This document shows, in pieces, positions 1-64,000 of a DNA stretch of 64,000 bases. The position numbers were made by a program, and so were the translations under genes. Below the pieces are notes generated by a model. It was not told the origin of the DNA and searched no databases. It worked only from the letters and a program-made list of their open reading frames with translations. Source of the DNA: Riemerella columbina (GTDB taxonomy: Bacteria; Bacteroidota; Bacteroidia; Flavobacteriales; Weeksellaceae); the NCBI RefSeq assembly GCF_030517065.1, contig NZ_CP103950.1:1488001-1552000 (forward strand), read 5' to 3'. Each line of letters starts with the position of its first letter. The first letter of the stretch is position 1.

Positions 1-549
1 ATTGATGTGATGGATGGCAGGTTTGTGCCCAATATTTCTTTTGGGTTTCCTGTAATGAAGACCGTAAAACAGTACAGCACCAAGTTTATTGATGTTCACT
101 TGATGATTGTAGAACCTGAGAAATATGTAGTGGATTTCATCAATGCGGGTGCCAATTTGGTCTCGGTGCATTATGAAGCCTCTACGCACCTCCACAGAAC
201 CATTAAACTCATCCAAGATCACGGTGCCAAAGCTGGCGTGGTCCTCAATCCTGCCACGCCTGTCTCCGTATTAGAAGACATCATCCAAGAGGTGGATTTG
301 GTGCTTTTGATGAGCGTCAACCCAGGCTTTGGCGGTCAAAAATTCATTGAAAATACTTATAAAAAAATCCAGCAAACCAAAGCATTGATTACAAAACATC
401 AATCCAAAGCTTTAATTGAGATAGATGGTGGCGTTAATCCTCAGAATGCAGCGCAGTTATTTGCAACTGGCGCCGATGTTTTAGTGGCGGGCAATGCCGT
501 TTTCGCTTCTGAAAATCCAGTAGAAACCATAGAATTGTTAAGGGCTTAG
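1..549 (+). CDS. rpe: Ribulose-phosphate 3-epimerase, 5'-truncated by window edge
   Basis: Interconverts ribulose 5-phosphate and xylulose 5-phosphate in the pentose phosphate pathway, in the cytoplasm. The frame is open from base 1, so the N-terminus lies outside the window; 182 residues are present against about 217 in the family, so roughly 35 are missing. Visible family signatures are DVMDGRFVPN with its metal-binding aspartate at the very start, VHLM, LNPATP, the phosphate-binding MSVNPGFGGQ near residue 104-113, and a second catalytic aspartate in EIDGGVNP near residue 140. It ends with VAGNAVF, the usual C-terminal phosphate site. It converges with obgE and a shared hairpin lies between them. 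Identification is secure; only the start is unknown. Confidence 0.97.
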   Translation: MDVMDGRFVPNISFGFPVMKTVKQYSTKFIDVHLMIVEPEKYVVDFINAGANLVSVHYEASTHLHRTIKLIQDHGAKAGVVLNPATPVSVLEDIIQEVDLVLLMSVNPGFGGQKFIENTYKKIQQTKALITKHQSKALIEIDGGVNPQNAAQLFATGADVLVAGNAVFASENPVETIELLRA

Positions 550-565
550 AGCTTCTACTTTATCC

Positions 566-610
566 AAAAACATCAGCCGCTTCAAAATTGAAGTGGCTGA
601 ATTTTTATTC
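566..610. terminator. Bidirectional rho-independent terminator between rpe and obgE
   Basis: An 11-bp stem (573-583 with 590-600, one wobble pair, about 6-nt loop) is followed by a T-rich tract on the plus strand. It is preceded by an A tract that becomes a T tract on the minus strand. It sits between the convergent ends of rpe and obgE and can serve both. Confidence 0.8.
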
Positions 611-633
611 TATTGGTTTAAATCATCAATATA

Positions 634-1617
634 TTATCCGTGGAGCATTTTCCAGAGGACATCTTTGAGCTCTGTGAGCCCCTCGCCTGTAACGCCAGAG
701 ATGAACAATGGTTTTTTATTCTCTGGAAATTGAGAGGCTATTTCGGTTTTTAACTCTTGGTCTAAAAGGTCAGATTTAGAAATGGCAATCAGGTATTCTT
801 TATCCAAAAGTTCCGGATTATACTCTTGGAGCTCGTTTTGCAGAATTTTAAACTCTTGGAAATAATCCTCCGCATCTGCAGGAATCAAGAATAATAAAAT
901 AGAATTCCGTTCTATATGCCTTAAAAAACGATGTCCTAAGCCCTTGCCTTCTGCTGCGCCCTCAATAATCCCAGGGATATCCGCCATCACAAAAGATTTA
1001 TAATTTCTATAATCTACAATGCCGAGGTTGGGCGTGAGCGTGGTAAAGGCATAATCTGCAATCTTAGGTTTAGCCGCAGATACCGCCGCCAGTAGCGTGG
1101 ATTTCCCTGCATTCGGAAAGCCGACTAAGCCGACATCTGCCAAGATTTTCAACTCAAAAACGATGTAGCCTTCCTCGCCTGGGAGTCCTGGTTGGGCGTA
1201 GCGTGGCGTTTGGTTGGTAGAGGATTTAAAATGCTCATTCCCTAAGCCGCCCTTGCCACCGTGCATCAGGATAATCTCTTGACCATCTTCCAAAATTTCG
1301 CCAATCACATCGCCGTTTTCATCTTTGGCAATGGTACCGATGGGCACTTCTATATAAACATCTTCCCCTTGTCTTCCCGTCAGCTGATTTTTGCCGCCTG
1401 GTTGTCCATTTTCGGCTTTCACATGGCGTGTGTAGCGCAGTGGGAGGAGGGTCCACTCGTGGGAGTTGCCCTTCATAATGATGTGTCCACCTCGTCCGCC
1501 ATCACCACCATCAGGACCGCCTTTGGGGATATATTTCTCCCGACGAAGGTGCGCAGAACCTGCACCGCCGTGCCCTGACTTACAGTGAATTTTTACATAA
1601 TCTACAAAATTTGACAT
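634..1617 (-). CDS. obgE: Obg-family GTPase ObgE/CgtA
   Basis: An essential GTPase associated with late 50S ribosome assembly and stress signalling, acting in the cytoplasm. The 327-residue protein begins with the glycine-rich Obg fold (residues about 2-158). The G domain follows, with G1 GFPNAGKST near 166, the G2 threonines in FTTLTPN, G3 [16 protein letters not shown], an NKxD-like SKSD in place of the canonical asparagine, and G5 ISGVTGEGL. The C-terminal OCT extension seen in Bacillus-type Obg is absent; the protein stops right after the G domain, which is common in Bacteroidota. The ATG start directly precedes the conserved Obg N-terminus. It lies 44 bp downstream of adk and is probably cotranscribed with it. 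Confidence 0.96.
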
Positions 1618-1661
1618 AAGGGTTATTTTTTAAATTTGGTGAGGGTTGATTTCAAAAAAGG

Positions 1662-2237
1662 TTAGAGTTTTTCTATTTCGGCGTAGAGCTTGTTCGCTAT
1701 TTCATCAATATCTCCTACCCCGTTGATTTCTACATATTTACCTTGTTTCTTGTATAAATCTGCCACTTCTGCCGTTTTGGCATAATATTCTTTAATTCTA
1801 TTGCGGATAATCTGTTCATCGGCATCATCTGTTCTACCGCTGGTTTCGCCGCGTTTTAGTAGACGCTCCACCAAAATCTCATCTTCTACCACCAAGGCTA
1901 AGCAGAGGCTGATCTCTTCCCCCAATTCTTCTTTTACTATCTTTTCTAAAGCAGCGGTTTGCTCTGCCGTTCTTGGGAAACCATCAAAAATAAAACCTTG
2001 GGCATCGGTAGGTTTTCTTAAATCATCTACCAGCATATCTATGGTCACTTGGTCTGGTACCAGCTCCCCTTTATCGATATAAGATTTGGCTAATTGCCCT
2101 AATTCTGTACCGTTTTTGATGTTGTATCTAAATAAATCTCCAGTAGAAATTTGCTTCAGATTAAACTTCTGGATAAGGTTTTGTGCTTGTGTTCCCTTCC
2201 CACTTCCTGGAGGGCCAAATAATACAATGTTAATCAT
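1662..2237 (-). CDS. adk: Adenylate kinase (short-LID form)
   Basis: Catalyses ATP + AMP to 2 ADP in the cytoplasm. The P-loop GPPGSGKGTQ is at residues 8-17, followed by the AMP-binding STGDLFR and FDGFPRT motifs and the arginine-rich LID region (KRGETSGRTDD, near 128-138). At 191 residues it is the short type: the LID lacks the inserted zinc-finger-like segment of the 215-residue enzymes and carries no cysteine tetrad. The ATG is preceded by about 55 bp separating it from hpt. The order hpt-adk-obgE on the minus strand suggests one nucleotide-metabolism/GTPase transcript. Confidence 0.97.
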   Translation of the reverse strand: MINIVLFGPPGSGKGTQAQNLIQKFNLKQISTGDLFRYNIKNGTELGQLAKSYIDKGELVPDQVTIDMLVDDLRKPTDAQGFIFDGFPRTAEQTAALEKIVKEELGEEISLCLALVVEDEILVERLLKRGETSGRTDDADEQIIRNRIKEYYAKTAEVADLYKKQGKYVEINGVGDIDEIANKLYAEIEKL

Positions 2238-2292
2238 TTTATTTTTGCTTAGAATGCGGCAAATGGTTGCCAGCGTTGGTTATTTTTAATTT

Positions 2293-2850
2293 TTAATGGT
2301 TGATTCTCCCTTCTTCTAATTGGTATAAATCTGGGAGATTACGCCCCAATTCATCATAGTCTAAGCCGTAGCCTAAAACAAATTTATCTGGAATTTCTTT
2401 GGCGACATAGTCTATTTTAAAATCTTTCTTAAAAACCTCTGGTTTTAGTAGTAACGAAGCCACTTTTAGAGATTTTGGGCGATGTGTATTTTTAAAATAT
2501 TCAAATAAACTTTCTATGGTATTTCCAGTGTCCACAATATCTTCCATCAGAACGATGTGGCGGCCTTCTATATCCTTAGTGAGTTCCATTTTTTTATAGA
2601 CAATCCCCGTAGATTGCAGCCCTCCGTGGTAAGAACTGACTTGAATAAAAGCCACTTCGCAAGGTCCTGGGTAGTGCTTCATAAAATCGGCGAAAAACAT
2701 AATAACACCGTTCAGCACGCCTACAAATACTGGGGTTTCATCTTTATAATCCTCATAAACCTTGAGTGCAAGATCTTTGATGTAAGTTTGAATTTCCTCA
2801 TTTTTGAGATAAGGAACAAAAGTTTTGTCGTGAATTTTAATTTTATCCAT
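2293..2850 (-). CDS. hpt: Hypoxanthine phosphoribosyltransferase
   Basis: Salvages hypoxanthine and guanine to IMP and GMP using PRPP, in the cytoplasm. The sequence contains GVLNGVIMF, the flexible-loop SSYHGG and the PRPP-binding acidic motif VLMEDIVDTGNT (near residue 100), plus the VLGYGLDYDE purine-contact segment near the C-terminus. I start at the internal ATG (2850). The longer frame would use a TTG four codons upstream, and the promoter-like box at 2867-2874 leaves only a short leader, which fits the ATG. The protein is then 185 residues, close to the usual 170-190. The upstream neighbour, the flippase, ends 33 bp away. Confidence 0.96.
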   Translation of the reverse strand: MDKIKIHDKTFVPYLKNEEIQTYIKDLALKVYEDYKDETPVFVGVLNGVIMFFADFMKHYPGPCEVAFIQVSSYHGGLQSTGIVYKKMELTKDIEGRHIVLMEDIVDTGNTIESLFEYFKNTHRPKSLKVASLLLKPEVFKKDFKIDYVAKEIPDKFVLGYGLDYDELGRNLPDLYQLEEGRINH

Positions 2851-2866
2851 TGTTTTTTCCAAAAGA

Positions 2867-2874
2867 CAAAATTA
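2867..2874 (-). promoter_or_regulatory. Bacteroidota-type -7 box of hpt
   Basis: The minus strand reads TAATTTTG here, matching TAnnTTTG. It lies 16 bp upstream of the chosen hpt ATG, in the gap after the flippase gene. No clear -33 TTTG was identified. Confidence 0.5.
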
Positions 2875-2882
2875 AGAAATTT

Positions 2883-4361
2883 TTAATGTTTAGCCTTATT
2901 ATTCTTCATAAATTTCCTTAATTCTGAAAAAGGTAACCAGTGGCATACGGCATTCCCCAACATTAAAACCGCTATGACCACCAGCGGTTTATAGCCCAAA
3001 TTAAGCCATGGTTGTTTAAACTCGGGTAAAAGCTCTGCCAAGCCAATGCCTAATCCCGCTACTAACAACATCGATAACATCTTGATTGACAGTGGGAAAA
3101 CTTTAAATTGATAATAATTAAAACTGATTTTAATCAAATTAAACAAAGTGAGAGAAATGGCATAAGCCAGCGCTACGCCCATAATCCCCAAAGTAGTATA
3201 ATGGATAAAATAATAATTGAGCCCAATAGTGAACAATGCCAAAATGAGCATTACCACGATATTAAACCGATAATATTTAGACATAGAGATAATATGGCTG
3301 TTGAAGCCCGTTGCCAACTCAAAAAGTACCGCCGAGCCGATAATCCACACCAAAGGTTGCGCGGACAATATCGCAGCGCCATTTTTCGGCATATACACCG
3401 TAAGATAAGGAAAACCAACCACCAAACACGACAGCAACACCAAGCCCACCGCAAAAAGATGAAACGAGGTTTTTTGATGATAGCGATGCAAGGCGTCCAT
3501 CGTGCCTTCCTCAAAATGCGTATTGATGATCGGTGCGGAAATATTGTACAACCCCATAGCGGGAATACTGACCAAAGAAACAATGGAATACACCGTGGCA
3601 TAAACACCATTTTCCTCAAAGCCAATGCCTTCGCTGATCATAAAATAGTCAATATTCAAGGCTAAATAACTGCCCAAATTGCCTAAAAAACCATAAAAAC
3701 TATAATCCAAAACAGGCTTCCATTTCTGATCTTCTTTTAAATAAGTGGTAGAAAAATCAAACTTGATCGACTCTAAACGATTTGCATAATGATAATATCC
3801 TAATAAAGCGAGCAAAAAAACCAAAATAAAGAGATAATAAGCCCCTTGTTCCGAAAATCCCATAAAGAAAAACAAACTAAATGCCCCGATGTTGGCTAAT
3901 TTTGGGAATACATTTTCAAACAAATTAGAAATCGCAATACGCTTATAATTAGATATATACTTATTAAACACCGCCGAGAGCGCCAAAATAAGAATCAGCG
4001 GTAAGATGATATTTTTGAGTTTCCAAGTCTCCGTGTTTTGGTATTGAGGAAAAATATAGCCGTAAAGCCAAAAACCGAGGGTAAAAATCAAAAAATTGAA
4101 CACAATAGCCAACAGCGACAGCGAGAGCATATTCTGATGCTTACCTGCGCGCTGCATCATCTGAAAAAATTTCACATTAGAAAAGGAAATCCCGAAGACC
4201 ACTATCGGCAAAAACATCTGCGCCGTAGGCAGGATAAACCGCAGTTTTCCGTAAAAATCTAAATCATAAATGAAGAGAAAAAAAGTGCTTAAAATCCCTA
4301 ATAGAGAGCCTCCATAGCCTACTAAGCTGTATTTTAAACTTTGGCGTGTTACGGTATTCAT
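2883..4361 (-). CDS. Polysaccharide flippase (Wzx/MATE-like membrane protein)
   Basis: An integral inner-membrane protein of about 492 residues with many hydrophobic segments and short basic loops, typical of oligosaccharide/O-antigen flippases that move undecaprenyl-linked glycans across the membrane. The N-terminus has the familiar layout of a short basic leader followed by YSLVGYGGSLLGILSTFF; there are no soluble domains. I start at the ATG at 4361; a TTG three codons upstream would also be in frame. The neighbouring glycosyltransferase-like gene ends 15 bp upstream, so the two probably form one operon. A -7-like box (TACTTTTG, 4368-4375) almost touches the ATG and may be fortuitous. The substrate cannot be read from sequence. 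Confidence 0.85.
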   Translation of the reverse strand: MNTVTRQSLKYSLVGYGGSLLGILSTFFLFIYDLDFYGKLRFILPTAQMFLPIVVFGISFSNVKFFQMMQRAGKHQNMLSLSLLAIVFNFLIFTLGFWLYGYIFPQYQNTETWKLKNIILPLILILALSAVFNKYISNYKRIAISNLFENVFPKLANIGAFSLFFFMGFSEQGAYYLFILVFLLALLGYYHYANRLESIKFDFSTTYLKEDQKWKPVLDYSFYGFLGNLGSYLALNIDYFMISEGIGFEENGVYATVYSIVSLVSIPAMGLYNISAPIINTHFEEGTMDALHRYHQKTSFHLFAVGLVLLSCLVVGFPYLTVYMPKNGAAILSAQPLVWIIGSAVLFELATGFNSHIISMSKYYRFNIVVMLILALFTIGLNYYFIHYTTLGIMGVALAYAISLTLFNLIKISFNYYQFKVFPLSIKMLSMLLVAGLGIGLAELLPEFKQPWLNLGYKPLVVIAVLMLGNAVCHWLPFSELRKFMKNNKAKH

Positions 4362-4376
4362 ACTTTGCAAAAGTAA

Positions 4377-5405
4377 TTATTTACAAAATTCTATCAGTGT
4401 TTTTTCTAAATTTTTGAGCACTTTTTCTTTGGATTTAACTTTCTCATTGGGTTGAGAGTTTCCCTCTTCCAAGGCTGCCAAAACTTGCGATAGATTTTTG
4501 GAAGTTAAAGTTTTTTTGTGATAAGTGATCCCGTCGGCTTGGTTACCGCTCATCTTGGTTTGTCCATAAATTTCGGGAATGCTCATAAACGCCGTATGCG
4601 TGTGGATGGGGCTCCAAAGCAATTGAGCGCGTGCCATCCATTCATCAAAAATAGATTGAGGCACCTTTTCAGTAAAAAAAACGAGGTCCAAAGTTTCGGC
4701 TTTTTGCTTTTGCAAATCTTGAAGCCACCGCAACTCCTGCCCTGCCGCTTTTCCCAAAAAAACAACTCTCAAAAAGCGCCCCTGGTAACCCGACAACTGT
4801 TCTATAACCGCCTGATAATCTCGCCTGCCCTGCGACACCGACCCCGCGATGACTATCGTCCGCTCTTCTGCCGCCTTTGGCAATTTTAAATCGTTTTTAG
4901 TAAAAAACAGCGGTAATTCTGGCTGCACCACAGCGGTTAAATTTTCATCTAAACTCCAAATCTGATGCGCCTGCCGATACACTTTATTTTTGAGCAATAA
5001 ACCTTCTTTCAGCAATAATTTCAGCCTATAGCGGCGTTCTTTTTTAAACACCGAGCCCAATAATTGAAGATTTGACGCTTTGATAAAATTAAAATTATGC
5101 CCAATAATTCCCGTTCGGTAGCGTTGGGTGACGGCATTAAAAAGGTTAAAATAACGGTGCATCGTTCCAATAATCACTCCATCGTACTCGTGCTGAGACA
5201 GCGTAGTCCAAAGCGTATCTGGGTTCACTTGAAAGATATTGGGCACCGCTGGCGTGCACTGCAACAGATGACAAATCCGCTCAGAAAAATAATAATCTAC
5301 CGAAAATTGCTGAGAATCTTGCATCAGTTCCTTAAACCTCATCGCAATTTCGGCGTGGGTGTCTATCTCTATATAAGCGATTTTTTTAGTAGCGGTGGAC
5401 GGCAT
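4377..5405 (-). CDS. Glycosyltransferase-like protein next to flippase
   Basis: A 342-residue soluble protein that I do not recognise with certainty. It reads like a two-domain GT-B glycosyltransferase. The N-terminal half starts with a hydrophobic strand (KIAYIEIDTHAEIA) and contains GVIIGTMHRYFN and GIIGHNFN. A second Rossmann-like half begins near residue 185 with TIVIAGSVSQGRRDY and continues with RVVFLGKAAG; a PEIYGQTKMSGN segment near residue 285 could be the donor-site helix. No signal peptide or membrane segment is seen. Its position directly upstream of the flippase supports a role in building the glycan that the flippase exports. The family is inferred from fold-like pattern only. 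Confidence 0.6.
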   Translation of the reverse strand: MPSTATKKIAYIEIDTHAEIAMRFKELMQDSQQFSVDYYFSERICHLLQCTPAVPNIFQVNPDTLWTTLSQHEYDGVIIGTMHRYFNLFNAVTQRYRTGIIGHNFNFIKASNLQLLGSVFKKERRYRLKLLLKEGLLLKNKVYRQAHQIWSLDENLTAVVQPELPLFFTKNDLKLPKAAEERTIVIAGSVSQGRRDYQAVIEQLSGYQGRFLRVVFLGKAAGQELRWLQDLQKQKAETLDLVFFTEKVPQSIFDEWMARAQLLWSPIHTHTAFMSIPEIYGQTKMSGNQADGITYHKKTLTSKNLSQVLAALEEGNSQPNEKVKSKEKVLKNLEKTLIEFCK

Positions 5406-5427
5406 AAATTCTTATCAATCAAAATAA

Positions 5428-5460
5428 TAATAAAAAACCTCAGATTTTTCATCTAAGGTT
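5428..5460 (-). terminator. Rho-independent terminator after the DUF2007 gene
   Basis: On the minus strand a 10-bp stem (5451-5460 with 5436-5445, one wobble) with a 5-nt loop is followed by TTTTTTATT. It lies just after the DUF2007 stop and just before the glycosyltransferase-like start, so it separates the two or attenuates read-through. Confidence 0.75.
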
Positions 5461-5470
5461 TTTAGGTGGT

Positions 5471-5704
5471 TTAGGCTTCGTTTTCGGTTTCTTTTAAATA
5501 AGCATCTATGATATCTAAAGCCCTTTTTTCATCGGCTAGGCTCACTTTTACACGCATCCCTGTGGCGGTAGGCGTAGATAAAAATGAAAGATAATTATTC
5601 TCTATCTCTGCAGCTATGCCTGCATCCTCTAATTTTGATTTAATCAATTGTACTTCCTGAGGTGTATCTCCCTCATAAACAGATACTCGAGTCGTTACAT
5701 CCAT
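5471..5704 (-). CDS. DUF2007 small signal-transducing-like protein
   Basis: A 77-residue cytoplasmic protein of the DUF2007 (putative PII-like signal transducing) family. The typical features are an N-terminal strand VSVYEGDTPQE, a helix VQLIKSKLEDAGIAAEIEN that resembles the family's statement of one ligand-sensing ferredoxin-like unit, then MRVKVSLADEKRALDII. Length matches the family's usual 70-80 residues. Family members are thought to sense small ligands, but no specific function is established. A strong terminator follows it. The upstream neighbour is the lysine aminotransferase gene, separated by 85 bp that contain that gene's own terminator, so this is probably an independent unit. 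Confidence 0.85.
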   Translation of the reverse strand: MDVTTRVSVYEGDTPQEVQLIKSKLEDAGIAAEIENNYLSFLSTPTATGMRVKVSLADEKRALDIIDAYLKETENEA

Positions 5705-5748
5705 AATTACATATTTTTTGAAACCCCAAATTTAACATTTTTTATCCG

Positions 5749-5780
5749 TAAAAACAAACCTCCCTAAACGAATAGAGAGG
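5749..5780 (-). terminator. Terminator of the lysine aminotransferase gene
   Basis: On the minus strand an 8-bp stem (5773-5780 with 5759-5766, one wobble, 6-nt loop) is followed by TTTGTTTTT. It is placed 10 bp after the stop codon at 5790. Confidence 0.75.
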
Positions 5781-5789
5781 CTTGATGTT

Positions 5790-7127
5790 CTAAAATTGTG
5801 CTGCCACGCGGTCTATCATACTTAGTGCTTGGTCAATCTCCGCTTCCGATACGGTGAGATGCGGACGGAACCTCAGCGATGCCGTTCCACAACCCAATAC
5901 AATCAGTTGCTCTTGATACAACTTCTCCCTCATCTGGTTTCTCACCTCATCTGATGGCAAGTCAAAAGCGCACATTAAACCACGCCCTCTCACATTGGAA
6001 ATGAGGTTTGGGTATTTTTCAGATAATTTTTGTAAGCCCGATTGCAAATAATCCCCCACGCGCTGCACATGGTCTAATAAGTTTTCTTTCTCAATAATCT
6101 CTAAAATCAACTGAAATCTGAGCATATCTATCAAATTTCCGCCAAAAGTAGAGTTGATACGAGAGCTTTCTCTAAACACATTCTGAGGCACTTGGTCCAT
6201 TTTTTCTTTATTGGCTAAAATGCCACAAACTTGGGTTTTCTTACCAAAAGAAATCAAATCTGGCACCACGCTAAAATGCTGAAATGCCCACATTTTCCCT
6301 GTTAATCCGATGCCAGTTTGCACTTCATCAAAGATAAGAAGCACCTCGTTATCATCACAGAGGTTTCGCAATTCCACAAAAAACTCATCTCGGAAATGGT
6401 TATCACCGCCCTCCGCTTGTATAGGCTCTATAATGATGCACGCCACCTCATCAGGATGAGATAAAATAGCCTCTTCTATATGCAAAAGTGCCAAGCGTTC
6501 ATTTTTTATCGTTTCCTCCAGATTTTCTTCCGTTTGAGGGAAAGTCAACTTAGGGTTGAGAATTCTCGGCCAGTTGAACTTTGGAAAATACTCATATTTG
6601 CGAGGGTCCGCCGTGTTGGTTAAACTTAGCGTATAGCCACTGCGCCCGTGGAAAGCTTGTTTAAAGTGAATGCAGCTGCCCGCTTCTTTCTCTATTCCTT
6701 TGCTGAAATTTTTTCTCGTTTTCCAGTCAAAAGCGGCTTTTAGGGCATTCTCTACCGCCAGCGCGCCCCCAGAAATAAAGAAGCAATATTGCAGTTCCTT
6801 AGGCATTGCCACACGAGCAAAAACCTCCATAAAATGGGCATATTCCTCCGAATAAACATCGGCGAGGGTTGGTTTGTTGATCGCCATTTTGCCTAACCAC
6901 TCGGACTTCGCAACGATGTCGGGATGGTTATACCCCACAGAAGCCGAGGCAAACATAGAGAACATATCAAGGTAATCTTTCCCTGTGAGCCTATCGTGAA
7001 TCCAAGAACCGTGGGATTTTTCAAAATCCATAACGAAATCAAAGCCGTCGGCTAAAATATGCTGAGATAATATTTTCTTTACAGGATTGCCCTCTGATGA
7101 AGGCTGTGTTGCTATTGAATCATTCAT
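5790..7127 (-). CDS. lat: L-lysine 6-transaminase
   Basis: A PLP-dependent class III aminotransferase that converts lysine plus 2-oxoglutarate to alpha-aminoadipate 6-semialdehyde and glutamate. Signatures are the N-terminal QHILADGFDFVMDF, ISGGALAVENALKAAFDWK, the cofactor aspartate in IFDEVQTGIGLTGKMWAF, and the Schiff-base lysine in LISFGKKTQVCG, an arrangement specific to lysine epsilon-aminotransferases. Length 445 fits the family. I start at the ATG at 7127; the longer frame uses TTG four codons upstream. The aldehyde dehydrogenase that would oxidise its product lies immediately upstream (39 bp), so the two should act in sequence in lysine catabolism. Confidence 0.94.
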   Translation of the reverse strand: MNDSIATQPSSEGNPVKKILSQHILADGFDFVMDFEKSHGSWIHDRLTGKDYLDMFSMFASASVGYNHPDIVAKSEWLGKMAINKPTLADVYSEEYAHFMEVFARVAMPKELQYCFFISGGALAVENALKAAFDWKTRKNFSKGIEKEAGSCIHFKQAFHGRSGYTLSLTNTADPRKYEYFPKFNWPRILNPKLTFPQTEENLEETIKNERLALLHIEEAILSHPDEVACIIIEPIQAEGGDNHFRDEFFVELRNLCDDNEVLLIFDEVQTGIGLTGKMWAFQHFSVVPDLISFGKKTQVCGILANKEKMDQVPQNVFRESSRINSTFGGNLIDMLRFQLILEIIEKENLLDHVQRVGDYLQSGLQKLSEKYPNLISNVRGRGLMCAFDLPSDEVRNQMREKLYQEQLIVLGCGTASLRFRPHLTVSEAEIDQALSMIDRVAAQF

Positions 7128-7166
7128 TTTGTTTATCAATTTACTTTTTAATTAGACTTTTATTTT

Positions 7167-8717
7167 TTAAATATCAAATTTAATTCCTTGTGCCAGAGGT
7201 AGTTCCGTGGTATAGTTGATGGTGTTGGTCTGTCTTCTCATATAGTATTTCCATACATCTGAGCCCGACTCTCTACCGCCGCCCGTTTCTTTCTCACCAC
7301 CGAAAGCACCGCCAATTTCCGCTCCAGAGGTTCCAATATTCACATTGGCAATACCACAATCTGACCCAGCGTGCGAAAGGAATAACTCCGATTCTCTTAA
7401 ATTCTGCGTCATAATCGCTGAGCTAAGTCCCTGATGCACATCATTTTGCATCTCTATAGCTTCTTCTAAATCTTGATATTTCATCAGATATAATATCGGG
7501 GCAAAAGTTTCGTGCTGCACCACCTCAAAATGGTTTTCCACCTCGGCAATGCAAGGCTTCACATAACAGCCTGAGGCATAATTTTTTCCTTTGAGCACGC
7601 CACCTTCCACAATGAATTTTCCGCCTTCGGCTTTGCATTTTTCTATGGCTGCCAAATATTGCTCCACCGCCTGATGGTCAATCAACGGACCTATATGGTT
7701 TTTCTCGTTCAGTGGCGTTCCAATTTTCAGTTGCCCATAGGCTTTCACCAATCTATTTTTCACTTCATCATAAATAGACTCGTGGATGATGAGCCTGCGC
7801 GTAGAGGTACAACGCTGCCCTGCCGTGCCCACTGCACCGAAAACGGCACCAATGATGCTCATATCTAAATCGGCATTTTCCGTGATGATGATGGCATTAT
7901 TACCCCCCAATTCCAGAATGGATTTTCCGAAACGCTCTGCAACATTGCGCCCAACCATACGCCCAACTTTGGTAGATCCCGTGAAAGACACCAGCGGAAT
8001 TTGTTTGTCTTTAACTAAAATATCGCCAATGTGATGATCGCCCACCACCAGCGAAGAAATCCCCTCTGGCATATCGTTTTCCTTTAAAACTTCTGCGATG
8101 ATGTTTTGGCATGCGATGGCACATAGTGGTGTTTTCTCTGATGGCTTCCACACCGTTACATTACCACAAATCCAAGCCAGCGCGGTATTCCAACTCCAAA
8201 CAGCCACAGGGAAATTAAATGCGGAAATCACCCCAACAATGCCGAGCGGATGGTATTGTTCATACATTCTATGCCCCACCCTTTCGGAATGCATTGTATA
8301 ACCGTGCAACTGGCGCGATAAGCCCACCGCGAAATCACAAATATCAATCATCTCTTGCACTTCGCCTAAGCCTTCTTGTAGGGATTTTCCCATTTCGTAG
8401 GAAACCAATTTTCCTAAATCTTCTTTATATTCTCTCAACTTAACGCCAAACTGCCGTACCAACTCACCGCGTTTAGGTGCTGGCATTAGCCTAAATTCTT
8501 TGAATGCCGCCTTGGCTTTTTTAATGATTTTTTGGTAATCTTCTTCAGTTGCTGTCTTCACCGAGGCTATTAAAGCGCCATCGGTTGGGGAATAACTTTC
8601 TATCACTTCGCCAGAAGCAAAGAATTTTCCGCCTGCTGAAGCGCCTTTATTAGATTTCTTGATTTTAAGTTTTTTTAGAGATTGGTGGATTCCAAAATCA
8701 TTTTTCTTTTTAGACAT
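7167..8717 (-). CDS. ALDH7-type aldehyde dehydrogenase (alpha-aminoadipic semialdehyde dehydrogenase)
   Basis: Oxidises alpha-aminoadipate 6-semialdehyde to alpha-aminoadipate with NAD(P)+, the step after lysine 6-transaminase. The 516-residue protein has the ALDH NAD-site [11 protein letters not shown] (near 247), the general-base glutamate in [10 protein letters not shown] and the catalytic cysteine in [12 protein letters not shown] (near 304). The GGNNAI and [20 protein letters not shown] segments are typical of the antiquitin (ALDH7) branch. An N-terminal lysine-rich extension (about 25 residues) precedes the catalytic core. It is the first gene of the leftward lysine pair. The shared upstream region contains a 9-bp inverted repeat that could be a regulatory site. 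Confidence 0.93.
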
Positions 8718-8773
8718 ATTAGTATAATTATTTTATTGATTGGCTAAATGTATAAAAAAAATACCACTTATCC

Positions 8774-8809
8774 AAAAAGCCCATCAAACTCCTTATCCAA
8801 GGGCTTTTT
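8774..8809. repeat. Inverted repeat upstream of the ALDH gene
   Basis: Perfect 9-bp arms (8774-8782 and 8801-8809) flank an 18-bp centre in the region between the divergently transcribed ALDH gene and a small plus-strand gene. The words CTTATCCAA are also directly repeated across it. It follows no gene on either strand, so it is unlikely to be a simple terminator; an operator is possible. Confidence 0.4.
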
Positions 8810-8934
8810 CACTCAAAAAACAAGCGATAAAACCATAATAAAGCCTTCATTTTTTCGTTCCATTATGCCAATATGCGATATTTAAAGTATGATAAAACTC
8901 ATATTTTTCAGTATTTAAAATCAAATTAAATAAC

Positions 8935-8942
8935 TATTTTTG
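8935..8942 (+). promoter_or_regulatory. -7 box of the 51-residue membrane protein gene
   Basis: TATTTTTG matches the Bacteroidota -7 consensus 18 bp upstream of the ATG at 8961. No convincing -33 element was found. Confidence 0.5.
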
Positions 8943-8960
8943 CAGTAAAATTTAGGCAAT

Positions 8961-9116
8961 ATGGAAACGCCACAACCGAATAAAAATTCAAAATTTAAAC
9001 TCTGGTTTAAGCGTGTAGGCTGGGCAGGACTGGCATTTTTCACCATCAAGGGGCTAATTTGGTTGGTGGTGCTTTATTTTGGTGTAGATGCCTTAGAAGG
9101 CTGTATGGGGAAATAA
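8961..9116 (+). CDS. Small single-span membrane protein (51 residues)
   Basis: A short open frame beginning METPQPNKNSKFKLWFKR, then one hydrophobic segment (about residues 20-43) and a short polar tail ending EGCMGK. A basic, tryptophan-containing stretch just before the span predicts a cytoplasmic N-terminus by the positive-inside rule. Support for a real gene: a good -7 box 18 bp upstream, an ATG start, codon choice like its neighbours, and isolation from other genes. I recall similar short proteins in Chryseobacterium-type genomes but know no function. It stands between the divergent lysine operon and the convergent DUF1648-like gene. Confidence 0.7.
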   Translation: METPQPNKNSKFKLWFKRVGWAGLAFFTIKGLIWLVVLYFGVDALEGCMGK

Positions 9117-9150
9117 TTTTTGTGCTATATATTTATTGCAACAAATCACC

Positions 9151-9534
9151 TCAATAAAAACAAAAAATTAAGCCTAACCCTTCAAAGCCTTTAAAAACAT
9201 CTATAAATAATAAACAAAAAATAACTGAAATAACAGTTGATAATACAATTAGTGATATTTGTATTTTCGTATCAAGTTCTTTATTATCATCATTTTTTAT
9301 GGGTAAATTTAGGTTTTTGGGATTTTTCATTAGAAACCCAATCCATATTAAAATGAGAGCATTCAATAGTATTGGAACAAACATCAATATTTTCTTTCCG
9401 AATTTTGCTTTATCCCCATATCCGTATATTCGGATGAGATCTGGGATATTTTCGAACTTATACAATAAATAGAATGTATAAAGAACCACTATACCGATGG
9501 GTATTAAGTAAAGTATTTTTACTTTTTTGTTCAT
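9151..9534 (-). CDS. DUF1648-like membrane protein
   Basis: A 127-residue protein with three hydrophobic segments (about 6-26, 49-69 and 96-124). The first loop, ENIPDLIRIYGYGDKAKFGKK, resembles the DUF1648 signature in which a proline and a glycine/aspartate pair lie between the first two spans. It is AT-rich and not clearly linked to a pathway. I start at the ATG at 9534; the longer frame relies on a TTG. It is downstream of the GLPGLI gene on the same strand, 74 bp away, and could be cotranscribed. Function unknown. Confidence 0.7.
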   Translation of the reverse strand: MNKKVKILYLIPIGIVVLYTFYLLYKFENIPDLIRIYGYGDKAKFGKKILMFVPILLNALILIWIGFLMKNPKNLNLPIKNDDNKELDTKIQISLIVLSTVISVIFCLLFIDVFKGFEGLGLIFCFY

Positions 9535-9608
9535 TATTTTAAGTTTTGATACATAGAACACAAACAAATCATATTATCCCAAACACTTCCTAAAAGATAA
9601 GCCAATAT

Positions 9609-10451
9609 CTATTTACTTTTATCAATATCATTATCGTTTTCTTTATAATATTGAATCCACTCGGCTTCTTTTCGTCTGATGTAATCGTCAGAAAGCAGGT
9701 TGGCTAATGTTATATAATCTCCATCTGGCTGGGTGATAATCCCTTGTCTGAGTTTTCGTGCAGGATCTTTTTTATGGTTCTCAAAGGCTTTTTGATATTT
9801 TGCTTTGGTAACGCTAATCGCTCTTTTAAAAACTCCAGGAAGATAGTCATTATCCGCTACATTGTTCTCCAAGCCTATCATTTTAAACACATAAGAATTG
9901 GTGCGATCATGGGCCGCCAAGACCAATCCTGGCAGCTGTCCTAAAATATAAGGTCCATACGAAAGCGGAATATCACTGGTAAAATAGACTTCCCAATCTC
10001 TGCCATTCACCTTTGCGGTGGCTTTTCGTGCGGAATAACTACCGATATTTTGAGTCTCCTCACCTATTTTCCATTGGGTATTTTTAACCTCTGGATATTT
10101 GTAGATATCTCCGTCAAAAATTCTGTATATTTCGTATTGTTTCCCATCATCTACCACGCCAATATTGTATTTTGGATACTTCATTTTACTAAAATCAACA
10201 CTCACGCCACCTACTATTTTTGACTCTTCCAATAGTTTAGCGTTTATCGAATCCAATGATAGATATGTGGCATTAAAAAATTTAGAGGTATTTGTCTTGG
10301 TGTTGATTTCAAGGATATATACATCAATATCTGCTGGCGTTTCTGGGAGAAGATTGGGCTTACTCTCCAACTGATAATACACCCGAACGGTATTCTGGCT
10401 ATACCCAACGATACAAAGCAACACAGCGCAAAAGAAAATTAACTTTTTCAT
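9609..10451 (-). CDS. GLPGLI-family exported protein
   Basis: An exported protein of the GLPGLI family, which is found almost only in Bacteroidota and has no established function. The 280-residue sequence begins with a signal peptide (MKKLIFFCAVLLCIVGYSQ). The defining motif near residue 170 reads LGQLPGLVL instead of GLPGLI, preceded by SDIPLSYGPYI, and an SARKATAKVNGRDWEVYFT segment typical of the family lies just before it. The C-terminal quarter is charged. It is probably periplasmic or outer-membrane associated. It lies downstream of a 268-bp AT-rich gap that contains the terminator of the preceding gene and nothing else I can identify. Confidence 0.88.
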   Translation of the reverse strand: MKKLIFFCAVLLCIVGYSQNTVRVYYQLESKPNLLPETPADIDVYILEINTKTNTSKFFNATYLSLDSINAKLLEESKIVGGVSVDFSKMKYPKYNIGVVDDGKQYEIYRIFDGDIYKYPEVKNTQWKIGEETQNIGSYSARKATAKVNGRDWEVYFTSDIPLSYGPYILGQLPGLVLAAHDRTNSYVFKMIGLENNVADNDYLPGVFKRAISVTKAKYQKAFENHKKDPARKLRQGIITQPDGDYITLANLLSDDYIRRKEAEWIQYYKENDNDIDKSK

Positions 10452-10663
10452 TATTAAAAGATATTAGAATTACTAAAAAATATTATTTACCGAGGTTTTT
10501 ATAATCATTTAGAACCTAAGATATGCCCAAAATTCTTGATAAAACCAACCTCAACGCAACAAATATAATCATTTTATAATAAAAAGCAATACCAAATCAA
10601 CTTTTAAGATAATAAAAAACAGCAAACCGTTTATCAGTGGAGAATTTATAAAATTCGTAATTT

Positions 10664-10698
10664 TAATAAAAAAGCCCCAACGCATCGGCATTAGGGCT
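10664..10698 (-). terminator. Terminator of the DAHP synthase/chorismate mutase gene
   Basis: On the minus strand an 11-bp stem (10688-10698 with 10673-10683, two wobbles) closes a 4-nt loop and is followed by TTTTTTATT. It lies 21 bp after the stop codon. Confidence 0.85.
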
Positions 10699-10719
10699 AA
10701 AATCATGATTAACAATATA

Positions 10720-11814
10720 TTACCCTTGTTGGGTGGGGGCTAACATCACTTTATTCTGCACCTCTATGGATTCCTCGTGGATGGCTTTGAATATTTTTTC
10801 TATAAAACCTTGTCCCATCCCTGTTTCATCGGCTTTTTGGGTGGCATATTCGGTGATGATTTTCCAACGCTCAGGCTGAAATATCGCAATGTTATTTTCC
10901 TTTTTTAGCGCTCCTATTTTCTCGGAAATTTTCATCCTTTGAGAAAGCATTTCTATCAACTGAAAATCTAAATCCGAAATGAGCGCTCGGTGTTTGTCCA
11001 TTTCATCTTTATAGCCCGAAATATCGGAAGTCCGCACTTTTAAACGGGCAATCATATCGGCTAAAACCTCTGGCGTAATCTGTTGTGCCGCATCACTCCA
11101 CGCTTGGTCTGGGTGGCAGTGAGTTTCAATCATCGCTCCTTCATAACCTACATTGAGGGCTTCTTGGGTCACATCAAACAAACCTTCTCTATTGCCACAA
11201 ATATGCGATGGATCCACCAACATCGGGATGTTAGGGAACTGATTTTTAAAATCTAAAGCAATTTGCCAATTCGGAATATTCCGATATTTGGTTTTTTGAT
11301 AAGTGGAAAATCCCCTGTGTATCACACCCAAATTCTGTATATCCTGCGCCAATAACCGCTCCAAAGCGCCTACCCAAAGGGCTAAATCTGGATTCACGGG
11401 ATTTTTAACCAAAACTGGCTTTTGGGTGCCTTTTAGTGCCACAGCAATTTCTTGGATTGTAAATGGATTCACCGTAGAGCGGGCACCGATCCAAAGAATA
11501 TCCACATCTGCCTCCACGGCAGCGTAGGCGTGGTGGGCATTTGCCACCTCCGTAGCGGTTTTAAATCCGAACTCCTCCTTTACTTTTTTGAGCCAACTGA
11601 GCCCAATTACACCCACTCCTTCAAAAGAGCCTGGCTTGGTTCTCGGCTTCCATATTCCAGCACGAAAAATATCCACTTTTGGTGTGCTATTTTTTATCCT
11701 TTCTGCCGTTTCTAACATTTGCATTTCGCTCTCTGCACTGCACGGCCCTGCGATCATCATCGGTTGAGCATAGGCTTCTATCCAACGATTGCTCAAATCT
11801 TTTAAATTCATCAT
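10720..11814 (-). CDS. Bifunctional DAHP synthase / chorismate mutase
   Basis: Makes 3-deoxy-D-arabino-heptulosonate 7-phosphate from PEP and erythrose 4-phosphate, and converts chorismate to prephenate: the first and a late step of phenylalanine/tyrosine synthesis. Residues 15-265 are the type I-beta DAHP synthase domain, with IAGPCSAES, FRAGIWKPRT, GARSTVNPF, VLVKNPVNPD, VIHRGFS and VDPSHICGNR. Residues about 270-355 are an AroQ-type chorismate mutase helix bundle, with KHRALISDLDFQLIEMLSQR and KIGALKKENN. This domain order is usual in Bacteroidota and lets prephenate regulate the synthase. Two consecutive ATGs are possible starts. It is 14 bp downstream of the dnaX tail. Confidence 0.95.
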   Translation of the reverse strand: MMNLKDLSNRWIEAYAQPMMIAGPCSAESEMQMLETAERIKNSTPKVDIFRAGIWKPRTKPGSFEGVGVIGLSWLKKVKEEFGFKTATEVANAHHAYAAVEADVDILWIGARSTVNPFTIQEIAVALKGTQKPVLVKNPVNPDLALWVGALERLLAQDIQNLGVIHRGFSTYQKTKYRNIPNWQIALDFKNQFPNIPMLVDPSHICGNREGLFDVTQEALNVGYEGAMIETHCHPDQAWSDAAQQITPEVLADMIARLKVRTSDISGYKDEMDKHRALISDLDFQLIEMLSQRMKISEKIGALKKENNIAIFQPERWKIITEYATQKADETGMGQGFIEKIFKAIHEESIEVQNKVMLAPTQQG

Positions 11815-11828
11815 TTGTGTTCTTAATC

Positions 11829-12431
11829 CTAACTAAAATCAAATTTCATAAGATCGTCTAAATCTTTAAGTAAAGAATTAGCTTCTATCATTTTATTAAA
11901 TATTTCACGCTTACTTTCTTCTTTTCCTGCGGTTAGATTTATGATTTTTTCTTGCTTTTCATACGCCAACTTTAACCGATAATTGTTGTATTTATGTTTA
12001 AAATGGCTTAAAAAATCAAGACTTGCGTTCTGAAACTCCAACTTGGCAGACTCGGAAGCGTATTTTATCGTAATTTCGTTTTCATTACTTTTATAAAGTT
12101 CAAAATTCCGCACGGCATTAAAGGTAACATTATCCTCCGTTGCCAATCTTTTCATAAAATGCTCCCACTCACTGAGGACATCATTATTACTGAAATGCCC
12201 ATCTGGTAGATGCTCTTCGGTTTCCTTCTCATCCTCTTTTTCCTCCACTTGGCTCACCTTATCCATCGCTTGTTTAATGCTATACAACGAATGGTTTTGA
12301 ACCTGCGCAATAGGCTGCGTAGCCGTTTTTACCGTTCTTTCGGGTGGTTTTTTAGTTTTGGGGGTAGAAGAAGCGGTTGGTGTAGATGCCGTTTCCTCTT
12401 TACGCACTGGCGGCGGTATAATTAAATGCTT
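11829..12431 (-). CDS. dnaX: DnaX tau-specific C-terminal region (-1 frame of dnaX)
   Basis: Open in the -1 frame from the A10 run to a stop at 11829, adding 200 residues after residue 359 of DnaX to give a predicted 559-residue tau. The first part is proline/threonine-rich linker, then a charged stretch (VSQVEEKEDEKETEEH), then a folded domain (SEWEHFMKRLATEDNV to the end) resembling the C-terminal domain of Bacteroidota DnaX that contacts the polymerase. As a separate gene it would have only a GTG codon at 12407, no visible promoter and no plausible ribosome-binding site, so expression by frameshifting or transcriptional slippage is the simplest explanation. An assembly error in the homopolymer is the main alternative. 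Confidence 0.75.
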   Translation of the reverse strand, partial: KHLIIPPPVRKEETASTPTASSTPKTKKPPERTVKTATQPIAQVQNHSLYSIKQAMDKVSQVEEKEDEKETEEHLPDGHFSNNDVLSEWEHFMKRLATEDNVTFNAVRNFELYKSNENEITIKYASESAKLEFQNASLDFLSHFKHKYNNYRLKLAYEKQEKIINLTAGKEESKREIFNKMIEANSLLKDLDDLMKFDFS

Positions 12432-13507
12432 TTTTTTTTAGTCGCCTCCGTGCCTTGGGTTAGGCTTGCCAATTGCATCAATGCAATTTCTACCGTGAGC
12501 CTCGGATTTTTTGAATTTTTATAGTTGATATCGGCGTGGTTACAGATTTCAATGGCTTCCACCAATTGTTGAGGCGTCCATTTTTGGCTTTGTTGAGAAA
12601 ATTTTTCTTTCGTATTCTCTCCCACCTCTATCAAATCTAAAGTGGTTGGATTTTGCGCCATCATCAAATCTCGATAATGGTTGCCCAACCCCGCGATGAA
12701 AATATGTGGGTCAAAGCCTTTTTTCACAATATCATTAAACGCTGTGAGTACCTTTGGAATATCGGCAGAATGCGCAAAATCTACAATCTGGATATATTGG
12801 TCATAGTCCAAAATATTAAGCACCTCTGCCGCTTTAGCCAGTGTGATATTTTTCTGCGTAAAAGTGACCAATCGGTCAAAAATAGACAAAGCATCTCTCA
12901 ATGCACCATCGGCTTTCTGCGCGATTAAAAACAAAGCATCATCTTCGTAAGAAATTCCTTCTTTATCCGCAATTTTTTTGAGATGAAGCTGAATATCTTC
13001 TATCGTAATACGCTTAAAATCATAGATTTGACAGCGGGATAAGATGGTCGGAATAATTTTGTGCTTCTCCGTGGTTGCCAAAATAAAAATGGCGTGTGCT
13101 GGCGGTTCTTCCAAAGTTTTCAGAAAGGCATTAAACGCCGCCGAAGACAGCATATGCACCTCATCAATAATATAAACTTTGTACTTCCCAATCTGCGGCG
13201 CATACCGCACTTGGTCGGTCAGCTCACGAATATCATCCACCGAGTTGTTAGAAGCGGCATCTAACTCAAATATATTATACGCGAAGCCGTCTTCACTGGT
13301 GGAGCCATCTTTTTCGTTAATTTTTCTGGCTAAAATTCTGGCACAAGTGGTCTTGCCCACTCCACGAGGTCCACAAAACAAAAGTGCCTGCGCCAACTGA
13401 TTTTCCGCTATGGCGTGTTCCAAAGTATCCGTAATATGAGATTGCCCCACAACCGTTTCAAACTCTTGTGGGCGATATTTACGCGCTGATACAATGAAAT
13501 TTTCCAT
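12422..13507 (-). CDS. dnaX: DNA polymerase III subunit gamma/tau, gamma-length frame
   Basis: The clamp-loader ATPase subunit. Residues 1-361 hold the AAA+ module: Walker A FCGPRGVGKTTCARILA near 43, the DEVHMLS Walker B near 115, the sensor-1 LATTE and the arginine-finger SRC motif at ILSRCQIYDF, then the collar domain. The four-cysteine zinc module present in E. coli DnaX between Walker A and DAAS is absent: the segment is short and reads INEKDGSTSEDGFAYN. The zero frame ends two codons after an AAA AAA AAA run (SI, stop), giving a gamma-sized product; the rest of the protein continues in the -1 frame. A -7 box lies 14 bp upstream of the ATG. Confidence 0.95.
   Translation of the reverse strand: MENFIVSARKYRPQEFETVVGQSHITDTLEHAIAENQLAQALLFCGPRGVGKTTCARILARKINEKDGSTSEDGFAYNIFELDAASNNSVDDIRELTDQVRYAPQIGKYKVYIIDEVHMLSSAAFNAFLKTLEEPPAHAIFILATTEKHKIIPTILSRCQIYDFKRITIEDIQLHLKKIADKEGISYEDDALFLIAQKADGALRDALSIFDRLVTFTQKNITLAKAAEVLNILDYDQYIQIVDFAHSADIPKVLTAFNDIVKKGFDPHIFIAGLGNHYRDLMMAQNPTTLDLIEVGENTKEKFSQQSQKWTPQQLVEAIEICNHADINYKNSKNPRLTVEIALMQLASLTQGTEATKKKSI
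12430..12449 (-). promoter_or_regulatory. Candidate dnaX slippage signal: A10 run with upstream GGAGG
   Basis: On the minus strand GGAGG (12445-12449) is followed five bases later by ten adenines (12430-12439). The zero frame reads ACT AAA AAA AAA AGC ATT stop, and the -1 frame reads on as AAG CAT TTA for 200 codons. Ribosomal slippage by -1 or transcriptional insertion of one A would both join the frames. E. coli dnaX uses A AAA AAG with an upstream Shine-Dalgarno-like stimulator; Thermus uses transcriptional slippage on an A run. Confidence 0.7.
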
Positions 13508-13521
13508 TCGCCAAAAATAAT

Positions 13522-13529
13522 CAAAAATA
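13522..13529 (-). promoter_or_regulatory. -7 box of dnaX
   Basis: The minus strand reads TATTTTTG 14 bp upstream of the dnaX ATG, matching TAnnTTTG. Confidence 0.5.
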
Positions 13530-13650
13530 GACTAACAATGCAAATATTTATCTGAAAAAAGATGATTTTAGTGGTATTCGCTTGGTTAGCAAAATCTAAA
13601 AAGACTTTGGTTATCATCATCCCAACGCTTCACAATCAAACGCCTGTCTT

Positions 13651-14754
13651 TCATCGCTCCAATACGGCTCTATAAGCGCCCATCAGCTCTGCGGCGATCA
13701 CTTCATCTTGAAATCTTTGCACATAATCTAAGCCCTTTTCTATGCGCCGTTGGCATTCGGCGGGGTTATCCCAAAGGAATAAGATTTTAGCTCGGATGTC
13801 GGCAATATTTTTAGGGTCTATATAGAGACTATCGGTACCGCCAGCTTCTGGCAAACTGCTGACATTGCTCGTGATTACCGGCGTTCCCGAAAACAAAGCT
13901 TCTATAACAGGAATACCAAAACCTTCAAATAAACTGGGGTAAATAAACAACTTTGCCAAACGATAAACGCCCGCCAAATCCTCCATAGAAACACCCGTAA
14001 GACACTGTACACTAACGCCTAAGCGCTGGGCTTCCTGTTGGATTTTATCATCATACGGCGTTGTTTTTCCCACCAGCACCAGCGGAATAGAAGTTCCTGC
14101 CAAGGCTTGCACCACACGATGCATATTTTTGCGAGGTTCTATGGTCCCCACATTGAGGAGAAATGCCTGAGGCAAGTTGTATTTTTTTCGGATAAGTTCT
14201 AATTTTTCCGTGCTAAAATCGGCTTTAAAAGCCTGATGACAACCTTGGTAGATCACTCTGATCTTCTTCTCTGGCACTTGGAGAAAATGGATGATATCTT
14301 GCTTGGTTTGCTCCGAAATGGCGATGATTAAATCGGCTTGTTGGGCGGCTTTTTTGAATTTCCAATAGTGGAGTTTTCTATCAATGAAAGAATAAAATTG
14401 GGGATAGCGCATAAAAATCAAATCGTGGATGGTAACCACTTTTTTCAATGCCTTGCCGTTCCATTTTAGTGGTAATTCACCAGAAAGCCCATGGAAAATA
14501 TCCACTCTCAATTTCTGTGCCTCTATGCCCATTTGGAGTTGTCTGGCGCCCCATTTACTACAGTGTTTTTTAAACGAAACTTGCGGTAGAGCTACAATAT
14601 CTTCCCCTCTATCCGAGGCTTTTTTTGCTAATAGAAAATACTGATTTTTAGGATAATATTCTGCCAATATCCTCACCAAATCTCTGGAATAATTGCCTAA
14701 TCCTGATGCATTATGAAAAAAACGCTTGGCATCATAGGCTATTTTTAGCATCAT
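13651..14754 (-). CDS. GT4-family glycosyltransferase (mannosyltransferase-like)
   Basis: A retaining GT-B glycosyltransferase of family 4, likely adding a sugar from a nucleotide donor to a lipid-linked glycan at the cytoplasmic face. The N-terminal domain contains DAKRFFHNASGLGNYSR, the usual glycine-rich acceptor loop, and VVTIHDLIFMRYP. The donor domain has LLNVGTIEPRKNM near 205 and the EX7E-type segment PSLFEGFGIPVIEALFSGTP near 275. Two adjacent ATGs are possible starts. Four genes (GT87-like, GT2, deacetylase, GT4) follow one another with 2-10 bp gaps on the minus strand, downstream of dapD, indicating a single glycan operon of which this is the last gene. Confidence 0.92.
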   Translation of the reverse strand: MMLKIAYDAKRFFHNASGLGNYSRDLVRILAEYYPKNQYFLLAKKASDRGEDIVALPQVSFKKHCSKWGARQLQMGIEAQKLRVDIFHGLSGELPLKWNGKALKKVVTIHDLIFMRYPQFYSFIDRKLHYWKFKKAAQQADLIIAISEQTKQDIIHFLQVPEKKIRVIYQGCHQAFKADFSTEKLELIRKKYNLPQAFLLNVGTIEPRKNMHRVVQALAGTSIPLVLVGKTTPYDDKIQQEAQRLGVSVQCLTGVSMEDLAGVYRLAKLFIYPSLFEGFGIPVIEALFSGTPVITSNVSSLPEAGGTDSLYIDPKNIADIRAKILFLWDNPAECQRRIEKGLDYVQRFQDEVIAAELMGAYRAVLER

Positions 14755-14758
14755 AAAT

Positions 14759-15529
14759 TTATTTTTTATCTTTCAGAAACTCGGTAAAGGTTCCGAAAGT
14801 TTTATTTTGTTTTTTAAAATAACGAATCAGCTGGTCAAAGCGCTCCACCATAGCATCGCCAGTGTTTTTGGTGGTATAAGCGGGCAGCCGATACTGAGGT
14901 TTTTGAATATCTACAAACTCCCAAGGATGAAAATAAAGGTTGAGATAGCCGTCTTTTTTCAATGCATAACGGCAAAGCCCTTGGTATAACACCTGTGGAA
15001 AATTATGAAAACTCAACCAAAATAAAGGCACCCTAAAATAAGACACCGATGCAGGCACCTGCCAAACACCACTCTGTTGAAAATAAGTGCGTGGCACCTT
15101 CAGATTATTATATCGCCCTGGTAAAAAAGTCGGGTTGATGGAGGAGTTATAATGATAACCCGCCTCCGCTACGGCTTGCTCTCGCACGGGGCTCATTCGT
15201 GGCATCCGCAATCCTCTAACTTCGGTGTTAAAAAGCGACTGCAACCGCTCTCGTGAGGTTTTTAAATCCTCCTCCTGAAACACCGAGTGGTACCAAGTGT
15301 GAGACGCCAACTCGTGCCCCTCCGCCAACAGCCGCTCCACCAAAGGTTGGGCGTGCTCTGCAAAAACAACAGTGGAGAAAAAAGTAGCCTTCACTTGGTG
15401 TTTTTTCAGCAAATCTAAAATCCGCTCAAGCCCTTGTGTAGAAACCGCAATTTGCTCCTCAAAGGGAATGTTGCCTTGGTACTCCAGTGGCATATCAAAC
15501 TCTTCTATATCAAATGAAAGTAGAATCAT
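14759..15529 (-). CDS. Polysaccharide deacetylase (NodB-type)
   Basis: A carbohydrate esterase 4-type deacetylase of 256 residues that would remove N-acetyl groups from a glycan or lipid-linked sugar. Conserved motifs are in order: motif 1 LSFDIEEFD at the N-terminus (catalytic base aspartate), KATFFSTVVFAE, the metal-binding SHTWYH near 78, RMPRMSP, and FHPWEF near 208, which is typical of the branch found in exopolysaccharide loci. No signal peptide is seen, so it should act in the cytoplasm on an intermediate. The surrounding glycosyltransferases are 4 bp downstream and 2 bp upstream. The substrate is unknown. Confidence 0.9.
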   Translation of the reverse strand: MILLSFDIEEFDMPLEYQGNIPFEEQIAVSTQGLERILDLLKKHQVKATFFSTVVFAEHAQPLVERLLAEGHELASHTWYHSVFQEEDLKTSRERLQSLFNTEVRGLRMPRMSPVREQAVAEAGYHYNSSINPTFLPGRYNNLKVPRTYFQQSGVWQVPASVSYFRVPLFWLSFHNFPQVLYQGLCRYALKKDGYLNLYFHPWEFVDIQKPQYRLPAYTTKNTGDAMVERFDQLIRYFKKQNKTFGTFTEFLKDKK

Positions 15530-15531
15530 AA

Positions 15532-16461
15532 TTAGAAATTTTTGCTTCGGATGATGTAATTGGGGCGTTCTTTTACTTGTTTGAAAATTTTACCGAGATA
15601 AATCCCCATAATTCCCATCAAAATAAACTGCATACCACCAAAAAAGACAATGGTGATAATTAAAGATGCCCAACCTGATATTTCTGTGCCTGCCCAAAAA
15701 GCATACGCCACATATAGTCCATAAATAAGAATGGAAAGTCCTGAAATGATAAATCCCAAATACGCCGCCAAATACAGCGGTTTTACACTAAATGCAGTAA
15801 TGCCCGTGAAGGCAAATTTCATCATTTTTTTGAGGTTGTAACTACTCTCTCCTGAAAAACGCTGTGCCGCCACAAACTCCACTCCTGTTTGCCGATAGCC
15901 TACCCAACTGGCCAAGCCTCGGAGGAATAAATCGTCTTCTTTCATCTCTCGCATAATGTCAACCACTTTGGCATCTATCAGCCTAAAATCTGAACCACCG
16001 CCGTGGGTTAAATCCACATCTGACAGTTGAGACAAAAAACGGTAAAACCATTGCGAAGTCAGCCTTTTAAAACGCGATATTTCTTTGGGATAAGTGCGAA
16101 TGGTATAGACCAAATCATAGCCTTGTTCCCATTTTTTTATCAATTCTGGAATGAGCTCTGGCGGATGTTGCAAATCGGTATCCATAGAAATTACGGCATT
16201 CCCCTGTGCCCAATCCATTCCCGCTTTTACCGCTGGCTGATGCCCAAAGTTACGGGAAAACTCTATATACTTCACCTCTGGAAATTCCGCTGCCATAGCC
16301 TCCAACTCCTGCTGAGTGCGGTCGCGACTGCCATCATTCACAAAGATCAATTCAAAATCATAGGCTGGTAAATTCTCAAATACAGCTTTGATTTTCTGAT
16401 GAATCGGACGGAGGTTAAACTCCTCATTATAAGCGGGTAAGATGATGGAAATGGTTTTCAT
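15532..16461 (-). CDS. GT2-family glycosyltransferase, DPM1/GtrB-like
   Basis: A membrane-anchored family 2 glycosyltransferase that typically transfers a sugar from a nucleotide donor to a polyprenyl phosphate. The catalytic domain (about 1-225) shows IILPAYNEE, FVNDGSRD, the DXD-type MDTDLQHPPE near 93, and GSDFRLID. Two C-terminal transmembrane segments (about 230-255 and 265-292) are followed by the signature YLGKIFKQVKERPNYI. This architecture matches bactoprenol glucosyltransferases. It sits within the four-gene glycan operon next to the GT87-like membrane protein, which could use the polyprenyl-phosphate sugar it makes. Confidence 0.93.
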   Translation of the reverse strand: MKTISIILPAYNEEFNLRPIHQKIKAVFENLPAYDFELIFVNDGSRDRTQQELEAMAAEFPEVKYIEFSRNFGHQPAVKAGMDWAQGNAVISMDTDLQHPPELIPELIKKWEQGYDLVYTIRTYPKEISRFKRLTSQWFYRFLSQLSDVDLTHGGGSDFRLIDAKVVDIMREMKEDDLFLRGLASWVGYRQTGVEFVAAQRFSGESSYNLKKMMKFAFTGITAFSVKPLYLAAYLGFIISGLSILIYGLYVAYAFWAGTEISGWASLIITIVFFGGMQFILMGIMGIYLGKIFKQVKERPNYIIRSKNF

Positions 16462-16466
16462 AGGTG

Positions 16467-17633
16467 TTAGGTTAAAGCGTAATCTTTTTCAAAATCCTTG
16501 GTTAGCAATTCATAAATGATGCGGAACCATACCAAACAACACGGCAACGCTTTTAGGGAGTATTTTATGATGTAATCTTCCTTAATCCACTTGGGGAACA
16601 AATCCGAAAACCCAAAGCAAGTGAGCACCATCACGAACAACATTAGCCCTATGCTAAGCGGCGTTTGCGTTTTTTGTATGATAAACCAAATCATTACCCC
16701 TGCCACAGCAATAATATAAGTGGGCGACTCTGAACCTGAGCTAAATAAAACGATGAACAGTAGCGTAGAAGCCAAAATCATCATCTGGAAAGGCAAATGC
16801 CGATATTGCGAAATTCTAATATAAGGCAAGGCAAACACCAAAATACCAGGAATTAGAAATGTTAAATTAGAAATCTCAGCACGCCCTAAAACTCGGCGCA
16901 CAATCCCCATCAGCGAGTAATCTTGCCGATTGCCCAGCACTTGGTTAGAAAGGTTTTTCTCGCTTAGAGATTGGTACCAATCCACATAAGAGTGCCAACC
17001 GAAATGGACATCAGAAAGCAACATCGGGAGGATGAAAAACAGCAAGCTCAGCCCAAACATTGAGAAAATCAATTTCCGTTTATTTTTAACGAAGAAAAAG
17101 CCTGAAAGCCCCGCTATACCATAAATTTTCACAAAAAACCCGATGAGAATAGCCGCCGCCGCGTGCACCTCCTGCCTACGATGGATATAAACCGCAGAAA
17201 GGATGAGCAATGCCGTAAGCGCCACATTAAACTGAAAACTTACCGCAGCGGTGATGTATTCCTGCAAACACAACCACGCCACAAAGGATTTTTTAGGCGC
17301 TGAGAAGGGTAACATTTTAAACGCATACACCAAAAGGGCAGCATTGGCTAAGTTCCAGAGTATCATCCCTAACCCATCTGGCAAAACAGCAAAGGGCATA
17401 ATCAACCAACTGAAAAAAATACCATAATGGTTGCTATCAAAATACTGTTCAGGATAGAGGGCGTAGAGGTTGGTTTTCTCCAGCGTGTGGTGGAATACAT
17501 ATTTGAAAATCAAATAATTATTATGCCGACCTTCGCCCATTTTGCTCACCGCTGTAAGTACCGCTGCCAGCAAATAAATCCCAAAAATACACTTAGGATT
17601 TGAAAAAAAACGCCACGCCTTTGTTTTCATCAT
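16467..17633 (-). CDS. GT87/DUF2029-like membrane glycosyltransferase
   Basis: A polytopic membrane protein of about 388 residues resembling the DUF2029/GT87 mannosyltransferase group, GT-C enzymes that use polyprenyl-phosphate sugars on the outer face of the inner membrane. Features are an N-terminal span, a first extracytoplasmic loop (NNYLIFKYVFHHTLEKTNLYA) and then NHYGIFFSWLIMPFAVLP, followed by about eight more hydrophobic segments. The acidic catalytic residues expected in the first loop cannot be assigned with certainty. I start at the ATG at 17633; the codon before it is TTG. It is 10 bp downstream of dapD and 5 bp upstream of the GT2 gene. Confidence 0.8.
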   Translation of the reverse strand: MMKTKAWRFFSNPKCIFGIYLLAAVLTAVSKMGEGRHNNYLIFKYVFHHTLEKTNLYALYPEQYFDSNHYGIFFSWLIMPFAVLPDGLGMILWNLANAALLVYAFKMLPFSAPKKSFVAWLCLQEYITAAVSFQFNVALTALLILSAVYIHRRQEVHAAAAILIGFFVKIYGIAGLSGFFFVKNKRKLIFSMFGLSLLFFILPMLLSDVHFGWHSYVDWYQSLSEKNLSNQVLGNRQDYSLMGIVRRVLGRAEISNLTFLIPGILVFALPYIRISQYRHLPFQMMILASTLLFIVLFSSGSESPTYIIAVAGVMIWFIIQKTQTPLSIGLMLFVMVLTCFGFSDLFPKWIKEDYIIKYSLKALPCCLVWFRIIYELLTKDFEKDYALT

Positions 17634-17643
17634 CAATGAGGAT

Positions 17644-18456
17644 TTACACCGCTACATTATTCTCCCTCAGAGCATCGTTGAGCGAGGTTTTTTTATCCGT
17701 AGATTCTTTTCTTTTTCCGATGATCAAGGCGCAAGGGACTTGGTATTCTCCTGCGGGAAATTTTTTAGTTAAGCTCCCTGGAATAACCACCGAGCGCGCT
17801 GGCACAAAACCTTTATATTCCACTGGTTCTTCACCTGTTACATCAATAATTTTGGTAGAACCTGTGAGGACTACATTCGCACCCAACACGGCTTCTTTCT
17901 CCACATGAACGCCTTCCACTACGATGCATCTGGAGCCCACAAAAACATCATCTTCAATAATCACTGGAGCAGCTTGCAACGGCTCCAAAACGCCGCCAAT
18001 GCCCACGCCACCGCTCAAGTGTACATTTTTGCCAATCTGAGCACAACTGCCCACCGTTGCCCAAGTGTCCACCATCGTGCCACTGTCCACATACGCCCCG
18101 ATATTCACATAAGAAGGCATCATAATTACCCCTGGGGCAATGTAAGCACCCTCCCTCGCTACGGCGTGTGGCACTACTCTAACGCCTTTTTCGGCATAGT
18201 TTTTTTTGAGTGGCATTTTATCGTGAAACTCAAAAGGTCCTACTTCTATGGTTTCCATTTTTTGAATTGGGAAATACATCACCACGGCTTTTTTCACCCA
18301 CTCGTTCACTTGCCAACCCTCGGCGGTAGGCTCTGCCACACGGAGTTCGCCCAAGTCTAACTTGGCAATGACTTCTCTAATCGCCTTTTGACTGTCCTCT
18401 TGGTTGAGGAGTTCTCTATTGTCCCAAATATTTTCAATGGTTTGTTGTAATGACAT
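17644..18456 (-). CDS. dapD: Tetrahydrodipicolinate N-succinyltransferase
   Basis: Catalyses succinylation of tetrahydrodipicolinate in the succinylase branch of lysine and meso-diaminopimelate synthesis. At 270 residues it has the family's N-terminal helical domain, with EVIAKLDLGELRVAEP, and a left-handed beta-helix of hexapeptide repeats from about 95 to 230. That helix contains MPSYVNIGAYVDSGTMVDTW and SCAQIGKNVHLSGGVGIGG, which are diagnostic of DapD. The C-terminal strand PCALIIGKRKE is also typical. It heads the leftward glycan gene block but is biosynthetically independent of it. Lysine synthesis here coexists with lysine catabolism at 5.8-8.7 kb. Confidence 0.97.
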   Translation of the reverse strand: MSLQQTIENIWDNRELLNQEDSQKAIREVIAKLDLGELRVAEPTAEGWQVNEWVKKAVVMYFPIQKMETIEVGPFEFHDKMPLKKNYAEKGVRVVPHAVAREGAYIAPGVIMMPSYVNIGAYVDSGTMVDTWATVGSCAQIGKNVHLSGGVGIGGVLEPLQAAPVIIEDDVFVGSRCIVVEGVHVEKEAVLGANVVLTGSTKIIDVTGEEPVEYKGFVPARSVVIPGSLTKKFPAGEYQVPCALIIGKRKESTDKKTSLNDALRENNVAV

Positions 18457-18496
18457 TTTTTATTGATTTTTATTGATATTAAAATTGATTTTTATA

Positions 18497-19045
18497 CTAA
18501 AGAACGCGCCTTGCAAAGAGAAAAGCTTTGTTCCAATATTTTTCGTTCAAAGAGGAAATAATCACGCCCTTGGAAGTGGAAGAATGGATAAATGTAATCT
18601 CGCCATCTGCCGCTATGCCGTGCACAATGCCCACATGCGAGACTTTGGCGCCGCCTGCCGTGGCAAAAAAAACCAAATCTCCAGGTTGAATTTCAGTAAC
18701 CGCCACACGCCTGCCCTCCAAAGCTTGGTCTGCGGAGCGCCGTGGCAAAGGGGTGTCATTTTCAATGAAAACCTTGCACACCAACCCCGAGCAATCAAAG
18801 CCCGAAGAGGTGTTGCCTGCGTATTTGTAAGGCGTTCCTAAATATTTTTCGGCATTTTTTAGCAATTTTTTAACCTTTGAAGAAACCGCAACAGTATTGG
18901 CTGATGAATACAACGGTTTCTGCGGTGCGGCTTTGCTTTTAACCGAGGTTGTTTTTTTATAACCCACAGTCTTTTTGGTGGTGCTACAGCTGTGTAAAAC
19001 TAATACAGCACAAAATAAATAGATGATATTTTTGATTTCTTTCAT
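18497..19045 (-). CDS. NlpC/P60 peptidoglycan endopeptidase lipoprotein
   Basis: A lipoprotein of 182 residues with a C-terminal NlpC/P60 (C40) cysteine peptidase domain that would cut peptide stems of peptidoglycan in the periplasm. The signal peptide ends in a lipobox (LVLHSC), with the lipidated cysteine near residue 20. After a short linker the domain begins near 65 with KYLGTPYKYAGNTSSGFDCSG, which contains the nucleophilic cysteine. The catalytic histidine is in VSHVGIVHG and the third polar residue lies in FIHSSTSKGV. Length and organisation match Spr/MepS-type hydrolases. It is 40 bp upstream of dapD, so the two may be cotranscribed. Confidence 0.93.
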   Translation of the reverse strand: MKEIKNIIYLFCAVLVLHSCSTTKKTVGYKKTTSVKSKAAPQKPLYSSANTVAVSSKVKKLLKNAEKYLGTPYKYAGNTSSGFDCSGLVCKVFIENDTPLPRRSADQALEGRRVAVTEIQPGDLVFFATAGGAKVSHVGIVHGIAADGEITFIHSSTSKGVIISSLNEKYWNKAFLFARRVL

Positions 19046-19160
19046 ACCCTAACAATACACAATAACTAAGCCCCAAAAGTACAACTTTTATTGGGATTAA
19101 AAAAGCACATTTCCCCACACACTCTTGGCTGTAACACGCTGGCTATGTCTTCACATTGGT

Positions 19161-22100
19161 TTAATTGAGAAAAATTTGATACTTGTGATAACTATTCAGC
19201 ATCCTTAGCAAGTCTCCGCTGATTTCTATATTGGTTTTTAAACTCCGAAGTTCTAATATCTTATTATCCTTAGGGTTTTTAAGATAAAACGAGAGCGTTT
19301 GTTCGCCTTTGTGGGAGAGTAAATCGTTTTGGAAAAAGACCAAATCTTCCTTTTTGATTTCCGTAATGTCTACCACCACAGAGAGTGATTTTGCAAACTT
19401 AGAGAACACATCTTTAATATTAATCACCTCATTTACATTAACATAGATCATTGGAGCACCATCTTTGGATCTGGAAAGGCTATATTTTATTTTGAATACG
19501 ACAAAACGATGGATTTCCAAGTATTCCCTTAGCCGCATATAATCTCTATCCCTCAAACGGAAACTATAAGAACCACTATAGTCCTCCAAAGTGACGAATG
19601 CTATCTTGTCGCCACTGTTGTAGCCATCTCGAACGGTGTATTCCGTGATGAGCCCTGCCACCACATATTCTGGTGCGGTATCATTTAACGCTTTTAAATT
19701 TTTCCACCTTGTGGTTTCATCTCCGATAAGTCGTTGCACATCAACATGAGAAAACACTCTGTCCTTATACGCATCTACATCATCCAAGTATAAAAATTTG
19801 AATTTCCCCTTGGGCTCTATATTTCGTTTGGGTTTTTCTTCCTCTATCTCGGTTTCTTCTATACTGATTTCCATACTCAAATCAGCATCAGTATCAGCAT
19901 CTTCTTCTGGCATCAGTATTTGTGTTCCTAATTCTATAGTTTCTAAGCTATCCTCCACTTTTAGTTGCTCTACCACTTCTTTTCGGCTCAGATTTCCTTG
20001 GATAAAATCAAACTGAAACTTATACTCATCCAACGGATGCGCCGAGAGATAGAAGCCGATAATCTCTTTCTCCTTGTTGAGTTTATGCATATTCTGCCAC
20101 TCTGGCGATGGTAAAATTTTAGGCTGTTCTATCTTAATTTCATCTGCAAAATCCGCGAAAAGGGAGTGCTCTACTTGATTTTTACTATCTTGGAAACTTT
20201 GTCCATATTTAAGCAACCGCTCGATGTTGGTTTTACCAGAAGCATCGTCAAAATATTGGGCTCTGTGGTAGGTGTCCAACTCATCAAAAGCCCCTGCCAC
20301 CACCAAACTCTCTATCACTCTTTTGTTCAGTTGAGAGGCTGGCACACGCTCAAAGAAGTCGTAAATGTTTTTAAATTTTCCATTTTCTCGCTCCTTGCTA
20401 ATCGCCTCACTTGGTCCCTCGCCGATGCCCTTGATCGCACCTAATCCAAAACGAATTTGCCCCTTATCATTTACCGAGAATTTATACTGGCTTTCGTTCA
20501 CATCAGGCCCTAAAACATCTACCCCCATCGCGCGGCAATCCTCCATAAACATCGTAATCTGTGCCGTGTTGTTGATGTTGTTACTCATCACACTCGCCAT
20601 ATATTCGGCAGGATAGTTGGCTTTTAAATATGCCGTTTGGTAGGCAATTAGCGCATAACAAGTGGAGTGCGATTTGTTAAAAGCATACTCTGCAAATGCC
20701 TTCCAGTCGTTCCAAATTTTGTTGAGTTTTTCCTCATTAAGGTTGTTTTTCTTGCCGCCTTCTATAAATTTAGGGTACATTTTGTTGAGGACATCTATTT
20801 GCTTTTTCCCCATCGCTTTTCTCAGCGTATCTGCCTCGCCCTTAGTAAAGTTTGCCAATTTCTGAGAAAGGAGCATCACCTGCTCTTGGTACACGGTAAT
20901 GCCGTAGGTTTCTTTAAGGTATTCCTCGGTTTCTGGGAGGTCATAGATGATTTCCTCAACGCCGTGTTTACGGTTAATAAAGTTCGGTATGTACTTAATA
21001 GGTCCTGGGCGGTAGAGGGCGTTCATCGCAATTAAATCCGCAAATACGGTGGGTTTAAGCTCGCGCATATATTTCTGCATCCCTGGGCTTTCATATTGGA
21101 AAATCCCAATGGTGCGACCTTCTTTAAAGAGTTGATAAGTTTTGGCATCATCCAGCGTAATTTCATCAGGGTTGATGTCTATGCCGTGCCGTGCCTTCAC
21201 CAGTTTAATAGCATCTTTAATAATGGTTAGCGTTCTCAGCCCTAAGAAGTCCATTTTTAGGAGCCCTGCACTCTCTGCCACCGAGTTGTCAAACTGCGAC
21301 ACGAGGATATCGGCATCTTTCGCCGCGATGGAAATAGGCACCAAATTGGAAATATCTTCTGGCGTAATAATCACCCCACACGCGTGAATGCCCGTGTTTC
21401 TGATGCAGCCCTCCATTTTCTTGGCAGAATCTAACACAGCATAGCGTTCATCATCAGGGTTAGACAGTACCGCCTTCATCTCATCTACCAACATTTTGTC
21501 TTCTTCCTTCAGTTTATCGTACTTAGAAAGGGCTTTGGCGATGTTCATCCCTGGTACTCCAGGTACCAATTTGGCGATATTGTTGGTTTCAGGAATCGGT
21601 AATTCCAACACGCGCCCTGCATCTTTAATCGCTGATTTTCCGCCCAATACGGAATAAGTGATAATCTGCGCCACATTGGTTTTTCCGTATTTATCAATCA
21701 CCCATTTGATGATTTTATCACGACCTTCATCATCAAAGTCAATATCAATATCGGGCATAGAGATACGCTCTGGATTGAGGAAACGCTCAAAAAGCAAATC
21801 GTACGCTATGGGGTCTACATTGGTAATTCCGATGCAATACGCCACCGCAGAACCCGCCGCAGAACCACGCCCAGGTCCCACCCAAACGCCCATTTTTCGG
21901 GCTTCGTTACAAAAATCTTGAACGATGAGGAAGTAGCCTGGATAGCCTGTATTAGCGATAATTTCAAGCTCAAAATCAAGGCGTTCACGGATTTCATCGG
22001 TAATGGTTTCGTAGCGGCGTTTGGCACCCTCGTAGGTCAAATGTCTCAGGTAAGCGTTTTCGCCTCTCTTGCCGCCATCTTGGGCATCTTCCGCTGATTG

Positions 22101-23828
22101 AAATTCTTCAGGAATATCAAATTTAGGCAATAAAACTTCGCGTTTTAGAGGGTAATTTTCAAATTTAGCCAACAAATCAGAATAAGCCTCAAAGGCATCT
22201 GGATATTGGAGGAAAGTGGTTTTCAGCTCTTCGGCATCTTTAATATAATATTCTTGCGAACCCAAGCCTCTACGTTTGCCAAAGCCTTTACCAATAGGCG
22301 TTGAAAGCTTTTCTCCATCTTTAATACAGCTCACAATATCTTGAATCTGAGCATCGGATTTTTGGGTATAGAAAGTTTCATTTTGGGCTAAGATTTTTGT
22401 GCCATATTTATCCGCCAAAGCCACCAAAACTTCGTTTAAATGCTCCTCTTCTTGCAGGCTATGGTTTTGGATTTGCACATAAAAATCATCACCAAAAGTT
22501 TGATGCCACCACTGGAAGCGCTCCTCCCCTTTTTGCTCTCCAAAGTTGAGTATCGCATCTGGAATATCGCCATAAATTCCCGAGGATACGGCAATCAGCC
22601 CTTCTTTATATTGGGCTACCATCTCGCGAGAAATCCGAGGCACACCAAAATAAAACCCATTAACAAAGCCTAAACTGGAGAGTTTTGCTAAATTTTTGTA
22701 CCCTGTAAAATTTTTCGCCAGAAGCACCATCTGCGTTCTTCTATCGGGGTCGTCTTTGGTAAATTGCTTTTGTTCAGGGCGGTCGGAGATGTAAAACTCA
22801 CAGCCCAAAACAGCGGTCAGCTCCTGTTCCTGAGGCGGTGTTTCCGTAAATTCTTGACCTTGCGCCTCTGCCTCATTTTTTCTATTTTGGTAATCTTGAT
22901 GAAGTTTTTTAATGCCAGAATTGTGTTTTTCCACCTCTGCCACAAATTTAAAAGCGCCCATCATATTGCCTAAATCCACCATTCCTACGGCTGGGAAGGC
23001 GTTATCCTTGGCTTTTTGTATCAAATCTGAAATGGAGGTGGTAGACTGCAACGAGGAATAAATGCTATGGTTATGAAAATTGAAATATTTCCCTAAATCA
23101 ACCTCACTAACTTCACCAAAATCTGTTTTTTTATTGCTTTTATTAAAACTTTCTACCTGCCTTCTAATCACAATCGCAAACGGGCGAATAGGCTCTGGGT
23201 GGGTTTGCTGGTAATGTTTTAGCTGTTCATCAGAAATCCGCAAAACCTCGGCTGGAATAATGCCAATCCGCATCATCTCAAAGAAGACTTGCGCCGTGGC
23301 ATTCACATCGGCAGCGGCATTGTGGGCTTCATCAAATTTATGCCCATAAAGTTTTTCGTAAAGTTCTTCCAATTTTGGCGACTTGTACCGACCGTTTTTT
23401 CCGCCACCCAACTGGCAATAGTCGGTTCCTAAAATCATCGTATCTGCCGACGGCTTTTGCTCTAAGGCATTGGGCATTCCTTTCCTCAAAAACTCTGCCC
23501 CCACAATGTTGTAATCAAACACGATGTTGTGCCCTGCCACTACCTTGGTTTTCTCCAACACTTGAGCAAACTCCTCCAAAACCTCTTGCAAATCTCGCCC
23601 TTGCTCCATCGCGATTTTTGTGGTAATCCCGTGGATTCTGGCAGCGTTAAAGGGAATATCATAGCCTTCGGGCTTTATTATATAGTCTTGATTTTCAACT
23701 AAGTTCCCCTCATCATCGTGCAACTGCCATGCTATTTGCACCATCCTTGGCCAATTGTCTGAGTCTGAGAGTGGTGCGTTAAAATTCTTGGGTAAACCTG
23801 TGGTTTCGGTGTCAAAAATAAGATACAT
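19161..23828 (-). CDS. dnaE: DNA polymerase III alpha subunit with N-terminal DnaQ-type exonuclease
   Basis: The replicative polymerase, 1555 residues. Residues 1-190 are a DEDDh 3'-5' exonuclease (FDTETTGLP, HGITT, GHNIVFD, HNAAADV), so proofreading is built in. The PHP domain follows (NFHNHSIYSS near 250) but the usual TDHG metal-ligand motif reads VDLG, suggesting that the PHP metal site is degenerate. The palm aspartates are in PDIDIDFDDEGRD (near 690), with GPGRGSAAGS shortly before and YQEQVM and NKSHSTCYA later. The C-terminal part has an OB-fold. Fusion of the exonuclease to alpha means that a separate DnaQ is less critical. It precedes, by 115 bp, the NlpC/P60 gene. Confidence 0.97.
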   Translation of the reverse strand: MYLIFDTETTGLPKNFNAPLSDSDNWPRMVQIAWQLHDDEGNLVENQDYIIKPEGYDIPFNAARIHGITTKIAMEQGRDLQEVLEEFAQVLEKTKVVAGHNIVFDYNIVGAEFLRKGMPNALEQKPSADTMILGTDYCQLGGGKNGRYKSPKLEELYEKLYGHKFDEAHNAAADVNATAQVFFEMMRIGIIPAEVLRISDEQLKHYQQTHPEPIRPFAIVIRRQVESFNKSNKKTDFGEVSEVDLGKYFNFHNHSIYSSLQSTTSISDLIQKAKDNAFPAVGMVDLGNMMGAFKFVAEVEKHNSGIKKLHQDYQNRKNEAEAQGQEFTETPPQEQELTAVLGCEFYISDRPEQKQFTKDDPDRRTQMVLLAKNFTGYKNLAKLSSLGFVNGFYFGVPRISREMVAQYKEGLIAVSSGIYGDIPDAILNFGEQKGEERFQWWHQTFGDDFYVQIQNHSLQEEEHLNEVLVALADKYGTKILAQNETFYTQKSDAQIQDIVSCIKDGEKLSTPIGKGFGKRRGLGSQEYYIKDAEELKTTFLQYPDAFEAYSDLLAKFENYPLKREVLLPKFDIPEEFQSAEDAQDGGKRGENAYLRHLTYEGAKRRYETITDEIRERLDFELEIIANTGYPGYFLIVQDFCNEARKMGVWVGPGRGSAAGSAVAYCIGITNVDPIAYDLLFERFLNPERISMPDIDIDFDDEGRDKIIKWVIDKYGKTNVAQIITYSVLGGKSAIKDAGRVLELPIPETNNIAKLVPGVPGMNIAKALSKYDKLKEEDKMLVDEMKAVLSNPDDERYAVLDSAKKMEGCIRNTGIHACGVIITPEDISNLVPISIAAKDADILVSQFDNSVAESAGLLKMDFLGLRTLTIIKDAIKLVKARHGIDINPDEITLDDAKTYQLFKEGRTIGIFQYESPGMQKYMRELKPTVFADLIAMNALYRPGPIKYIPNFINRKHGVEEIIYDLPETEEYLKETYGITVYQEQVMLLSQKLANFTKGEADTLRKAMGKKQIDVLNKMYPKFIEGGKKNNLNEEKLNKIWNDWKAFAEYAFNKSHSTCYALIAYQTAYLKANYPAEYMASVMSNNINNTAQITMFMEDCRAMGVDVLGPDVNESQYKFSVNDKGQIRFGLGAIKGIGEGPSEAISKERENGKFKNIYDFFERVPASQLNKRVIESLVVAGAFDELDTYHRAQYFDDASGKTNIERLLKYGQSFQDSKNQVEHSLFADFADEIKIEQPKILPSPEWQNMHKLNKEKEIIGFYLSAHPLDEYKFQFDFIQGNLSRKEVVEQLKVEDSLETIELGTQILMPEEDADTDADLSMEISIEETEIEEEKPKRNIEPKGKFKFLYLDDVDAYKDRVFSHVDVQRLIGDETTRWKNLKALNDTAPEYVVAGLITEYTVRDGYNSGDKIAFVTLEDYSGSYSFRLRDRDYMRLREYLEIHRFVVFKIKYSLSRSKDGAPMIYVNVNEVINIKDVFSKFAKSLSVVVDITEIKKEDLVFFQNDLLSHKGEQTLSFYLKNPKDNKILELRSLKTNIEISGDLLRMLNSYHKYQIFLN

Positions 23829-23990
23829 AATACTGAAATTAGGACTTCAAAAATAGTGATTTTTTTTGAGATTAAGGCTGCCTTTTGCCCAGCGTTTTGC
23901 TTCAATTTTGGACAATGAATGCTTAAATTCTGATTACAAAAGACTTAGATTTTTTTCTAAAAAGAAAGGGGGATTTAGAATATATAAAAA

Positions 23991-24016
23991 CAAAAACCGC
24001 CCTATTTAAAGGCGGC
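23991..24016 (-). terminator. Terminator downstream of tRNA-Arg
   Basis: On the minus strand a GC-rich 5-bp stem (24011-24015 with 23997-24001) with a 9-nt loop is followed by TTTTTGTTTTT. It lies 4 bp after the tRNA 3' end. Confidence 0.85.
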
Positions 24017-24019
24017 TTG

Positions 24020-24091
24020 TAGCCCTATGAGGAATCGAACCTCAACCTAAAGAACCGGAATCTTTAATTCTATCCATTAAACTATAGGGCC
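24020..24091 (-). tRNA. tRNA-Arg (anticodon CCG)
   Basis: A 72-nt cloverleaf on the minus strand. The 7-bp acceptor stem has a G-U first pair, the anticodon loop reads TTCCGGT with a 5-bp stem, and the T arm is TGAGG/CCTCA around TTCGATT. The discriminator base is A and CCA is not encoded. The anticodon CCG reads the arginine codon CGG. Confidence 0.95.
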
Positions 24092-24114
24092 ATTATTTTT
24101 AGATTTTTTGGAGA

Positions 24115-25881
24115 TTAAAAACTCACTTTTAAACCTCCAATAATCTGCGTTCCCAGTGTTTTGTAAGGACGATAGACCATATACTTGGCGCCCGCTAAAT
24201 TGTTTGCGAGGGCAAAAATACTGAAATTTTTGTTAATTTTATACTCCGCAGACAAATTTATATCAGCATAGCCGCCTACTTTTTGCTCTTTTTCTTCCAC
24301 AACATCGTACCTTGGAGGGTTCACAAAGTATGGACTTGGCGTAATAGTCAGCGCATTGGTGGTTCTATCACTCACAAAAAACGCCTTAGCACCGAGGAAT
24401 AATTTCTGGTTGAGCATCGTGTATTTTGCGCCCACATTCATCTGTAACAATGGGCGATTATATACAGGTTCATCATTTTCCAATTGGTATTTTTGGAAAG
24501 ACAAACCGCCCTCAAGCACCAAATCAGCAAGGGGCGTGTAATGAACATTCGCCTCTATCTCGCTCTTCGTACCATTGTGATAGTCTACGCTGTAAGTGTT
24601 TGCCCAATCGTAAGCGGCGCGGTTGGTGGTGATCTCTTTATTGAACAATCCATTGGTTTTATAAAACGGCATCGCGTTGATTTTAGCGTATTTAGCTTTA
24701 ACATCATAGCTGATTTGTTCATTCCAATGCCCTTTTAATCCAATATAAAACTGATATTTCGTTTCGGTAGGTTTTATGGTTAAATCTGGTGCCAAATATG
24801 GATTTTCCGACAAATATTCCGCATAAGAATTCAGGTTCAAACCGCCATCTATCCCCGCATAAAACTGAAGTTCCGAAGACACGCCCAACAAGGCTTCCGC
24901 CTTTGGAAACCAATACCAATGGCTATTTTTTTCCTCCTCTGCTCCCTGTGCCGATTGCGCGCTTGTAAGGACTGAAAACTCCGAACCCAACATCAAGTAA
25001 GAATCACCTTTTCGGAAGGTCAACTTGGGTAAAAGTCCAGCTTTGAAATAAGAAGCCTGATGCGCCTCTAACGCTTTAAAACTCGTTTTAGATACGCCCA
25101 CTGGCAAGCCCAAATCCAAGTTGAGTGCCACCTCTTGCCCTATTGGAATTTGGTATTTTGATAAATTAAGCTTAAAATCGACCTTGTTTTCATTCGCATC
25201 AAATTTATCCTTTAAAAATGATGTTTTCAACTGAATATTATTCAGAATTTCTTTGCTATAAAAATCATAATTACCGTTGAGTTGCAGCTGGGTATAAGTT
25301 TGGTTGAGATCCGTTTCTGCCTCTGGGCGTAGCGCCTCGGCGCCGTACCATTGGTAATCGTGGAGGTCTATATTCGCGGTAATATTGGCTTTTCCTATGC
25401 TGCCATAATGGTTCAAAAACCCTGAAATCCGCGCTTCCTTCTGCGCCGAGTTCCACGGATATTCTTTTTTAAGCCCTTCGTTGGAGAGGTAATGCACATC
25501 AGCACCTACCTCCACTTGATTTTGGATTAGCCCAGAAACATTGGCGTCAGCTAAAAATTGCTGATAGTTCCCATACCCCAAACGGAAATAATTGCGTGGA
25601 TACTGTGCCGTAAAATTAGGCGCTACATCCTCCCCTTGGATTGTAGAAGGCTGGAAATCCGAAACCACAGGCACATCCACAATGGTATAGTCCACCGTTT
25701 CTTGGGTTTTAGCCTCTGGTGGATAGTTTTTTTCTGCCTCCACCGAGGTTTTCTTCTTTTCTATTCGTTTAACTTCGGGTTCTCTTTTTCGTTCCAAAAT
25801 GAGTTTTTCTTCTTTGATCTGCGCCAAAGATAACCCACTCATTCCCAAAAATATAAGGGCTAATATGCTATTTCTATTCAT
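24115..25881 (-). CDS. Outer-membrane beta-barrel, TonB-receptor-like without plug
   Basis: A 588-residue outer-membrane protein. A signal peptide (MNRNSILALIFLGMSGLSLAQ) is followed by about 75 charged residues rich in lysine, glutamate and proline (for example KRKREP-like and EAEKNYPPEAKTQE stretches), then alternating amphipathic strands to the end. The terminal strand LGTQIIGGLKVSF has the C-terminal phenylalanine of a BAM substrate. The last third reads like a TonB-dependent receptor barrel (NFSIFALANNLAGAKYM), yet there is no plug domain. I start at the ATG at 25881, giving a proper signal peptide; the longer frame starts at GTG. It is 58 bp downstream of the TPR gene and probably forms a functional pair with it. 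Confidence 0.85.
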   Translation of the reverse strand: MNRNSILALIFLGMSGLSLAQIKEEKLILERKREPEVKRIEKKKTSVEAEKNYPPEAKTQETVDYTIVDVPVVSDFQPSTIQGEDVAPNFTAQYPRNYFRLGYGNYQQFLADANVSGLIQNQVEVGADVHYLSNEGLKKEYPWNSAQKEARISGFLNHYGSIGKANITANIDLHDYQWYGAEALRPEAETDLNQTYTQLQLNGNYDFYSKEILNNIQLKTSFLKDKFDANENKVDFKLNLSKYQIPIGQEVALNLDLGLPVGVSKTSFKALEAHQASYFKAGLLPKLTFRKGDSYLMLGSEFSVLTSAQSAQGAEEEKNSHWYWFPKAEALLGVSSELQFYAGIDGGLNLNSYAEYLSENPYLAPDLTIKPTETKYQFYIGLKGHWNEQISYDVKAKYAKINAMPFYKTNGLFNKEITTNRAAYDWANTYSVDYHNGTKSEIEANVHYTPLADLVLEGGLSFQKYQLENDEPVYNRPLLQMNVGAKYTMLNQKLFLGAKAFFVSDRTTNALTITPSPYFVNPPRYDVVEEKEQKVGGYADINLSAEYKINKNFSIFALANNLAGAKYMVYRPYKTLGTQIIGGLKVSF

Positions 25882-25939
25882 TGTTTTTTTATTAAAATTA
25901 AGGCGATACGGCATCACCGCTCTTCTTCATCGTTTTTTT

Positions 25940-28900
25940 TTACTTTATTGTTTTCTTTACCGCTTTGGCTTCTGCCACCACCTCTGGAAAGTCTTGATAA
26001 TTCGCGATAATCTGGTCGCAGGTGTAGCTGGCTTGGTATTTATCCTTCAGCGCGAGGTAATTTTTTGCCATCAGCACCAAAGCTTTGGCACCCCAATATT
26101 CTTCGGAGGCATAATTATTAGCGAGTTTGAAGATGGTAGCATTACTATTTTTAAAAGCCTTGGCTTGGTTTTGATAGTAAGCTTTAGCATAGAGCGCCTC
26201 TGCCGCCACCTCTGGGTTCGCTGATTTTTCTAAATTCGTGTAGGCTTGCTTGGCATCTTGGTCTTTGCCTCTTAGCATCAAGCTTCTGGCTTTGATGACT
26301 TTGGCTTGCTCTATCACCGTAGTCGCGTTTTTGGTATTCGCTAAAACTTGCTCGGCGTAATGCTCCGCCTTGTTCCAATTTTTCTGCTCGGCATAGAATT
26401 TCATCAACTCCACCTGAGCAAAAGACTTGATTTTAGCTTGGTTAGAAGTTGCCAAACCTTCCAAATAACCCACTGCTTCTGGGGTTTTATTTTGCGAAAT
26501 TAAGATTTGTGCAGCCCTCACTTGCGCCTCCTCACGGTAATCATTGGTGGAGGAAGCCACGGCATTAAATTGCGCTAAAGCCTTCTCATCTTGCCCATTT
26601 TGATAGTAACTTTCGCCTAATTCATATTGGGCTTGATAGCTCGTGCCGCTGTTGGCTGGGGTTTGTAAATATTTTTCGTAATAAGGAATAGCTTTTTCGT
26701 ATTGCTTTTGGGCATAAAATTGCTGCGCCGTAGAAAGGTTCAGCAACTCTAATTCCGTGGCATCTACCTTTAATCCCATTTGCTGCGCCAAGTTTTGATA
26801 GCCTGCCACATCGCCTTTGTTCATAAAATAAACTTTGGCAACAGCTGCCACTTTCTCTGCAAATGCCGTGTGCTGGTACTTTTCTGCTAAATGCTGAAGC
26901 ATCGATTGGGCTTTCGCTTCCTCGCCAGCTGATACGGCATTTTGAGCTTGGTAAATCTCTGCATCTGCCACCAAACGAGCATCTTGACTTTGTTTCATCA
27001 CGCGCTCAAAATATGCATTAGATTGAGCATACTCTTCATTAGCCGCGTATGCCGTGCCTATTTCATAGAGGGCATCATCTGCATAATCAGAATTGGGATG
27101 TTGGGCGATCAATTTTTTCATTTCTGAAATTTTAGCCTCGGTATCGCCTTTAAAGCCTAATGCCATCGCTTTTTGGAACAGCGTATAATCATCTGCTGTT
27201 TCCGCCGAGTTATAAATTGCAATCGCTTCATTAAGCTCATTATCAGCATAATGGGTATCCGCTAAGCGCAACTCTGCATCTGCCTTAAACTCAGGCTTTG
27301 GATTTTTAAGGTAAAGCGTAAACATCTGTTTAGCCTTGCCAAAATCTTTGGTTTTAAAGTAAGCATACCCCAAATCATAAGGGAGCTGCTGGCGTTCATC
27401 AAAAGGCGTTTGGGTCTTCATCAGGGTTTCAAAAAGGGCAATCGCTGATGGATAATCGCCTTGGCGCTCATACGACTGTGCCAGCCAATATTGGGCTTTT
27501 AGATAAAAATCTTCGTTCAAACGGAATTTTAAACTCTGCTTAAAATAATGCTCTGCCTGCTTGAAGTTGCCTTTATTAAATTCTTCTGTTCCCAGTAGAT
27601 AAGCCGCTTCTTGCTCTATTTTATCCACCTCTTGGTTGTGCTGTGGCATCTGTTTTAAGGCTTCCAAAGTGGCTTGATAGTTTCCAGAATAGAGGTAAGA
27701 TTTTACCAATAAAGGGCGCAATTCGTTGGCTTCTTTAGGGTATTTTCTGATGTAATCTTGAATGACGCTCGGCGATGCTTCGTAAGGATTACCAATATCA
27801 TAACTCAACTTAGCATACTGAAGATGAGCCAGTTGCTTAACCTTAGCGTCATAAGACATCTGCTGTGCAGACCGAAATGCCGACAAAGCTTCCTGCTTTT
27901 GACCATTCGCTAAATAGGCGTTCCCCAATTGATAGTAAGCATTTTGTGCCAACTTAGAATCCCTGTTAATCAATTGATTATAATAAGACACCGCTTCTTC
28001 AAATAATGCCAATTGTGCCGCTACAAATCCCATTTCATAGAGGTCGGTTTCGCTGGGTTCTGGCTTGGTTTGGAAGTACACTTTAAGATGAGGATACGCC
28101 GCAGAATAATCGCCTTTCATAAAATAACTTTCGCCGATAATCTTATGCACTTCCGCTTTGTAGGCATCGGTTAAATCCTCTCTCAGTATATTTTGCCCTT
28201 CCGAAATGGCTTGGTTATAATCGCCTTGCTGGTAATACATTTGCAAATAATAAGGCTTGAGCACGCGCGCGTATTTCTCCGAATTTTTAATTTCATCAAA
28301 ATAACGAAAAGCCCTCTCATTCTGGCGCTGCGTATAATAAAGATGCCCCAACATATAAGCGATGTCGTTTTTTTCTGGCGCTTCCGCATTTTGGTACGCC
28401 GTTTCTAAAGCCTGCACCGCAGCCTCCGCATCTCCAGACATAAACTGAGCGTAGCCCAATTTTAAGGCATATTGCGTTTGCTCCTGCGCCGATAAATGTG
28501 CTGGATTGATGGTTTTCAGCACTTCTAAAGCTTTACCAAAATCTTTTTTCAAAAGGTAATAATCCGCTAAGGGCATTTGAGCATCGGATAAAGCCGTGGC
28601 TTGAGGATGTTGCGCCAAAAAGGCTTCCAAACCTTGCTCCGCATATGGGTATTGGAGAAGCACCTCCATCAGGTGGGTATAAAATCCGTAAAACTTCTGC
28701 TGGGCGTGGGTCAGATGCTCTTGGTACAGCGCCTGCTGAGCGTATTCATAATGAGCGGCAGCGTAGGTTTTCTGCTGAAATAACTGCTGCGCCAACTGTG
28801 TGCGGTATTCGTTTTTATCTCTAAATACTTGGGACTGCTGCCCCGCTGCCCCTGCAAACCAAAATGCTGCAGCGGCGAGTAATATTTTATTTTTCTTCAT
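25940..28900 (-). CDS. Large exported TPR-repeat protein
   Basis: A 986-residue exported protein made almost entirely of tetratricopeptide repeats. The signal peptide is MKKNKILLAAAAFWFAGAAG, cut near residue 20. At least a dozen TPR units can be seen, with the typical pattern of a tyrosine/alanine and glycine-containing helix pair (for example YMLGHLYYTQRQNERAFRYF, YELGESYYQNGQDEKALAQF, YDLGYAYFKTKDFGKAKQMF). It lacks a lipobox, so it should be soluble in the periplasm. TPR arrays of this kind bind partner proteins. The gene precedes the plugless barrel by 58 bp, suggesting that the two act together at the outer membrane. Individual function is not known. Confidence 0.9.
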   Translation of the reverse strand: MKKNKILLAAAAFWFAGAAGQQSQVFRDKNEYRTQLAQQLFQQKTYAAAHYEYAQQALYQEHLTHAQQKFYGFYTHLMEVLLQYPYAEQGLEAFLAQHPQATALSDAQMPLADYYLLKKDFGKALEVLKTINPAHLSAQEQTQYALKLGYAQFMSGDAEAAVQALETAYQNAEAPEKNDIAYMLGHLYYTQRQNERAFRYFDEIKNSEKYARVLKPYYLQMYYQQGDYNQAISEGQNILREDLTDAYKAEVHKIIGESYFMKGDYSAAYPHLKVYFQTKPEPSETDLYEMGFVAAQLALFEEAVSYYNQLINRDSKLAQNAYYQLGNAYLANGQKQEALSAFRSAQQMSYDAKVKQLAHLQYAKLSYDIGNPYEASPSVIQDYIRKYPKEANELRPLLVKSYLYSGNYQATLEALKQMPQHNQEVDKIEQEAAYLLGTEEFNKGNFKQAEHYFKQSLKFRLNEDFYLKAQYWLAQSYERQGDYPSAIALFETLMKTQTPFDERQQLPYDLGYAYFKTKDFGKAKQMFTLYLKNPKPEFKADAELRLADTHYADNELNEAIAIYNSAETADDYTLFQKAMALGFKGDTEAKISEMKKLIAQHPNSDYADDALYEIGTAYAANEEYAQSNAYFERVMKQSQDARLVADAEIYQAQNAVSAGEEAKAQSMLQHLAEKYQHTAFAEKVAAVAKVYFMNKGDVAGYQNLAQQMGLKVDATELELLNLSTAQQFYAQKQYEKAIPYYEKYLQTPANSGTSYQAQYELGESYYQNGQDEKALAQFNAVASSTNDYREEAQVRAAQILISQNKTPEAVGYLEGLATSNQAKIKSFAQVELMKFYAEQKNWNKAEHYAEQVLANTKNATTVIEQAKVIKARSLMLRGKDQDAKQAYTNLEKSANPEVAAEALYAKAYYQNQAKAFKNSNATIFKLANNYASEEYWGAKALVLMAKNYLALKDKYQASYTCDQIIANYQDFPEVVAEAKAVKKTIK

Positions 28901-29013
28901 AATGCATTTAAAAAGTGATGCTCAAATCTTCTACACCAACGATAATAAGCGGTTTTTATTGTTTTCATTAAGGGGTTACTTCAATAAAATGTGCCCTTTT
29001 TTTAGTTTTATTT

Positions 29014-32000
29014 CTATTGATTTTTAAGTAAAATCCAACCTTGTTTGGTTTCGTGGCGCTGGGTGGCAGGATCTAACCATTTTACCACATACCAATAGGT
29101 GGCTGATGGCAATACGCGCCCAACTTTTTTGCCATCCCAAGCCAAAGGCTCCCCAGATTGCGCCGAGAACACGGTATCGCCATAGCGGTCGGTAATGGTA
29201 ATTTGCACTTCCTGCATTTCCTCTAAATGTTCCACCACCCAAGTGTCATTTTTACCATCGCCATTCGGGGTAATCACATTGTTAAATTTAAGGAAATAAA
29301 CCGTTTGTGGCGCACCCCAACATCCTGTCGCTGATTTCACTTGAATTTCGTACACCGAATCTTGCGGATGCCAAAGCGTAGAAGAAGCCTGTTCCACACC
29401 ATTAAATGAGTAAGTATATGGCGGCGTGCCTCCCTCTGCGCTCACTTCTATTTTATCATCATCAGTGCTGATGCTGGTGATCTTCGGTTGTTGCTCATCT
29501 GACACGGTAAAAGTTTGCTCCATTTGGCAGCCATTTTGGCTCTGCACCTTTACTTTATAAGTTCCCCAAAGGATATGCTCATAATCCAAAGAAAGGCTTT
29601 GCCCTTGCTGCGTTTGCCCATCTGGCAGCATCCATTCGATTTGGGTAAAATCTTGAGCATTGGTAATTTCGGTATAAAGAGGCTCGCCGTAGCACGGTTT
29701 TTTATCCTCCACGCCGTAGATTTCTTGTGGTAAATTCACTTTAATATCAAACGAAAATGGCGTGCTACAGCGCTGCGGATTTCGTGCCACGCCATAAATG
29801 GTTTCCTCTAAATTAGTATTGAGGTAAGCCTCTGGCTGGGCGATCAACTGCGTGTGTGCTGCATCTCGGTAAAAGCTCAGTTCTGCCGAAGTGTCTGCCG
29901 TAATTTGGGGTTTCCAATCGAAGAGGTTGAAGGTTGTTTTGCCATCTAAATCCGTATCACATTGTTCAAAAACAGGAATAGCAGAATGAACTTCCGTTGA
30001 GCTATTTTGTTTAAAATCAACCTGTTGTAAAGCCGAAAGACAACCTGTATTTTTATCTTTAATGTAAAACTTCGCTTGGTAAGGTAGCGCAATCCAAGTC
30101 CAATCCGAGGACAATGGCGACATTTGCTCATCAAAAAAATCATAATCCTCAGGGCGGTTGGTGATGGCTTTTTTAAAGTCTTCCAGCGGATAAGAAGTGC
30201 CCTCGCAAACTAAAATTTCTTGCACGGCAGCCTGCGGCTGAGGGTGGTATTTTAAATCAAAAACCAGCACCTCTGAACAAGTGGAATTAAACGCCACCTT
30301 GAGGTACGGACGCTCGCCTAATATAGCGACATCATAGTTTTCAATCTGTGCCTCGGTAAGCGGTTGGTCTTGGCTATCATAATAGGAAACCCTTGGCGTA
30401 ATGGCTGCATCTAAATTATCAAAAAATAATGCGATGTTGTCTTGTTTTAATCTAAACACCGTGTTGCCTGCACAATTGGTCAGCTCTATTTTTCGCTTTT
30501 TTAAATGCGGTTTTGAGTAAACTTTCACATCAATCGTTGGAAAATTTGACGCTACACAACCTTGGCGATTTTCTACTCTCGCATACAGGCGCGTTACTCC
30601 TCGCCCCGCTCTGAACGCCGATTTATTAACAGCATCAATACCTTGCTGGGCATTACTTAAAGATTGATAAAAACTAATCATCACCTCTGGATCAGGGTTA
30701 ATCAGCGACTCGTATTGGGTTAAGTTAAAAGATTGATCACTGGCGCACTGTTGCAATTCAAATGGGTCGATACTCGGTTGGTTTGCCACCACTTCTGGGT
30801 AAAAACTCAACTTTAAATCTACGATGCTGGCACATGAAAAATCAGGATGATTGATTTTTACCTTTACAACTGGCGTTTGCGCTGGATTGATATACTGCAA
30901 TGTTTGATAAGTCTGCCCACCATCTAACGAATAACTGAAATGATAGCCTCTGCCTCTCCATTTCACTTCAAAATCAGCCACTTCAAATGATGTCACCCCA
31001 AAACAAACCGACTTCTGCTCTACCCCACCTTGCTCTGGCAACGAAAGGTAAGAAATGCTGAAATTGGCTTCTGTAGCACACGCAGGCGTTACACCAGCAT
31101 TGGTTTCCACCTTGATTTTAAAGGTTTTGGTTTCTCCAGATTTAATGGTTGCTGTGGAGGCTTCCGTGCCATCTGGTTGATAAAATTTAACGGTATAATT
31201 GGCGCCGTTAGGATAACTGACCACTTGAGCAAGCGTGAAGCTTTTCTCAGTTTTAAAATCCGTGTCGCATAGTTTAAAATCTTGATCCCTAAAGGTCATC
31301 GGCGGAATAATAGAATTGATGTTCACCTCCATTTCATTAGAGGTTACCGAACAGCCGCCATAGGTGGATTTTGCCTTCACGATGTATTTTCCATTGCCCA
31401 CCGCTTGGGTCGTGCCAGTGCCTATCGGTTGCGCCTCTCCCACACGGTACCATTCATAAACCATATCGGTTTGAGGGACTACTATTTTTAACATTGCTGG
31501 ATTTACGCAAGTGCCGTATTCTGGCGAGGCTATTTGTGGCGGATTAGCACTTAATTTCTTAAAATAATGTACATAATTTTTGGGAGTGCCCACTATATTT
31601 CCATTATGATCTTTAAAAACCACTTGGGCTTTTAAGGTTTCTTCATTCTGAATGGGCGTATAGTGGACTTCCGTTTGGTTTTGCCACGCAGAAACTGGGG
31701 TATCATTGAGCGACCATTCCACTTGTGGTGTCAGGTGCAAATCAGGGGTAAAACTGAACGCATCAGCGCCGTTGCTCTCCCAGTCTTGATTATTATGAAC
31801 GGATTCCTCCACACGAAAAAGCGTTGCATCTTGGTTCTGAACGCCCAAAATGGCTTTCTGCCCTAAAGACTTTTTGACTTTGATCACAAAAGTATTGTCC
31901 TCAAACAAGACCACCTGCGCGCTAAATTGATCCGCATAGTTAGACTCGCCGTAGATAATTCCCGACCATGAAATGATTAATCCCCGCTTGCCATCATATT

Positions 32001-32562
32001 CGATAGAACCATAAGTAATATTGTTATAGTCGTAGTCATTATAATAATTGAAGTGCGTAAATCCTGCAAAAATTTGGGCAAAATCAAAAGTGGCGCTCGG
32101 ATTGGTGCTATCCAATTGATTATAAATAATATTGGGGAGCGGATGATGGTCGGACTGGTGACCGTTATAAACTTGGTCTACATATTTCGCTTCGTGGAGA
32201 TGCTCAAAATCAGTACCTTTACCGAAAATAAGGCGACCATTAGAGCTGACCACCACCTGAGAATATTCCTCACCGAAAAAGCTAAAATTAAAGCCGATAT
32301 CAACGGGTTTACTAAAATGATTATTGCCTTGTTTATTAGAAAATGGCACCAAATGATGCCCATTAGAAGGTCTAAAATTAGAGATTTTGGTTATTCTATA
32401 ATCGCCAGTGTTGGTCTCTTCATCGCTTAATTTTAAATGAAAACTCTCGCCATCACAAAAATAAATATGAGCGGGCAAGGGTGCATTTTGGTCTTGGTTA
32501 ATGATTTGACCAAAAGCGATATACAACACAAAAACGAAATAAAAACTCAAGTATTTTTTCAT
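29014..32562 (-). CDS. Giant secreted protein with type B T9SS C-terminal domain
   Basis: A 1182-residue secreted or surface protein. The signal peptide (MKKYLSFYFVFVLYIAFG) is followed by a region with HYLVPF-like and FDFAQIFAGFTHFNYYN segments, and then a series of beta-rich, cysteine-pair domains (for example CDTDFKTEKSFTLAQ, CASDQSFNLTQ and CDTDLDGKTTFNLFD) of the kind found in flavobacterial surface adhesins. The last 90 residues are a type B gliding-motility-associated C-terminal domain: NVITPNGDGKNDTWVVE, ITDRYGDTVF and WDGKKVGRVLPSATYWYVV. That domain directs export through the type IX secretion system. I start at the ATG at 32562; the longer frame uses TTG. No binding specificity can be deduced. 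Confidence 0.93.
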   Translation of the reverse strand: MKKYLSFYFVFVLYIAFGQIINQDQNAPLPAHIYFCDGESFHLKLSDEETNTGDYRITKISNFRPSNGHHLVPFSNKQGNNHFSKPVDIGFNFSFFGEEYSQVVVSSNGRLIFGKGTDFEHLHEAKYVDQVYNGHQSDHHPLPNIIYNQLDSTNPSATFDFAQIFAGFTHFNYYNDYDYNNITYGSIEYDGKRGLIISWSGIIYGESNYADQFSAQVVLFEDNTFVIKVKKSLGQKAILGVQNQDATLFRVEESVHNNQDWESNGADAFSFTPDLHLTPQVEWSLNDTPVSAWQNQTEVHYTPIQNEETLKAQVVFKDHNGNIVGTPKNYVHYFKKLSANPPQIASPEYGTCVNPAMLKIVVPQTDMVYEWYRVGEAQPIGTGTTQAVGNGKYIVKAKSTYGGCSVTSNEMEVNINSIIPPMTFRDQDFKLCDTDFKTEKSFTLAQVVSYPNGANYTVKFYQPDGTEASTATIKSGETKTFKIKVETNAGVTPACATEANFSISYLSLPEQGGVEQKSVCFGVTSFEVADFEVKWRGRGYHFSYSLDGGQTYQTLQYINPAQTPVVKVKINHPDFSCASIVDLKLSFYPEVVANQPSIDPFELQQCASDQSFNLTQYESLINPDPEVMISFYQSLSNAQQGIDAVNKSAFRAGRGVTRLYARVENRQGCVASNFPTIDVKVYSKPHLKKRKIELTNCAGNTVFRLKQDNIALFFDNLDAAITPRVSYYDSQDQPLTEAQIENYDVAILGERPYLKVAFNSTCSEVLVFDLKYHPQPQAAVQEILVCEGTSYPLEDFKKAITNRPEDYDFFDEQMSPLSSDWTWIALPYQAKFYIKDKNTGCLSALQQVDFKQNSSTEVHSAIPVFEQCDTDLDGKTTFNLFDWKPQITADTSAELSFYRDAAHTQLIAQPEAYLNTNLEETIYGVARNPQRCSTPFSFDIKVNLPQEIYGVEDKKPCYGEPLYTEITNAQDFTQIEWMLPDGQTQQGQSLSLDYEHILWGTYKVKVQSQNGCQMEQTFTVSDEQQPKITSISTDDDKIEVSAEGGTPPYTYSFNGVEQASSTLWHPQDSVYEIQVKSATGCWGAPQTVYFLKFNNVITPNGDGKNDTWVVEHLEEMQEVQITITDRYGDTVFSAQSGEPLAWDGKKVGRVLPSATYWYVVKWLDPATQRHETKQGWILLKNQ

Positions 32563-32680
32563 CTTACAAAGTTGCAAAAAAAATACAGATTACCCAATTT
32601 TTTGTTCCACAAACCCTTGATGAATTAAAACCTCCGCCTCTCGGAATGAAATTGGTCAAAGTTCATTTGATTCTTAAAAA

Positions 32681-32711
32681 TAAAAAAATCCGCCCCAAAA
32701 ACGAGGCGGAT
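32681..32711 (-). terminator. Terminator of the His-rich lipoprotein gene
   Basis: On the minus strand a perfect 7-bp stem (32705-32711 with 32688-32694) and 10-nt loop are followed by TTTTTTATTTTT. It lies 29 bp after the lipoprotein stop codon. Confidence 0.88.
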
Positions 32712-32740
32712 CGCATCTTATCATCTGATGATGAAGGGTT

Positions 32741-33313
32741 TTATTTGGTTTTAACATCAAAGATGGCATCAATATCTTCTTCGCCACCTTTGGCTGTTCC
32801 CGCTTCATCGCCCTGAGCATCTGCCACGGTTACGGAAGCTGGTTTATGGTGAAGTATCACATTCACTTTTGCGCCTTTTTCTGGTGCCGAAACGACGGTC
32901 CATTGGGTTTTTAAACCGACTTTTGTTCCATCTTTTCTGGTGGTTTCCGCAAGGTCTGTGCGCTTCACTTTTACCTGAACATTAGCGAAACGGTAAGTGA
33001 AAAAGTGCTCTTCTTTTTCTTCAATAATTTCATCTGTTACATCGTGCGTATGGTCGCCGTGAGGCTCCGAAAGGGACAATTCCACATTATAAACCGCTCC
33101 ATTTTTTAAGGTAATCAGTTGGTCTGCACCACCTGCCTTAAAAGTGGAAGTTTGCACTTCTGTGCTATCGGCTTGGTTGGTCAGTTTTACGGTAAGATAT
33201 TGCACCTCATCGTGGTTGTGGATGTCCTCTGGTGCTTCATCATTTCTACAAGAGTTTAAAGCAAAAATGGTAATTAAAGATAAAGCGATTGGTTTTAAAA
33301 ATGATAATTTCAT
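32741..33313 (-). CDS. Histidine-rich lipoprotein next to a TonB receptor
   Basis: A 190-residue lipoprotein with the lipobox LNSC near residue 22, followed directly by acidic residues (RNDEAPED). In Bacteroidota such an acidic +2 region is associated with export to the cell surface. Histidine clusters are present: HNHDE near 32 and EPHGDHTHD near 84. There is also HHKP near 155. These are plausible metal-binding sites. The rest looks beta-rich. It is 33 bp downstream of the TonB-dependent receptor gene, on the same strand, so a receptor/lipoprotein pair is likely. A strong terminator follows. I know no characterised homologue; zinc binding is an inference. Confidence 0.75.
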   Translation of the reverse strand: MKLSFLKPIALSLITIFALNSCRNDEAPEDIHNHDEVQYLTVKLTNQADSTEVQTSTFKAGGADQLITLKNGAVYNVELSLSEPHGDHTHDVTDEIIEEKEEHFFTYRFANVQVKVKRTDLAETTRKDGTKVGLKTQWTVVSAPEKGAKVNVILHHKPASVTVADAQGDEAGTAKGGEEDIDAIFDVKTK

Positions 33314-33346
33314 AATTTTTTCTTGTTTTAATGTTAAATAATAATT

Positions 33347-35710
33347 TTAAAAATGATAGTTAAGGGTAAGAATCACATTTCGCCCCAAAGCATCGGAGAA
33401 AAACCTCAACCGGTTAAGGTAATCCCGATACGCGGTATTAAAGAAATTATTAACCCTCAGATTCAACTGTAGATTTTTAGTCCACGCCACACCAGCCACC
33501 ACATTTAGCGTATGATAACCCGCTGGCGGGGTACTGATGTCCAGCCACTCCGTGTGTACGGTATTGTTCTCATAAACCTCGTAGGGCAGGGTTCTTATAG
33601 GAAATCTATGTTGTTTAAATATAATTAAATGTTCCGCTTGGATAGACCAAGGATTCTTCGTTTTAGATTGGTATTTCAATGTATTTTTAACCTGCAATGG
33701 CGGCATCAAAATCAAGGGTTCTCGGTGGGTTTCATCTTGCCCATAGACATAGCTTGCCGAAGCCAGCCACTGCCATTTTGGTGCGATGTTCCACTGCACC
33801 TCTGCATCTATCCCCAACATTTTCGCCTTGATTTGTTGGTATTTCCACACAGGGAAATTGCCTCTAATGGTACTCTCCACACCTGCGGGCGTTTGGTTGA
33901 TGAAAGAGCCTGACCACAAGGCATAAGGATTGAGCCGAATTTGCCACGCTTTAAGATTAAAATCTAAACTGAGCTGCACTTGATAGGCGACCTCTTGCTG
34001 CAGTGACAAATCACCTTTTTCAATAATGGCAGCCGCGTGGTGCAGCCCATCAGCAAAGAGCTCTGCTGCATTGGGGCTTCGACTGTTGCGCATAATATTC
34101 AGCTTGGTTTTTAGCCCATCCGAAGCCTGATACGCCAACCCTAACGATGCTGACATATTATGAAACCCCAACTGTGGGCGCACCAATGTTTTCACACCGT
34201 TGCGCACAATTACCATCTGCGTATATTGTTGCTGAAACGGCTTCCAGTCTTGGTTAAGATAATATTTATAAGCATCATAAAAGTTGTAATCATAGCGTGC
34301 GCCTGCCTCCCATTGCCAAGATTTTAATTGGTATTTAAAGATAGCATACGCCCCAGCATCATATTTATGATAATCTGGAATCAGCCGAGAGCGCTCCGTT
34401 TTAGGGTCTGGGAAATTCACCTGAAAAGCCCCCACAAGCCCTGTTTGCAAATCCCAATTTTTCCTTTGTAAAAGGTGATCAAGCCTTAGGCTTTGCGTGG
34501 TGAGTAATAGATCTGTGGCAGGTTTAGCGTTATAAGCCCCCCTGCGAACATCATACTCGTACCTGTGGTTGTGCTGGTAGGCATATTCTGCATTCAGTTT
34601 TCCCCATTGCCCAAAACGATGATACCCCTCCACCTTGGCTATTTGATGGCTGACCTCCTGCTGAGGATTTTCAATTTTATAACCGAAATCTCCTGTATAG
34701 AAAGCCAAGCCGTGGTTAATAGCATCGGCAAAGTTCCTCGCATTGCTGATATGGGCGCCTTTATAAATTCCAAAATTTTGGTTCATATGGCTATAAGACG
34801 CGGCAATGCCGTACGCATATTCCTTCTTTTGAATAGAGAATTGAAACGCGTTTTCATCCATCCCCGTATTTTGCAAACTATAATGAGGCGTCTGCAAATC
34901 GCCCAACTTTTTAGCACTGCCTTGGGTATGCACCGCCCAGCCTGTATGCCAAACTTTAGCTATATCTGCATTGAGCGCCAGCCCCTTCCCATTGCTCACG
35001 CCCGACAAAGCTATTTTGCCTATCAGCGTGTCTTTTTTAGGATAATGCGCTGGCTCCAACAGCACCACACCGCCCATAGCATCGCCGCCATATTTAAGCA
35101 CTGCGGTTCCTTTCAATACATCAATATGCTCGTAAGCATTGGCATCTATGCTCGGCGCGTGCTCTATGCCCCACTCCTGCTCTGCCATCTTTACCCCATT
35201 GTTCATCATCAATATTCTACTGCCATAAAGCCCATTGATCACAGGTTTAGCGATACGATTTCCTGTTTTCAAACTGCTCACGCCAGAAATTTCAGACAGA
35301 ATATTGCCTAAATTTTCCGTTGTATTCTGCGCGATGGCTTCTTGGTTTAAAGTCTTGATGATGGCGGTACCTTTGTTTTTATGCAAAGCGTGGAACACCA
35401 CCGTTTCTATCTCTTGGGTATGGTGCTCCAAGAAAATAGAAATCTGCAATGGCTGATTCAGCGCCACTTTTTTAACAAAAGGCTGACAATCAAAATGGGT
35501 GACCTTCAATTGGTAATCTCCAGATGGATACTCCAACTGAAACTCGCCGCGCTGATTGGTGGTCGCCACCTCTACGCCATTCAAACTAATGTGGGCATTG
35601 GATAATACCGTATTATCGTGTAAATCTCGCACCACGCCCGTAATACGAAACTGCTGGGCACCCAGGCTTATACTCAAAAATAGCCCTACCCATATCCAAA
35701 AAAATCTCAT
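33347..35710 (-). CDS. TonB-dependent receptor with N-terminal carboxypeptidase-regulatory-like domain
   Basis: An outer-membrane active transporter of 787 residues. After the signal peptide (MRFFWIWVGLFLSISLGAQ) comes a CarboxypepD_reg-like domain (about 20-100: ITGVVRDLHDNTVLSNAHIS). The plug follows (about 110-235), with ISGVSSLKTGNRIAKPVING and RILMMNNGVKMAEQEWG. Next is a barrel of about 550 residues ending in NVILTLNYHF with a terminal phenylalanine. The plug and its EWGIEH segment resemble ZnuD-type zinc receptors as I recall them. I start at the ATG at 35710, not the TTG four codons upstream. Flanked by a histidine-rich lipoprotein and a His/Cys-containing small protein, it may import zinc or another metal. 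Confidence 0.88.
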   Translation of the reverse strand: MRFFWIWVGLFLSISLGAQQFRITGVVRDLHDNTVLSNAHISLNGVEVATTNQRGEFQLEYPSGDYQLKVTHFDCQPFVKKVALNQPLQISIFLEHHTQEIETVVFHALHKNKGTAIIKTLNQEAIAQNTTENLGNILSEISGVSSLKTGNRIAKPVINGLYGSRILMMNNGVKMAEQEWGIEHAPSIDANAYEHIDVLKGTAVLKYGGDAMGGVVLLEPAHYPKKDTLIGKIALSGVSNGKGLALNADIAKVWHTGWAVHTQGSAKKLGDLQTPHYSLQNTGMDENAFQFSIQKKEYAYGIAASYSHMNQNFGIYKGAHISNARNFADAINHGLAFYTGDFGYKIENPQQEVSHQIAKVEGYHRFGQWGKLNAEYAYQHNHRYEYDVRRGAYNAKPATDLLLTTQSLRLDHLLQRKNWDLQTGLVGAFQVNFPDPKTERSRLIPDYHKYDAGAYAIFKYQLKSWQWEAGARYDYNFYDAYKYYLNQDWKPFQQQYTQMVIVRNGVKTLVRPQLGFHNMSASLGLAYQASDGLKTKLNIMRNSRSPNAAELFADGLHHAAAIIEKGDLSLQQEVAYQVQLSLDFNLKAWQIRLNPYALWSGSFINQTPAGVESTIRGNFPVWKYQQIKAKMLGIDAEVQWNIAPKWQWLASASYVYGQDETHREPLILMPPLQVKNTLKYQSKTKNPWSIQAEHLIIFKQHRFPIRTLPYEVYENNTVHTEWLDISTPPAGYHTLNVVAGVAWTKNLQLNLRVNNFFNTAYRDYLNRLRFFSDALGRNVILTLNYHF

Positions 35711-35789
35711 TGGAATAGTCAATATAAAATGTTAGAACCCATTGCTCTACCCGCTGTAGAACAATAATTATCAAAATAAAATGGTGAAT

Positions 35790-36143
35790 TTAAGATAAAA
35801 AAGGCGGGGCTCTAAGAGAGAAATAAATAGGCTCTGACACCCAAACAGACAGCGACATCTTAGCAAAACCTTCAGAGAACGCCTCAAAATATTGAGGCTT
35901 AACCTCCAATTTTTCTGGCACCAAAGAATACGCTGCACCAAAGAAATGACACACCAAACAATCATCAGCGGAAACTGTGGTTTTAGATTTAAAACTCGCC
36001 TTAGACCATACTTTATGGTAAGGGTCATCTAAGTTTGGGGCGTCTTTATGCTGGTGCAGAACCGATAACAACAACAAAAACAGCACATACCACGCTGAAA
36101 GAACAGCGCTAAGCGTTTTTTGATATGGTCTGGTTTTGATCAT
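35790..36143 (-). CDS. Small membrane-anchored His/Cys protein upstream of the TonB receptor
   Basis: A 117-residue protein with one N-terminal hydrophobic span (about residues 11-29) followed by a polar region. It contains HQHKDAPN and DDCLVCHFFG motifs. The CxxCH is not accompanied by other haem-protein features and could bind metal. Its small size and location just upstream of a TonB-dependent receptor, on the same strand, are typical of poorly understood accessory proteins in metal-uptake loci. I start at the ATG at 36143. A -7 box ends only five bases before that ATG, so the transcript could be leaderless. Function is inferred from context only. Confidence 0.7.
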   Translation of the reverse strand: MIKTRPYQKTLSAVLSAWYVLFLLLLSVLHQHKDAPNLDDPYHKVWSKASFKSKTTVSADDCLVCHFFGAAYSLVPEKLEVKPQYFEAFSEGFAKMSLSVWVSEPIYFSLRAPPFLS

Positions 36144-36148
36144 TAGGA

Positions 36149-36156
36149 CAAAGATA
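36149..36156 (-). promoter_or_regulatory. -7 box before the His/Cys protein
   Basis: The minus strand reads TATCTTTG, a perfect TAnnTTTG match, five bases before the ATG at 36143. If used, the transcript would begin at or next to the start codon. Confidence 0.5.
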
Positions 36157-36291
36157 CAAAAATCCACCAAACCATAAAGAAAAAAGCCTGCTTTATCTCC
36201 AAAAACCGATAAAAATTTCTATCTTAGACCGAAAAATCTACGCCACTACCGCTTATTTTAATTTGAAATAAGGCAGTTTGATAATTATCTT

Positions 36292-36299
36292 TATTTTTG
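36292..36299 (+). promoter_or_regulatory. -7 box of mtgA
   Basis: TATTTTTG matches TAnnTTTG 25 bp upstream of the mtgA ATG. The nearest TTTG (36277-36280) is too close for the usual -33 spacing. Confidence 0.45.
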
Positions 36300-36324
36300 C
36301 AGAGATTATCTCAAGTTAAAATAT

Positions 36325-36969
36325 ATGTTTAAACTGATTAAAAAAATCATCGGAGCACTCATCATCATCAACATTCTATTGCTGATTGGTGGGCGTTTTT
36401 TCAATCCTATCATCACGATCACGCAACTGGATGGACTACTGACTTATCATCAACTTAAGCGAGATTATATCCCGTTTGATGAAATGGGAGACGCCATAAA
36501 AAAGGCGGTGATCGCTTCGGAAGATCAAAATTTTTATCAACATAACGGCTTTGATTTTAAAGCCATCCAAAGGGCTATCAAGCATAACAACCAAGCCAAA
36601 ACCGTACAAGGCGGCAGCACCATCTCCCAGCAAACTGCCAAAAATCTATTCCTTTGGAATGGTAGAAGCTGGTTCAGAAAGGGTTTAGAGGCGATTTACA
36701 CCTTCATTATTGAAAAAATTTGGAGTAAAGATATTATTTTGGAACGCTACCTCAACTCCATTGAAATGGGGCAAGGCGTGTTTGGCATAGAGGCGGCAGC
36801 GCAATATTACTTTAATAAAGAAGCGAAAAACCTTACCAAAAGCGAAGCCGCATGGATTGCCACTATCCTGCCTAACCCTAAAAAATACGATCCGCACCAC
36901 CCCACACCTTATCTCAAAAGAAAGCACCAGTGGGTGATGCAGCAAATGAACCATATCTCTTTAAAATAG
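36325..36969 (+). CDS. mtgA: Monofunctional peptidoglycan transglycosylase
   Basis: Polymerises lipid II into glycan strands at the inner membrane. The 214-residue protein has one N-terminal transmembrane anchor (about 8-24) and a GT51 domain. The catalytic glutamate motif is ASEDQNFYQHNGFD near 68. Further motifs are QGGSTISQQTAKNLFL, RKGLEAIYTFIIEKIWSKDIILERYLN near 135 and GQGVFGIEAAAQYYF. No transpeptidase domain follows, as expected for MtgA. It is the first gene of a plus-strand pair; the SpecificRecomb-family gene begins 4 bp after its stop, suggesting cotranscription. Confidence 0.95.
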   Translation: MFKLIKKIIGALIIINILLLIGGRFFNPIITITQLDGLLTYHQLKRDYIPFDEMGDAIKKAVIASEDQNFYQHNGFDFKAIQRAIKHNNQAKTVQGGSTISQQTAKNLFLWNGRSWFRKGLEAIYTFIIEKIWSKDIILERYLNSIEMGQGVFGIEAAAQYYFNKEAKNLTKSEAAWIATILPNPKKYDPHHPTPYLKRKHQWVMQQMNHISLK

Positions 36970-36973
36970 AACC

Positions 36974-39034
36974 ATGCACCTTTTTAAAAAACATCATGTA
37001 GAAACTTTGGAATCCTTGCTCCAAAAGTATTTTACCTTTCAAAACGAAACAGCCTCGCCAGAGCCTTTGGCAGAGTTATTTGAGGCAACACGGCGGCTTG
37101 GTTTCGCTTCTTTATTAGAGATTTTGGAACTTCACCCTGAGTATCAAGCACATCTTGCCCATTACATCAAAAATGTGTTTAAGGGTAAAAAAATAGAACT
37201 CTCCCTAACCGAAGCTAATATTCTCTCGGAAAATTCCTTCTTCCCAGAGTTAAAAAAAAGGGTGATTGCCAAAATATTACCAGCCGTGGAAGATGAAAAT
37301 TCCGTTTCTTTCATCATAGAAAAAGTCTTGCTCAACTCTAAGAAAAATTTTGAGTTTTTACTCTATATCTCTGACCAAGACTGGCAACGGTTCTTTGATT
37401 TAATGGGACTTTCCACGCTGATTTCTAATCAACAAGTTAAAAATAGTTTATTGCTCTCCATCAATATTTTGGTGTGGCGTGCTATCGGAAATGCTTTAGA
37501 TGTAGATGTTTTAAAAATGGCGCCAGAATATAAAGATTTTGACAATCCTTTCATTGCCTTACAAAACGAAATGGACTATTTGGTGGAATATTATCAGAAA
37601 AACCCTAATCTACAACTTTCATCTAAAGAGGAACATTATAAGCAAGCCAAAATTTACCTTAAACAATGTTTGGAATTCATCAACCTTGCGTTTAAAAACA
37701 CTTCCAAATACGGGATTTCCAGTAAAACCAACCAATCTTTAATGAAGATTCGGCAACAATTGGTGCGTATTTCTGAGATTTTACCACTCCTAACTATTGA
37801 CGATGATGAGGACGAACGCAAAAAATCTATCATGCTGATTAAGAACATTTTACGATATAAATCCCACCGTAACAACTTCCGAGAATTGTTTGCAGAAAGT
37901 ACTTTGCAAATTTCGCATTTGATTACCTCACATACGGCGCAAACAGGGAGCCACTACATTGCGCTGAATACTCAGCAATACCTCAATATGCTCTGGAAAG
38001 CGGCAGGCGGCGGCGTGATTGTCGGCTTTCTCTGCATGCTCAAAATGCTCTACAGTTACAGCAATGGCAGCGAGTTTACCCACGCGTTTATGTACTCGTT
38101 CAACTACGCGATGGGCTTTATTTTGATTTACCTTTTGCACTACACACTGGCGACCAAACAGCCTGCAATGACCGCCACCACGATGGCGAAGGTGCTTTCT
38201 GAAGATAAAAATACCACGAAAAATTATGTGGAATTTGCCCATTTGGTGGCGAAATTATTTAGAACGCAATTTATTGCATTCGTGGGGAATGTGGCTCTGG
38301 CGTTCCCTGTGGCTCTACTGATTGTTTACGGTTTAGATGTTTTATTTTCTCAAAACTTAGCCATAGACAAAGCCGATAAACTCCTGCTCGACCTCAATCC
38401 TTGGGAATCTAAAGCCATTTTGCACGCTTGTATTGCTGGGGTGTTTTTATTTTTTTCCGGGATTATTGCGGGAAATATTGCCAATAATTCAAGGTTTTAT
38501 CAAATTCCTGAGCGTTTAGCCAAAAGCCCTTATCTTAATCGTGCTTTTGGGGCAAGAATTTCGCGCAATATTTCTATTTTCTACGCTAAAAATTGGGCTG
38601 GGATTATCTCCAACCTTTGGTTCGGTATTTTTATGGGTGCCACGGCGCCTATTGGGCATTTTTTAGGTTTAGATTTAGATATTCGGCACATTACCTTTGC
38701 GGCTGGCAATTTCGCGCTGGGGCTTTATGGTAAAGGCTTTGAGGTGTCTAATATGGTCTTTTGGACGAGTTTTGTCACCGTGTTTATCATCGGATTTTTT
38801 AACTTTATTGTCAGCTTTGGCTTGTCTATGTCGCTGGCGTTCCGCTCACGGAAAATTAACTTTGGCGAGGTCAGCCTGATTTATCGCGAAATCTTCCGTT
38901 CATTTGCTAAAAATCCGATTAAATTCTTCTTTCCGATTAAGTCAGATTTAGACCAAACGGCACATCAAATGATAAAAGAAGGCATCGGTAACGAGGAAAA
39001 GGAGAAAACACCTATAAAAAAGATAAATCTTTAA
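36974..39034 (+). CDS. SpecificRecomb-family (COG4389) membrane protein
   Basis: A 686-residue protein resembling the family annotated as site-specific recombinase (Gcr, PF10136-type). The N-terminal half is soluble and helical (about 1-330). The C-terminal half contains about six hydrophobic segments from 340 to 650, including GGGVIVGFLCMLKMLYSYSN, VTVFIIGFFNFIVSFGLSMS and SFALAFRSR-like basic ends. No tyrosine or serine recombinase active-site motif is seen, so the name recombinase probably describes history, not chemistry. It follows mtgA by 4 bp. Its last 23 bp overlap the convergent DUF721 gene. A membrane-associated role is more likely than DNA recombination. Confidence 0.8.
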   Translation: MHLFKKHHVETLESLLQKYFTFQNETASPEPLAELFEATRRLGFASLLEILELHPEYQAHLAHYIKNVFKGKKIELSLTEANILSENSFFPELKKRVIAKILPAVEDENSVSFIIEKVLLNSKKNFEFLLYISDQDWQRFFDLMGLSTLISNQQVKNSLLLSINILVWRAIGNALDVDVLKMAPEYKDFDNPFIALQNEMDYLVEYYQKNPNLQLSSKEEHYKQAKIYLKQCLEFINLAFKNTSKYGISSKTNQSLMKIRQQLVRISEILPLLTIDDDEDERKKSIMLIKNILRYKSHRNNFRELFAESTLQISHLITSHTAQTGSHYIALNTQQYLNMLWKAAGGGVIVGFLCMLKMLYSYSNGSEFTHAFMYSFNYAMGFILIYLLHYTLATKQPAMTATTMAKVLSEDKNTTKNYVEFAHLVAKLFRTQFIAFVGNVALAFPVALLIVYGLDVLFSQNLAIDKADKLLLDLNPWESKAILHACIAGVFLFFSGIIAGNIANNSRFYQIPERLAKSPYLNRAFGARISRNISIFYAKNWAGIISNLWFGIFMGATAPIGHFLGLDLDIRHITFAAGNFALGLYGKGFEVSNMVFWTSFVTVFIIGFFNFIVSFGLSMSLAFRSRKINFGEVSLIYREIFRSFAKNPIKFFFPIKSDLDQTAHQMIKEGIGNEEKEKTPIKKINL

Positions 39035-39299
39035 TCTGGTTTTCTCCGATGGTATTTTGGAATTTTTGTAAAAAGAAGGATTTTTTTAGGGAAAATTCAT
39101 GTTTAAGGAGCGGTGAGTTCATCCGAATAAAAAGATGTTGATTTTTTAAATCTACCGATGTAATCGCGCTAAAATAAGGCTCTCCCAAATAATCTTCTAA
39201 AAAATCTTTAATCTGCAAAGCCAATAATTTTTCCTCAAAACCAAATTTTTTGGCAAAGGTTTTCACCAAGTCTGAGGATTGGTATTGTCTTTTTTTCAT
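39012..39299 (-). CDS. DUF721 / DciA-like protein
   Basis: A 95-residue basic protein of the DUF721 family, whose better-known members (DciA) help load the replicative helicase. It has the N-terminal helix LVKTFAKKFGFEEKLLALQIKDFLEDYLG and then the family's strand pair with DLKNQHLFIRMNSPLLKHEFSLKK, in which a serine/asparagine followed by LxxEL-like hydrophobics is typical. Length and pI are right for the family's short members. It runs convergently into the preceding gene, overlapping by 23 bp. Replication proteins dnaX, dnaE and holA are elsewhere in the window; this is a plausible fourth. Confidence 0.82.
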   Translation of the reverse strand: MKKRQYQSSDLVKTFAKKFGFEEKLLALQIKDFLEDYLGEPYFSAITSVDLKNQHLFIRMNSPLLKHEFSLKKSFFLQKFQNTIGENQIKDLSFL

Positions 39300-39330
39300 T
39301 AGATTTTTTGTGTATTCAATCGTTTTTTTA

Positions 39331-39675
39331 TTAAAGTATCGCTTCTATATTTTCTAATGGACGACCTATGGCAGCTTTACCATTTTTAACTACAATAGGA
39401 CGCTGGATCAGGCGCGGGTGCTCTATCATCGCTTGTAGATAATCTTCTTCTTGCATTGATTTTTCACCATAGAGGTCTTTAAAAAATGCATCAGATTTCC
39501 TAATCAACTCCGAGGGCTTCATTTTAAGCAAAGTTAAAACCTCCTCCAATTGTTCACGCGTCACACCATCTTTTAACAAATTCACAATAGTTAAATCTTC
39601 TTTTTGTTCATTTAGAAATTCTAAGGCACATCTGGATTTAGAACACCTGTTGTTATGATATAATACCGTTTTCAT
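39331..39675 (-). CDS. arsC: ArsC-type arsenate reductase-like protein
   Basis: A 114-residue glutaredoxin-coupled ArsC/Spx-family thiol protein. The N-terminal redox cysteine lies in YHNNRCSKSRCALEFL (first cysteine at about 11, with a second five residues later). The conserved arginine triad region is present in RLIQRPIVVKNGKAAIGRP, which is diagnostic of ArsC. The usual family length is 110-140. Arsenate reduction is the family's best-known role, but many such genes in Bacteroidota are not in ars operons and this one has no arsR or arsenite transporter nearby. It is 11 bp upstream of nothing arsenic-related and next to the kinase gene. Confidence 0.9.
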   Translation of the reverse strand: MKTVLYHNNRCSKSRCALEFLNEQKEDLTIVNLLKDGVTREQLEEVLTLLKMKPSELIRKSDAFFKDLYGEKSMQEEDYLQAMIEHPRLIQRPIVVKNGKAAIGRPLENIEAIL

Positions 39676-39686
39676 TTTTTCAATTT

Positions 39687-40301
39687 TTAGAATAAACCAT
39701 TGATTTCCGCATCTATACGCTCCAAAATCAACCCAAAATCTTCGGGTTTTTCTACAAAATCTAAATCATCAACTTCAATGATGAGTAGTTTGCCTTCTTT
39801 ATAGTTTTTAATCCAGTTTTCGTATTTATTATTGAGTTTAGAGAGATAATCTATGCTGATTTCCGCTTCATAATCACGCCCTCTTTTGTAGATTTGTCCC
39901 ACCAATTTGGGCACAGAGGCACGGAGGTAAATCAGTAAATCTGGTGCAGAAACAAAACTTTTCATCAAGTCAAAAAGGGCTGAATAATTTTGATAATCTC
40001 TATCGCTCAGCAATTGCATTTCATTCAAATTTTCGGCGAAAATATGAGCATCTTCATAAATGGTACGGTCTTGAATAATATTCTTCCCACTCTCTCGGAT
40101 TTCCTTAACCTGCCGAAAACGGCTCCCCAAGAAATAAATCTGAAGCGCAAAAGACCACTTAGACATATCGTGGTAGAAATCATCTAAATACGGATTGTGA
40201 TCCACATCTTCAAACTGAGCTTCCCACTGATAATGTTTGGCAAGCATAGTGGTTAGGGTGGTTTTGCCAGCCCCAATATTTCCTGTTACTGCAATATGCA
40301 T
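39687..40301 (-). CDS. Deoxynucleoside kinase
   Basis: Phosphorylates deoxynucleosides (deoxyadenosine or deoxyguanosine) in nucleotide salvage. The 204-residue sequence starts with a P-loop, VTGNIGAGKTTL, at residues 5-15. DRTIYEDAHIFAEN (near 78) is the DRS-type base-binding motif, and a LID-like arginine segment, IYKRGRDYEAEISIDYL, is present. The PDLLIYLRASV strand is the usual Walker-B-equivalent. It is 11 bp upstream of the ArsC gene and could be cotranscribed with it. Exact substrate cannot be assigned from motifs alone. Confidence 0.93.
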   Translation of the reverse strand: MHIAVTGNIGAGKTTLTTMLAKHYQWEAQFEDVDHNPYLDDFYHDMSKWSFALQIYFLGSRFRQVKEIRESGKNIIQDRTIYEDAHIFAENLNEMQLLSDRDYQNYSALFDLMKSFVSAPDLLIYLRASVPKLVGQIYKRGRDYEAEISIDYLSKLNNKYENWIKNYKEGKLLIIEVDDLDFVEKPEDFGLILERIDAEINGLF

Positions 40302-40328
40302 ACTGAATTATTTTTATGTTGATAAAAA

Positions 40329-41090
40329 TTAAAACGAGGTGTAAAGATAGACTTTGTTTCCTATCACTGCCAAATATCCGCTGTAATTTTTTTCCACAAT
40401 ACGGGCTTTGGATGGGTTAAATTTGAACTGCAATGCCCCATCGACCAGTTCATAAACGGCTGTATTCGTGAGGATAAACAAGCGCTGACCTTCCCTTTTG
40501 ATTTTTTTTGCTCCTGCAATGGCTATCGTGGTTTTATCCCCTATCTGCATATCATATTGAACGAGGCGATCCGCCGTTAAACAATACAAAACCGAACCCA
40601 TAACCATAAACTCCTGAACATCAGCGATATCAATTGGTAAAACTATGGAGTTCAAGACTTTACCTTCTCTATAATCGTAATAAATCAAAGTTTTATCGGT
40701 GATATTGAGCAGCCACGCCGTTCTTAAATTTTGCACTGCCACTGCCTTAATATAGCCCAAATCTGACGGCACCTTAAACCGCTGAATTTCATTCAAGTTT
40801 TGGTCTACAATCCTTAATTCTTGCGCCGCTTCCGAAAATAAAAACACATTGAGCGGATTCTGAATCGGCTGAATTTTAAAGGGATACACGAGCATCAATC
40901 GCCCTTGTTCTTCCCCTTTAGCATTGAGTTTCGTCAGGCTAAAATCGGCTTGTTCATAGAGGTAAACATTCTGATAATCATCATAATACACCTCATCAAT
41001 ACGCTCTACCCAAAGGCTATCCACGGGGACATAAGTTTGCGCCTTTCCACCGATACAACAGAACAAAATAAAACCCAATAACGCTCTCAA
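40329..41090 (-). CDS. Exported beta-propeller-like hypothetical protein
   Basis: A 253-residue exported protein whose function I do not recognise. The N-terminus is a short signal peptide (RALLGFILFCCIGGKAQ). The rest consists of repeated strands with patterns such as VYLYEQADFSLTKLNAKGE, RIVDQNLNEIQRF and YYDYREGKVLNSIVLP, which read like blades of a small propeller. It begins with TTG; a stop codon lies in the same frame two codons earlier and no ATG exists in the signal peptide, so TTG is the only sensible start. It follows the glutamine cyclotransferase gene by 6 bp and is presumably translated from the same message. Confidence 0.72.
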   Translation of the reverse strand: MRALLGFILFCCIGGKAQTYVPVDSLWVERIDEVYYDDYQNVYLYEQADFSLTKLNAKGEEQGRLMLVYPFKIQPIQNPLNVFLFSEAAQELRIVDQNLNEIQRFKVPSDLGYIKAVAVQNLRTAWLLNITDKTLIYYDYREGKVLNSIVLPIDIADVQEFMVMGSVLYCLTADRLVQYDMQIGDKTTIAIAGAKKIKREGQRLFILTNTAVYELVDGALQFKFNPSKARIVEKNYSGYLAVIGNKVYLYTSF

Positions 41091-41096
41091 CGGAAA

Positions 41097-42119
41097 TTAT
41101 TTAATTTCTACTTCGTAAATTTTATCCCAATTTTTGCCCGTTACCAGCATATGGTCGCCCTTGAATGCGATGCCATTGAGCACATCATCTTCGCCAGTGG
41201 TATGTTTTTTTGCCAATTCCGAAAAGTCAAATTTAGCAACCACCTCGCCATTTTTAGGGTTGATTTTCAGTATAATAGGTTTTTGCCAAACATTAGCATA
41301 GATAAAGCCTTGGTGGTACTCTAACTCGTTCAGGCGGTCATAAGCTTGGTCGTGCCCAGCCACCGCAACAAAACGCACCACCTCGGAAGGGTTTTTAGGA
41401 TTGAGGAAATACAAATTTTTAGAACCATCTGACACGATGAGATTTTGCCCATCATAAGTGATCCCCCAACCCTCGCCAATAATGCCTGGATAAGGGAATT
41501 CTTCTAATAATTTCAAGGAATTTTTATCGTAGATAAAGCCTTTTTTATTCTGCCAAGTGAGTTGATAAATCTTATCCCCCACAATGGTCGCTCCCTCCGA
41601 AAACACCTCATCAGGCTGTGCCACTGCCACTGTCGCCTTAGTGGTTCCCAATGGATATTTTATCATCCGAGAGTGTCCATTTTGCCCATCGCTTTCGTAA
41701 ATGGTATTGCCTTCCAACTGAAAACCTTGCACAAAATTATTGGCATCGTGCGGATATTCCGCCACAATGGTATAATTGAGGTCTTTCTCGGGTTGCTTAG
41801 CATAGACATTGATGGTGGCATCTTGGGTCAGCGCTTCGCCGCCTTTGGTTTTGATGATAAAAGTCACATTATTATCACCCAAAGTGAAATATTGCGGATT
41901 GATTGTCAAATCCGAAGTCTCTTGGTCGCCAAAACTAATGCGCACTTGTTCTGCATTTTTCGTCACCTCTTCTGGTAGTTTTATGGCATCTCCAAAATGA
42001 TAACCTGAGCTCTCCATAAAGATATTATAGTCGTTCAGAGCATTGAGGAGGTCTTTATCCTGATGACAAGCTCCCAACAATACCAAAGCCAAAATGGCGG
42101 TCATAATTTTCTTTTGCAT
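41097..42119 (-). CDS. Glutaminyl-peptide cyclotransferase (Glu_cyclase-type propeller)
   Basis: A lipoprotein of 340 residues of the beta-propeller glutamine cyclotransferase family, which converts N-terminal glutamine to pyroglutamate on exported peptides. The lipobox LLGAC lies near residue 18. After an Ig-like N-terminal part (about 35-115) the propeller has the characteristic HDANNFVQGFQLEGNTIYES (near 132), then SRMIKYPLGTTK, YQLTWQNKKGFIYDKNSL, and EGWGITYDGQNLIVSDGS. The C-terminal VLNGIAFKGDHMLVTGKNW is also conserved. It is likely in the periplasm or on the outer membrane. The downstream propeller-like gene begins 6 bp after its stop. Confidence 0.93.
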   Translation of the reverse strand: MQKKIMTAILALVLLGACHQDKDLLNALNDYNIFMESSGYHFGDAIKLPEEVTKNAEQVRISFGDQETSDLTINPQYFTLGDNNVTFIIKTKGGEALTQDATINVYAKQPEKDLNYTIVAEYPHDANNFVQGFQLEGNTIYESDGQNGHSRMIKYPLGTTKATVAVAQPDEVFSEGATIVGDKIYQLTWQNKKGFIYDKNSLKLLEEFPYPGIIGEGWGITYDGQNLIVSDGSKNLYFLNPKNPSEVVRFVAVAGHDQAYDRLNELEYHQGFIYANVWQKPIILKINPKNGEVVAKFDFSELAKKHTTGEDDVLNGIAFKGDHMLVTGKNWDKIYEVEIK

Positions 42120-42174
42120 AATTCAATAATTTTTAAAATATAAGGCAAAATATTTTATTTTTCTTAATTTGATT

Positions 42175-43212
42175 TTACAGCTTTACTTTCACCTTATCTA
42201 CATTGATGATTTTATAAACCATTTCTTTTAAAAGTTGGGCATCCGTCATATTCACAGCGCCTAAACCTTTGCTTTTCATATCAAACTCGCGGAGGATAGA
42301 AATAATTCTGGTGGCGTGTTTTAAGGAATAAACTCTGGCTGCCGCTTCATAATCTTTTATAAAAAACGGATTGACACCCATGGCTGTCGCTATATTATTC
42401 GGCGCTTGTCCTTTCATCGTGTGGTATAAAATAATATTGGAAAAGAAAGAATACAAACTCCCCAACATTACCACCAAAGGATTAGATTTCGGATTTTTAC
42501 CGATGTAATAAGCGATTTTCATCGCTTGAGCGGCATTTTTAGCACCCAACGCCTTCTGAAGTTCAAAAATATTATAATCCTTGCTGATGCCAATATGTTG
42601 CTCCACCACAGCGCTGGTAATCTGTTCGCCTGGTTTTAAAACCAATTTTAACTTATTGATTTCGTTGGAAATTCGGGATAGATCATTCCCCAAATACTCT
42701 GCCAAGAGCGTTGCAATATTCGGTTCCGCCTTTAAACCTGCTTTAGAAATTTCCTCTTGAATAAACTGCGGCAAGTGCCAATCTTTAACCTTTTCGCTCA
42801 AAAAGAGCATTTTATTTTTAGACAGCGTCTTTGTGAATTTTTTTCTGGCATCTGCCTTTTTATGCTTATGAGCAATCACCAAAATAGTGCTGGGAACGGG
42901 ATTCTCCACATAATGTTCCAGCGCTTTAGAATCGGCTTCCGTCAGTCTGATGTCTTGTGCTTCTTTAATGATAATCAGCTGTTTATCTCCCATCATTGGG
43001 AATTGCTTGGCTAAAGACAACACCTCCGCGTACGAGGTATCTTTGCCATAAACCACCGTTTGGTTAAACGCCTTCTCATCTTCCGTTAACACCTCGTTTT
43101 CCAGGTGCTTTACCGCTTCATCTATGAAAAAAGGCTCCTCGCCGTGAAAGAAATAGATAGGCAGAAATGTTTTATTTTTTATATTTTTGAGGATTATTTC
43201 TAAGTCTTTCAT
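42175..43212 (-). CDS. holA: DNA polymerase III delta subunit
   Basis: The delta subunit of the clamp loader, which opens the beta clamp. The 345-residue protein shows the family pattern: an N-terminal YFFHGEEPFFIDEAVKHLEN, the beta-binding loop KQFPMMGDKQLIIIKEAQ, VIAHKHKKADARKKFTKTL, then LAEYLGNDLSRISNEINKL and the C-terminal collar with YYIGKNPKSNPLVVMLGSLY and LREFDMKSKGLG. Walker motifs are absent, as expected for delta. It starts at an ATG only 4 bp from the start codon of the divergent HsdR-N gene, so its promoter must lie inside that gene. Confidence 0.95.
   Translation of the reverse strand: MKDLEIILKNIKNKTFLPIYFFHGEEPFFIDEAVKHLENEVLTEDEKAFNQTVVYGKDTSYAEVLSLAKQFPMMGDKQLIIIKEAQDIRLTEADSKALEHYVENPVPSTILVIAHKHKKADARKKFTKTLSKNKMLFLSEKVKDWHLPQFIQEEISKAGLKAEPNIATLLAEYLGNDLSRISNEINKLKLVLKPGEQITSAVVEQHIGISKDYNIFELQKALGAKNAAQAMKIAYYIGKNPKSNPLVVMLGSLYSFFSNIILYHTMKGQAPNNIATAMGVNPFFIKDYEAAARVYSLKHATRIISILREFDMKSKGLGAVNMTDAQLLKEMVYKIINVDKVKVKL
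43182..43189 (+). promoter_or_regulatory. -7 box of the HsdR-N gene inside holA
   Basis: TATTTTTG on the plus strand, 27 bp before the ATG at 43217 and inside the 5' end of holA. It pairs with a minus-strand box at 43227-43234 to form crossed divergent promoters. Confidence 0.5.
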
Positions 43213-43216
43213 ACCG

Positions 43217-43669
43217 ATGCAAGTTACAAAACTAAATTTTAAAGAAACCTATCATTTTCAATTTAAACAGGACAAAGATACATTTTTTATTTACGATATA
43301 CTACGAAAATCTTGGTTGGTGCTCACGCCAGAAGAATGGGTTAGACAGCATTGGATTCATTATTTCCGAACGACCAAAGGTTACCATAATTCCGCCATCA
43401 TCGCTGAGCAAAAAATACCCCTCAACCAAACCACCAAGCGCATAGATTTGCTGATCACAGAAAAAACACAACCCAAAATTCTCATTGAGTGCAAAGCACC
43501 CTCCGTGCTCCTTACAGAAGAGGTTTTTGAGCAAATTGCCCGCTACAATAGCATTATCCAAGCCCCCGAAATTATTCTCAGCAATGGGCTTCATCATATT
43601 TTTGCTAAGTATAAAAATGGGTATTACGCTTTCTACGACCCTCAAAATTCACCCTACGCCGATTTATAA
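43217..43669 (+). CDS. HsdR N-terminal-domain protein (orphan)
   Basis: A 150-residue protein with the type I restriction HsdR N-terminal nuclease-like domain. The catalytic region shows KRIDLLITEKTQPKILIECKAP (D and ExK of the PD-(D/E)xK fold near 87-105), followed by FEQIARYNSII. No helicase, specificity or methylase subunit is nearby, so this is not a restriction system. The same orphan is often located next to holA in Flavobacteriia, as I recall. I start at the ATG at 43217; the frame upstream begins with TTG. It ends 3 bp before the convergent cdd gene. Confidence 0.85.
   Translation: MQVTKLNFKETYHFQFKQDKDTFFIYDILRKSWLVLTPEEWVRQHWIHYFRTTKGYHNSAIIAEQKIPLNQTTKRIDLLITEKTQPKILIECKAPSVLLTEEVFEQIARYNSIIQAPEIILSNGLHHIFAKYKNGYYAFYDPQNSPYADL
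43227..43234 (-). promoter_or_regulatory. -7 box of holA inside the HsdR-N gene
   Basis: The minus strand reads TAGTTTTG, 14 bp upstream of the holA ATG and inside the first codons of the divergent gene. Confidence 0.5.
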
Positions 43670-43672
43670 AAC

Positions 43673-44152
43673 TTATAAAAACGACTGATCAAAAGAAAAC
43701 GGCAATAAATCTCTGATACACTGCGTTTTATAAATCTCACCGGACAATGAAGCGAAATAAATTTCTATCGGTTCATTTTGTTTCGCTTCGTATTCTAAAA
43801 TACTTTGTCGGCACGCGCCACACGGCGGAATAGCCACGGAAGTAATGGCTTCTTTGGGTGCTCCTATCACGAATAATTTTTTCATTTTCACATTCGGATA
43901 GTTGGCAGAAGCCCAATAAATAGTGGTTCTTTCCGCACAAAGCCCCGAAGGATACGCCGCATTTTCCTGATTGCTACCCGTTATAATTTCGCCATTTTCT
44001 AACCATACCGCACAGCCCACCAAAAACTCAGAATAAGGCGCATAAGCCTTTTCTCTCGCGGCATAGGCGGCTTCATAAAGTTGCTTTTCTATGGCATCTA
44101 ACGCCTCTACATTTTCAAAAACTTCAAAGGCGATTTGTAATGATTTTTGCAT
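43673..44152 (-). CDS. cdd: Cytidine deaminase
   Basis: Deaminates cytidine and deoxycytidine to uridine and deoxyuridine. The catalytic zinc motif is in NAAYPSGLCAERTTIYWA (the glutamate of CAE is the proton shuttle) and IPPCGACRQSILEY holds the two other zinc cysteines. The N-terminal APYSEFLVGCAVWLENGEIITG matches the tetrameric class. The correct start is the ATG at 44152, giving 159 residues; a longer frame back to 44257 would add a 35-residue tail that overlaps the end of the upstream HhH gene. It is convergent with the HsdR-N gene. Confidence 0.95.
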   Translation of the reverse strand: MQKSLQIAFEVFENVEALDAIEKQLYEAAYAAREKAYAPYSEFLVGCAVWLENGEIITGSNQENAAYPSGLCAERTTIYWASANYPNVKMKKLFVIGAPKEAITSVAIPPCGACRQSILEYEAKQNEPIEIYFASLSGEIYKTQCIRDLLPFSFDQSFL

Positions 44153-44226
44153 TTTTAATCTTAAAATAAGAATGTGTAAAATTAAAGTTTTTTTCTGATA
44201 TAAACAAGCCCAACCGCCTGCCAACC

Positions 44227-45555
44227 CTACTCTAAATAGAGTTTCATTTTTGCCCAATCTTCAGGTTTGGGGTTGAGCATTTTTAAAATTTTAGCCTCAT
44301 CCGTGTAGGTAATTCGGTAGAAGATGATTCTATCCGCATAGCGTTTAAAATAAGGATGTCGCTTCAGCCAAGCCTCTGGCGCCGTTGTCAATCGGTATTT
44401 TTTGATTTTAGCCGTTTCCAAAGGTGCCACTTCTAAAAGTTGCCGTGCCAAACTCTCCTCCACACCATAAATTTCTAAAACTTGATTTTTATGAACAAAA
44501 CCGCCCAAACCGCTTCTAAACGCCACATAGCGCTGGGCGATTTTAGGGCTGAAACCGAAAATTTGCAATTGCTCAGCACTGATGTCGTTCAGGTCTATTT
44601 TGGAAAAATCCAATCGAGGACGCTCTGGCTCTGGAGCTTTCTGCTGCGCTGTTTGCTGGCTCTCCGAAAGCTGGATATAAGGTTGCAATTCTAAAAATTT
44701 CTCTTCAGAAATCACAAAGCAATTTTTAATTTCTTCCAAAGTTTTAAAGCGCCCTTTGAGCTTCGTTTCTTTATATTTGATAATGACAGCGGTTTGTTTT
44801 TCCGAAAATCCTAATTTCTGCCAACCCTCTTGGTCAAGTGCATTAGGGTCAAAATTAGCGTATTGAATTTTTGACTTCTGTGGTGATGAAGCCTGATGAC
44901 GAGGCTCTTCAGGTGCTTGCTCTGGCAACAAAAGATAAGGCTCAAGTTGGGCATAATGCTCGGAACTTAGCGTATAGCAAGCTTTTAGCTGAGCTTTGCT
45001 CAAAAAACGCCCACCGAGGTAATGTTGATATTTAATAATAGACTGCGCTTGCTTGGGGCTCAAGCCTAATTTCACCCAATCCGCCTCGCTATAATCATTC
45101 GGGTTGAATGAGCGATGGATTTTTAAGCGATAACCTTGTTGGTTCGGCATTTTGCGAGAATAGGTCGGCGTAGTGGCGGTTTCTGGCAACAATATATAAG
45201 GCGCTAAAGTTTCAAATTTTTCTGGAGAAATAGCGTAACATTTTGCCAACTGCGCTTTGGAAACAAAAGTACCTCCCACCACATTTTTATACTTGATAAT
45301 CGTCTGTGCTTGCCGTAGTGAAAAACCTAAACGCTCCCAACCTTTTTGGTCTAAATCATTCGGGTTAAAACCAGTAAGTAACGGTATATCAGTAGGTTTT
45401 TTTTCAAACGAAAGTTCTGGCAACGCCTCGTGGTGCTGGCTCCGCCAAACATAAAATAAAACCTGACCGATGACAACCAAAACGCCCACCGCGATCCATA
45501 CTCTTATTTGCGTTTTGTACTGTTGAAAAAAAAGTTGTGATATTGGGCGTCTCAT
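44227..45555 (-). CDS. Membrane-anchored protein with tandem helix-hairpin-helix repeats
   Basis: A 442-residue protein with a single N-terminal transmembrane segment (about 19-37) and then repeated HhH units. Three long repeats of about 100 residues share the pattern FNPNDLDQKGWERLGFSLRQ, then IIKYK, then GGTFVSKAQLAKCYAIS and FETLAPYILLPE; a fourth, shorter unit starts near SKIDLNDISAEQLQIFGFSP. ComEA-type HhH motifs bind DNA nonspecifically, usually in competence; here the array is membrane-tethered. The MerR gene lies 21 bp upstream on the same strand. I start at the ATG at 45555. Function, possibly DNA capture or chromosome tethering, is inference. Confidence 0.8.
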   Translation of the reverse strand: MRRPISQLFFQQYKTQIRVWIAVGVLVVIGQVLFYVWRSQHHEALPELSFEKKPTDIPLLTGFNPNDLDQKGWERLGFSLRQAQTIIKYKNVVGGTFVSKAQLAKCYAISPEKFETLAPYILLPETATTPTYSRKMPNQQGYRLKIHRSFNPNDYSEADWVKLGLSPKQAQSIIKYQHYLGGRFLSKAQLKACYTLSSEHYAQLEPYLLLPEQAPEEPRHQASSPQKSKIQYANFDPNALDQEGWQKLGFSEKQTAVIIKYKETKLKGRFKTLEEIKNCFVISEEKFLELQPYIQLSESQQTAQQKAPEPERPRLDFSKIDLNDISAEQLQIFGFSPKIAQRYVAFRSGLGGFVHKNQVLEIYGVEESLARQLLEVAPLETAKIKKYRLTTAPEAWLKRHPYFKRYADRIIFYRITYTDEAKILKMLNPKPEDWAKMKLYLE

Positions 45556-45576
45556 CGTCAAGGGGTTTAATGGTTT

Positions 45577-45924
45577 CTAATACACCTCATCTTTATCGAG
45601 CAAAGAGGCTTTGAGTTTGAGCAACTCGGCTTTTACATACTCTAAACGGTCTATCATTTGCACCGTATCGCCCACTTTTTCGTTGGTAGAGAGGGCTATT
45701 CTGGCACCGTCTAAGGTGTAACCTTTCTCCTTCACCAAGTGGTAAATCATCTTGAGGTGCTTGATGTCTTCTGGCGTAAAATAGCGGTTGCCTTTTTTAT
45801 TTTTTTTCGGTTTAATGATGGGAAATTCCTTCTCCCAATAGCGGATTAGAGAGGTATTGACATCAAATGCTTTTGCCACTTCTCCTATGGAATAATACAG
45901 CTTTTCGGGTAGGTTGATTTTCAT
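45577..45924 (-). CDS. MerR-family transcriptional regulator
   Basis: A 115-residue regulator with an N-terminal MerR winged helix (LYYSIGEVAKAFDVNTSLIRYWEKEFPIIKP and NRYFTPEDIKHLKMIYHLV) and a coiled-coil-like C-terminus, KAELLKLKASLLDKDEVY. It has no effector cysteine cluster. The start is the ATG at 45924, which leaves an 18-bp leader after the -7 box at 45943-45950; the frame upstream uses a TTG. The HhH gene follows by 21 bp and could be in the same operon. Similar MerR genes next to helix-hairpin-helix genes are, from memory, common in flavobacteria. Confidence 0.9.
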   Translation of the reverse strand: MKINLPEKLYYSIGEVAKAFDVNTSLIRYWEKEFPIIKPKKNKKGNRYFTPEDIKHLKMIYHLVKEKGYTLDGARIALSTNEKVGDTVQMIDRLEYVKAELLKLKASLLDKDEVY

Positions 45925-45942
45925 TGGATTAAGAAATAAGGA

Positions 45943-45950
45943 CAAAGATA
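45943..45950 (-). promoter_or_regulatory. -7 box of the MerR gene
   Basis: The minus strand reads TATCTTTG, a full TAnnTTTG match, with an 18-bp leader to the ATG at 45924. Confidence 0.6.
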
Positions 45951-45994
45951 AGCATTCATTTTTAATATTGATTTTATTTCCTCAAAAAAAAGAT

Positions 45995-46002
45995 TATATT
46001 TG
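45995..46002 (+). promoter_or_regulatory. -7 box of the cobalamin-riboswitch transcript
   Basis: TATATTTG lies directly before the riboswitch, placing transcription start near 46008 at the riboswitch's 5' edge. Confidence 0.65.
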
Positions 46003-46007
46003 CAAAA

Positions 46008-46200
46008 CTTTGGTTTTAGATTGAAACCTTCTAAATGAAAAGGGAATGGAGTGCAAACCTCCAGCTGTCCCCGCAACTGTAAATCATCAACGCTGGCGTC
46101 ACCGTGCATCAGACTTGTTTTTTGCTGATACGCCATTGCTCTATCAGGAGTGAGAAGGCAGTAAAAAAGATGAAAGCCAGGAGACCTGCCAGAGCCTTAA
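46008..46200 (+). ncRNA. Cobalamin (adenosylcobalamin) riboswitch
   Basis: The conserved core is unmistakable: GGGAATGGAGTGCAAACCTC at 46042-46061, followed by the CTGTCCCCGCAACTGTAAA box at 46065-46083, and downstream the AGCCAGGAGACCTGCC receptor segment at 46175-46190. It lies between the divergent MerR gene and btuB. Its position about 42 bp before the btuB ATG, with the GGAGG element at 46222-46226 close to the start, is compatible with translational control: cobalamin binding would hide the ribosome-binding region. Both btuB and the following lipoprotein should be repressed by vitamin B12. Confidence 0.96.
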
Positions 46201-46241
46201 TGTTAATATTAAAAAACTTTCGGAGGAAAAGGCTTTTAAGT

Positions 46242-48062
46242 ATGAAGAAATTTATCCGCATCATCAGTTTAATTCTGATTTATCCATTAAGCGCCCAAGA
46301 GCAAACCACCAATATAGACACGGTGGCGATTCGCATTCTTGCGCCACAAAGCACCGCCATAGGGCATCAAGTTATCAAAATAAAGCCTAAAAATTCTGCC
46401 GTATTCCTCTCCGAAGCTTTACAAAAAGCGGCTGGCGTAGCGGTGAGAGATTATGGCTTTGGGCAGTTGAGTTCTATCTCCGTTAAAGGGCTTTCTGCGT
46501 CTCAAAATTTATTCCTTTGGGAAGGTATTCCGTTGAATTCCAGCCTGAATGGACAGGTAGATGCCAATATCATTTCGCCTTATACCACCAATACGATGAC
46601 TTACCGTAGTGGCGCTGGGAGTAGCCATTTTGGCAGTGGTGCTCTGGGTGGCGTTTTCTCTATGGACTATCAACCCCTATGGCAGCCACACACACAAATT
46701 ACGATGAACCAAGGTATCGGCAGTTTTGGGCTGAGCCGCCACGGCATACAGGTAGAGCACGGCAATCAGCAATGGAGCATCAGCGCTGGCACGCACTACC
46801 TACGCTCCAATAACGAATTTGATTTTGAAGACACTTGGGGCAAAAAATACCGCACCGAAGATGCTGGTTTTGATATTGTGGATCTGTACCTCAATACCGC
46901 ATACGCCCTCAATGCCAAGCACCAACTTACTTTTAACCTTTGGAACCAATGGGCGGATAGAAATGTAGGCGCCACCGAGGCTCGCCCCAAAGCGGAGCAA
47001 CGGCAATATGACCAAAACCAACGCTATCAACTCTCGTGGCTCTACCGCCACCAAGCGTTTAAGCACCAATTGCAATCTGCCTATACTTCGGAGTTTTTTG
47101 ATTTTAGGCTCTCGCCGCAATCGCCGCAGTCTATCAGTTTTGCTGAAAATTATTTCCTAAACTATTACGCCGAATGGCAACGCCAAAATTTCGGATTGAA
47201 GGCAGGGCTACAATCACGACTGACCACAGGCGGTGGCGATAACCTCAGCACAGAGCCTTTGCGGGAACTTCACTCGTTTCTGAACTACCAACAGCGTTTA
47301 GGCGCTTTGAGCATCAGTGCGAATTTAAGAGGTTCGTTTTCTTCAAAATTTACAATACCGCTGACCTATGATGTTGGAGCACAGTGGCATTTTAACCCCA
47401 AATGGAGCGCCCGTGCATCGTATGCGACTTCCTACCGAACGCCTACTTTTAACGATTTGTATTGGAAACAAGGCGGTAACCCTCAACTGAAACCTGAGCA
47501 AGGCAAAATGGGAGAAATCGGCATCGTAGCCAATCTGGCGAAAGCCTTTCAGCTGGACCTTTCTGCTTACTACGGCGAGGTTAAAGATTGGATTTTATGG
47601 TATCCTAACGCTTTAGGCTTTTGGACACCCACCAATTTAGATTTTGTTACCACCCAAGGCGGCACTTTGCGAAGCCTCCACTCCTTCCAATGGGGGGCAA
47701 TGAAAATCAACTTTAGTAATACCGTAGCCTATACCGATACGCACAATCAAAGGACTGGGCACCCTCTACTCTACACTCCAAAATGGAATTATAACAATAG
47801 CTTAAGCCTCAAAAGAAAGCACCTCGCGCTGGAGGTGACGCATTTCTATACCAGCAAGAGATCCACCGACAATAATGGTTCTTATTTTTTGCCAGCTTAC
47901 CACCTTTGGAATACCAACTTGAGCCACACTGCCGCTTTAGGGCGAATGCGCTATACACTAAGTTTGAGCGTGAAGAATTTATTGAACCAACATTATAACA
48001 CAATGCAGGGCTATCCTATGCCAGGCAGACAGTATTTACTTAACTTAACAACTATTTTTTAA
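46242..48062 (+). CDS. btuB: BtuB-type TonB-dependent cobalamin receptor
   Basis: An outer-membrane transporter of 606 residues, signal peptide MKKFIRIISLILIYPLSAQ. The plug begins with IKIKPKNSAVFLSEALQKAA and has SSISVKGLSASQNLFLWEG and GSSHFGSGALGGVFSMDY. The barrel ends in MPGRQYLLNLTTIF. There is no N-terminal carboxypeptidase-like domain, unlike the receptor at 33-36 kb. The start is the ATG at 46242, with GGAGGAAAAGG just upstream, not the more distant frame opening at 46104, which would lie within the riboswitch. The B12 riboswitch directly upstream gives the substrate. The next gene, a propeller lipoprotein, follows by 11 bp. Confidence 0.93.
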   Translation: MKKFIRIISLILIYPLSAQEQTTNIDTVAIRILAPQSTAIGHQVIKIKPKNSAVFLSEALQKAAGVAVRDYGFGQLSSISVKGLSASQNLFLWEGIPLNSSLNGQVDANIISPYTTNTMTYRSGAGSSHFGSGALGGVFSMDYQPLWQPHTQITMNQGIGSFGLSRHGIQVEHGNQQWSISAGTHYLRSNNEFDFEDTWGKKYRTEDAGFDIVDLYLNTAYALNAKHQLTFNLWNQWADRNVGATEARPKAEQRQYDQNQRYQLSWLYRHQAFKHQLQSAYTSEFFDFRLSPQSPQSISFAENYFLNYYAEWQRQNFGLKAGLQSRLTTGGGDNLSTEPLRELHSFLNYQQRLGALSISANLRGSFSSKFTIPLTYDVGAQWHFNPKWSARASYATSYRTPTFNDLYWKQGGNPQLKPEQGKMGEIGIVANLAKAFQLDLSAYYGEVKDWILWYPNALGFWTPTNLDFVTTQGGTLRSLHSFQWGAMKINFSNTVAYTDTHNQRTGHPLLYTPKWNYNNSLSLKRKHLALEVTHFYTSKRSTDNNGSYFLPAYHLWNTNLSHTAALGRMRYTLSLSVKNLLNQHYNTMQGYPMPGRQYLLNLTTIF

Positions 48063-48073
48063 ATCTTGATATT

Positions 48074-49135
48074 ATGAGAAAATTTTTAAGCATTTTAGCC
48101 ACCGCTACGCTATTGGTAGCGTGTAACAGAGATGGAGAAGTCTACACGCCAAAAGGCAATTACGAAAGTGGGTTTTTAATCCTTAATGAAGGTAATTTCG
48201 GGCATAACAATGGCAGCCTTACCTACACTTCTTACCAGTTTACAAACACACAAAATAATGTTTATCAATCGGTTAACAATGAAATATTAGGTGATACACC
48301 ACAATCTGCCTACCGCCATGGTAATGATCTATACATCGTGGTCAATTATAGCAACAAAGTGGTTAAAGTCAACCGCTTTACTTTGAAAAAAGAAGCGGAA
48401 ACTTCAGTAGAATTGAGCAACCCAAGGTATGCTACCGTTGCCAGCGGTAAAGTTTTTGTAACCAATTGGGGGAATGGTTTTAACGCCGATGATGATTTCA
48501 TTGCCGTGTTAGACCCTGTTACGCTGAAAGAAGAAACCCGCATTAAAACAGATTTCGGCGTAGAAAAGATTTTCAACTTTAATAATAAAGTCTACGCCTT
48601 GCTCCAAGGGGCTTATGGGCATAATAATAAGGTGGCGGTGATTAACCCGATTACCAACACCGTGGAAAAATATCTGACCGTAGGCTACAACCCGAACGGC
48701 TTTGTGGTGGAAAACGACCGCGTGCTGATTTCTTGTGGCGGTATGTGGGACTATTCGCTATGGCCAGACCCGCAAACCGTAGATGGCAGTTTGTGGGCGC
48801 TCAATACCCAAGGTACCGAAAAGCTCTCCGATTGGGCAGATACCACACCTGACCATAAAGAAAAAATCAGCGATATTACAAAAGTTGACCGTTTTTATTT
48901 CTTCTTGATGGATGGCAAACTCCACAAAGTGGCAGCAGGTGCTAATTTCTTAACGCAGTCAGAAAAAATATCAGATGTTAATTTCTACTCCATTAGTCAG
49001 CTGAGCAACCTTTTTGTGGTGGGCTTAGATGCTAAAGATTACCAATCTGATGGCGAAGCGTATTTCTTCCGCACCAATGGAAGCTTAGAGAAAACCACAA
49101 CCACAGGTATCACTCCTAATAGCATTGTGGAATAA
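48074..49135 (+). CDS. btuG: BtuG-like beta-propeller lipoprotein
   Basis: A 353-residue lipoprotein (lipobox LLVAC near residue 17) with the DUF5074/YncE-type seven-bladed propeller pattern. Blades are visible as NNVYQSVNNEILGDTPQSAY, YIVVNYSNKVVKVNRFTL, VFVTNWGNGFNADDDFIAVL, NKVAVINPITNTVEKYL and LLISCGGMWDYSLWPD-like strands. In Bacteroides the surface lipoprotein BtuG is a propeller of this type that captures cobalamin and hands it to BtuB. This gene's location directly after btuB, under the same riboswitch, makes the same role likely here. The symbol is tentative, as sequence alone cannot prove B12 binding. A weak hairpin with a T run follows the stop. Confidence 0.8.
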   Translation: MRKFLSILATATLLVACNRDGEVYTPKGNYESGFLILNEGNFGHNNGSLTYTSYQFTNTQNNVYQSVNNEILGDTPQSAYRHGNDLYIVVNYSNKVVKVNRFTLKKEAETSVELSNPRYATVASGKVFVTNWGNGFNADDDFIAVLDPVTLKEETRIKTDFGVEKIFNFNNKVYALLQGAYGHNNKVAVINPITNTVEKYLTVGYNPNGFVVENDRVLISCGGMWDYSLWPDPQTVDGSLWALNTQGTEKLSDWADTTPDHKEKISDITKVDRFYFFLMDGKLHKVAAGANFLTQSEKISDVNFYSISQLSNLFVVGLDAKDYQSDGEAYFFRTNGSLEKTTTTGITPNSIVE

Positions 49136-49151
49136 TCCAACGGATTTTTTT
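49134..49151 (+). terminator. Weak terminator after the btuG-like gene
   Basis: AATCC, a 3-nt loop and GGATT, followed by TTTTTT, starting within the stop codon. The stem is only 5 bp. Confidence 0.4.
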
Positions 49152-49309
49152 AATCATCAATCCTCCTTGTTCTAAAGAATGGGAAGATTTTTTATGTTTT
49201 AAAATCGGTATAAAAACGATATAGAACAGAAAAATTAGAAAACCATCAAATCTCTATTTTTTCTCGCATTTTGGTATTCAGTCGGTAAAACTAACCATTG
49301 GAAAATGCA

Positions 49310-50233
49310 TCACGCTTTTTCTTCCAAACCGATGATTTTTTCTCGCCTCACCTTATCGATGGAAAGATTAAGTTCATTGCCAAAGAGAATCAGCACAATG
49401 TTAAGATTGACCCAAATCATCACCAAAATAATACTGCCAATAGAGCCATAAAGCACATTATATTTGGCAAAATTGGTCATATAAAATACAAAGCCATAAG
49501 TGGTCAGCACAAAGAGCACCGTGGTCAAAATAGCCCCTGGAATCGCATATTTCCATTGTTTAATCTTCACACAACCCACCCAATAAAACAACACCAAAAG
49601 CACAAAGTAAAACAGCGGAAAAGAGATAAACCCAATAATCTGCGAGAGGTTACTCACCAGCCAACTCATATCGTACTGAGGCTTAAAGAGTTTCAGCACC
49701 ACCTCGGAATAATAAATCCCAAAAATAGACAACAAAATCAGCGCTACAAAAACCACCGTAACCGCCAAAGAAATGGCATATTCCTTAATAAAACCACGCT
49801 TAGAATCGGTATTTTCATTAAACCCATTGATGAGCGAATAAGTGCCATTGGTCGCAAAAACCAACGCAAAAAGAATAGTCACCTTGCTCAAACTCTCCAT
49901 ATTGGGGATAATGCTGTCTTGGATATACCCCGATACATCGCTCTGCATATGAGCAGGGAGGATGTTGGGCATCAGCACTTCAAAAATATAAAATTGCAAC
50001 TTGTCATAATGCGGCATATACGGCAGAATAGAGAGCAAAAACAAAATAAAAGGAAACAAACTCAGAAAAAAGCTCCACGAGATGCTGGACGCCTGTTTAA
50101 TCACTTGGTTTTTAAACAATCCTTGACCATAGATTTCAAACATCTTCCAAAGCGAAATCCCTAAGAAAGGAATGTGGATGCTATCCAAATACCGATGAAT
50201 TTTTATGATAAACGAAGGTAATTTCTTGGGCAT
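49310..50233 (-). CDS. YihY/BrkB-family membrane protein
   Basis: A 307-residue inner-membrane protein of the YihY (virulence factor BrkB) family. About six hydrophobic segments are spread from 45 to 290. Family-typical sequence includes KQASSISWSFFLSLFPFIL, VFATNGTYSLINGFNENTD and GAILTTVLFVLTTYGFVFYM, and the end NLNIVLILFGNELN is also typical. The role is unknown; proposals include transport and RNase BN misannotation. It is transcribed leftward from a promoter region that it shares with rlmH, where the two -7 boxes form a perfect palindrome. Confidence 0.93.
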   Translation of the reverse strand: MPKKLPSFIIKIHRYLDSIHIPFLGISLWKMFEIYGQGLFKNQVIKQASSISWSFFLSLFPFILFLLSILPYMPHYDKLQFYIFEVLMPNILPAHMQSDVSGYIQDSIIPNMESLSKVTILFALVFATNGTYSLINGFNENTDSKRGFIKEYAISLAVTVVFVALILLSIFGIYYSEVVLKLFKPQYDMSWLVSNLSQIIGFISFPLFYFVLLVLFYWVGCVKIKQWKYAIPGAILTTVLFVLTTYGFVFYMTNFAKYNVLYGSIGSIILVMIWVNLNIVLILFGNELNLSIDKVRREKIIGLEEKA

Positions 50234-50240
50234 ATCTTAT

Positions 50241-50261
50241 TATATTTGCAACACAAATATA
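50241..50261. promoter_or_regulatory. Palindromic bidirectional promoter of brkB-like gene and rlmH
   Basis: TATATTTG at 50241-50248 (plus) and the same sequence at 50254-50261 (minus) form perfect 8-bp inverted arms around CAACA. Each is a -7 consensus match, facing the opposite gene's start, so the two transcripts would start inside the same 21 bp and overlap. Confidence 0.65.
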
Positions 50262-50291
50262 TTAAAAAATAATTAGCCCCTCTGCCAGACT

Positions 50292-50765
50292 ATGCAACTC
50301 AAACTCATCTGCATCGGGAAAACCGACCAAAAAGAGATCCAACAACTGATGCTGTATTATCAGAAAAGATTGCCCAAGCACTTTAATTTTGAGATGCTGG
50401 AACTCCCTGATATTAAGCACCAAAAGCAACACACACCCGCGCTCATCAAAAAGGAAGAAGCCAAATTATTCCTCAACCAAATAGAGCCCACAGACCACCT
50501 TATTTTATTAGATGAAAAAGGGAAACAGTACACCAGTCGGCTTTTTGCAGAGAAAATCAACCAACTGATGCTCACCTCCGTGAAGCGAATTATTTTCCTC
50601 ATTGGTGGTGCCTACGGCTTTTCCGATGAAATTTATCAACGGGCACAGGAGAAATTTGCCCTCTCCCAGCTCACTTTTACCCACCAAATGGTGCGGCTCT
50701 TTTTCATTGAGCAACTCTACCGTGCCGACCAAATTTTGCAAGGCAAACCTTACCATAACGATTAA
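50292..50765 (+). CDS. rlmH: 23S rRNA pseudouridine-1915 N3-methyltransferase
   Basis: Methylates pseudouridine 1915 in helix 69 of 23S rRNA. The 157-residue SPOUT enzyme has the family's N-terminal KLICIGKTDQKEIQQLM, the middle LLDEKGKQYTS and the trefoil-knot SAM site IIFLIGGAYGFSDEIYQRA. The C-terminal FALSQLTFTHQMVRLFFIEQ and LYRADQILQGKPYHND are nearly invariant in RlmH. It is led by the palindromic promoter shared with the BrkB-family gene; the nitroreductase gene follows by 21 bp and is probably cotranscribed. Confidence 0.97.
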   Translation: MQLKLICIGKTDQKEIQQLMLYYQKRLPKHFNFEMLELPDIKHQKQHTPALIKKEEAKLFLNQIEPTDHLILLDEKGKQYTSRLFAEKINQLMLTSVKRIIFLIGGAYGFSDEIYQRAQEKFALSQLTFTHQMVRLFFIEQLYRADQILQGKPYHND

Positions 50766-50786
50766 CCCACTAACCCCAAAACCACG

Positions 50787-51305
50787 ATGAACACAGAAGC
50801 AAAAACCCTCAAAAACCTGATAGAACGCCGCAGAAGCCTCTACCCAAAAGACTACGCCCCTACGCCTATCGCCCCTGAAATTTTAGCCGATATTATGGAA
50901 GTGGCGAGCCTCGCTCCCAATCATAAAAAGACCAAGCCGTGGCGTTTTCATCTGTTTCAAAATGAAGAAAAAGCCCAGTTGGCAGAAGAAATGGCGACGC
51001 TCTACCAAACACATACCCCGCCAGAATTGTTCAAGGAGAAAAAATACCAAGATATACAGTTCAAAATCCGCCATTCTGGAGCGGTCATCAGCATTTCTGC
51101 AGCATTCAGTGGCAGTGTCCCCGAGTGGGAAGACCTCGCTGCAGTAGCTATGGGCGTGCAGAATATGTACCTGATGTGCACCGCCTACGGCTTAGGATGC
51201 TATTGGAGTAGCCCAATGTTTGCCGAACATCTATCTTCATTTTTATCTTTGGAGCCATCGGAGAAATGTTTGGGACTATTCTATATTGGGAATTTAGCGG
51301 AATAG
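50787..51305 (+). CDS. Nitroreductase-family FMN protein
   Basis: A 172-residue FMN-dependent oxidoreductase of the nitroreductase superfamily. The N-terminal LIERRRSLYPKDYAPTPI holds the arginine-serine FMN-phosphate contacts, and MEVASLAPNHKKTKPWRFHLF is the usual second motif. AVAMGVQNMYLMCTAYGLGCYW is the conserved core helix, and GLFYIGNL is the last strand. It is shorter than the classical 217-residue NfsB type and closest in shape to the YdjA/TdsD-like group. It would reduce quinones or nitro compounds using NAD(P)H. It follows rlmH by 21 bp and is followed by its own terminator. Confidence 0.9.
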   Translation: MNTEAKTLKNLIERRRSLYPKDYAPTPIAPEILADIMEVASLAPNHKKTKPWRFHLFQNEEKAQLAEEMATLYQTHTPPELFKEKKYQDIQFKIRHSGAVISISAAFSGSVPEWEDLAAVAMGVQNMYLMCTAYGLGCYWSSPMFAEHLSSFLSLEPSEKCLGLFYIGNLAE

Positions 51306-51322
51306 TCATTCATTTTTTATAG

Positions 51323-51358
51323 CGATTGAGTTTTTAAACTCAGTCGTTTTTCTTTTGA
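51323..51358 (+). terminator. Terminator of rlmH-nitroreductase operon
   Basis: An 11-bp stem (51323-51333 with 51336-51346, one wobble) is followed by a T-rich tract (TTTTTCTTTT). It begins 18 bp after the nitroreductase stop. Confidence 0.75.
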
Positions 51359-51642
51359 TTAGAAGTGAAAATGAACCTTAAATTTAAAGCATAATTAAAG
51401 CAACTTGTTGATGATCAAAATTCTCTTTATCTAACCTTAAAACGATACTTTTTTATCTTACCGCAACAAAAACAATGACTTAAACGATTTCCTGATGAAT
51501 TTATATAGAAAAAATATTGTATTCTTTCACAGCATATATTTTAATCTATAACACCTCATCATCTTGATGATTTTTCATTTTTATTCAATGAATTGATAAT
51601 ACTAAGTCACCAAAGAATACAATTAGAAAAAGGATATAAAAA
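51359..51642. other. Gene-free AT-rich stretch
   Basis: About 284 bp without a credible open frame on either strand. The only structure is a 12-bp perfect inverted repeat at its right side (51516-51527 and 51612-51623), with a short internal inverted repeat of ATCATC and GATGAT between. Nothing else identifiable was seen. Confidence 0.6.
51516..51623. repeat. MITE-like inverted-repeat element (candidate)
   Basis: Perfect 12-bp inverted arms (ATTGTATTCTTT and its complement) 84 bp apart, flanked on both sides by TAGAAAAA (51506-51513, two bases from the left arm, and 51624-51631). This could be a small non-autonomous element or chance in AT-rich DNA. Confidence 0.35.
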
Positions 51643-51673
51643 ACTTTCGGCGGGGCTTCGCCCCGCCGAAAGT
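51643..51673 (-). terminator. Strong terminator of the M3 peptidase gene
   Basis: A perfect 13-bp GC-rich stem (51643-51655 with 51661-51673) closes a 5-nt loop. On the minus strand it is followed by TTTTTTATA. It begins 22 bp after the peptidase stop codon. Confidence 0.93.
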
Positions 51674-51695
51674 AAAAAATTAAAAGTCTCCCTCT

Positions 51696-53837
51696 CTATT
51701 TCACAAACCCTTTATCCTTCAACAAAGGCTTCAAGTCTGGGGTTCGTCCTGTGAAATCTTTAAACGCTTGGTTCAGATCCACCGTGTTGCCCACCGAGAG
51801 GATATATTTTCTGAAACGGTCGCCATTTTCGCGCGTCATACCGCCGTGGTGCTGTATCCAATCCCACGCATCGGAGTTGAGCATATCGCTCCACATATAC
51901 GCATAATAGCCCGCCGAATAGCCGCCGCCCCAAATGTGTGCAAAGTACGGCGAGTGATATCTCGGCGGCACCTGAGGCACCAAAAGTCCATATTTTTTAA
52001 GGGCTGATTGCTCAAATTCCAACGCTGGCAATAATTGCGAATCCGCTGTTACCGAATGCCACGCCATATCCAAAGTCGCTGCCGCCACAAGCTCTGTAGT
52101 CGCATAACCTTGGTTGAAAGTCGCTGCCTTTTTGATTTTATCGATCAACGCCTGTGGCATCGGTTGTTTGGTTTGATAGTGCAGTGCATAATTCTTCAAC
52201 ACTTCGGGCTCCAACGCAAAAAACTCATTGATTTGCGACGGAAATTCCACAAAATCTCGAGGTACATTAGTCCCCGAAAGACTCACATATTGCTGGCTCG
52301 CAAACAGTCCGTGTAGTGTATGTCCAAACTCGTGAAACATCGTGGTCACATCATCATAACTGATCAGCGAAGGCTTTCCTGGTGCAGGTTTCTGATAATT
52401 GAAAACATTCACAATCACTGGTTTTTGCCCCTGTTGATAGGATTGTTCCACAAAATTGCTCATCCACGCCCCGCCATTTTTATTGTTGCGCGTGTAGAAA
52501 TCCAAATAATACAACGCCATTGATTTCCCATCGCGGTCAAACACCTCATACGCCACCACATCTGGGTGATACACAGGCAGATCCTTTCGCTCTTTGAAGG
52601 TGATACCGTAGAATTTTTCCGCCGCATAGAACACACCTTTTTCCAACACGGTGGTCACCTCAAAATACGGTTTAATCTCGTTTTCATCGAGGTCATACTT
52701 GGCTTTTCGCACCTGTTCGGCGTAGAAATTCCAGTCCCAAGGTGCCAATTCAAATCCACCTTTTTGGGCATCTATCAATTGCTGAATTTCTGCCGCTTCT
52801 CTGTGAGCCGTTTCTACAGCGGGTTTCGCCAATTGTGCCAATAGATTGAGGGCAGCCTCTGGTTTTTTTGCCATTTGGTCTTGAAGTTTCCACTCGGCAT
52901 AAGATTTTTTGCCTAATAGTTGGGCTTTTTTCAAGCGAAGTCTCGCCAATTTTTCCAAAGTCGCTCGGGTGTCGTCGGCATTGCCTTTTTCCGCTCTAAA
53001 CCACGACGCTTTGAATAGTTTTTCACGCGTATCTCTATTTTTAAGATTCTGAAGTAGAGGCTGTTGCGTGGTATTAAGCAAGGTCAAAAGATACTTACCT
53101 TCGTGCCCTGCCTCTTTGGCATCTTGTGCCGCTGCCGCAATCTGATCTTCCGTAAGTCCGTCGAGGGCTTTTACATCATCAATGAGCAAAGCACCGTTTT
53201 TGCGCGCATCTAATAATTTGTTGGAAAACACGGTAGATAGCGTTGCCAATTCAGAGTTAATTTGCTTTAATTCAGCCTTTTGAGCATCGGAAAGATTTGC
53301 CCCTGCGATGTCAAAATTTTGCTTATAATATTCCACCAAGCGCTGACTTTCAGCATCTAACGCACCTCTATTTTCATAGACTTTCTGAATGCGTTGGTAG
53401 AGTTTTGCATTGAGGAAAATCTGGTCAGAATGCGCCGAAAAAACAGGAGCATATTCCTGTTGCAAATCCTGCAAAGTCTGGTTGGTATTAGCACTCGTGA
53501 GGTTGTAGAAAAGACTTTGAGCTCTTTTTAGCACCTCGCCGCTGTTTTCCAATGCCAGCACGGTATTTTCAAAAGTCGGTGCTTCGGCATTATTGGCAAT
53601 TTGCTCAATTTCAGATGATTGCACCTTTAATCCATACTCAAAAGCGGGTTTAAAATCTGCATCTTTAATTTTATCAAATTCTGGAGCAAAATACTGCAAA
53701 GTACTTTTTTTAAGAAAAGGATTGCCCGCCGGCACGGGGATTTCCGAAGATTGGGTTTGTGTTTTGTTCATCGTAGTACAAGCCACCACCGATAGCCCCG
53801 CAGAAGCCAACAGTAGTGAAGATTTAATCGTTTTCAT
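51696..53837 (-). CDS. dcp: M3-family metallopeptidase (peptidyl-dipeptidase Dcp-like), lipoprotein
   Basis: A zinc metallopeptidase that removes dipeptides from peptide C-termini. The 713-residue protein starts at the ATG at 53837; the longer frame upstream uses TTG and would add 32 residues without a signal. The signal peptide ends in a lipobox (LSVVAC, cysteine near 20). The catalytic HEFGHTLHGL motif is near residue 500, with the third zinc ligand in QINEFFALEPEV further on. The sequence around it (FPSQINEFF, GYATTELVAAATLDMAWH and WGGGYSAGYYAYMWSD) is typical of Dcp rather than oligopeptidase A. The gene ends at the perfect hairpin at 51643-51673. Confidence 0.95.
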   Translation of the reverse strand: MKTIKSSLLLASAGLSVVACTTMNKTQTQSSEIPVPAGNPFLKKSTLQYFAPEFDKIKDADFKPAFEYGLKVQSSEIEQIANNAEAPTFENTVLALENSGEVLKRAQSLFYNLTSANTNQTLQDLQQEYAPVFSAHSDQIFLNAKLYQRIQKVYENRGALDAESQRLVEYYKQNFDIAGANLSDAQKAELKQINSELATLSTVFSNKLLDARKNGALLIDDVKALDGLTEDQIAAAAQDAKEAGHEGKYLLTLLNTTQQPLLQNLKNRDTREKLFKASWFRAEKGNADDTRATLEKLARLRLKKAQLLGKKSYAEWKLQDQMAKKPEAALNLLAQLAKPAVETAHREAAEIQQLIDAQKGGFELAPWDWNFYAEQVRKAKYDLDENEIKPYFEVTTVLEKGVFYAAEKFYGITFKERKDLPVYHPDVVAYEVFDRDGKSMALYYLDFYTRNNKNGGAWMSNFVEQSYQQGQKPVIVNVFNYQKPAPGKPSLISYDDVTTMFHEFGHTLHGLFASQQYVSLSGTNVPRDFVEFPSQINEFFALEPEVLKNYALHYQTKQPMPQALIDKIKKAATFNQGYATTELVAAATLDMAWHSVTADSQLLPALEFEQSALKKYGLLVPQVPPRYHSPYFAHIWGGGYSAGYYAYMWSDMLNSDAWDWIQHHGGMTRENGDRFRKYILSVGNTVDLNQAFKDFTGRTPDLKPLLKDKGFVK

Positions 53838-53953
53838 TAGATTTCTAAATTTTAAAAGGTAAAGATAATAAAATTTTGGTAAAATGGAGGCAGCCTCTGG
53901 ATAAAAAGCTTTATTTTTTATTTGTTCTCTCAATATAACTGATAAAAAAGCCT

Positions 53954-53973
53954 AAAATAGACTTATCTATTTT
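53954..53973 (-). terminator. Possible AT-rich terminator hairpin after the decayed toxin
   Basis: AAAATAGA and TCTATTTT form an 8-bp stem with a 4-nt loop. On the minus strand it is followed by AGGCTTTTTT. It would end transcription of the antitoxin/toxin remnant. Confidence 0.4.
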
Positions 53974-54089
53974 GATTTTTAGTAAATATAAGGTAAAATA
54001 TCGCCTTTATTTACATTTTTTAGGAGAGAAACACTCCGCTATGTGATTAGATATTTTTAATTTCAGATTTAGCGACTGAAGAAATAACT

Positions 54090-54343
54090 TTAACAGCTAT
54101 TTTTAACGGAAAGATTTTCTATATCATTTTCAGCGGCAGAGATTTCGTAGGTCAGCCGATGCTATTTGTTGATTTTTCTATGCCAAGTTTCTATATCAAA
54201 ACGATTCGTTTTTACTCACTTCAATTGTTTTAGCTTCCCAGTATCTACACGAAGATTTTCTTTACTAAAATCTTTTGCCCTGATTTTTTATGCATTTAAA
54301 TGCCTTTAATCGCATCATTTGTATAAATGATTTTATAATTCAT
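54090..54343 (-). pseudogene. Decayed YoeB/Txe-type toxin
   Basis: On the minus strand the reading begins MNYKIIYTNDAIKGI and then hits a stop after 15 residues. Reading on through frame changes and further stops shows clear remnants of a YoeB/Txe-family mRNA interferase. Near the end the peptide WHRKINK is followed by a stop codon and HRLTYEI, which corresponds to the WSRRIN..HRLVYEV core of these toxins. At least four in-frame stops and one frame change are needed to reconstruct the protein, so it is not functional. It lies 37 bp downstream of the small antitoxin-like gene in the order expected for a toxin-antitoxin pair. Confidence 0.75.
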
Positions 54344-54380
54344 ACCGCAAATAAATCCTTTTCTTGTTGAGGTGAGAGAG

Positions 54381-54554
54381 CTACTTTTTCACTTTTTTAG
54401 AGTTTTCAAGCATTATTTCATATTCCTCTTTACTCATTTTGGCAGGGTCTTTTTCCTCAACTTTGATGGATTTTGCTTTGAATTTCTTCAATAATGCCTC
54501 CAACAAAGGAATGTCCTTTGTATTGACTTCGGCTTGTATAATGGCTGTGCTCAT
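54381..54554 (-). CDS. Candidate antitoxin of a decayed YoeB-type pair
   Basis: A 57-residue protein beginning MSTAIIQAEVNTKDIPLLEA and rich in lysine and glutamate toward the end (KMSKEEYEIMLENSKKVKK). An N-terminal amphipathic strand followed by helices resembles short antitoxins of the DUF2683 type paired with Txe/YoeB toxins. The gene is short but has an intact frame, a good -7 box with a 13-bp leader, and lies upstream of the remains of a YoeB-type toxin in the order antitoxin-toxin. It is intact while its toxin is broken, so it may survive as an orphan. Assignment as antitoxin is inference from size, pattern and neighbour. Confidence 0.65.
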   Translation of the reverse strand: MSTAIIQAEVNTKDIPLLEALLKKFKAKSIKVEEKDPAKMSKEEYEIMLENSKKVKK

Positions 54555-54567
54555 ATCTTTTTTCTTA

Positions 54568-54575
54568 CAAAGATA
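54568..54575 (-). promoter_or_regulatory. -7 box of the antitoxin gene
   Basis: The minus strand reads TATCTTTG, 13 bp before the ATG at 54554. Confidence 0.6.
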
Positions 54576-54683
54576 TAATTTTTTGAAGTTCCACTTCTAT
54601 ATTTCAATCAAAAAATTAGACTTTTTTCTGATTTTGAATTGAGCCCTCCCGCTTTCATAAATGATATTTATCATTGTTTATTA

Positions 54684-54715
54684 TTTGTAAACATTCTAAA
54701 TTAAAACTAACTTTG
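54684..54715 (+). promoter_or_regulatory. Promoter of the ankyrin-DUF2271-PepSY-ApbE operon
   Basis: TTTG at 54684-54687 and TAACTTTG at 54708-54715 are separated by 20 bp, a full Bacteroidota -33/-7 pair. Transcription would start near 54721, giving a leader of about 235 nt. Confidence 0.65.
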
Positions 54716-54817
54716 CCTCGTTTTAGTTTTTTGGAGAAAATAGGTAAGCGTATAAAGGTCTACAAAAATACGATTGCTATTTAACCATTTGATTTTTACA
54801 GCATCTATGGGTGTGTG

Positions 54818-54922
54818 AAGGATAGAGGCGGCATCCTTTTTTGAGGAGGAACGACGAAAAAAAAGATAGAGCCGAAAGCCCGACCCGAGGGGCAGGAATA
54901 AGCCTCGGCGAGGGGCACGCCC
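54818..54922 (+). ncRNA. Structured, GC-rich leader element before the ankyrin gene
   Basis: A series of possible stems sits in the long 5' leader. AAGGAT (54818-54823) pairs with ATCCTT (54833-54838) around AGAGGCGGC. A T6 run (54837-54842) faces an A8 run (54857-54864). CCGAGG (54885-54890) pairs with CCTCGG (54903-54908), enclosed by GCCC (54878-54881) with GGGC (54913-54916). It resembles an intergenic element I recall being repeated in flavobacterial genomes, but I could not check this. It might be a leader RNA controlling the downstream operon or a mobile-derived repeat. Confidence 0.5.
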
Positions 54923-54954
54923 TAAACATAACAGAACTATAAAAAATTTAGATT

Positions 54955-56439
54955 ATGAAAAAATACATCATCCTCAGCCTTGGGCTTAGCGTGAATGCCC
55001 TACTGGCGCAAAATACTCTTTTAGAGAAAAACTTCTGGCAAAATCGTCCCAATGTGGCGGTCGTAAAAGCGGAAATTGCGAAAGGCAACAGCCCATCAGC
55101 GGCTAATCCAGCTAACTTTGATGTGGTTACCCAAGCGATTATGCAAGATGCCCCTCAAGAGGTGGTGCTCTATCTACTCCAACAACCGGGAAATACCGTG
55201 GATAAGCTTACACACGACAGCCGAATCTACCTCCATTGGGCAGCTTATAGAGGAAATTTGGATTTGGTAAAATGGCTTTTGGAACACCAGTCGGACATCA
55301 ATCATATGGACAGCAAGGGCTATACGCCTTTGGTTTTTGGGGCTAACTCGGGGTTGAAAAATCCTGCGCTTTATGATTTATTTTTTCAATATGGCGTGCC
55401 GCTTCACCAAAAATATAAAGATGGTGCCGAGATTTTTCACTATGCCATCGCGAATGATGATGCCAACCTCACTTTAACAAAATACTTCCTCGGCAAGGGC
55501 TTCCAGCTGAATGCCAAAGATGATTTAGGGCGCACCGTGGTAGATTATGCCGCAAGAAGTCAAGACCCTGAATTGCTGAAAAAACTCATCCCCCAAGGGG
55601 GAATATACACTGATGAAATCCTCCTCTTTGCTGCCAAAGGCACTAAAAACGGCGCGGAGGCACAGCCTGTATTTGATTACCTAATCCAAGATCTTAAAAT
55701 TTCGCCTAAAACGGTGGATCATGAGGGCAACAACCTACTTCATTTCCTACTATCAGGGCGAAATATGAATGAAACGCTTGCCGCAGAATTCATCAAACAA
55801 GGCATCAGCGCTGAACAAGCCAACCACGAAGGCGTTACGCCACTGATGAAAGCCGCCCAACGCAATAAAAAAGCGCTCGTAGAATTGATGGTTCAGCAAG
55901 GGCTTAAAAACATCAATGCTGTGGATAAAAAAGGACTCTCCGCCCTAAGTTATGCTATGCAGAGGGCAAGTCCAGAAATGGTGGAATACCTGATTAGCCA
56001 AGGGGCAGATGCTCAAATTAAAGACCGAAAAGGCAACAGTCTCGTGTTCTATGCCCTCAATTCTTACAGCGATAGAAATAAAAATGCCGTATCGGATATT
56101 TTGAAAAAATTAGAATTATTGAAGCAAAAAGGCATCGTGATAACACAAGCTCAACCTGATGGCAACACCTTAGCTCATCTTGCTGTTAATCAGCATAGTG
56201 TGGCGCTTTTAGAGGCTTTAAAACCTTATTTTACCGACATCAATGCTCAAAATGAGGAAGGTCTTACCCCGCTCCACCTCGCCGCGATGCAGTCTAAAGA
56301 TATGCAACTTATTGAAGCCCTACTCCGCTTAGGTGCTGATAAAAACATCAAAACTTCTTTAGATGAAACCGCCTATGATTTGGCAAAAGACAACGAAATT
56401 TTAGGTCAAAAATTAACAGAAACAGCAATTTTAAAATAA
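54955..56439 (+). CDS. Exported ankyrin-repeat protein
   Basis: A 494-residue exported protein with a signal peptide (MKKYIILSLGLSVNALLAQ) and about twelve ankyrin repeats covering almost the whole mature chain. Clear units include LHWAAYRGNLDLVKWLLEH, HEGVTPLMKAAQRNKKALVE and NEEGLTPLHLAAMQSKDMQL. Ankyrin repeats mediate protein binding. In some bacteria exported ankyrin proteins stabilise periplasmic redox enzymes. Here it is the first gene of an operon with the DUF2271, PepSY/flavodoxin/reductase and ApbE genes, so it may act as a scaffold for that system. It starts at the ATG at 54955, 32 bp after the structured element. Confidence 0.9.
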   Translation: MKKYIILSLGLSVNALLAQNTLLEKNFWQNRPNVAVVKAEIAKGNSPSAANPANFDVVTQAIMQDAPQEVVLYLLQQPGNTVDKLTHDSRIYLHWAAYRGNLDLVKWLLEHQSDINHMDSKGYTPLVFGANSGLKNPALYDLFFQYGVPLHQKYKDGAEIFHYAIANDDANLTLTKYFLGKGFQLNAKDDLGRTVVDYAARSQDPELLKKLIPQGGIYTDEILLFAAKGTKNGAEAQPVFDYLIQDLKISPKTVDHEGNNLLHFLLSGRNMNETLAAEFIKQGISAEQANHEGVTPLMKAAQRNKKALVELMVQQGLKNINAVDKKGLSALSYAMQRASPEMVEYLISQGADAQIKDRKGNSLVFYALNSYSDRNKNAVSDILKKLELLKQKGIVITQAQPDGNTLAHLAVNQHSVALLEALKPYFTDINAQNEEGLTPLHLAAMQSKDMQLIEALLRLGADKNIKTSLDETAYDLAKDNEILGQKLTETAILK

Positions 56440-56446
56440 TACAACA

Positions 56447-56923
56447 ATGAAATTATTAAAACCGATCTTCATATTAGGTAGTCTCCTAACCGCAGCGGTG
56501 AGCTTTGCTCAAACCTCCACTTACAAATGTATGCTTCAGCTGAAAAACTACAAAGGCGAAGGGGCTTATGTGGTGGCTTCCCTCTTAGATGATAAAGGGA
56601 AATATGTGAAAACCTTAGCCGTAATGGGCGATGACGACCAATGGTACAAAACCGTGAAAGAGTGGCATAAATTCCAAAAAGTGAAAAAAGAGAAGTTAGA
56701 TGCCATCACGGGGGCTTCCATTTCGCCAGGGAGTAGAGCTGCCAAAGTGTTCAAAATTGAAGACCAACTCCTCAACAAAGGCTATAAAATAAGATTTGAA
56801 ACCGCTGTGGAAGATGAGCCTTATTATAAAGACGACATTGAAATTCCGCTCAGCACTTCAGAAATTACCCAAAAATACGAGGGCAAGGGCTACATTCGGT
56901 TTGTGAAACTCAACAAAGTATAA
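56447..56923 (+). CDS. DUF2271 exported protein with candidate FMN-attachment site
   Basis: A 158-residue exported protein of the DUF2271 family, signal peptide MKLLKPIFILGSLLTAAVSF. The middle has VKTLAVMGDDDQWYKTVKEW and then DAITGASISPG at residues 85-95. This matches the D-x-x-(S/T)-G-A-(S/T) motif at which ApbE links FMN to a threonine or serine, with Ser91 as the candidate residue. The encoded ApbE is two genes downstream and a flavodoxin-reductase-like membrane protein lies between them. It would be a covalent FMN carrier in the periplasm. The gene is 7 bp after the ankyrin gene and 15 bp before the PepSY gene. The flavin linkage is inference. Confidence 0.85.
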   Translation: MKLLKPIFILGSLLTAAVSFAQTSTYKCMLQLKNYKGEGAYVVASLLDDKGKYVKTLAVMGDDDQWYKTVKEWHKFQKVKKEKLDAITGASISPGSRAAKVFKIEDQLLNKGYKIRFETAVEDEPYYKDDIEIPLSTSEITQKYEGKGYIRFVKLNKV

Positions 56924-56938
56924 TATAGATTATCGTTT

Positions 56939-59110
56939 ATGCAGACCTCGCTGTGGCGCTCTATCCATGGGATTTTAGCGTGCTTAGTTTCTCTGTTTTT
57001 AATTATCGCCTCCGTTACAGGAGGCATTTTGGCGTTTAATCAATTCTGGGAATCTACCCATACACCGCACCGTATTGGGCAAGAAACGCTCTCGGAATTA
57101 GTACCCAAAATTCAAAATCAACTTTCCGAAATTTCGGAATTAGAGGTGGTTCATCAGCAAATCATCGTTAAAGGTTTTGATGATGAAATGAACGAAGTAA
57201 CCGCCGTGGTAGAGCCTTCCACAGGGCAATTGATGGGCGCTCCTACCTCACCTCCAGAATGGATCAAAACCGTGACCACGCTCCACCGCTCGCTGTTCCT
57301 CCACGAAATGGGTAGAAGCATTGTTGGTGGCGTGTCCGTTTTATTTCTTTTTTCCTTGTTGAGTGGCTTCATCTTGCTGTACATCAGGCAAGGGCACCGC
57401 TGGCTCTCCAATTCCGAAATGCGTAACAAAGCCGATTTTATCCACTTTTTGGGAGGAAAATGGTTCTCGCTACCGCTGATGATCATTGCCCTGACTGGAA
57501 GCATTTTATTTTTGTTCCGCTTAGGTTGGTTAGAAGAAAAAGAAACTCCCACCATTGCGCTATCTGCACAACACACGAAAAAAATTGACATTCAGGATTT
57601 TCCGATTTTTAAAAATACGCCTGTCAAAGAGGTTCAGAAATTAACTTTCCCTCTATTTGAAGATGAAGAAGAATTTTTTGAGCTAACCACCCTCACTCAA
57701 AAACTGAAAATCAACCAACAAACTGGTGATGTGGTTTCTCGGCAAGAATTCCCAGCAACGCACCATTTATCGTATTATAACAAAGCCATTCACACTGGCG
57801 AAATCCACTGGGCATGGGCGTTGGTTTTATTTTTATCCTCGTGGATCATCCTCTTGATGGTGGGCTCTGGCGTATGGCTTTGGCTCAATCGAAGACCACA
57901 ACATCTTAAAAATCAATACACTGCCGAAGAGGCTGAATACATCATTTTAGTCGGCTCCGAAGGCGGCACCACTTGGGCTTTTGCAGAAAAAATCTATCAA
58001 CAATTGCTCAACTTAAAACAAAAGGTGTTTTTAGCTTATCTTAATGATTTTCAAAGTTTTCCAAAAGCCAAATACCTTATCATTTTCACTTCTACCTATG
58101 GCGATGGTGATGCTCCTCATCACGCCGAAAAGGCTTTCAACTTAATTAAAAATACCGCTCAGCAATCACCGATACAATATACCGTTTTGGGCTTTGGCTC
58201 AAAGAGTTATCCTAATTTTTGTGGTTTCGCGAAAGATTTAGACCAATGTCTTGCAGAAATGCCGTGGGCGGAGCCTTTGTTGCCACTCCACACCGTGAAC
58301 GACCGCTCCTTGGAAGAAATAGCACAATGGGCAACCGCGTGGAACGAAAAACACCGCCTCCAACTGATGAGCAATCCGATGTATTACCACCTGAACATCG
58401 TGCCAACGGAGACTTTAACCGTTATCAACAAAAGCGATTTAGACACTGAAAATCAGACCTTTTCAATCGTTTTCAAAACCTCTTATCAGGATTTTTCATC
58501 TGGTGATATTTTAGCCATTTACCCTGAAAACAACGAAAAAGAACGCCTCTACTCTATCGGAAAAGTTGGTCAAGATTTGCATTTGATGGTCAAACTACAT
58601 CCTCACGGCTTGGGTTCTCAGTTTTTACACCAACTTACGGTTGGCACGCAGCTCAAAGGTAGAATTATTAAAAATCCTTATTTCCACCTGCCTGCCCAAG
58701 CTCCTGCTGTTCTGATGATTGCCAATGGCACGGGCATCGCACCTTTTTTGGGTATGATCCGCAACGCTACGCCTGTTAAAAAATACCTCTACGCAGGGTT
58801 TAGGCACCGCACAACAGCCACAATCAACATTGAAAAAGAGGCTTTAAATTTTGCACAACACCATCATATTCAAGAGGTTAAAACAGGATACTCGCAATCC
58901 GAAACGCCTCAATATGTTACAGATTTGGTGCGAGAAAATATAGCCACCGTGGCTTCCATTTTGAGAAATCAAGGCGTGGTGATGATTTGTGGTGCCTTAG
59001 CGATGCAAAAAGACGTGGAAGCGCTATTGGACACGCTATTACCTCATTATCAGCTCCATTCCGTGGCTTACTATAAAGAACAACATCAGATTTTAACCGA
59101 TTGTTATTAA
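56939..59110 (+). CDS. PepSY membrane protein fused to flavodoxin and NAD(P)H-reductase domains
   Basis: A 723-residue membrane flavoprotein. Residues 1-315 contain four transmembrane segments (about 10-32, 128-148, 175-196 and 292-315) with PepSY-type loops and several membrane histidines that could hold haem. Residues about 330-470 are a flavodoxin-like FMN domain (LVGSEGGTTWAFAEK and FTSTYGDGDAP). Residues about 485-723 are a ferredoxin-NADP reductase module: RLYSIG for FAD, ANGTGIAPFLGMI for NAD(P)H, and CGALAMQKDVEALL. This is the layout of sulfite-reductase/P450-reductase-type enzymes placed on a membrane base. It would carry electrons from NAD(P)H to the periplasmic side. It abuts apbE by one base. 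Confidence 0.9.
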   Translation: MQTSLWRSIHGILACLVSLFLIIASVTGGILAFNQFWESTHTPHRIGQETLSELVPKIQNQLSEISELEVVHQQIIVKGFDDEMNEVTAVVEPSTGQLMGAPTSPPEWIKTVTTLHRSLFLHEMGRSIVGGVSVLFLFSLLSGFILLYIRQGHRWLSNSEMRNKADFIHFLGGKWFSLPLMIIALTGSILFLFRLGWLEEKETPTIALSAQHTKKIDIQDFPIFKNTPVKEVQKLTFPLFEDEEEFFELTTLTQKLKINQQTGDVVSRQEFPATHHLSYYNKAIHTGEIHWAWALVLFLSSWIILLMVGSGVWLWLNRRPQHLKNQYTAEEAEYIILVGSEGGTTWAFAEKIYQQLLNLKQKVFLAYLNDFQSFPKAKYLIIFTSTYGDGDAPHHAEKAFNLIKNTAQQSPIQYTVLGFGSKSYPNFCGFAKDLDQCLAEMPWAEPLLPLHTVNDRSLEEIAQWATAWNEKHRLQLMSNPMYYHLNIVPTETLTVINKSDLDTENQTFSIVFKTSYQDFSSGDILAIYPENNEKERLYSIGKVGQDLHLMVKLHPHGLGSQFLHQLTVGTQLKGRIIKNPYFHLPAQAPAVLMIANGTGIAPFLGMIRNATPVKKYLYAGFRHRTTATINIEKEALNFAQHHHIQEVKTGYSQSETPQYVTDLVRENIATVASILRNQGVVMICGALAMQKDVEALLDTLLPHYQLHSVAYYKEQHQILTDCY

Positions 59111-59111
59111 A

Positions 59112-60092
59112 ATGAAACCGCTATTTCGCTTTAAATTAGGATTGATTTTAGCCTTATTTTTTCATACTTTTTTGCTCGCACAAGTGGCTCAGCATAGAGC
59201 GGTAACCCTTATGGGCAGCAGGTTTGACATCACCATTGTTGATAAAGATAGCCTTGCCGCCGAGCATAAAATAGACCTTGTCATTCAGGAAATTAGTCGG
59301 ATAGAAAACCTCATCTCCGAGTGGCAGCCACACACCATCATCTCCGAAGTGAACCGCAATGCTGGCATTCGCCCTGTGGTAGTGCCCCGCGAAGTTTTTG
59401 AACTGACCCAAAGGGCTTTATATTTTTCTAAAATAACCGATGGTGCGTTTGACATCAGCACGGCTTCTATGGACAAAATATGGCGTTTTGATGGATCTAT
59501 GCCAAGTTTGCCTCCTGAGGAAAGCATCAGAAAATCAGTACAATATGTGGATTATCGGAATATTATTTTAGATGAAACGAAGTCTACAATTTTCTTGAAA
59601 AAAAAGGGAATGAAAATTGGTTTTGGTGCGACAGGCAAAGGCTACGCCGCAGAAAAAGGCAAGGCGCTGATGCAATCTTTGGGCGTAAAAGCTGGCATCG
59701 TGAATGCTTCTGGCGATATGGCAGTATGGGGACTTTCGCCGAAAGGAAAGCCTTGGCGCATAGGCATTACCAACCCTTTTCGTCCGCAGCAAAGCATCAA
59801 AATTCTCTCGCTCCAAAATGAAGCCATCGTAACCTCTGGCGACTACGAAAAATATGTGATCTTAGGCGGTCGGCGCTATGCACACATCATCAATCCAAAA
59901 ACGGGTTATCCCTCCACAGGGCTCACAAGTGTGACCATTAAAGGCCCCAACGCTGAATTTGCCAATGGACTCAGCACTTCTATTATGGTTTTAGGACTCA
60001 AAAAAGGGAAAAAGCTGATGAAGCAATTTCCCGATTATCATTATTACATCATTACCGATAGTGGTCGCGTGGTACAATCTAAAGGCTTTTGA
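59112..60092 (+). CDS. apbE: FAD:protein FMN transferase
   Basis: Covalently attaches the FMN part of FAD to threonine or serine in exported proteins. The 326-residue protein has an N-terminal signal or anchor segment (LILALFFHTFLLAQ). Motifs are MGSRFDITI, the aspartate-rich SEWQPHTIISEVNRNAGI region, FDISTASMDKIWRF, GFGATGKGYAAEKGKAL, NASGDMAVWG and IVTSGDYEKYVILGGRRYAHI. The last is the typical ApbE signature with the metal-binding aspartate. It is the last gene of the four-gene operon, one base after the PepSY gene. Its 3' end overlaps the convergent nuclease gene by 14 bp. The likely substrate is the DUF2271 protein two genes upstream. Confidence 0.95.
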   Translation: MKPLFRFKLGLILALFFHTFLLAQVAQHRAVTLMGSRFDITIVDKDSLAAEHKIDLVIQEISRIENLISEWQPHTIISEVNRNAGIRPVVVPREVFELTQRALYFSKITDGAFDISTASMDKIWRFDGSMPSLPPEESIRKSVQYVDYRNIILDETKSTIFLKKKGMKIGFGATGKGYAAEKGKALMQSLGVKAGIVNASGDMAVWGLSPKGKPWRIGITNPFRPQQSIKILSLQNEAIVTSGDYEKYVILGGRRYAHIINPKTGYPSTGLTSVTIKGPNAEFANGLSTSIMVLGLKKGKKLMKQFPDYHYYIITDSGRVVQSKGF

Positions 60093-60582
60093 TTTTTTTC
60101 CTTTTTTGTTGGCGCCATTGTTCGGGGGCGATGGCATCTTCTGACCAAATGCCGATTTTCTTTTGTCGGGCTTCTTGCTCTAAACGGGTATAGGTAGGGT
60201 CTTTGGAATATTTTTTGAAATGCCACGCCAGCCCTTGCTTTACCAAAATTTGATTGAGAATGCGCCCATCGGGCAAGATAATTTCTGCAATGAGCCGACC
60301 ATAACGGTCTTTTTTCTGATGATGGCGGACTTGCACTTGCTTTCCAAAAGCTAAATCCGATGTAGCTTGCTTGGCTTTGGTGCCGAAAAGCTGCTTTTTT
60401 TCTGGGCAGTCTATATGCGCTAACCTCACGGTCATCGGCTTTCCGTCCACCAAAAGCTCAATGGTATCGCCATCTTTTACACCAATCACTTTATAATACA
60501 CCTTCTGTTGAGGATATGATACCACACTAAGGAATGCATTAGGTAAATAAAAATAAAGAAGTAAAAAAAGTAACGGTTTCAT
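60079..60582 (-). CDS. Exported staphylococcal-type thermonuclease
   Basis: A 167-residue protein of the SNase-like family. An N-terminal hydrophobic stretch (LLFLLLYFYLPNAFLSVVS) suggests export. The active-site residues are visible: the metal-binding aspartate in VKDGDTIELLVDG, the arginine in VRLAHIDCPEKK, the glutamate in FGTKAKQ-adjacent context, and DRYGRLIAEI with the second arginine and aspartate. C-terminal basic residues (RQQKRKKIKSL) may contact nucleic acid. It would degrade extracellular or periplasmic DNA/RNA. It is convergent with apbE, overlapping by 14 bp, and begins the leftward genes of this end of the window. Confidence 0.92.
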   Translation of the reverse strand: MKPLLFLLLYFYLPNAFLSVVSYPQQKVYYKVIGVKDGDTIELLVDGKPMTVRLAHIDCPEKKQLFGTKAKQATSDLAFGKQVQVRHHQKKDRYGRLIAEIILPDGRILNQILVKQGLAWHFKKYSKDPTYTRLEQEARQKKIGIWSEDAIAPEQWRQQKRKKIKSL

Positions 60583-60648
60583 TTTAGTTTTTGTTGTTTT
60601 TGGAAGGAAAAAGAAAATTCTAAATAGTTTTATTTGTTTATTTAAATT

Positions 60649-60858
60649 TTACGATTTTCTAATTATTTTCCACCAAATGTATTTAATAATATAATAAACA
60701 TTTAGCGCCACTGTCCCCACGATGATAATAGGCAACAAAACCACAAATAACCAATAGTTGATTTCCGTGTAGCCCATTCCAAAAAGCCCTCCCAAATAGT
60801 GGAGAAATACCACGCAAATCCCAAATAATCCTTTGAATATATTTTCAATGAGTTCCAT
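60649..60858 (-). CDS. Small two-span membrane protein
   Basis: A 69-residue hydrophobic protein with two membrane segments (about 8-29 and 35-58), separated by MGYTEINYW, and a basic end WWKIIRKS. I do not recognise a family. It lies 4 bp downstream of the next gene, the 177-residue membrane protein, suggesting coupled expression. The base composition of this region (60.6-63.9 kb) looks more AT-rich than its surroundings, consistent with accessory DNA. Confidence 0.65.
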   Translation of the reverse strand: MELIENIFKGLFGICVVFLHYLGGLFGMGYTEINYWLFVVLLPIIIVGTVALNVYYIIKYIWWKIIRKS

Positions 60859-60862
60859 TATG

Positions 60863-61396
60863 CTATTTTTTATTGGATTTATTTTTTCTTTCCTTGAAAT
60901 ATTTAAAGAATTTCCTATTCGCCCAAAAGGATAAACCTAAAAACAAAGGAACTAATATACAGTAAATCAAGATGTTGATAGAGGTGTAAGAAATCCCTGT
61001 GAATTGACTTAGATCGATTAAACCGTACATCACAAAATCAAACCATTTTTGAGTATGCACCTTAAATTCTGGACTTCTCTGTGCTAATGGTGGCTTTTTG
61101 TAAACCACATAAACCGACTCTGTTTCAGTGTTTTGATACACTTTAATATCGCTGGTAGAGAGCACCACAGGGTACTTTTTATAAATTTCCTCTTTTTGAT
61201 TTTGAGGCAAATGTTCTGGTAAATAATTGGTAGTGGCATCATAACTTATTTTGGCAAAAAGAATGAGAATACTGAAACTCAATCCATAAAGCCACCTTTT
61301 ATAATAAGGGCTAATATGAAATTTCTTGCTGATTCTGTATATCATCACAGGCAAAGCTATAAGACACAGAATGATTAAAAGAGGATAAATGAACAT
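60863..61396 (-). CDS. Two-to-three-span membrane protein of unknown function
   Basis: A 177-residue protein with a hydrophobic start (MFIYPLLIILCLIALPVMIY), a second span near 35-50, a polar periplasmic region of about 85 residues and a last span near 140-160, then a lysine-rich tail (KYFKERKNKSNKK). The polar region contains VYVVYKKPPLAQRSPEFKVH. I do not recognise a domain. The small membrane gene follows by 4 bp and a hairpin terminator from the preceding 58-residue gene lies upstream. It could be an immunity or transport component, but nothing proves it. Confidence 0.65.
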   Translation of the reverse strand: MFIYPLLIILCLIALPVMIYRISKKFHISPYYKRWLYGLSFSILILFAKISYDATTNYLPEHLPQNQKEEIYKKYPVVLSTSDIKVYQNTETESVYVVYKKPPLAQRSPEFKVHTQKWFDFVMYGLIDLSQFTGISYTSINILIYCILVPLFLGLSFWANRKFFKYFKERKNKSNKK

Positions 61397-61430
61397 GGTG
61401 TTATTATTTTTTGATACTTTAATTCAGTCA

Positions 61431-61473
61431 TAAAAATAGGGTTTATATACTAAAAAATCAATATATAAACCCT
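61431..61473 (-). terminator. Terminator after the 58-residue gene
   Basis: A perfect 12-bp stem (61438-61449 with 61462-61473) and 12-nt loop; on the minus strand it is followed by ATTTTTAT. It lies 13 bp after the stop at 61487. Confidence 0.75.
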
Positions 61474-61486
61474 ATAAAATCGCACT

Positions 61487-61663
61487 TTATGATTTTTTCA
61501 ATTGTGATTTAAAAAAATTGCTAATTTTAGTTTTGGTATTTTGTGGGATATCGGTCTGATAAATCGAGTATTTCGCTACGCCCATTTCTTTAAACCATTG
61601 GTCCAAAACGGCATTAAGCACATCTTCTTCATAAGGGGATTGTTTTGAAGGATTGATATTCAT
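61487..61663 (-). CDS. Small ORF, 58 residues, unknown
   Basis: Begins MNINPSKQSPYEEDVLNAVL, then DQWFKEMGVAKYSIYQTDIP, and ends with a basic tail (FFKSQLKKS). It has an ATG, sensible codons and a strong hairpin terminator directly downstream, which argues that the region is transcribed leftward and that the frame is a real short gene. It overlaps by 35 bp, in another frame, a weaker 38-codon frame (61629-61745) beginning MKKKIKFAKDV. No known family is recognised. Confidence 0.5.
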   Translation of the reverse strand: MNINPSKQSPYEEDVLNAVLDQWFKEMGVAKYSIYQTDIPQNTKTKISNFFKSQLKKS

Positions 61664-61745
61664 CTAATGTTTTTAACGCTTGTTTTGTAATAAGAAACTC
61701 AGCGAGAAAAGTAACATCCTTCGCGAATTTGATCTTTTTCTTCAT
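61629..61745 (-). CDS. Possible 38-residue ORF overlapping the 58-residue gene
   Basis: Begins MKKKIKFAKDVTFLAEFLIT and ends YQSFKTIPL. It starts at an ATG and lies upstream of and partly over the 58-residue frame. Either it is a leader peptide, or the two are halves of a gene broken by a frameshift. Evidence is weak. Confidence 0.25.
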   Translation of the reverse strand: MKKKIKFAKDVTFLAEFLITKQALKTLDEYQSFKTIPL

Positions 61746-61787
61746 TTCAAGGTCTAAATATGATGTAGGTATTCATTTTACTAAAAA

Positions 61788-62378
61788 TCAGTTTTTGAGT
61801 TTTATCCGATTATTTTTATTATCAATTTCTATACTTCCGAATTGCTCTAACACACTCTGTCCCAGCAATAAAGGTGCTTCATTATTATCAATCACCAAAG
61901 CGGTAATGTTATGCAATACTCTATTACCTATTTTTACGGTTTTTAGGTTAATCATCATCCCTTCGGAAATACCTCCTGTAGCATCTTGCATGGCTTGGGT
62001 TCCAATAAAATCTTCTTCCTTTAAAGTGCCTTGTCGGTATAAAACAATGGCTTCGGCTTGGGAAATACAAATATTACTCGCCCCTGTATCAAAAATAAAC
62101 CTCAGCCTAATGCCATTCACTTCCACCCATACATAGCGTACACCACTTTCTTTTTCCATTTCCAAGATTGTATATTCACTATCAGGAGTGGGTGTGGGCT
62201 CTGCCGCTGGTATGGATTCCATTGATTGCTTTTGTGGAGGCACTTCTGGTAGTTGGACACCGTGGACAGGCTCTAAAACCGTAGGAGACTGTTGGGCTTC
62301 GTTCTGAAAAATCTCTGCATCTGGATGTTTGCAACTCCACAAGGCTAAAACAACGCCTAATATCAACTGTTTTTTCAT
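61788..62378 (-). CDS. Retropepsin-like aspartic protease lipoprotein
   Basis: A 196-residue lipoprotein (lipobox ALWSC near residue 16) with a C-terminal retroviral-type aspartyl protease domain. The catalytic motif is FIFDTGASNICIS near 105. The flap region GTQAMQDATGGISEG and the C-terminal ALVIDNNEAPLLLGQSVLEQFG are typical of clan AA bacterial retropepsin-like proteins. The N-terminal half is a proline-rich tether (VPPQKQS-like). It should be anchored in the envelope facing the periplasm or the outside. It is 12 bp downstream of the coiled-coil membrane gene, so the two are probably cotranscribed and may act together. Substrate unknown. Confidence 0.88.
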   Translation of the reverse strand: MKKQLILGVVLALWSCKHPDAEIFQNEAQQSPTVLEPVHGVQLPEVPPQKQSMESIPAAEPTPTPDSEYTILEMEKESGVRYVWVEVNGIRLRFIFDTGASNICISQAEAIVLYRQGTLKEEDFIGTQAMQDATGGISEGMMINLKTVKIGNRVLHNITALVIDNNEAPLLLGQSVLEQFGSIEIDNKNNRIKLKN

Positions 62379-62390
62379 TGATTTTTGAGT

Positions 62391-64000
62391 TTATTTTTTA
62401 TAACTCGGTACATCTTTAAACTGGTTGTCTACCAACTTGCCATCTCTAAATAAATAAGAATTTCTCTTTTGTAATAACTCACCATACGCCTGTTCTTTTC
62501 CAGTATAAGGTTTTCCAATATCATTAGGATTGGCTTTAAAAATACGGTGGACCACTTCCTCAATCGGCATAGGCAAATTTTCCTTAGGAAATTGTTTTTC
62601 TATCATTTTTTCAATTTCCGCATTATTGAGTTGTGCATTAGGTTCCGGTGAAAGACTTAGAGTATCTTGTTCTTGATGGGACTCTACTGGGACGACTTTA
62701 GCTTTATCATCATATATTCTAACTTCTGCAGGTTGCTCTGTTTTTTTCGTGCCAGAAAAATATCTATAAACCCAAAGCCCTCCTACCAACATCCCTCCTA
62801 CAATTGCAAAGAAAAGCCCTAAACCTAAAGCAATAATTATGATATTTTTTTTATTTAGCTTTATTTTTTTATGCTTTGGGCGATCATGGCCATCACCATC
62901 ATAAGGCTCACTCGGATAATGCTGTTGCGGTAATGCGGGCACCTCTCTCATTGGTTTTGGAACTTTATGAGAAGGTGTATTAAGTTTTGAAAGTTGTGGA
63001 AGTTTTTTGTTATGGTTAATATTTCCCTGAACTTCTTGTTGGAGCTCCGTAATTTGCTGCTTGGCTTTTTCTATTTCTGAATAAGATAGTTTTTCACCTT
63101 GTAAACGAGAAAATAGCATACGAATTTCTTCATTCTTAGCATTGATATTTTCTACTAATTTATTGTTTTCATTTTCTAAAACCGTTAATTTTTCCGTATT
63201 TTCTTGATGAATACGCCGATTTTCTTCCAGTTTAGCCTTATTATCCTGATGATATTGTGTAATCTCCTGACTCCATTTTTTTACCTGATGGAATATTTGT
63301 TCCACCTCTTTTTTCTTTTGTTGTTCTATTTTGGCTTGTAATGCCTTGAGTTGCTCTCGTTCCATTACAGGGATCAAACCTTTGCTATGGGTAAAATCTG
63401 CAATTTCCTTATTATGAGTAAAATAAATCGTATCATATAAACTAAGCAATTGGAGACCTTGCTCAAAATAGGTGGTAAGATGAGTATACAAATCCTTATC
63501 ATACACCAACAATGCTTTTTCTGTGATCGCAAAACGGACATCTTCTATGGGGTGCATTTTTTGCTCTAACCCTGTAAATTCTTTAAAGCCCTCTACCTTA
63601 AAATCATTAGAATGCTTGACTTGAATATCTCCCGCCTGAATATTTTGAGGATTTTTAATCAGTTTTTTATGAAAATCACCTAATGCTTTGATGGATTCTT
63701 TAACCTCTATTATCGTATTGATACCTAAAAGCGCTGAACCTACAAATGTACCTCCTCTGGTAGACCCTACTTCCTGAGCATAAGTATATACGGCATAGGA
63801 AATTACTTTTTGCCCATGGCTAACCTCTTTTCTCAGTGCCCACATTTGGGTTTTATCAAACAGTTGTATAGCATTGGTTTTTATATCAAAAGTTTTAGGC
63901 TCTATATTAAGTTGCACATTTTTATGTGGAGAATAAATAGATTGAGTGAAGCCATTGGGATTTCCAAATGTGCCAAAAACAGCAATATTAAAATCTTGTT
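62391..64000 (-). CDS. Unrecognised coiled-coil membrane protein, 5' end beyond window
   Basis: The frame is open to the window edge (536 residues here), so the start lies outside. The visible N-terminus reads QDFNIAVFGTFGNPNGFTQS and continues with a globular domain to about 215. A coiled coil follows (about 218-325, rich in KLEENR and ENNKLVENINAKNEEI), then a proline/histidine-rich linker and a lysine-rich stretch, a single transmembrane segment (about 383-410: IIIIALGLGLFFAIVGGMLV), and a polar C-terminal tail with VVHRIFKANPNDIGKPY. The layout is cytoplasmic domain, coil, span and periplasmic tail. No family recognised. It lies immediately upstream of the retropepsin-like lipoprotein. 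Confidence 0.8.
   Translation of the reverse strand, partial: QDFNIAVFGTFGNPNGFTQSIYSPHKNVQLNIEPKTFDIKTNAIQLFDKTQMWALRKEVSHGQKVISYAVYTYAQEVGSTRGGTFVGSALLGINTIIEVKESIKALGDFHKKLIKNPQNIQAGDIQVKHSNDFKVEGFKEFTGLEQKMHPIEDVRFAITEKALLVYDKDLYTHLTTYFEQGLQLLSLYDTIYFTHNKEIADFTHSKGLIPVMEREQLKALQAKIEQQKKKEVEQIFHQVKKWSQEITQYHQDNKAKLEENRRIHQENTEKLTVLENENNKLVENINAKNEEIRMLFSRLQGEKLSYSEIEKAKQQITELQQEVQGNINHNKKLPQLSKLNTPSHKVPKPMREVPALPQQHYPSEPYDGDGHDRPKHKKIKLNKKNIIIIALGLGLFFAIVGGMLVGGLWVYRYFSGTKKTEQPAEVRIYDDKAKVVPVESHQEQDTLSLSPEPNAQLNNAEIEKMIEKQFPKENLPMPIEEVVHRIFKANPNDIGKPYTGKEQAYGELLQKRNSYLFRDGKLVDNQFKDVPSYKK

Follow-up and report, generated by a model that had tools for sequence, protein, structure and literature searches.

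The window (the whole 64-kb stretch of DNA that was analysed) carries four plus-strand genes at positions 54955-60092. They raise the question of what an exported ankyrin-repeat protein does beside a transmembrane electron route, and of what that route reduces. The genes encode the ankyrin protein (ank), a DUF2271 protein, a PepSY_TM-flavodoxin-FNR protein and ApbE, and form one tight operon with intergenic gaps of 7, 15 and 1 nt (Table 1). Pfam domains were Ank_2 (E 8e-44) in ank and DUF2271 (7e-38) in the second protein, while one chain held PepSY_TM (8e-31), Flavodoxin_1 (2e-17) and NAD_binding_1 (2e-8). The N-termini of ank, DUF2271 and ApbE are signal-peptide-like segments with A-Q at their end. 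An earlier reading of this DNA (the original prediction) had proposed this four-gene operon and its coordinates, and both were borne out by the open reading frames and Pfam domains. DAITGAS was likewise confirmed at DUF2271 residues 85-91, as were the four hydrophobic spans joined to flavodoxin and NAD(P)H-reductase modules, the spans lying N-terminal to the flavodoxin domain of the 723-aa protein. An Rfam search gave no match near the operon. Just upstream, at 54381-54554 on the minus strand, is a small ORF of 57 aa (MSTAIIQAEVNTKDIPLLEALLKKFKAKSIKVEE...) with an antitoxin-like look. An exported staphylococcal-nuclease-like gene (60079-60582, minus strand) is convergent with apbE, and the ends of both genes overlap.

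Table 1. Features of the operon and its upstream region, in window coordinates
Feature	Position	Strand	Remarks
Fur-box-like site ATTTGTAAACATTCTAAAT	54683..54701	.	15/19 to R. anatipestifer box ATTTAGAATTATTCTAAAT
Predicted Bacteroidota promoter	54684..54715	+	TTTG 54684-54687, 20 nt, TAACTTTG 54708-54715 (fits TAnnTTTG)
Exported ankyrin-repeat protein	54955..56439	+	494 aa, one continuous solenoid, AlphaFold
Exported DUF2271 protein	56447..56923	+	158 aa, predicted ApbE substrate
DAITGAS motif	56699..56719	+	Residues 85-91; Ser91 = predicted FMN attachment site
PepSY_TM membrane protein with a fused cytosolic diflavin reductase (flavodoxin + FNR-like)	56939..59110	+	723 aa
Four invariant His, predicted two-haem ligands	56966..57793	+	146 sequences; FoxB 7ABW; H10 56966-56968, H116 57284-57286, H169 57443-57445, H285 57791-57793
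Flavodoxin domain	57944..58300	+	Residues 336-454, Pfam
FNR-like FAD/NAD(P)H domain	58421..59107	+	About residues 495-723; conserved GTGIAPF, C-terminal tyrosine
ApbE FAD:protein FMN transferase	59112..60092	+	326 aa, sole copy in genome

The view that the arrangement could not be assigned to a characterised pathway did not hold. Meheust et al. (2021, eLife; PMC8238504) described clusters of PepSY, DUF2271 and ApbE as 'PepSY-like flavinylation systems', and the main text of that paper proposes that they serve iron reduction under Fur control. The class is delimited there by a PepSY-like protein (PF03929/PF16357) in a flavinylation-associated cluster, and the window operon has a PepSY-like protein within such a cluster. 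PepSY_TM, DUF2271 and ApbE are clustered in both, and the NAD-binding domain (PF00175) that is fused to PepSY in a published subset is present in the window PepSY protein. As far as the main text describes these systems, the window operon differs in beginning with an exported ankyrin protein and in placing a flavodoxin domain between the PepSY and NAD-binding domains. DUF4198 occurs in 1500 of the 3220 clusters given in that text, and is frequent but not defining; of the 148 family genomes, 3 had a match above its cut-off, and it was absent from the window genome.

ApbE was matched by PF02424 above cut-off and at full length (272.9 bits, E 4e-81, residues 34-309), and aligned with TM1553 over most of its own length. 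One ApbE and one PepSY_TM protein were found in the 2.04-Mb single-contig genome, together with no FMN_bind and no NqrB/RnfD protein; DUF2271 is therefore, among the substrate classes searched, the only recognised one for this ApbE. A role of ApbE in serving Nqr/Rnf was ruled out, Nqr/Rnf being absent from the genome. The motif predicted to persist in orthologues beside apbE did so in its core: [S/T]GAS was kept in 135 of the 135 DUF2271 proteins whose fetched locus includes apbE (TGAS in the window). The leading Asp85 of D-x-x-T-G-A-S was not conserved and is often N or S. Among 16 loci without apbE, several of them cut by contig ends, 13 retained [S/T]GA[S/T] and three had lost the motif (SGET, VGET, VGET); genomes without a local apbE carry one elsewhere. 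Two of the three loci with a broken motif (L071, L116, L132) still adjoin ank and the PepSY reductase with no local apbE, and they are possibly systems working without covalent flavin. As such loci retain ank and PepSY next to a DUF2271 protein whose attachment motif is broken, covalent flavin would seem not to be indispensable everywhere. The DUF2271 fold gave no significant match when compared with the PDB (best E 0.012), and the Ser91 loop was the least ordered loop of its model. By analogy with the DUF2271 protein of A. ursilacus, which was shown to be flavinylated at this motif (main text of PMC8238504), the window protein is probably flavinylated at Ser91.

In the membrane half, H10, H116, H169 and H285 were invariant across 146 aligned homologues, while every other His in the first 330 residues was kept in at most 58% of them. 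FoxB (7ABW) was the sole PDB match of the membrane-domain profile, at a marginal E of 0.027, and in that marginal alignment all four invariant His stand opposite His of FoxB, which holds two haems by two such His each. The four His are predicted to bind two haems in the window protein as well; topology would place H10/H169 on the cytosolic side and H116/H285 on the periplasmic side. The siderophore reductases FoxB and HiuB (7ABW; PMC13001220) share with it the four spans, the four His as ligands of two haems, the periplasmic PepSY domains and, in relatives, TonB receptor neighbours. FoxB differs in having no fused reductase, and its sequence similarity to the window protein reaches only E 0.027. 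The closest solved relatives of the diflavin half were CPR, CysJ and NOS reductase, and the flavodoxin and FAD/NADP domains of the CysJ/CPR module are present. Unlike CPR and CysJ, the flavodoxin and FNR-like module of the window protein is fused to a PepSY membrane anchor, and it scores below the CysJ cut-off. The PepSY gene is broken over several frames in Flavobacterium davisii (L216) and F. covae (L219), as is ank in F. covae, which reflects either degeneration of the system or mistakes in the assemblies.

Read together, these parts suggest that the cytosolic FNR/flavodoxin half would oxidise NAD(P)H and pass electrons from NAD(P)H to FAD to FMN. The electrons would cross the inner membrane through the two haems, from the cytosolic to the periplasmic pair of His, and would reach the FMN that ApbE attaches to Ser91 of the exported DUF2271 protein. 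An electron path that starts at NAD(P)H, crosses the membrane and ends at an exported carrier with covalent flavin was what the original prediction had proposed, and it is supported by the anatomy, by conservation and by the DUF2271 biochemistry in the main text of PMC8238504.

The remaining component is the ankyrin protein. Its AlphaFold model was one continuous solenoid (pLDDT 93.3, pTM 0.85), and it represents an orthologous family with conserved caps and not a generic ankyrin. An identity as a Legionella Ank effector (NCBIfam) was rejected, the scores being far below cut-off and reflecting the repeat only. DUF2271 was found in 46 of the 148 family genomes and the ankyrin protein in 45; the latter was present in 45 of 46 DUF2271-positive genomes vs 0 of 102 others, the exception being a marginal DUF2271 match. 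Fisher's p of 2e-37 for this co-occurrence ignores relatedness and is descriptive, not a test of independent trials. ApbE was less closely tied (85 of 148 family genomes). Across Bacteroidota, ank lay directly before DUF2271 in 140 distinct loci from several families and orders. In a set of 395 genomes from the whole phylum, 33 fetched loci outside the family had a strong DUF2271 match, and ank adjoined it in 26. The seven exceptions were one second copy standing alone (L132), one locus at a contig edge (L133), one divergent match (L140) and four ORFs of about 500 aa from other Bacteroidota (L127, L129, L136, L139) that match both ApbE and DUF2271 as fusions and have no ankyrin gene.

The neighbourhood comparison called for by the original prediction was made on 80 named loci, chosen by DUF2271 similarity and not by ank, from Riemerella, Elizabethkingia, Chryseobacterium, Flavobacterium, Sphingobacterium, Pedobacter, Dyadobacter, Runella, Mucilaginibacter and others. 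The ankyrin gene directly preceded DUF2271 in 80 of 80, and ank, DUF2271, PepSY and ApbE stood in that order on one strand in 74; the arrangement is therefore far beyond chance. Gene content and order strongly support the assignment of the ankyrin protein to the flavinylation system. Alternatively, ank might be a passenger gene, co-transcribed yet functionally separate, such as one for an iron-stress protein. Against the 45/46 vs 0/102 co-occurrence and the adjacency in 140 loci of several families and orders, that explanation is most improbable.

Ankyrin solenoids are mostly protein binders, and the window protein would most likely act as an adaptor, either keeping DUF2271 and the reductase in contact or presenting the substrate. 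In Pseudomonas and Campylobacter, ankyrin proteins reportedly assist catalases, and a less probable though credible role is that of an assembly factor, not a scaffold, helping haem insertion into the PepSY protein or presentation of DUF2271 to ApbE. The strict pairing with DUF2271 and PepSY, even without apbE in the locus, would fit such a factor, as would the N-terminal part, which is among the most conserved of the protein and contains the invariant F27 W28 and T86 H87 Y92 W95. Protein binding as the usual role of these solenoids speaks against the assembly factor. Whichever of these its action is, we lean towards a reading in which PepSY flavinylation systems of Bacteroidota possess an exported ankyrin subunit that is obligate and has so far gone unrecognised. 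It would organise the electron path between the di-haem membrane reductase and the flavinylated DUF2271 carrier, or load the cofactors. The result would be an iron reductase of four components, unlike the DUF4198-type systems described in other phyla.

A full-text literature search for ankyrin together with DUF2271 returned no paper, and searches for ankyrin in iron-limited Flavobacterium or Elizabethkingia returned nothing relevant. Ankyrin is unmentioned in the main text of Meheust et al. (PMC8238504). Within the literature searched, the dedicated exported ankyrin protein that nearly always forms the first gene of such operons in Bacteroidota thus appears to be undescribed.

The output of the route was approached through the orthologous operon of Riemerella anatipestifer, in which a siderophore-type TonB receptor and a 447-aa protein precede ank, DUF2271, PepSY and ApbE. 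R. columbipharyngis carries the locus as well. The match of locus tags to the R. anatipestifer genes rests on order and annotation and not on sequence. In strain CH-1, RNA-seq under iron limitation showed B739_0173-0177 up by log2 3.31, 3.64, 2.41, 3.06 and 1.05; the genes are annotated as TonB receptor, hypothetical, Ankyrin, predicted periplasmic protein and 'Nitric oxide synthase' (PMC5429918). In a second RNA-seq study, on strain YM under iron restriction, RAYM_04481, 04491, 04496, 04501 and 04506 were up by log2 6.36, 5.24, 3.42, 2.80 and 1.84, with 04481 annotated as TonB receptor, 04501 as 'Nitric oxide synthase' and 04506 as ApbE (PMC5609570). Fur with Mn2+ binds the promoter of B739_0173, at the head of the operon, and represses it (PMC7976709). 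Induction of the operon by iron restriction nevertheless persists in a YM fur mutant (PMC5609570), in conflict with simple Fur repression in CH-1. The 447-aa protein (L142:5059-6402) is lipoprotein-like with no Pfam match; with its relatives it was found in 25 loci, near the operon in other genera too, and it is a candidate partner of the TonB receptor. No relative of it was found in the window genome and no TonB receptor at the window locus, so that regulation and substrate may differ in the window species.

Bacteroidota promoters follow the consensus TTTG / TAnnTTTG, and a similar layout to that predicted before ank precedes feoA in the window genome. De novo analysis of the regions upstream of ank genes returned enriched k-mers, ATTTAGAAT, and an extended 23-bp motif; this operator motif is the published R. 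anatipestifer Fur box, ATTTAGAATTATTCTAAAT (PMC5609570). A matrix trained on 25 sites, all outside Riemerella, scored highest in R. anatipestifer where the whole operon begins (19.7 bits, the runner-up having 7.2) and, in the feo locus of the window genome, directly before feoA (16.3 bits; next non-overlapping 5.2). In the 64-kb window the site at 54680-54702 ranked second with 15.7 bits. The top match, with 20.2 bits at 23972-23994 on the plus strand, is flanked by a DNA polymerase III alpha-like gene (19161-23828, minus strand) and a tRNA gene (24020-24091, minus strand); it may be due to chance, no iron gene directly following it. The Fur-like site before ank overlaps the -33 element TTTG and the spacer of the predicted promoter. 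Its match count alone is not significant, about one third of shuffles reaching 15/19 somewhere in 64 kb, and the putative Fur-box-like assignment rests on position and conservation. A Fur box of at least 16/19 was present before 62% of ank genes vs 7% of other upstream regions, a difference due partly to relatedness. The E. coli-type Fur consensus was not enriched before ank, and a palindrome resembling that consensus in the window (AAATGATATTTATCATT, 54659-54675) was set aside, as it lies upstream of the predicted promoter.

These data bear on the suggestion, made with the original prediction, that ferric reduction is the output; it is strongly supported by the iron and Fur regulation of the orthologous R. 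anatipestifer operon. The window operon probably encodes a Fur-controlled periplasmic reductase of ferric iron (or of a ferric chelate or siderophore), a Bacteroidota form of the PepSY-like flavinylation class with the ankyrin protein as fourth component. The flavoprotein, or the PepSY protein itself, would reduce Fe(III) to Fe(II), and FeoAB would import the product; FeoB is present in the window genome. The same machinery might instead serve another acceptor, Cu(II) or another metal or oxidant, in envelope repair or a respiratory step, the iron control then marking only an iron-sparing flavin route. Some PepSY_TM proteins, CrpH among them, support copper-dependent oxidases (PMC13038864), flavinylation serves many processes according to the main text of PMC8238504, and no TonB receptor adjoins the operon in the window species. 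This is unlikely, however, given that the orthologous operon is iron-induced and Fur-bound, that the same operator precedes feoAB, and that same-strand TonB receptors lie within 2.5 kb of 36 of 140 distinct loci (a raw count with no background rate), the receptor being of siderophore type in R. anatipestifer. Within the preferred reading as an iron reductase, the window operon more likely encodes a ferric-chelate reductase of general use than one dedicated to a single siderophore, because the genome lacks a relative of the 447-aa protein and the locus has no receptor.

A related locus, Caulobacter CCNA_03155-03159, also combines a PepSY protein, DUF2271 and a flavin reductase; it is a Fur target required under EDTA stress, and differs in having its own reductase gene and DUF4198, with ankyrin unmentioned (PMC12004947). 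Published results for orthologues support the iron role in large part, and those papers leave them unconnected to flavinylation. Older Riemerella iron and Fur transcriptome entries, 'Ankyrin', 'Nitric oxide synthase' and 'Thiamine biosynthesis protein ApbE', can be united as one system with testable chemistry. The operon becomes a direct candidate for the step in Bacteroidota that reduces the Fe(III) delivered by TonB receptors to the Fe(II) that FeoAB takes up. The system is of a known kind. What merits further study is its constant ankyrin component, which is here named, for many Bacteroidota, as a conserved element of a route that carries electrons through the membrane.

Elsewhere in the window, a cobalamin riboswitch (45994-46207, plus strand) stands before a gene resembling those of TonB-dependent receptors (about 46104-48062) and one for a lipoprotein-like protein of 353 aa, and this is probably a B12 uptake locus.
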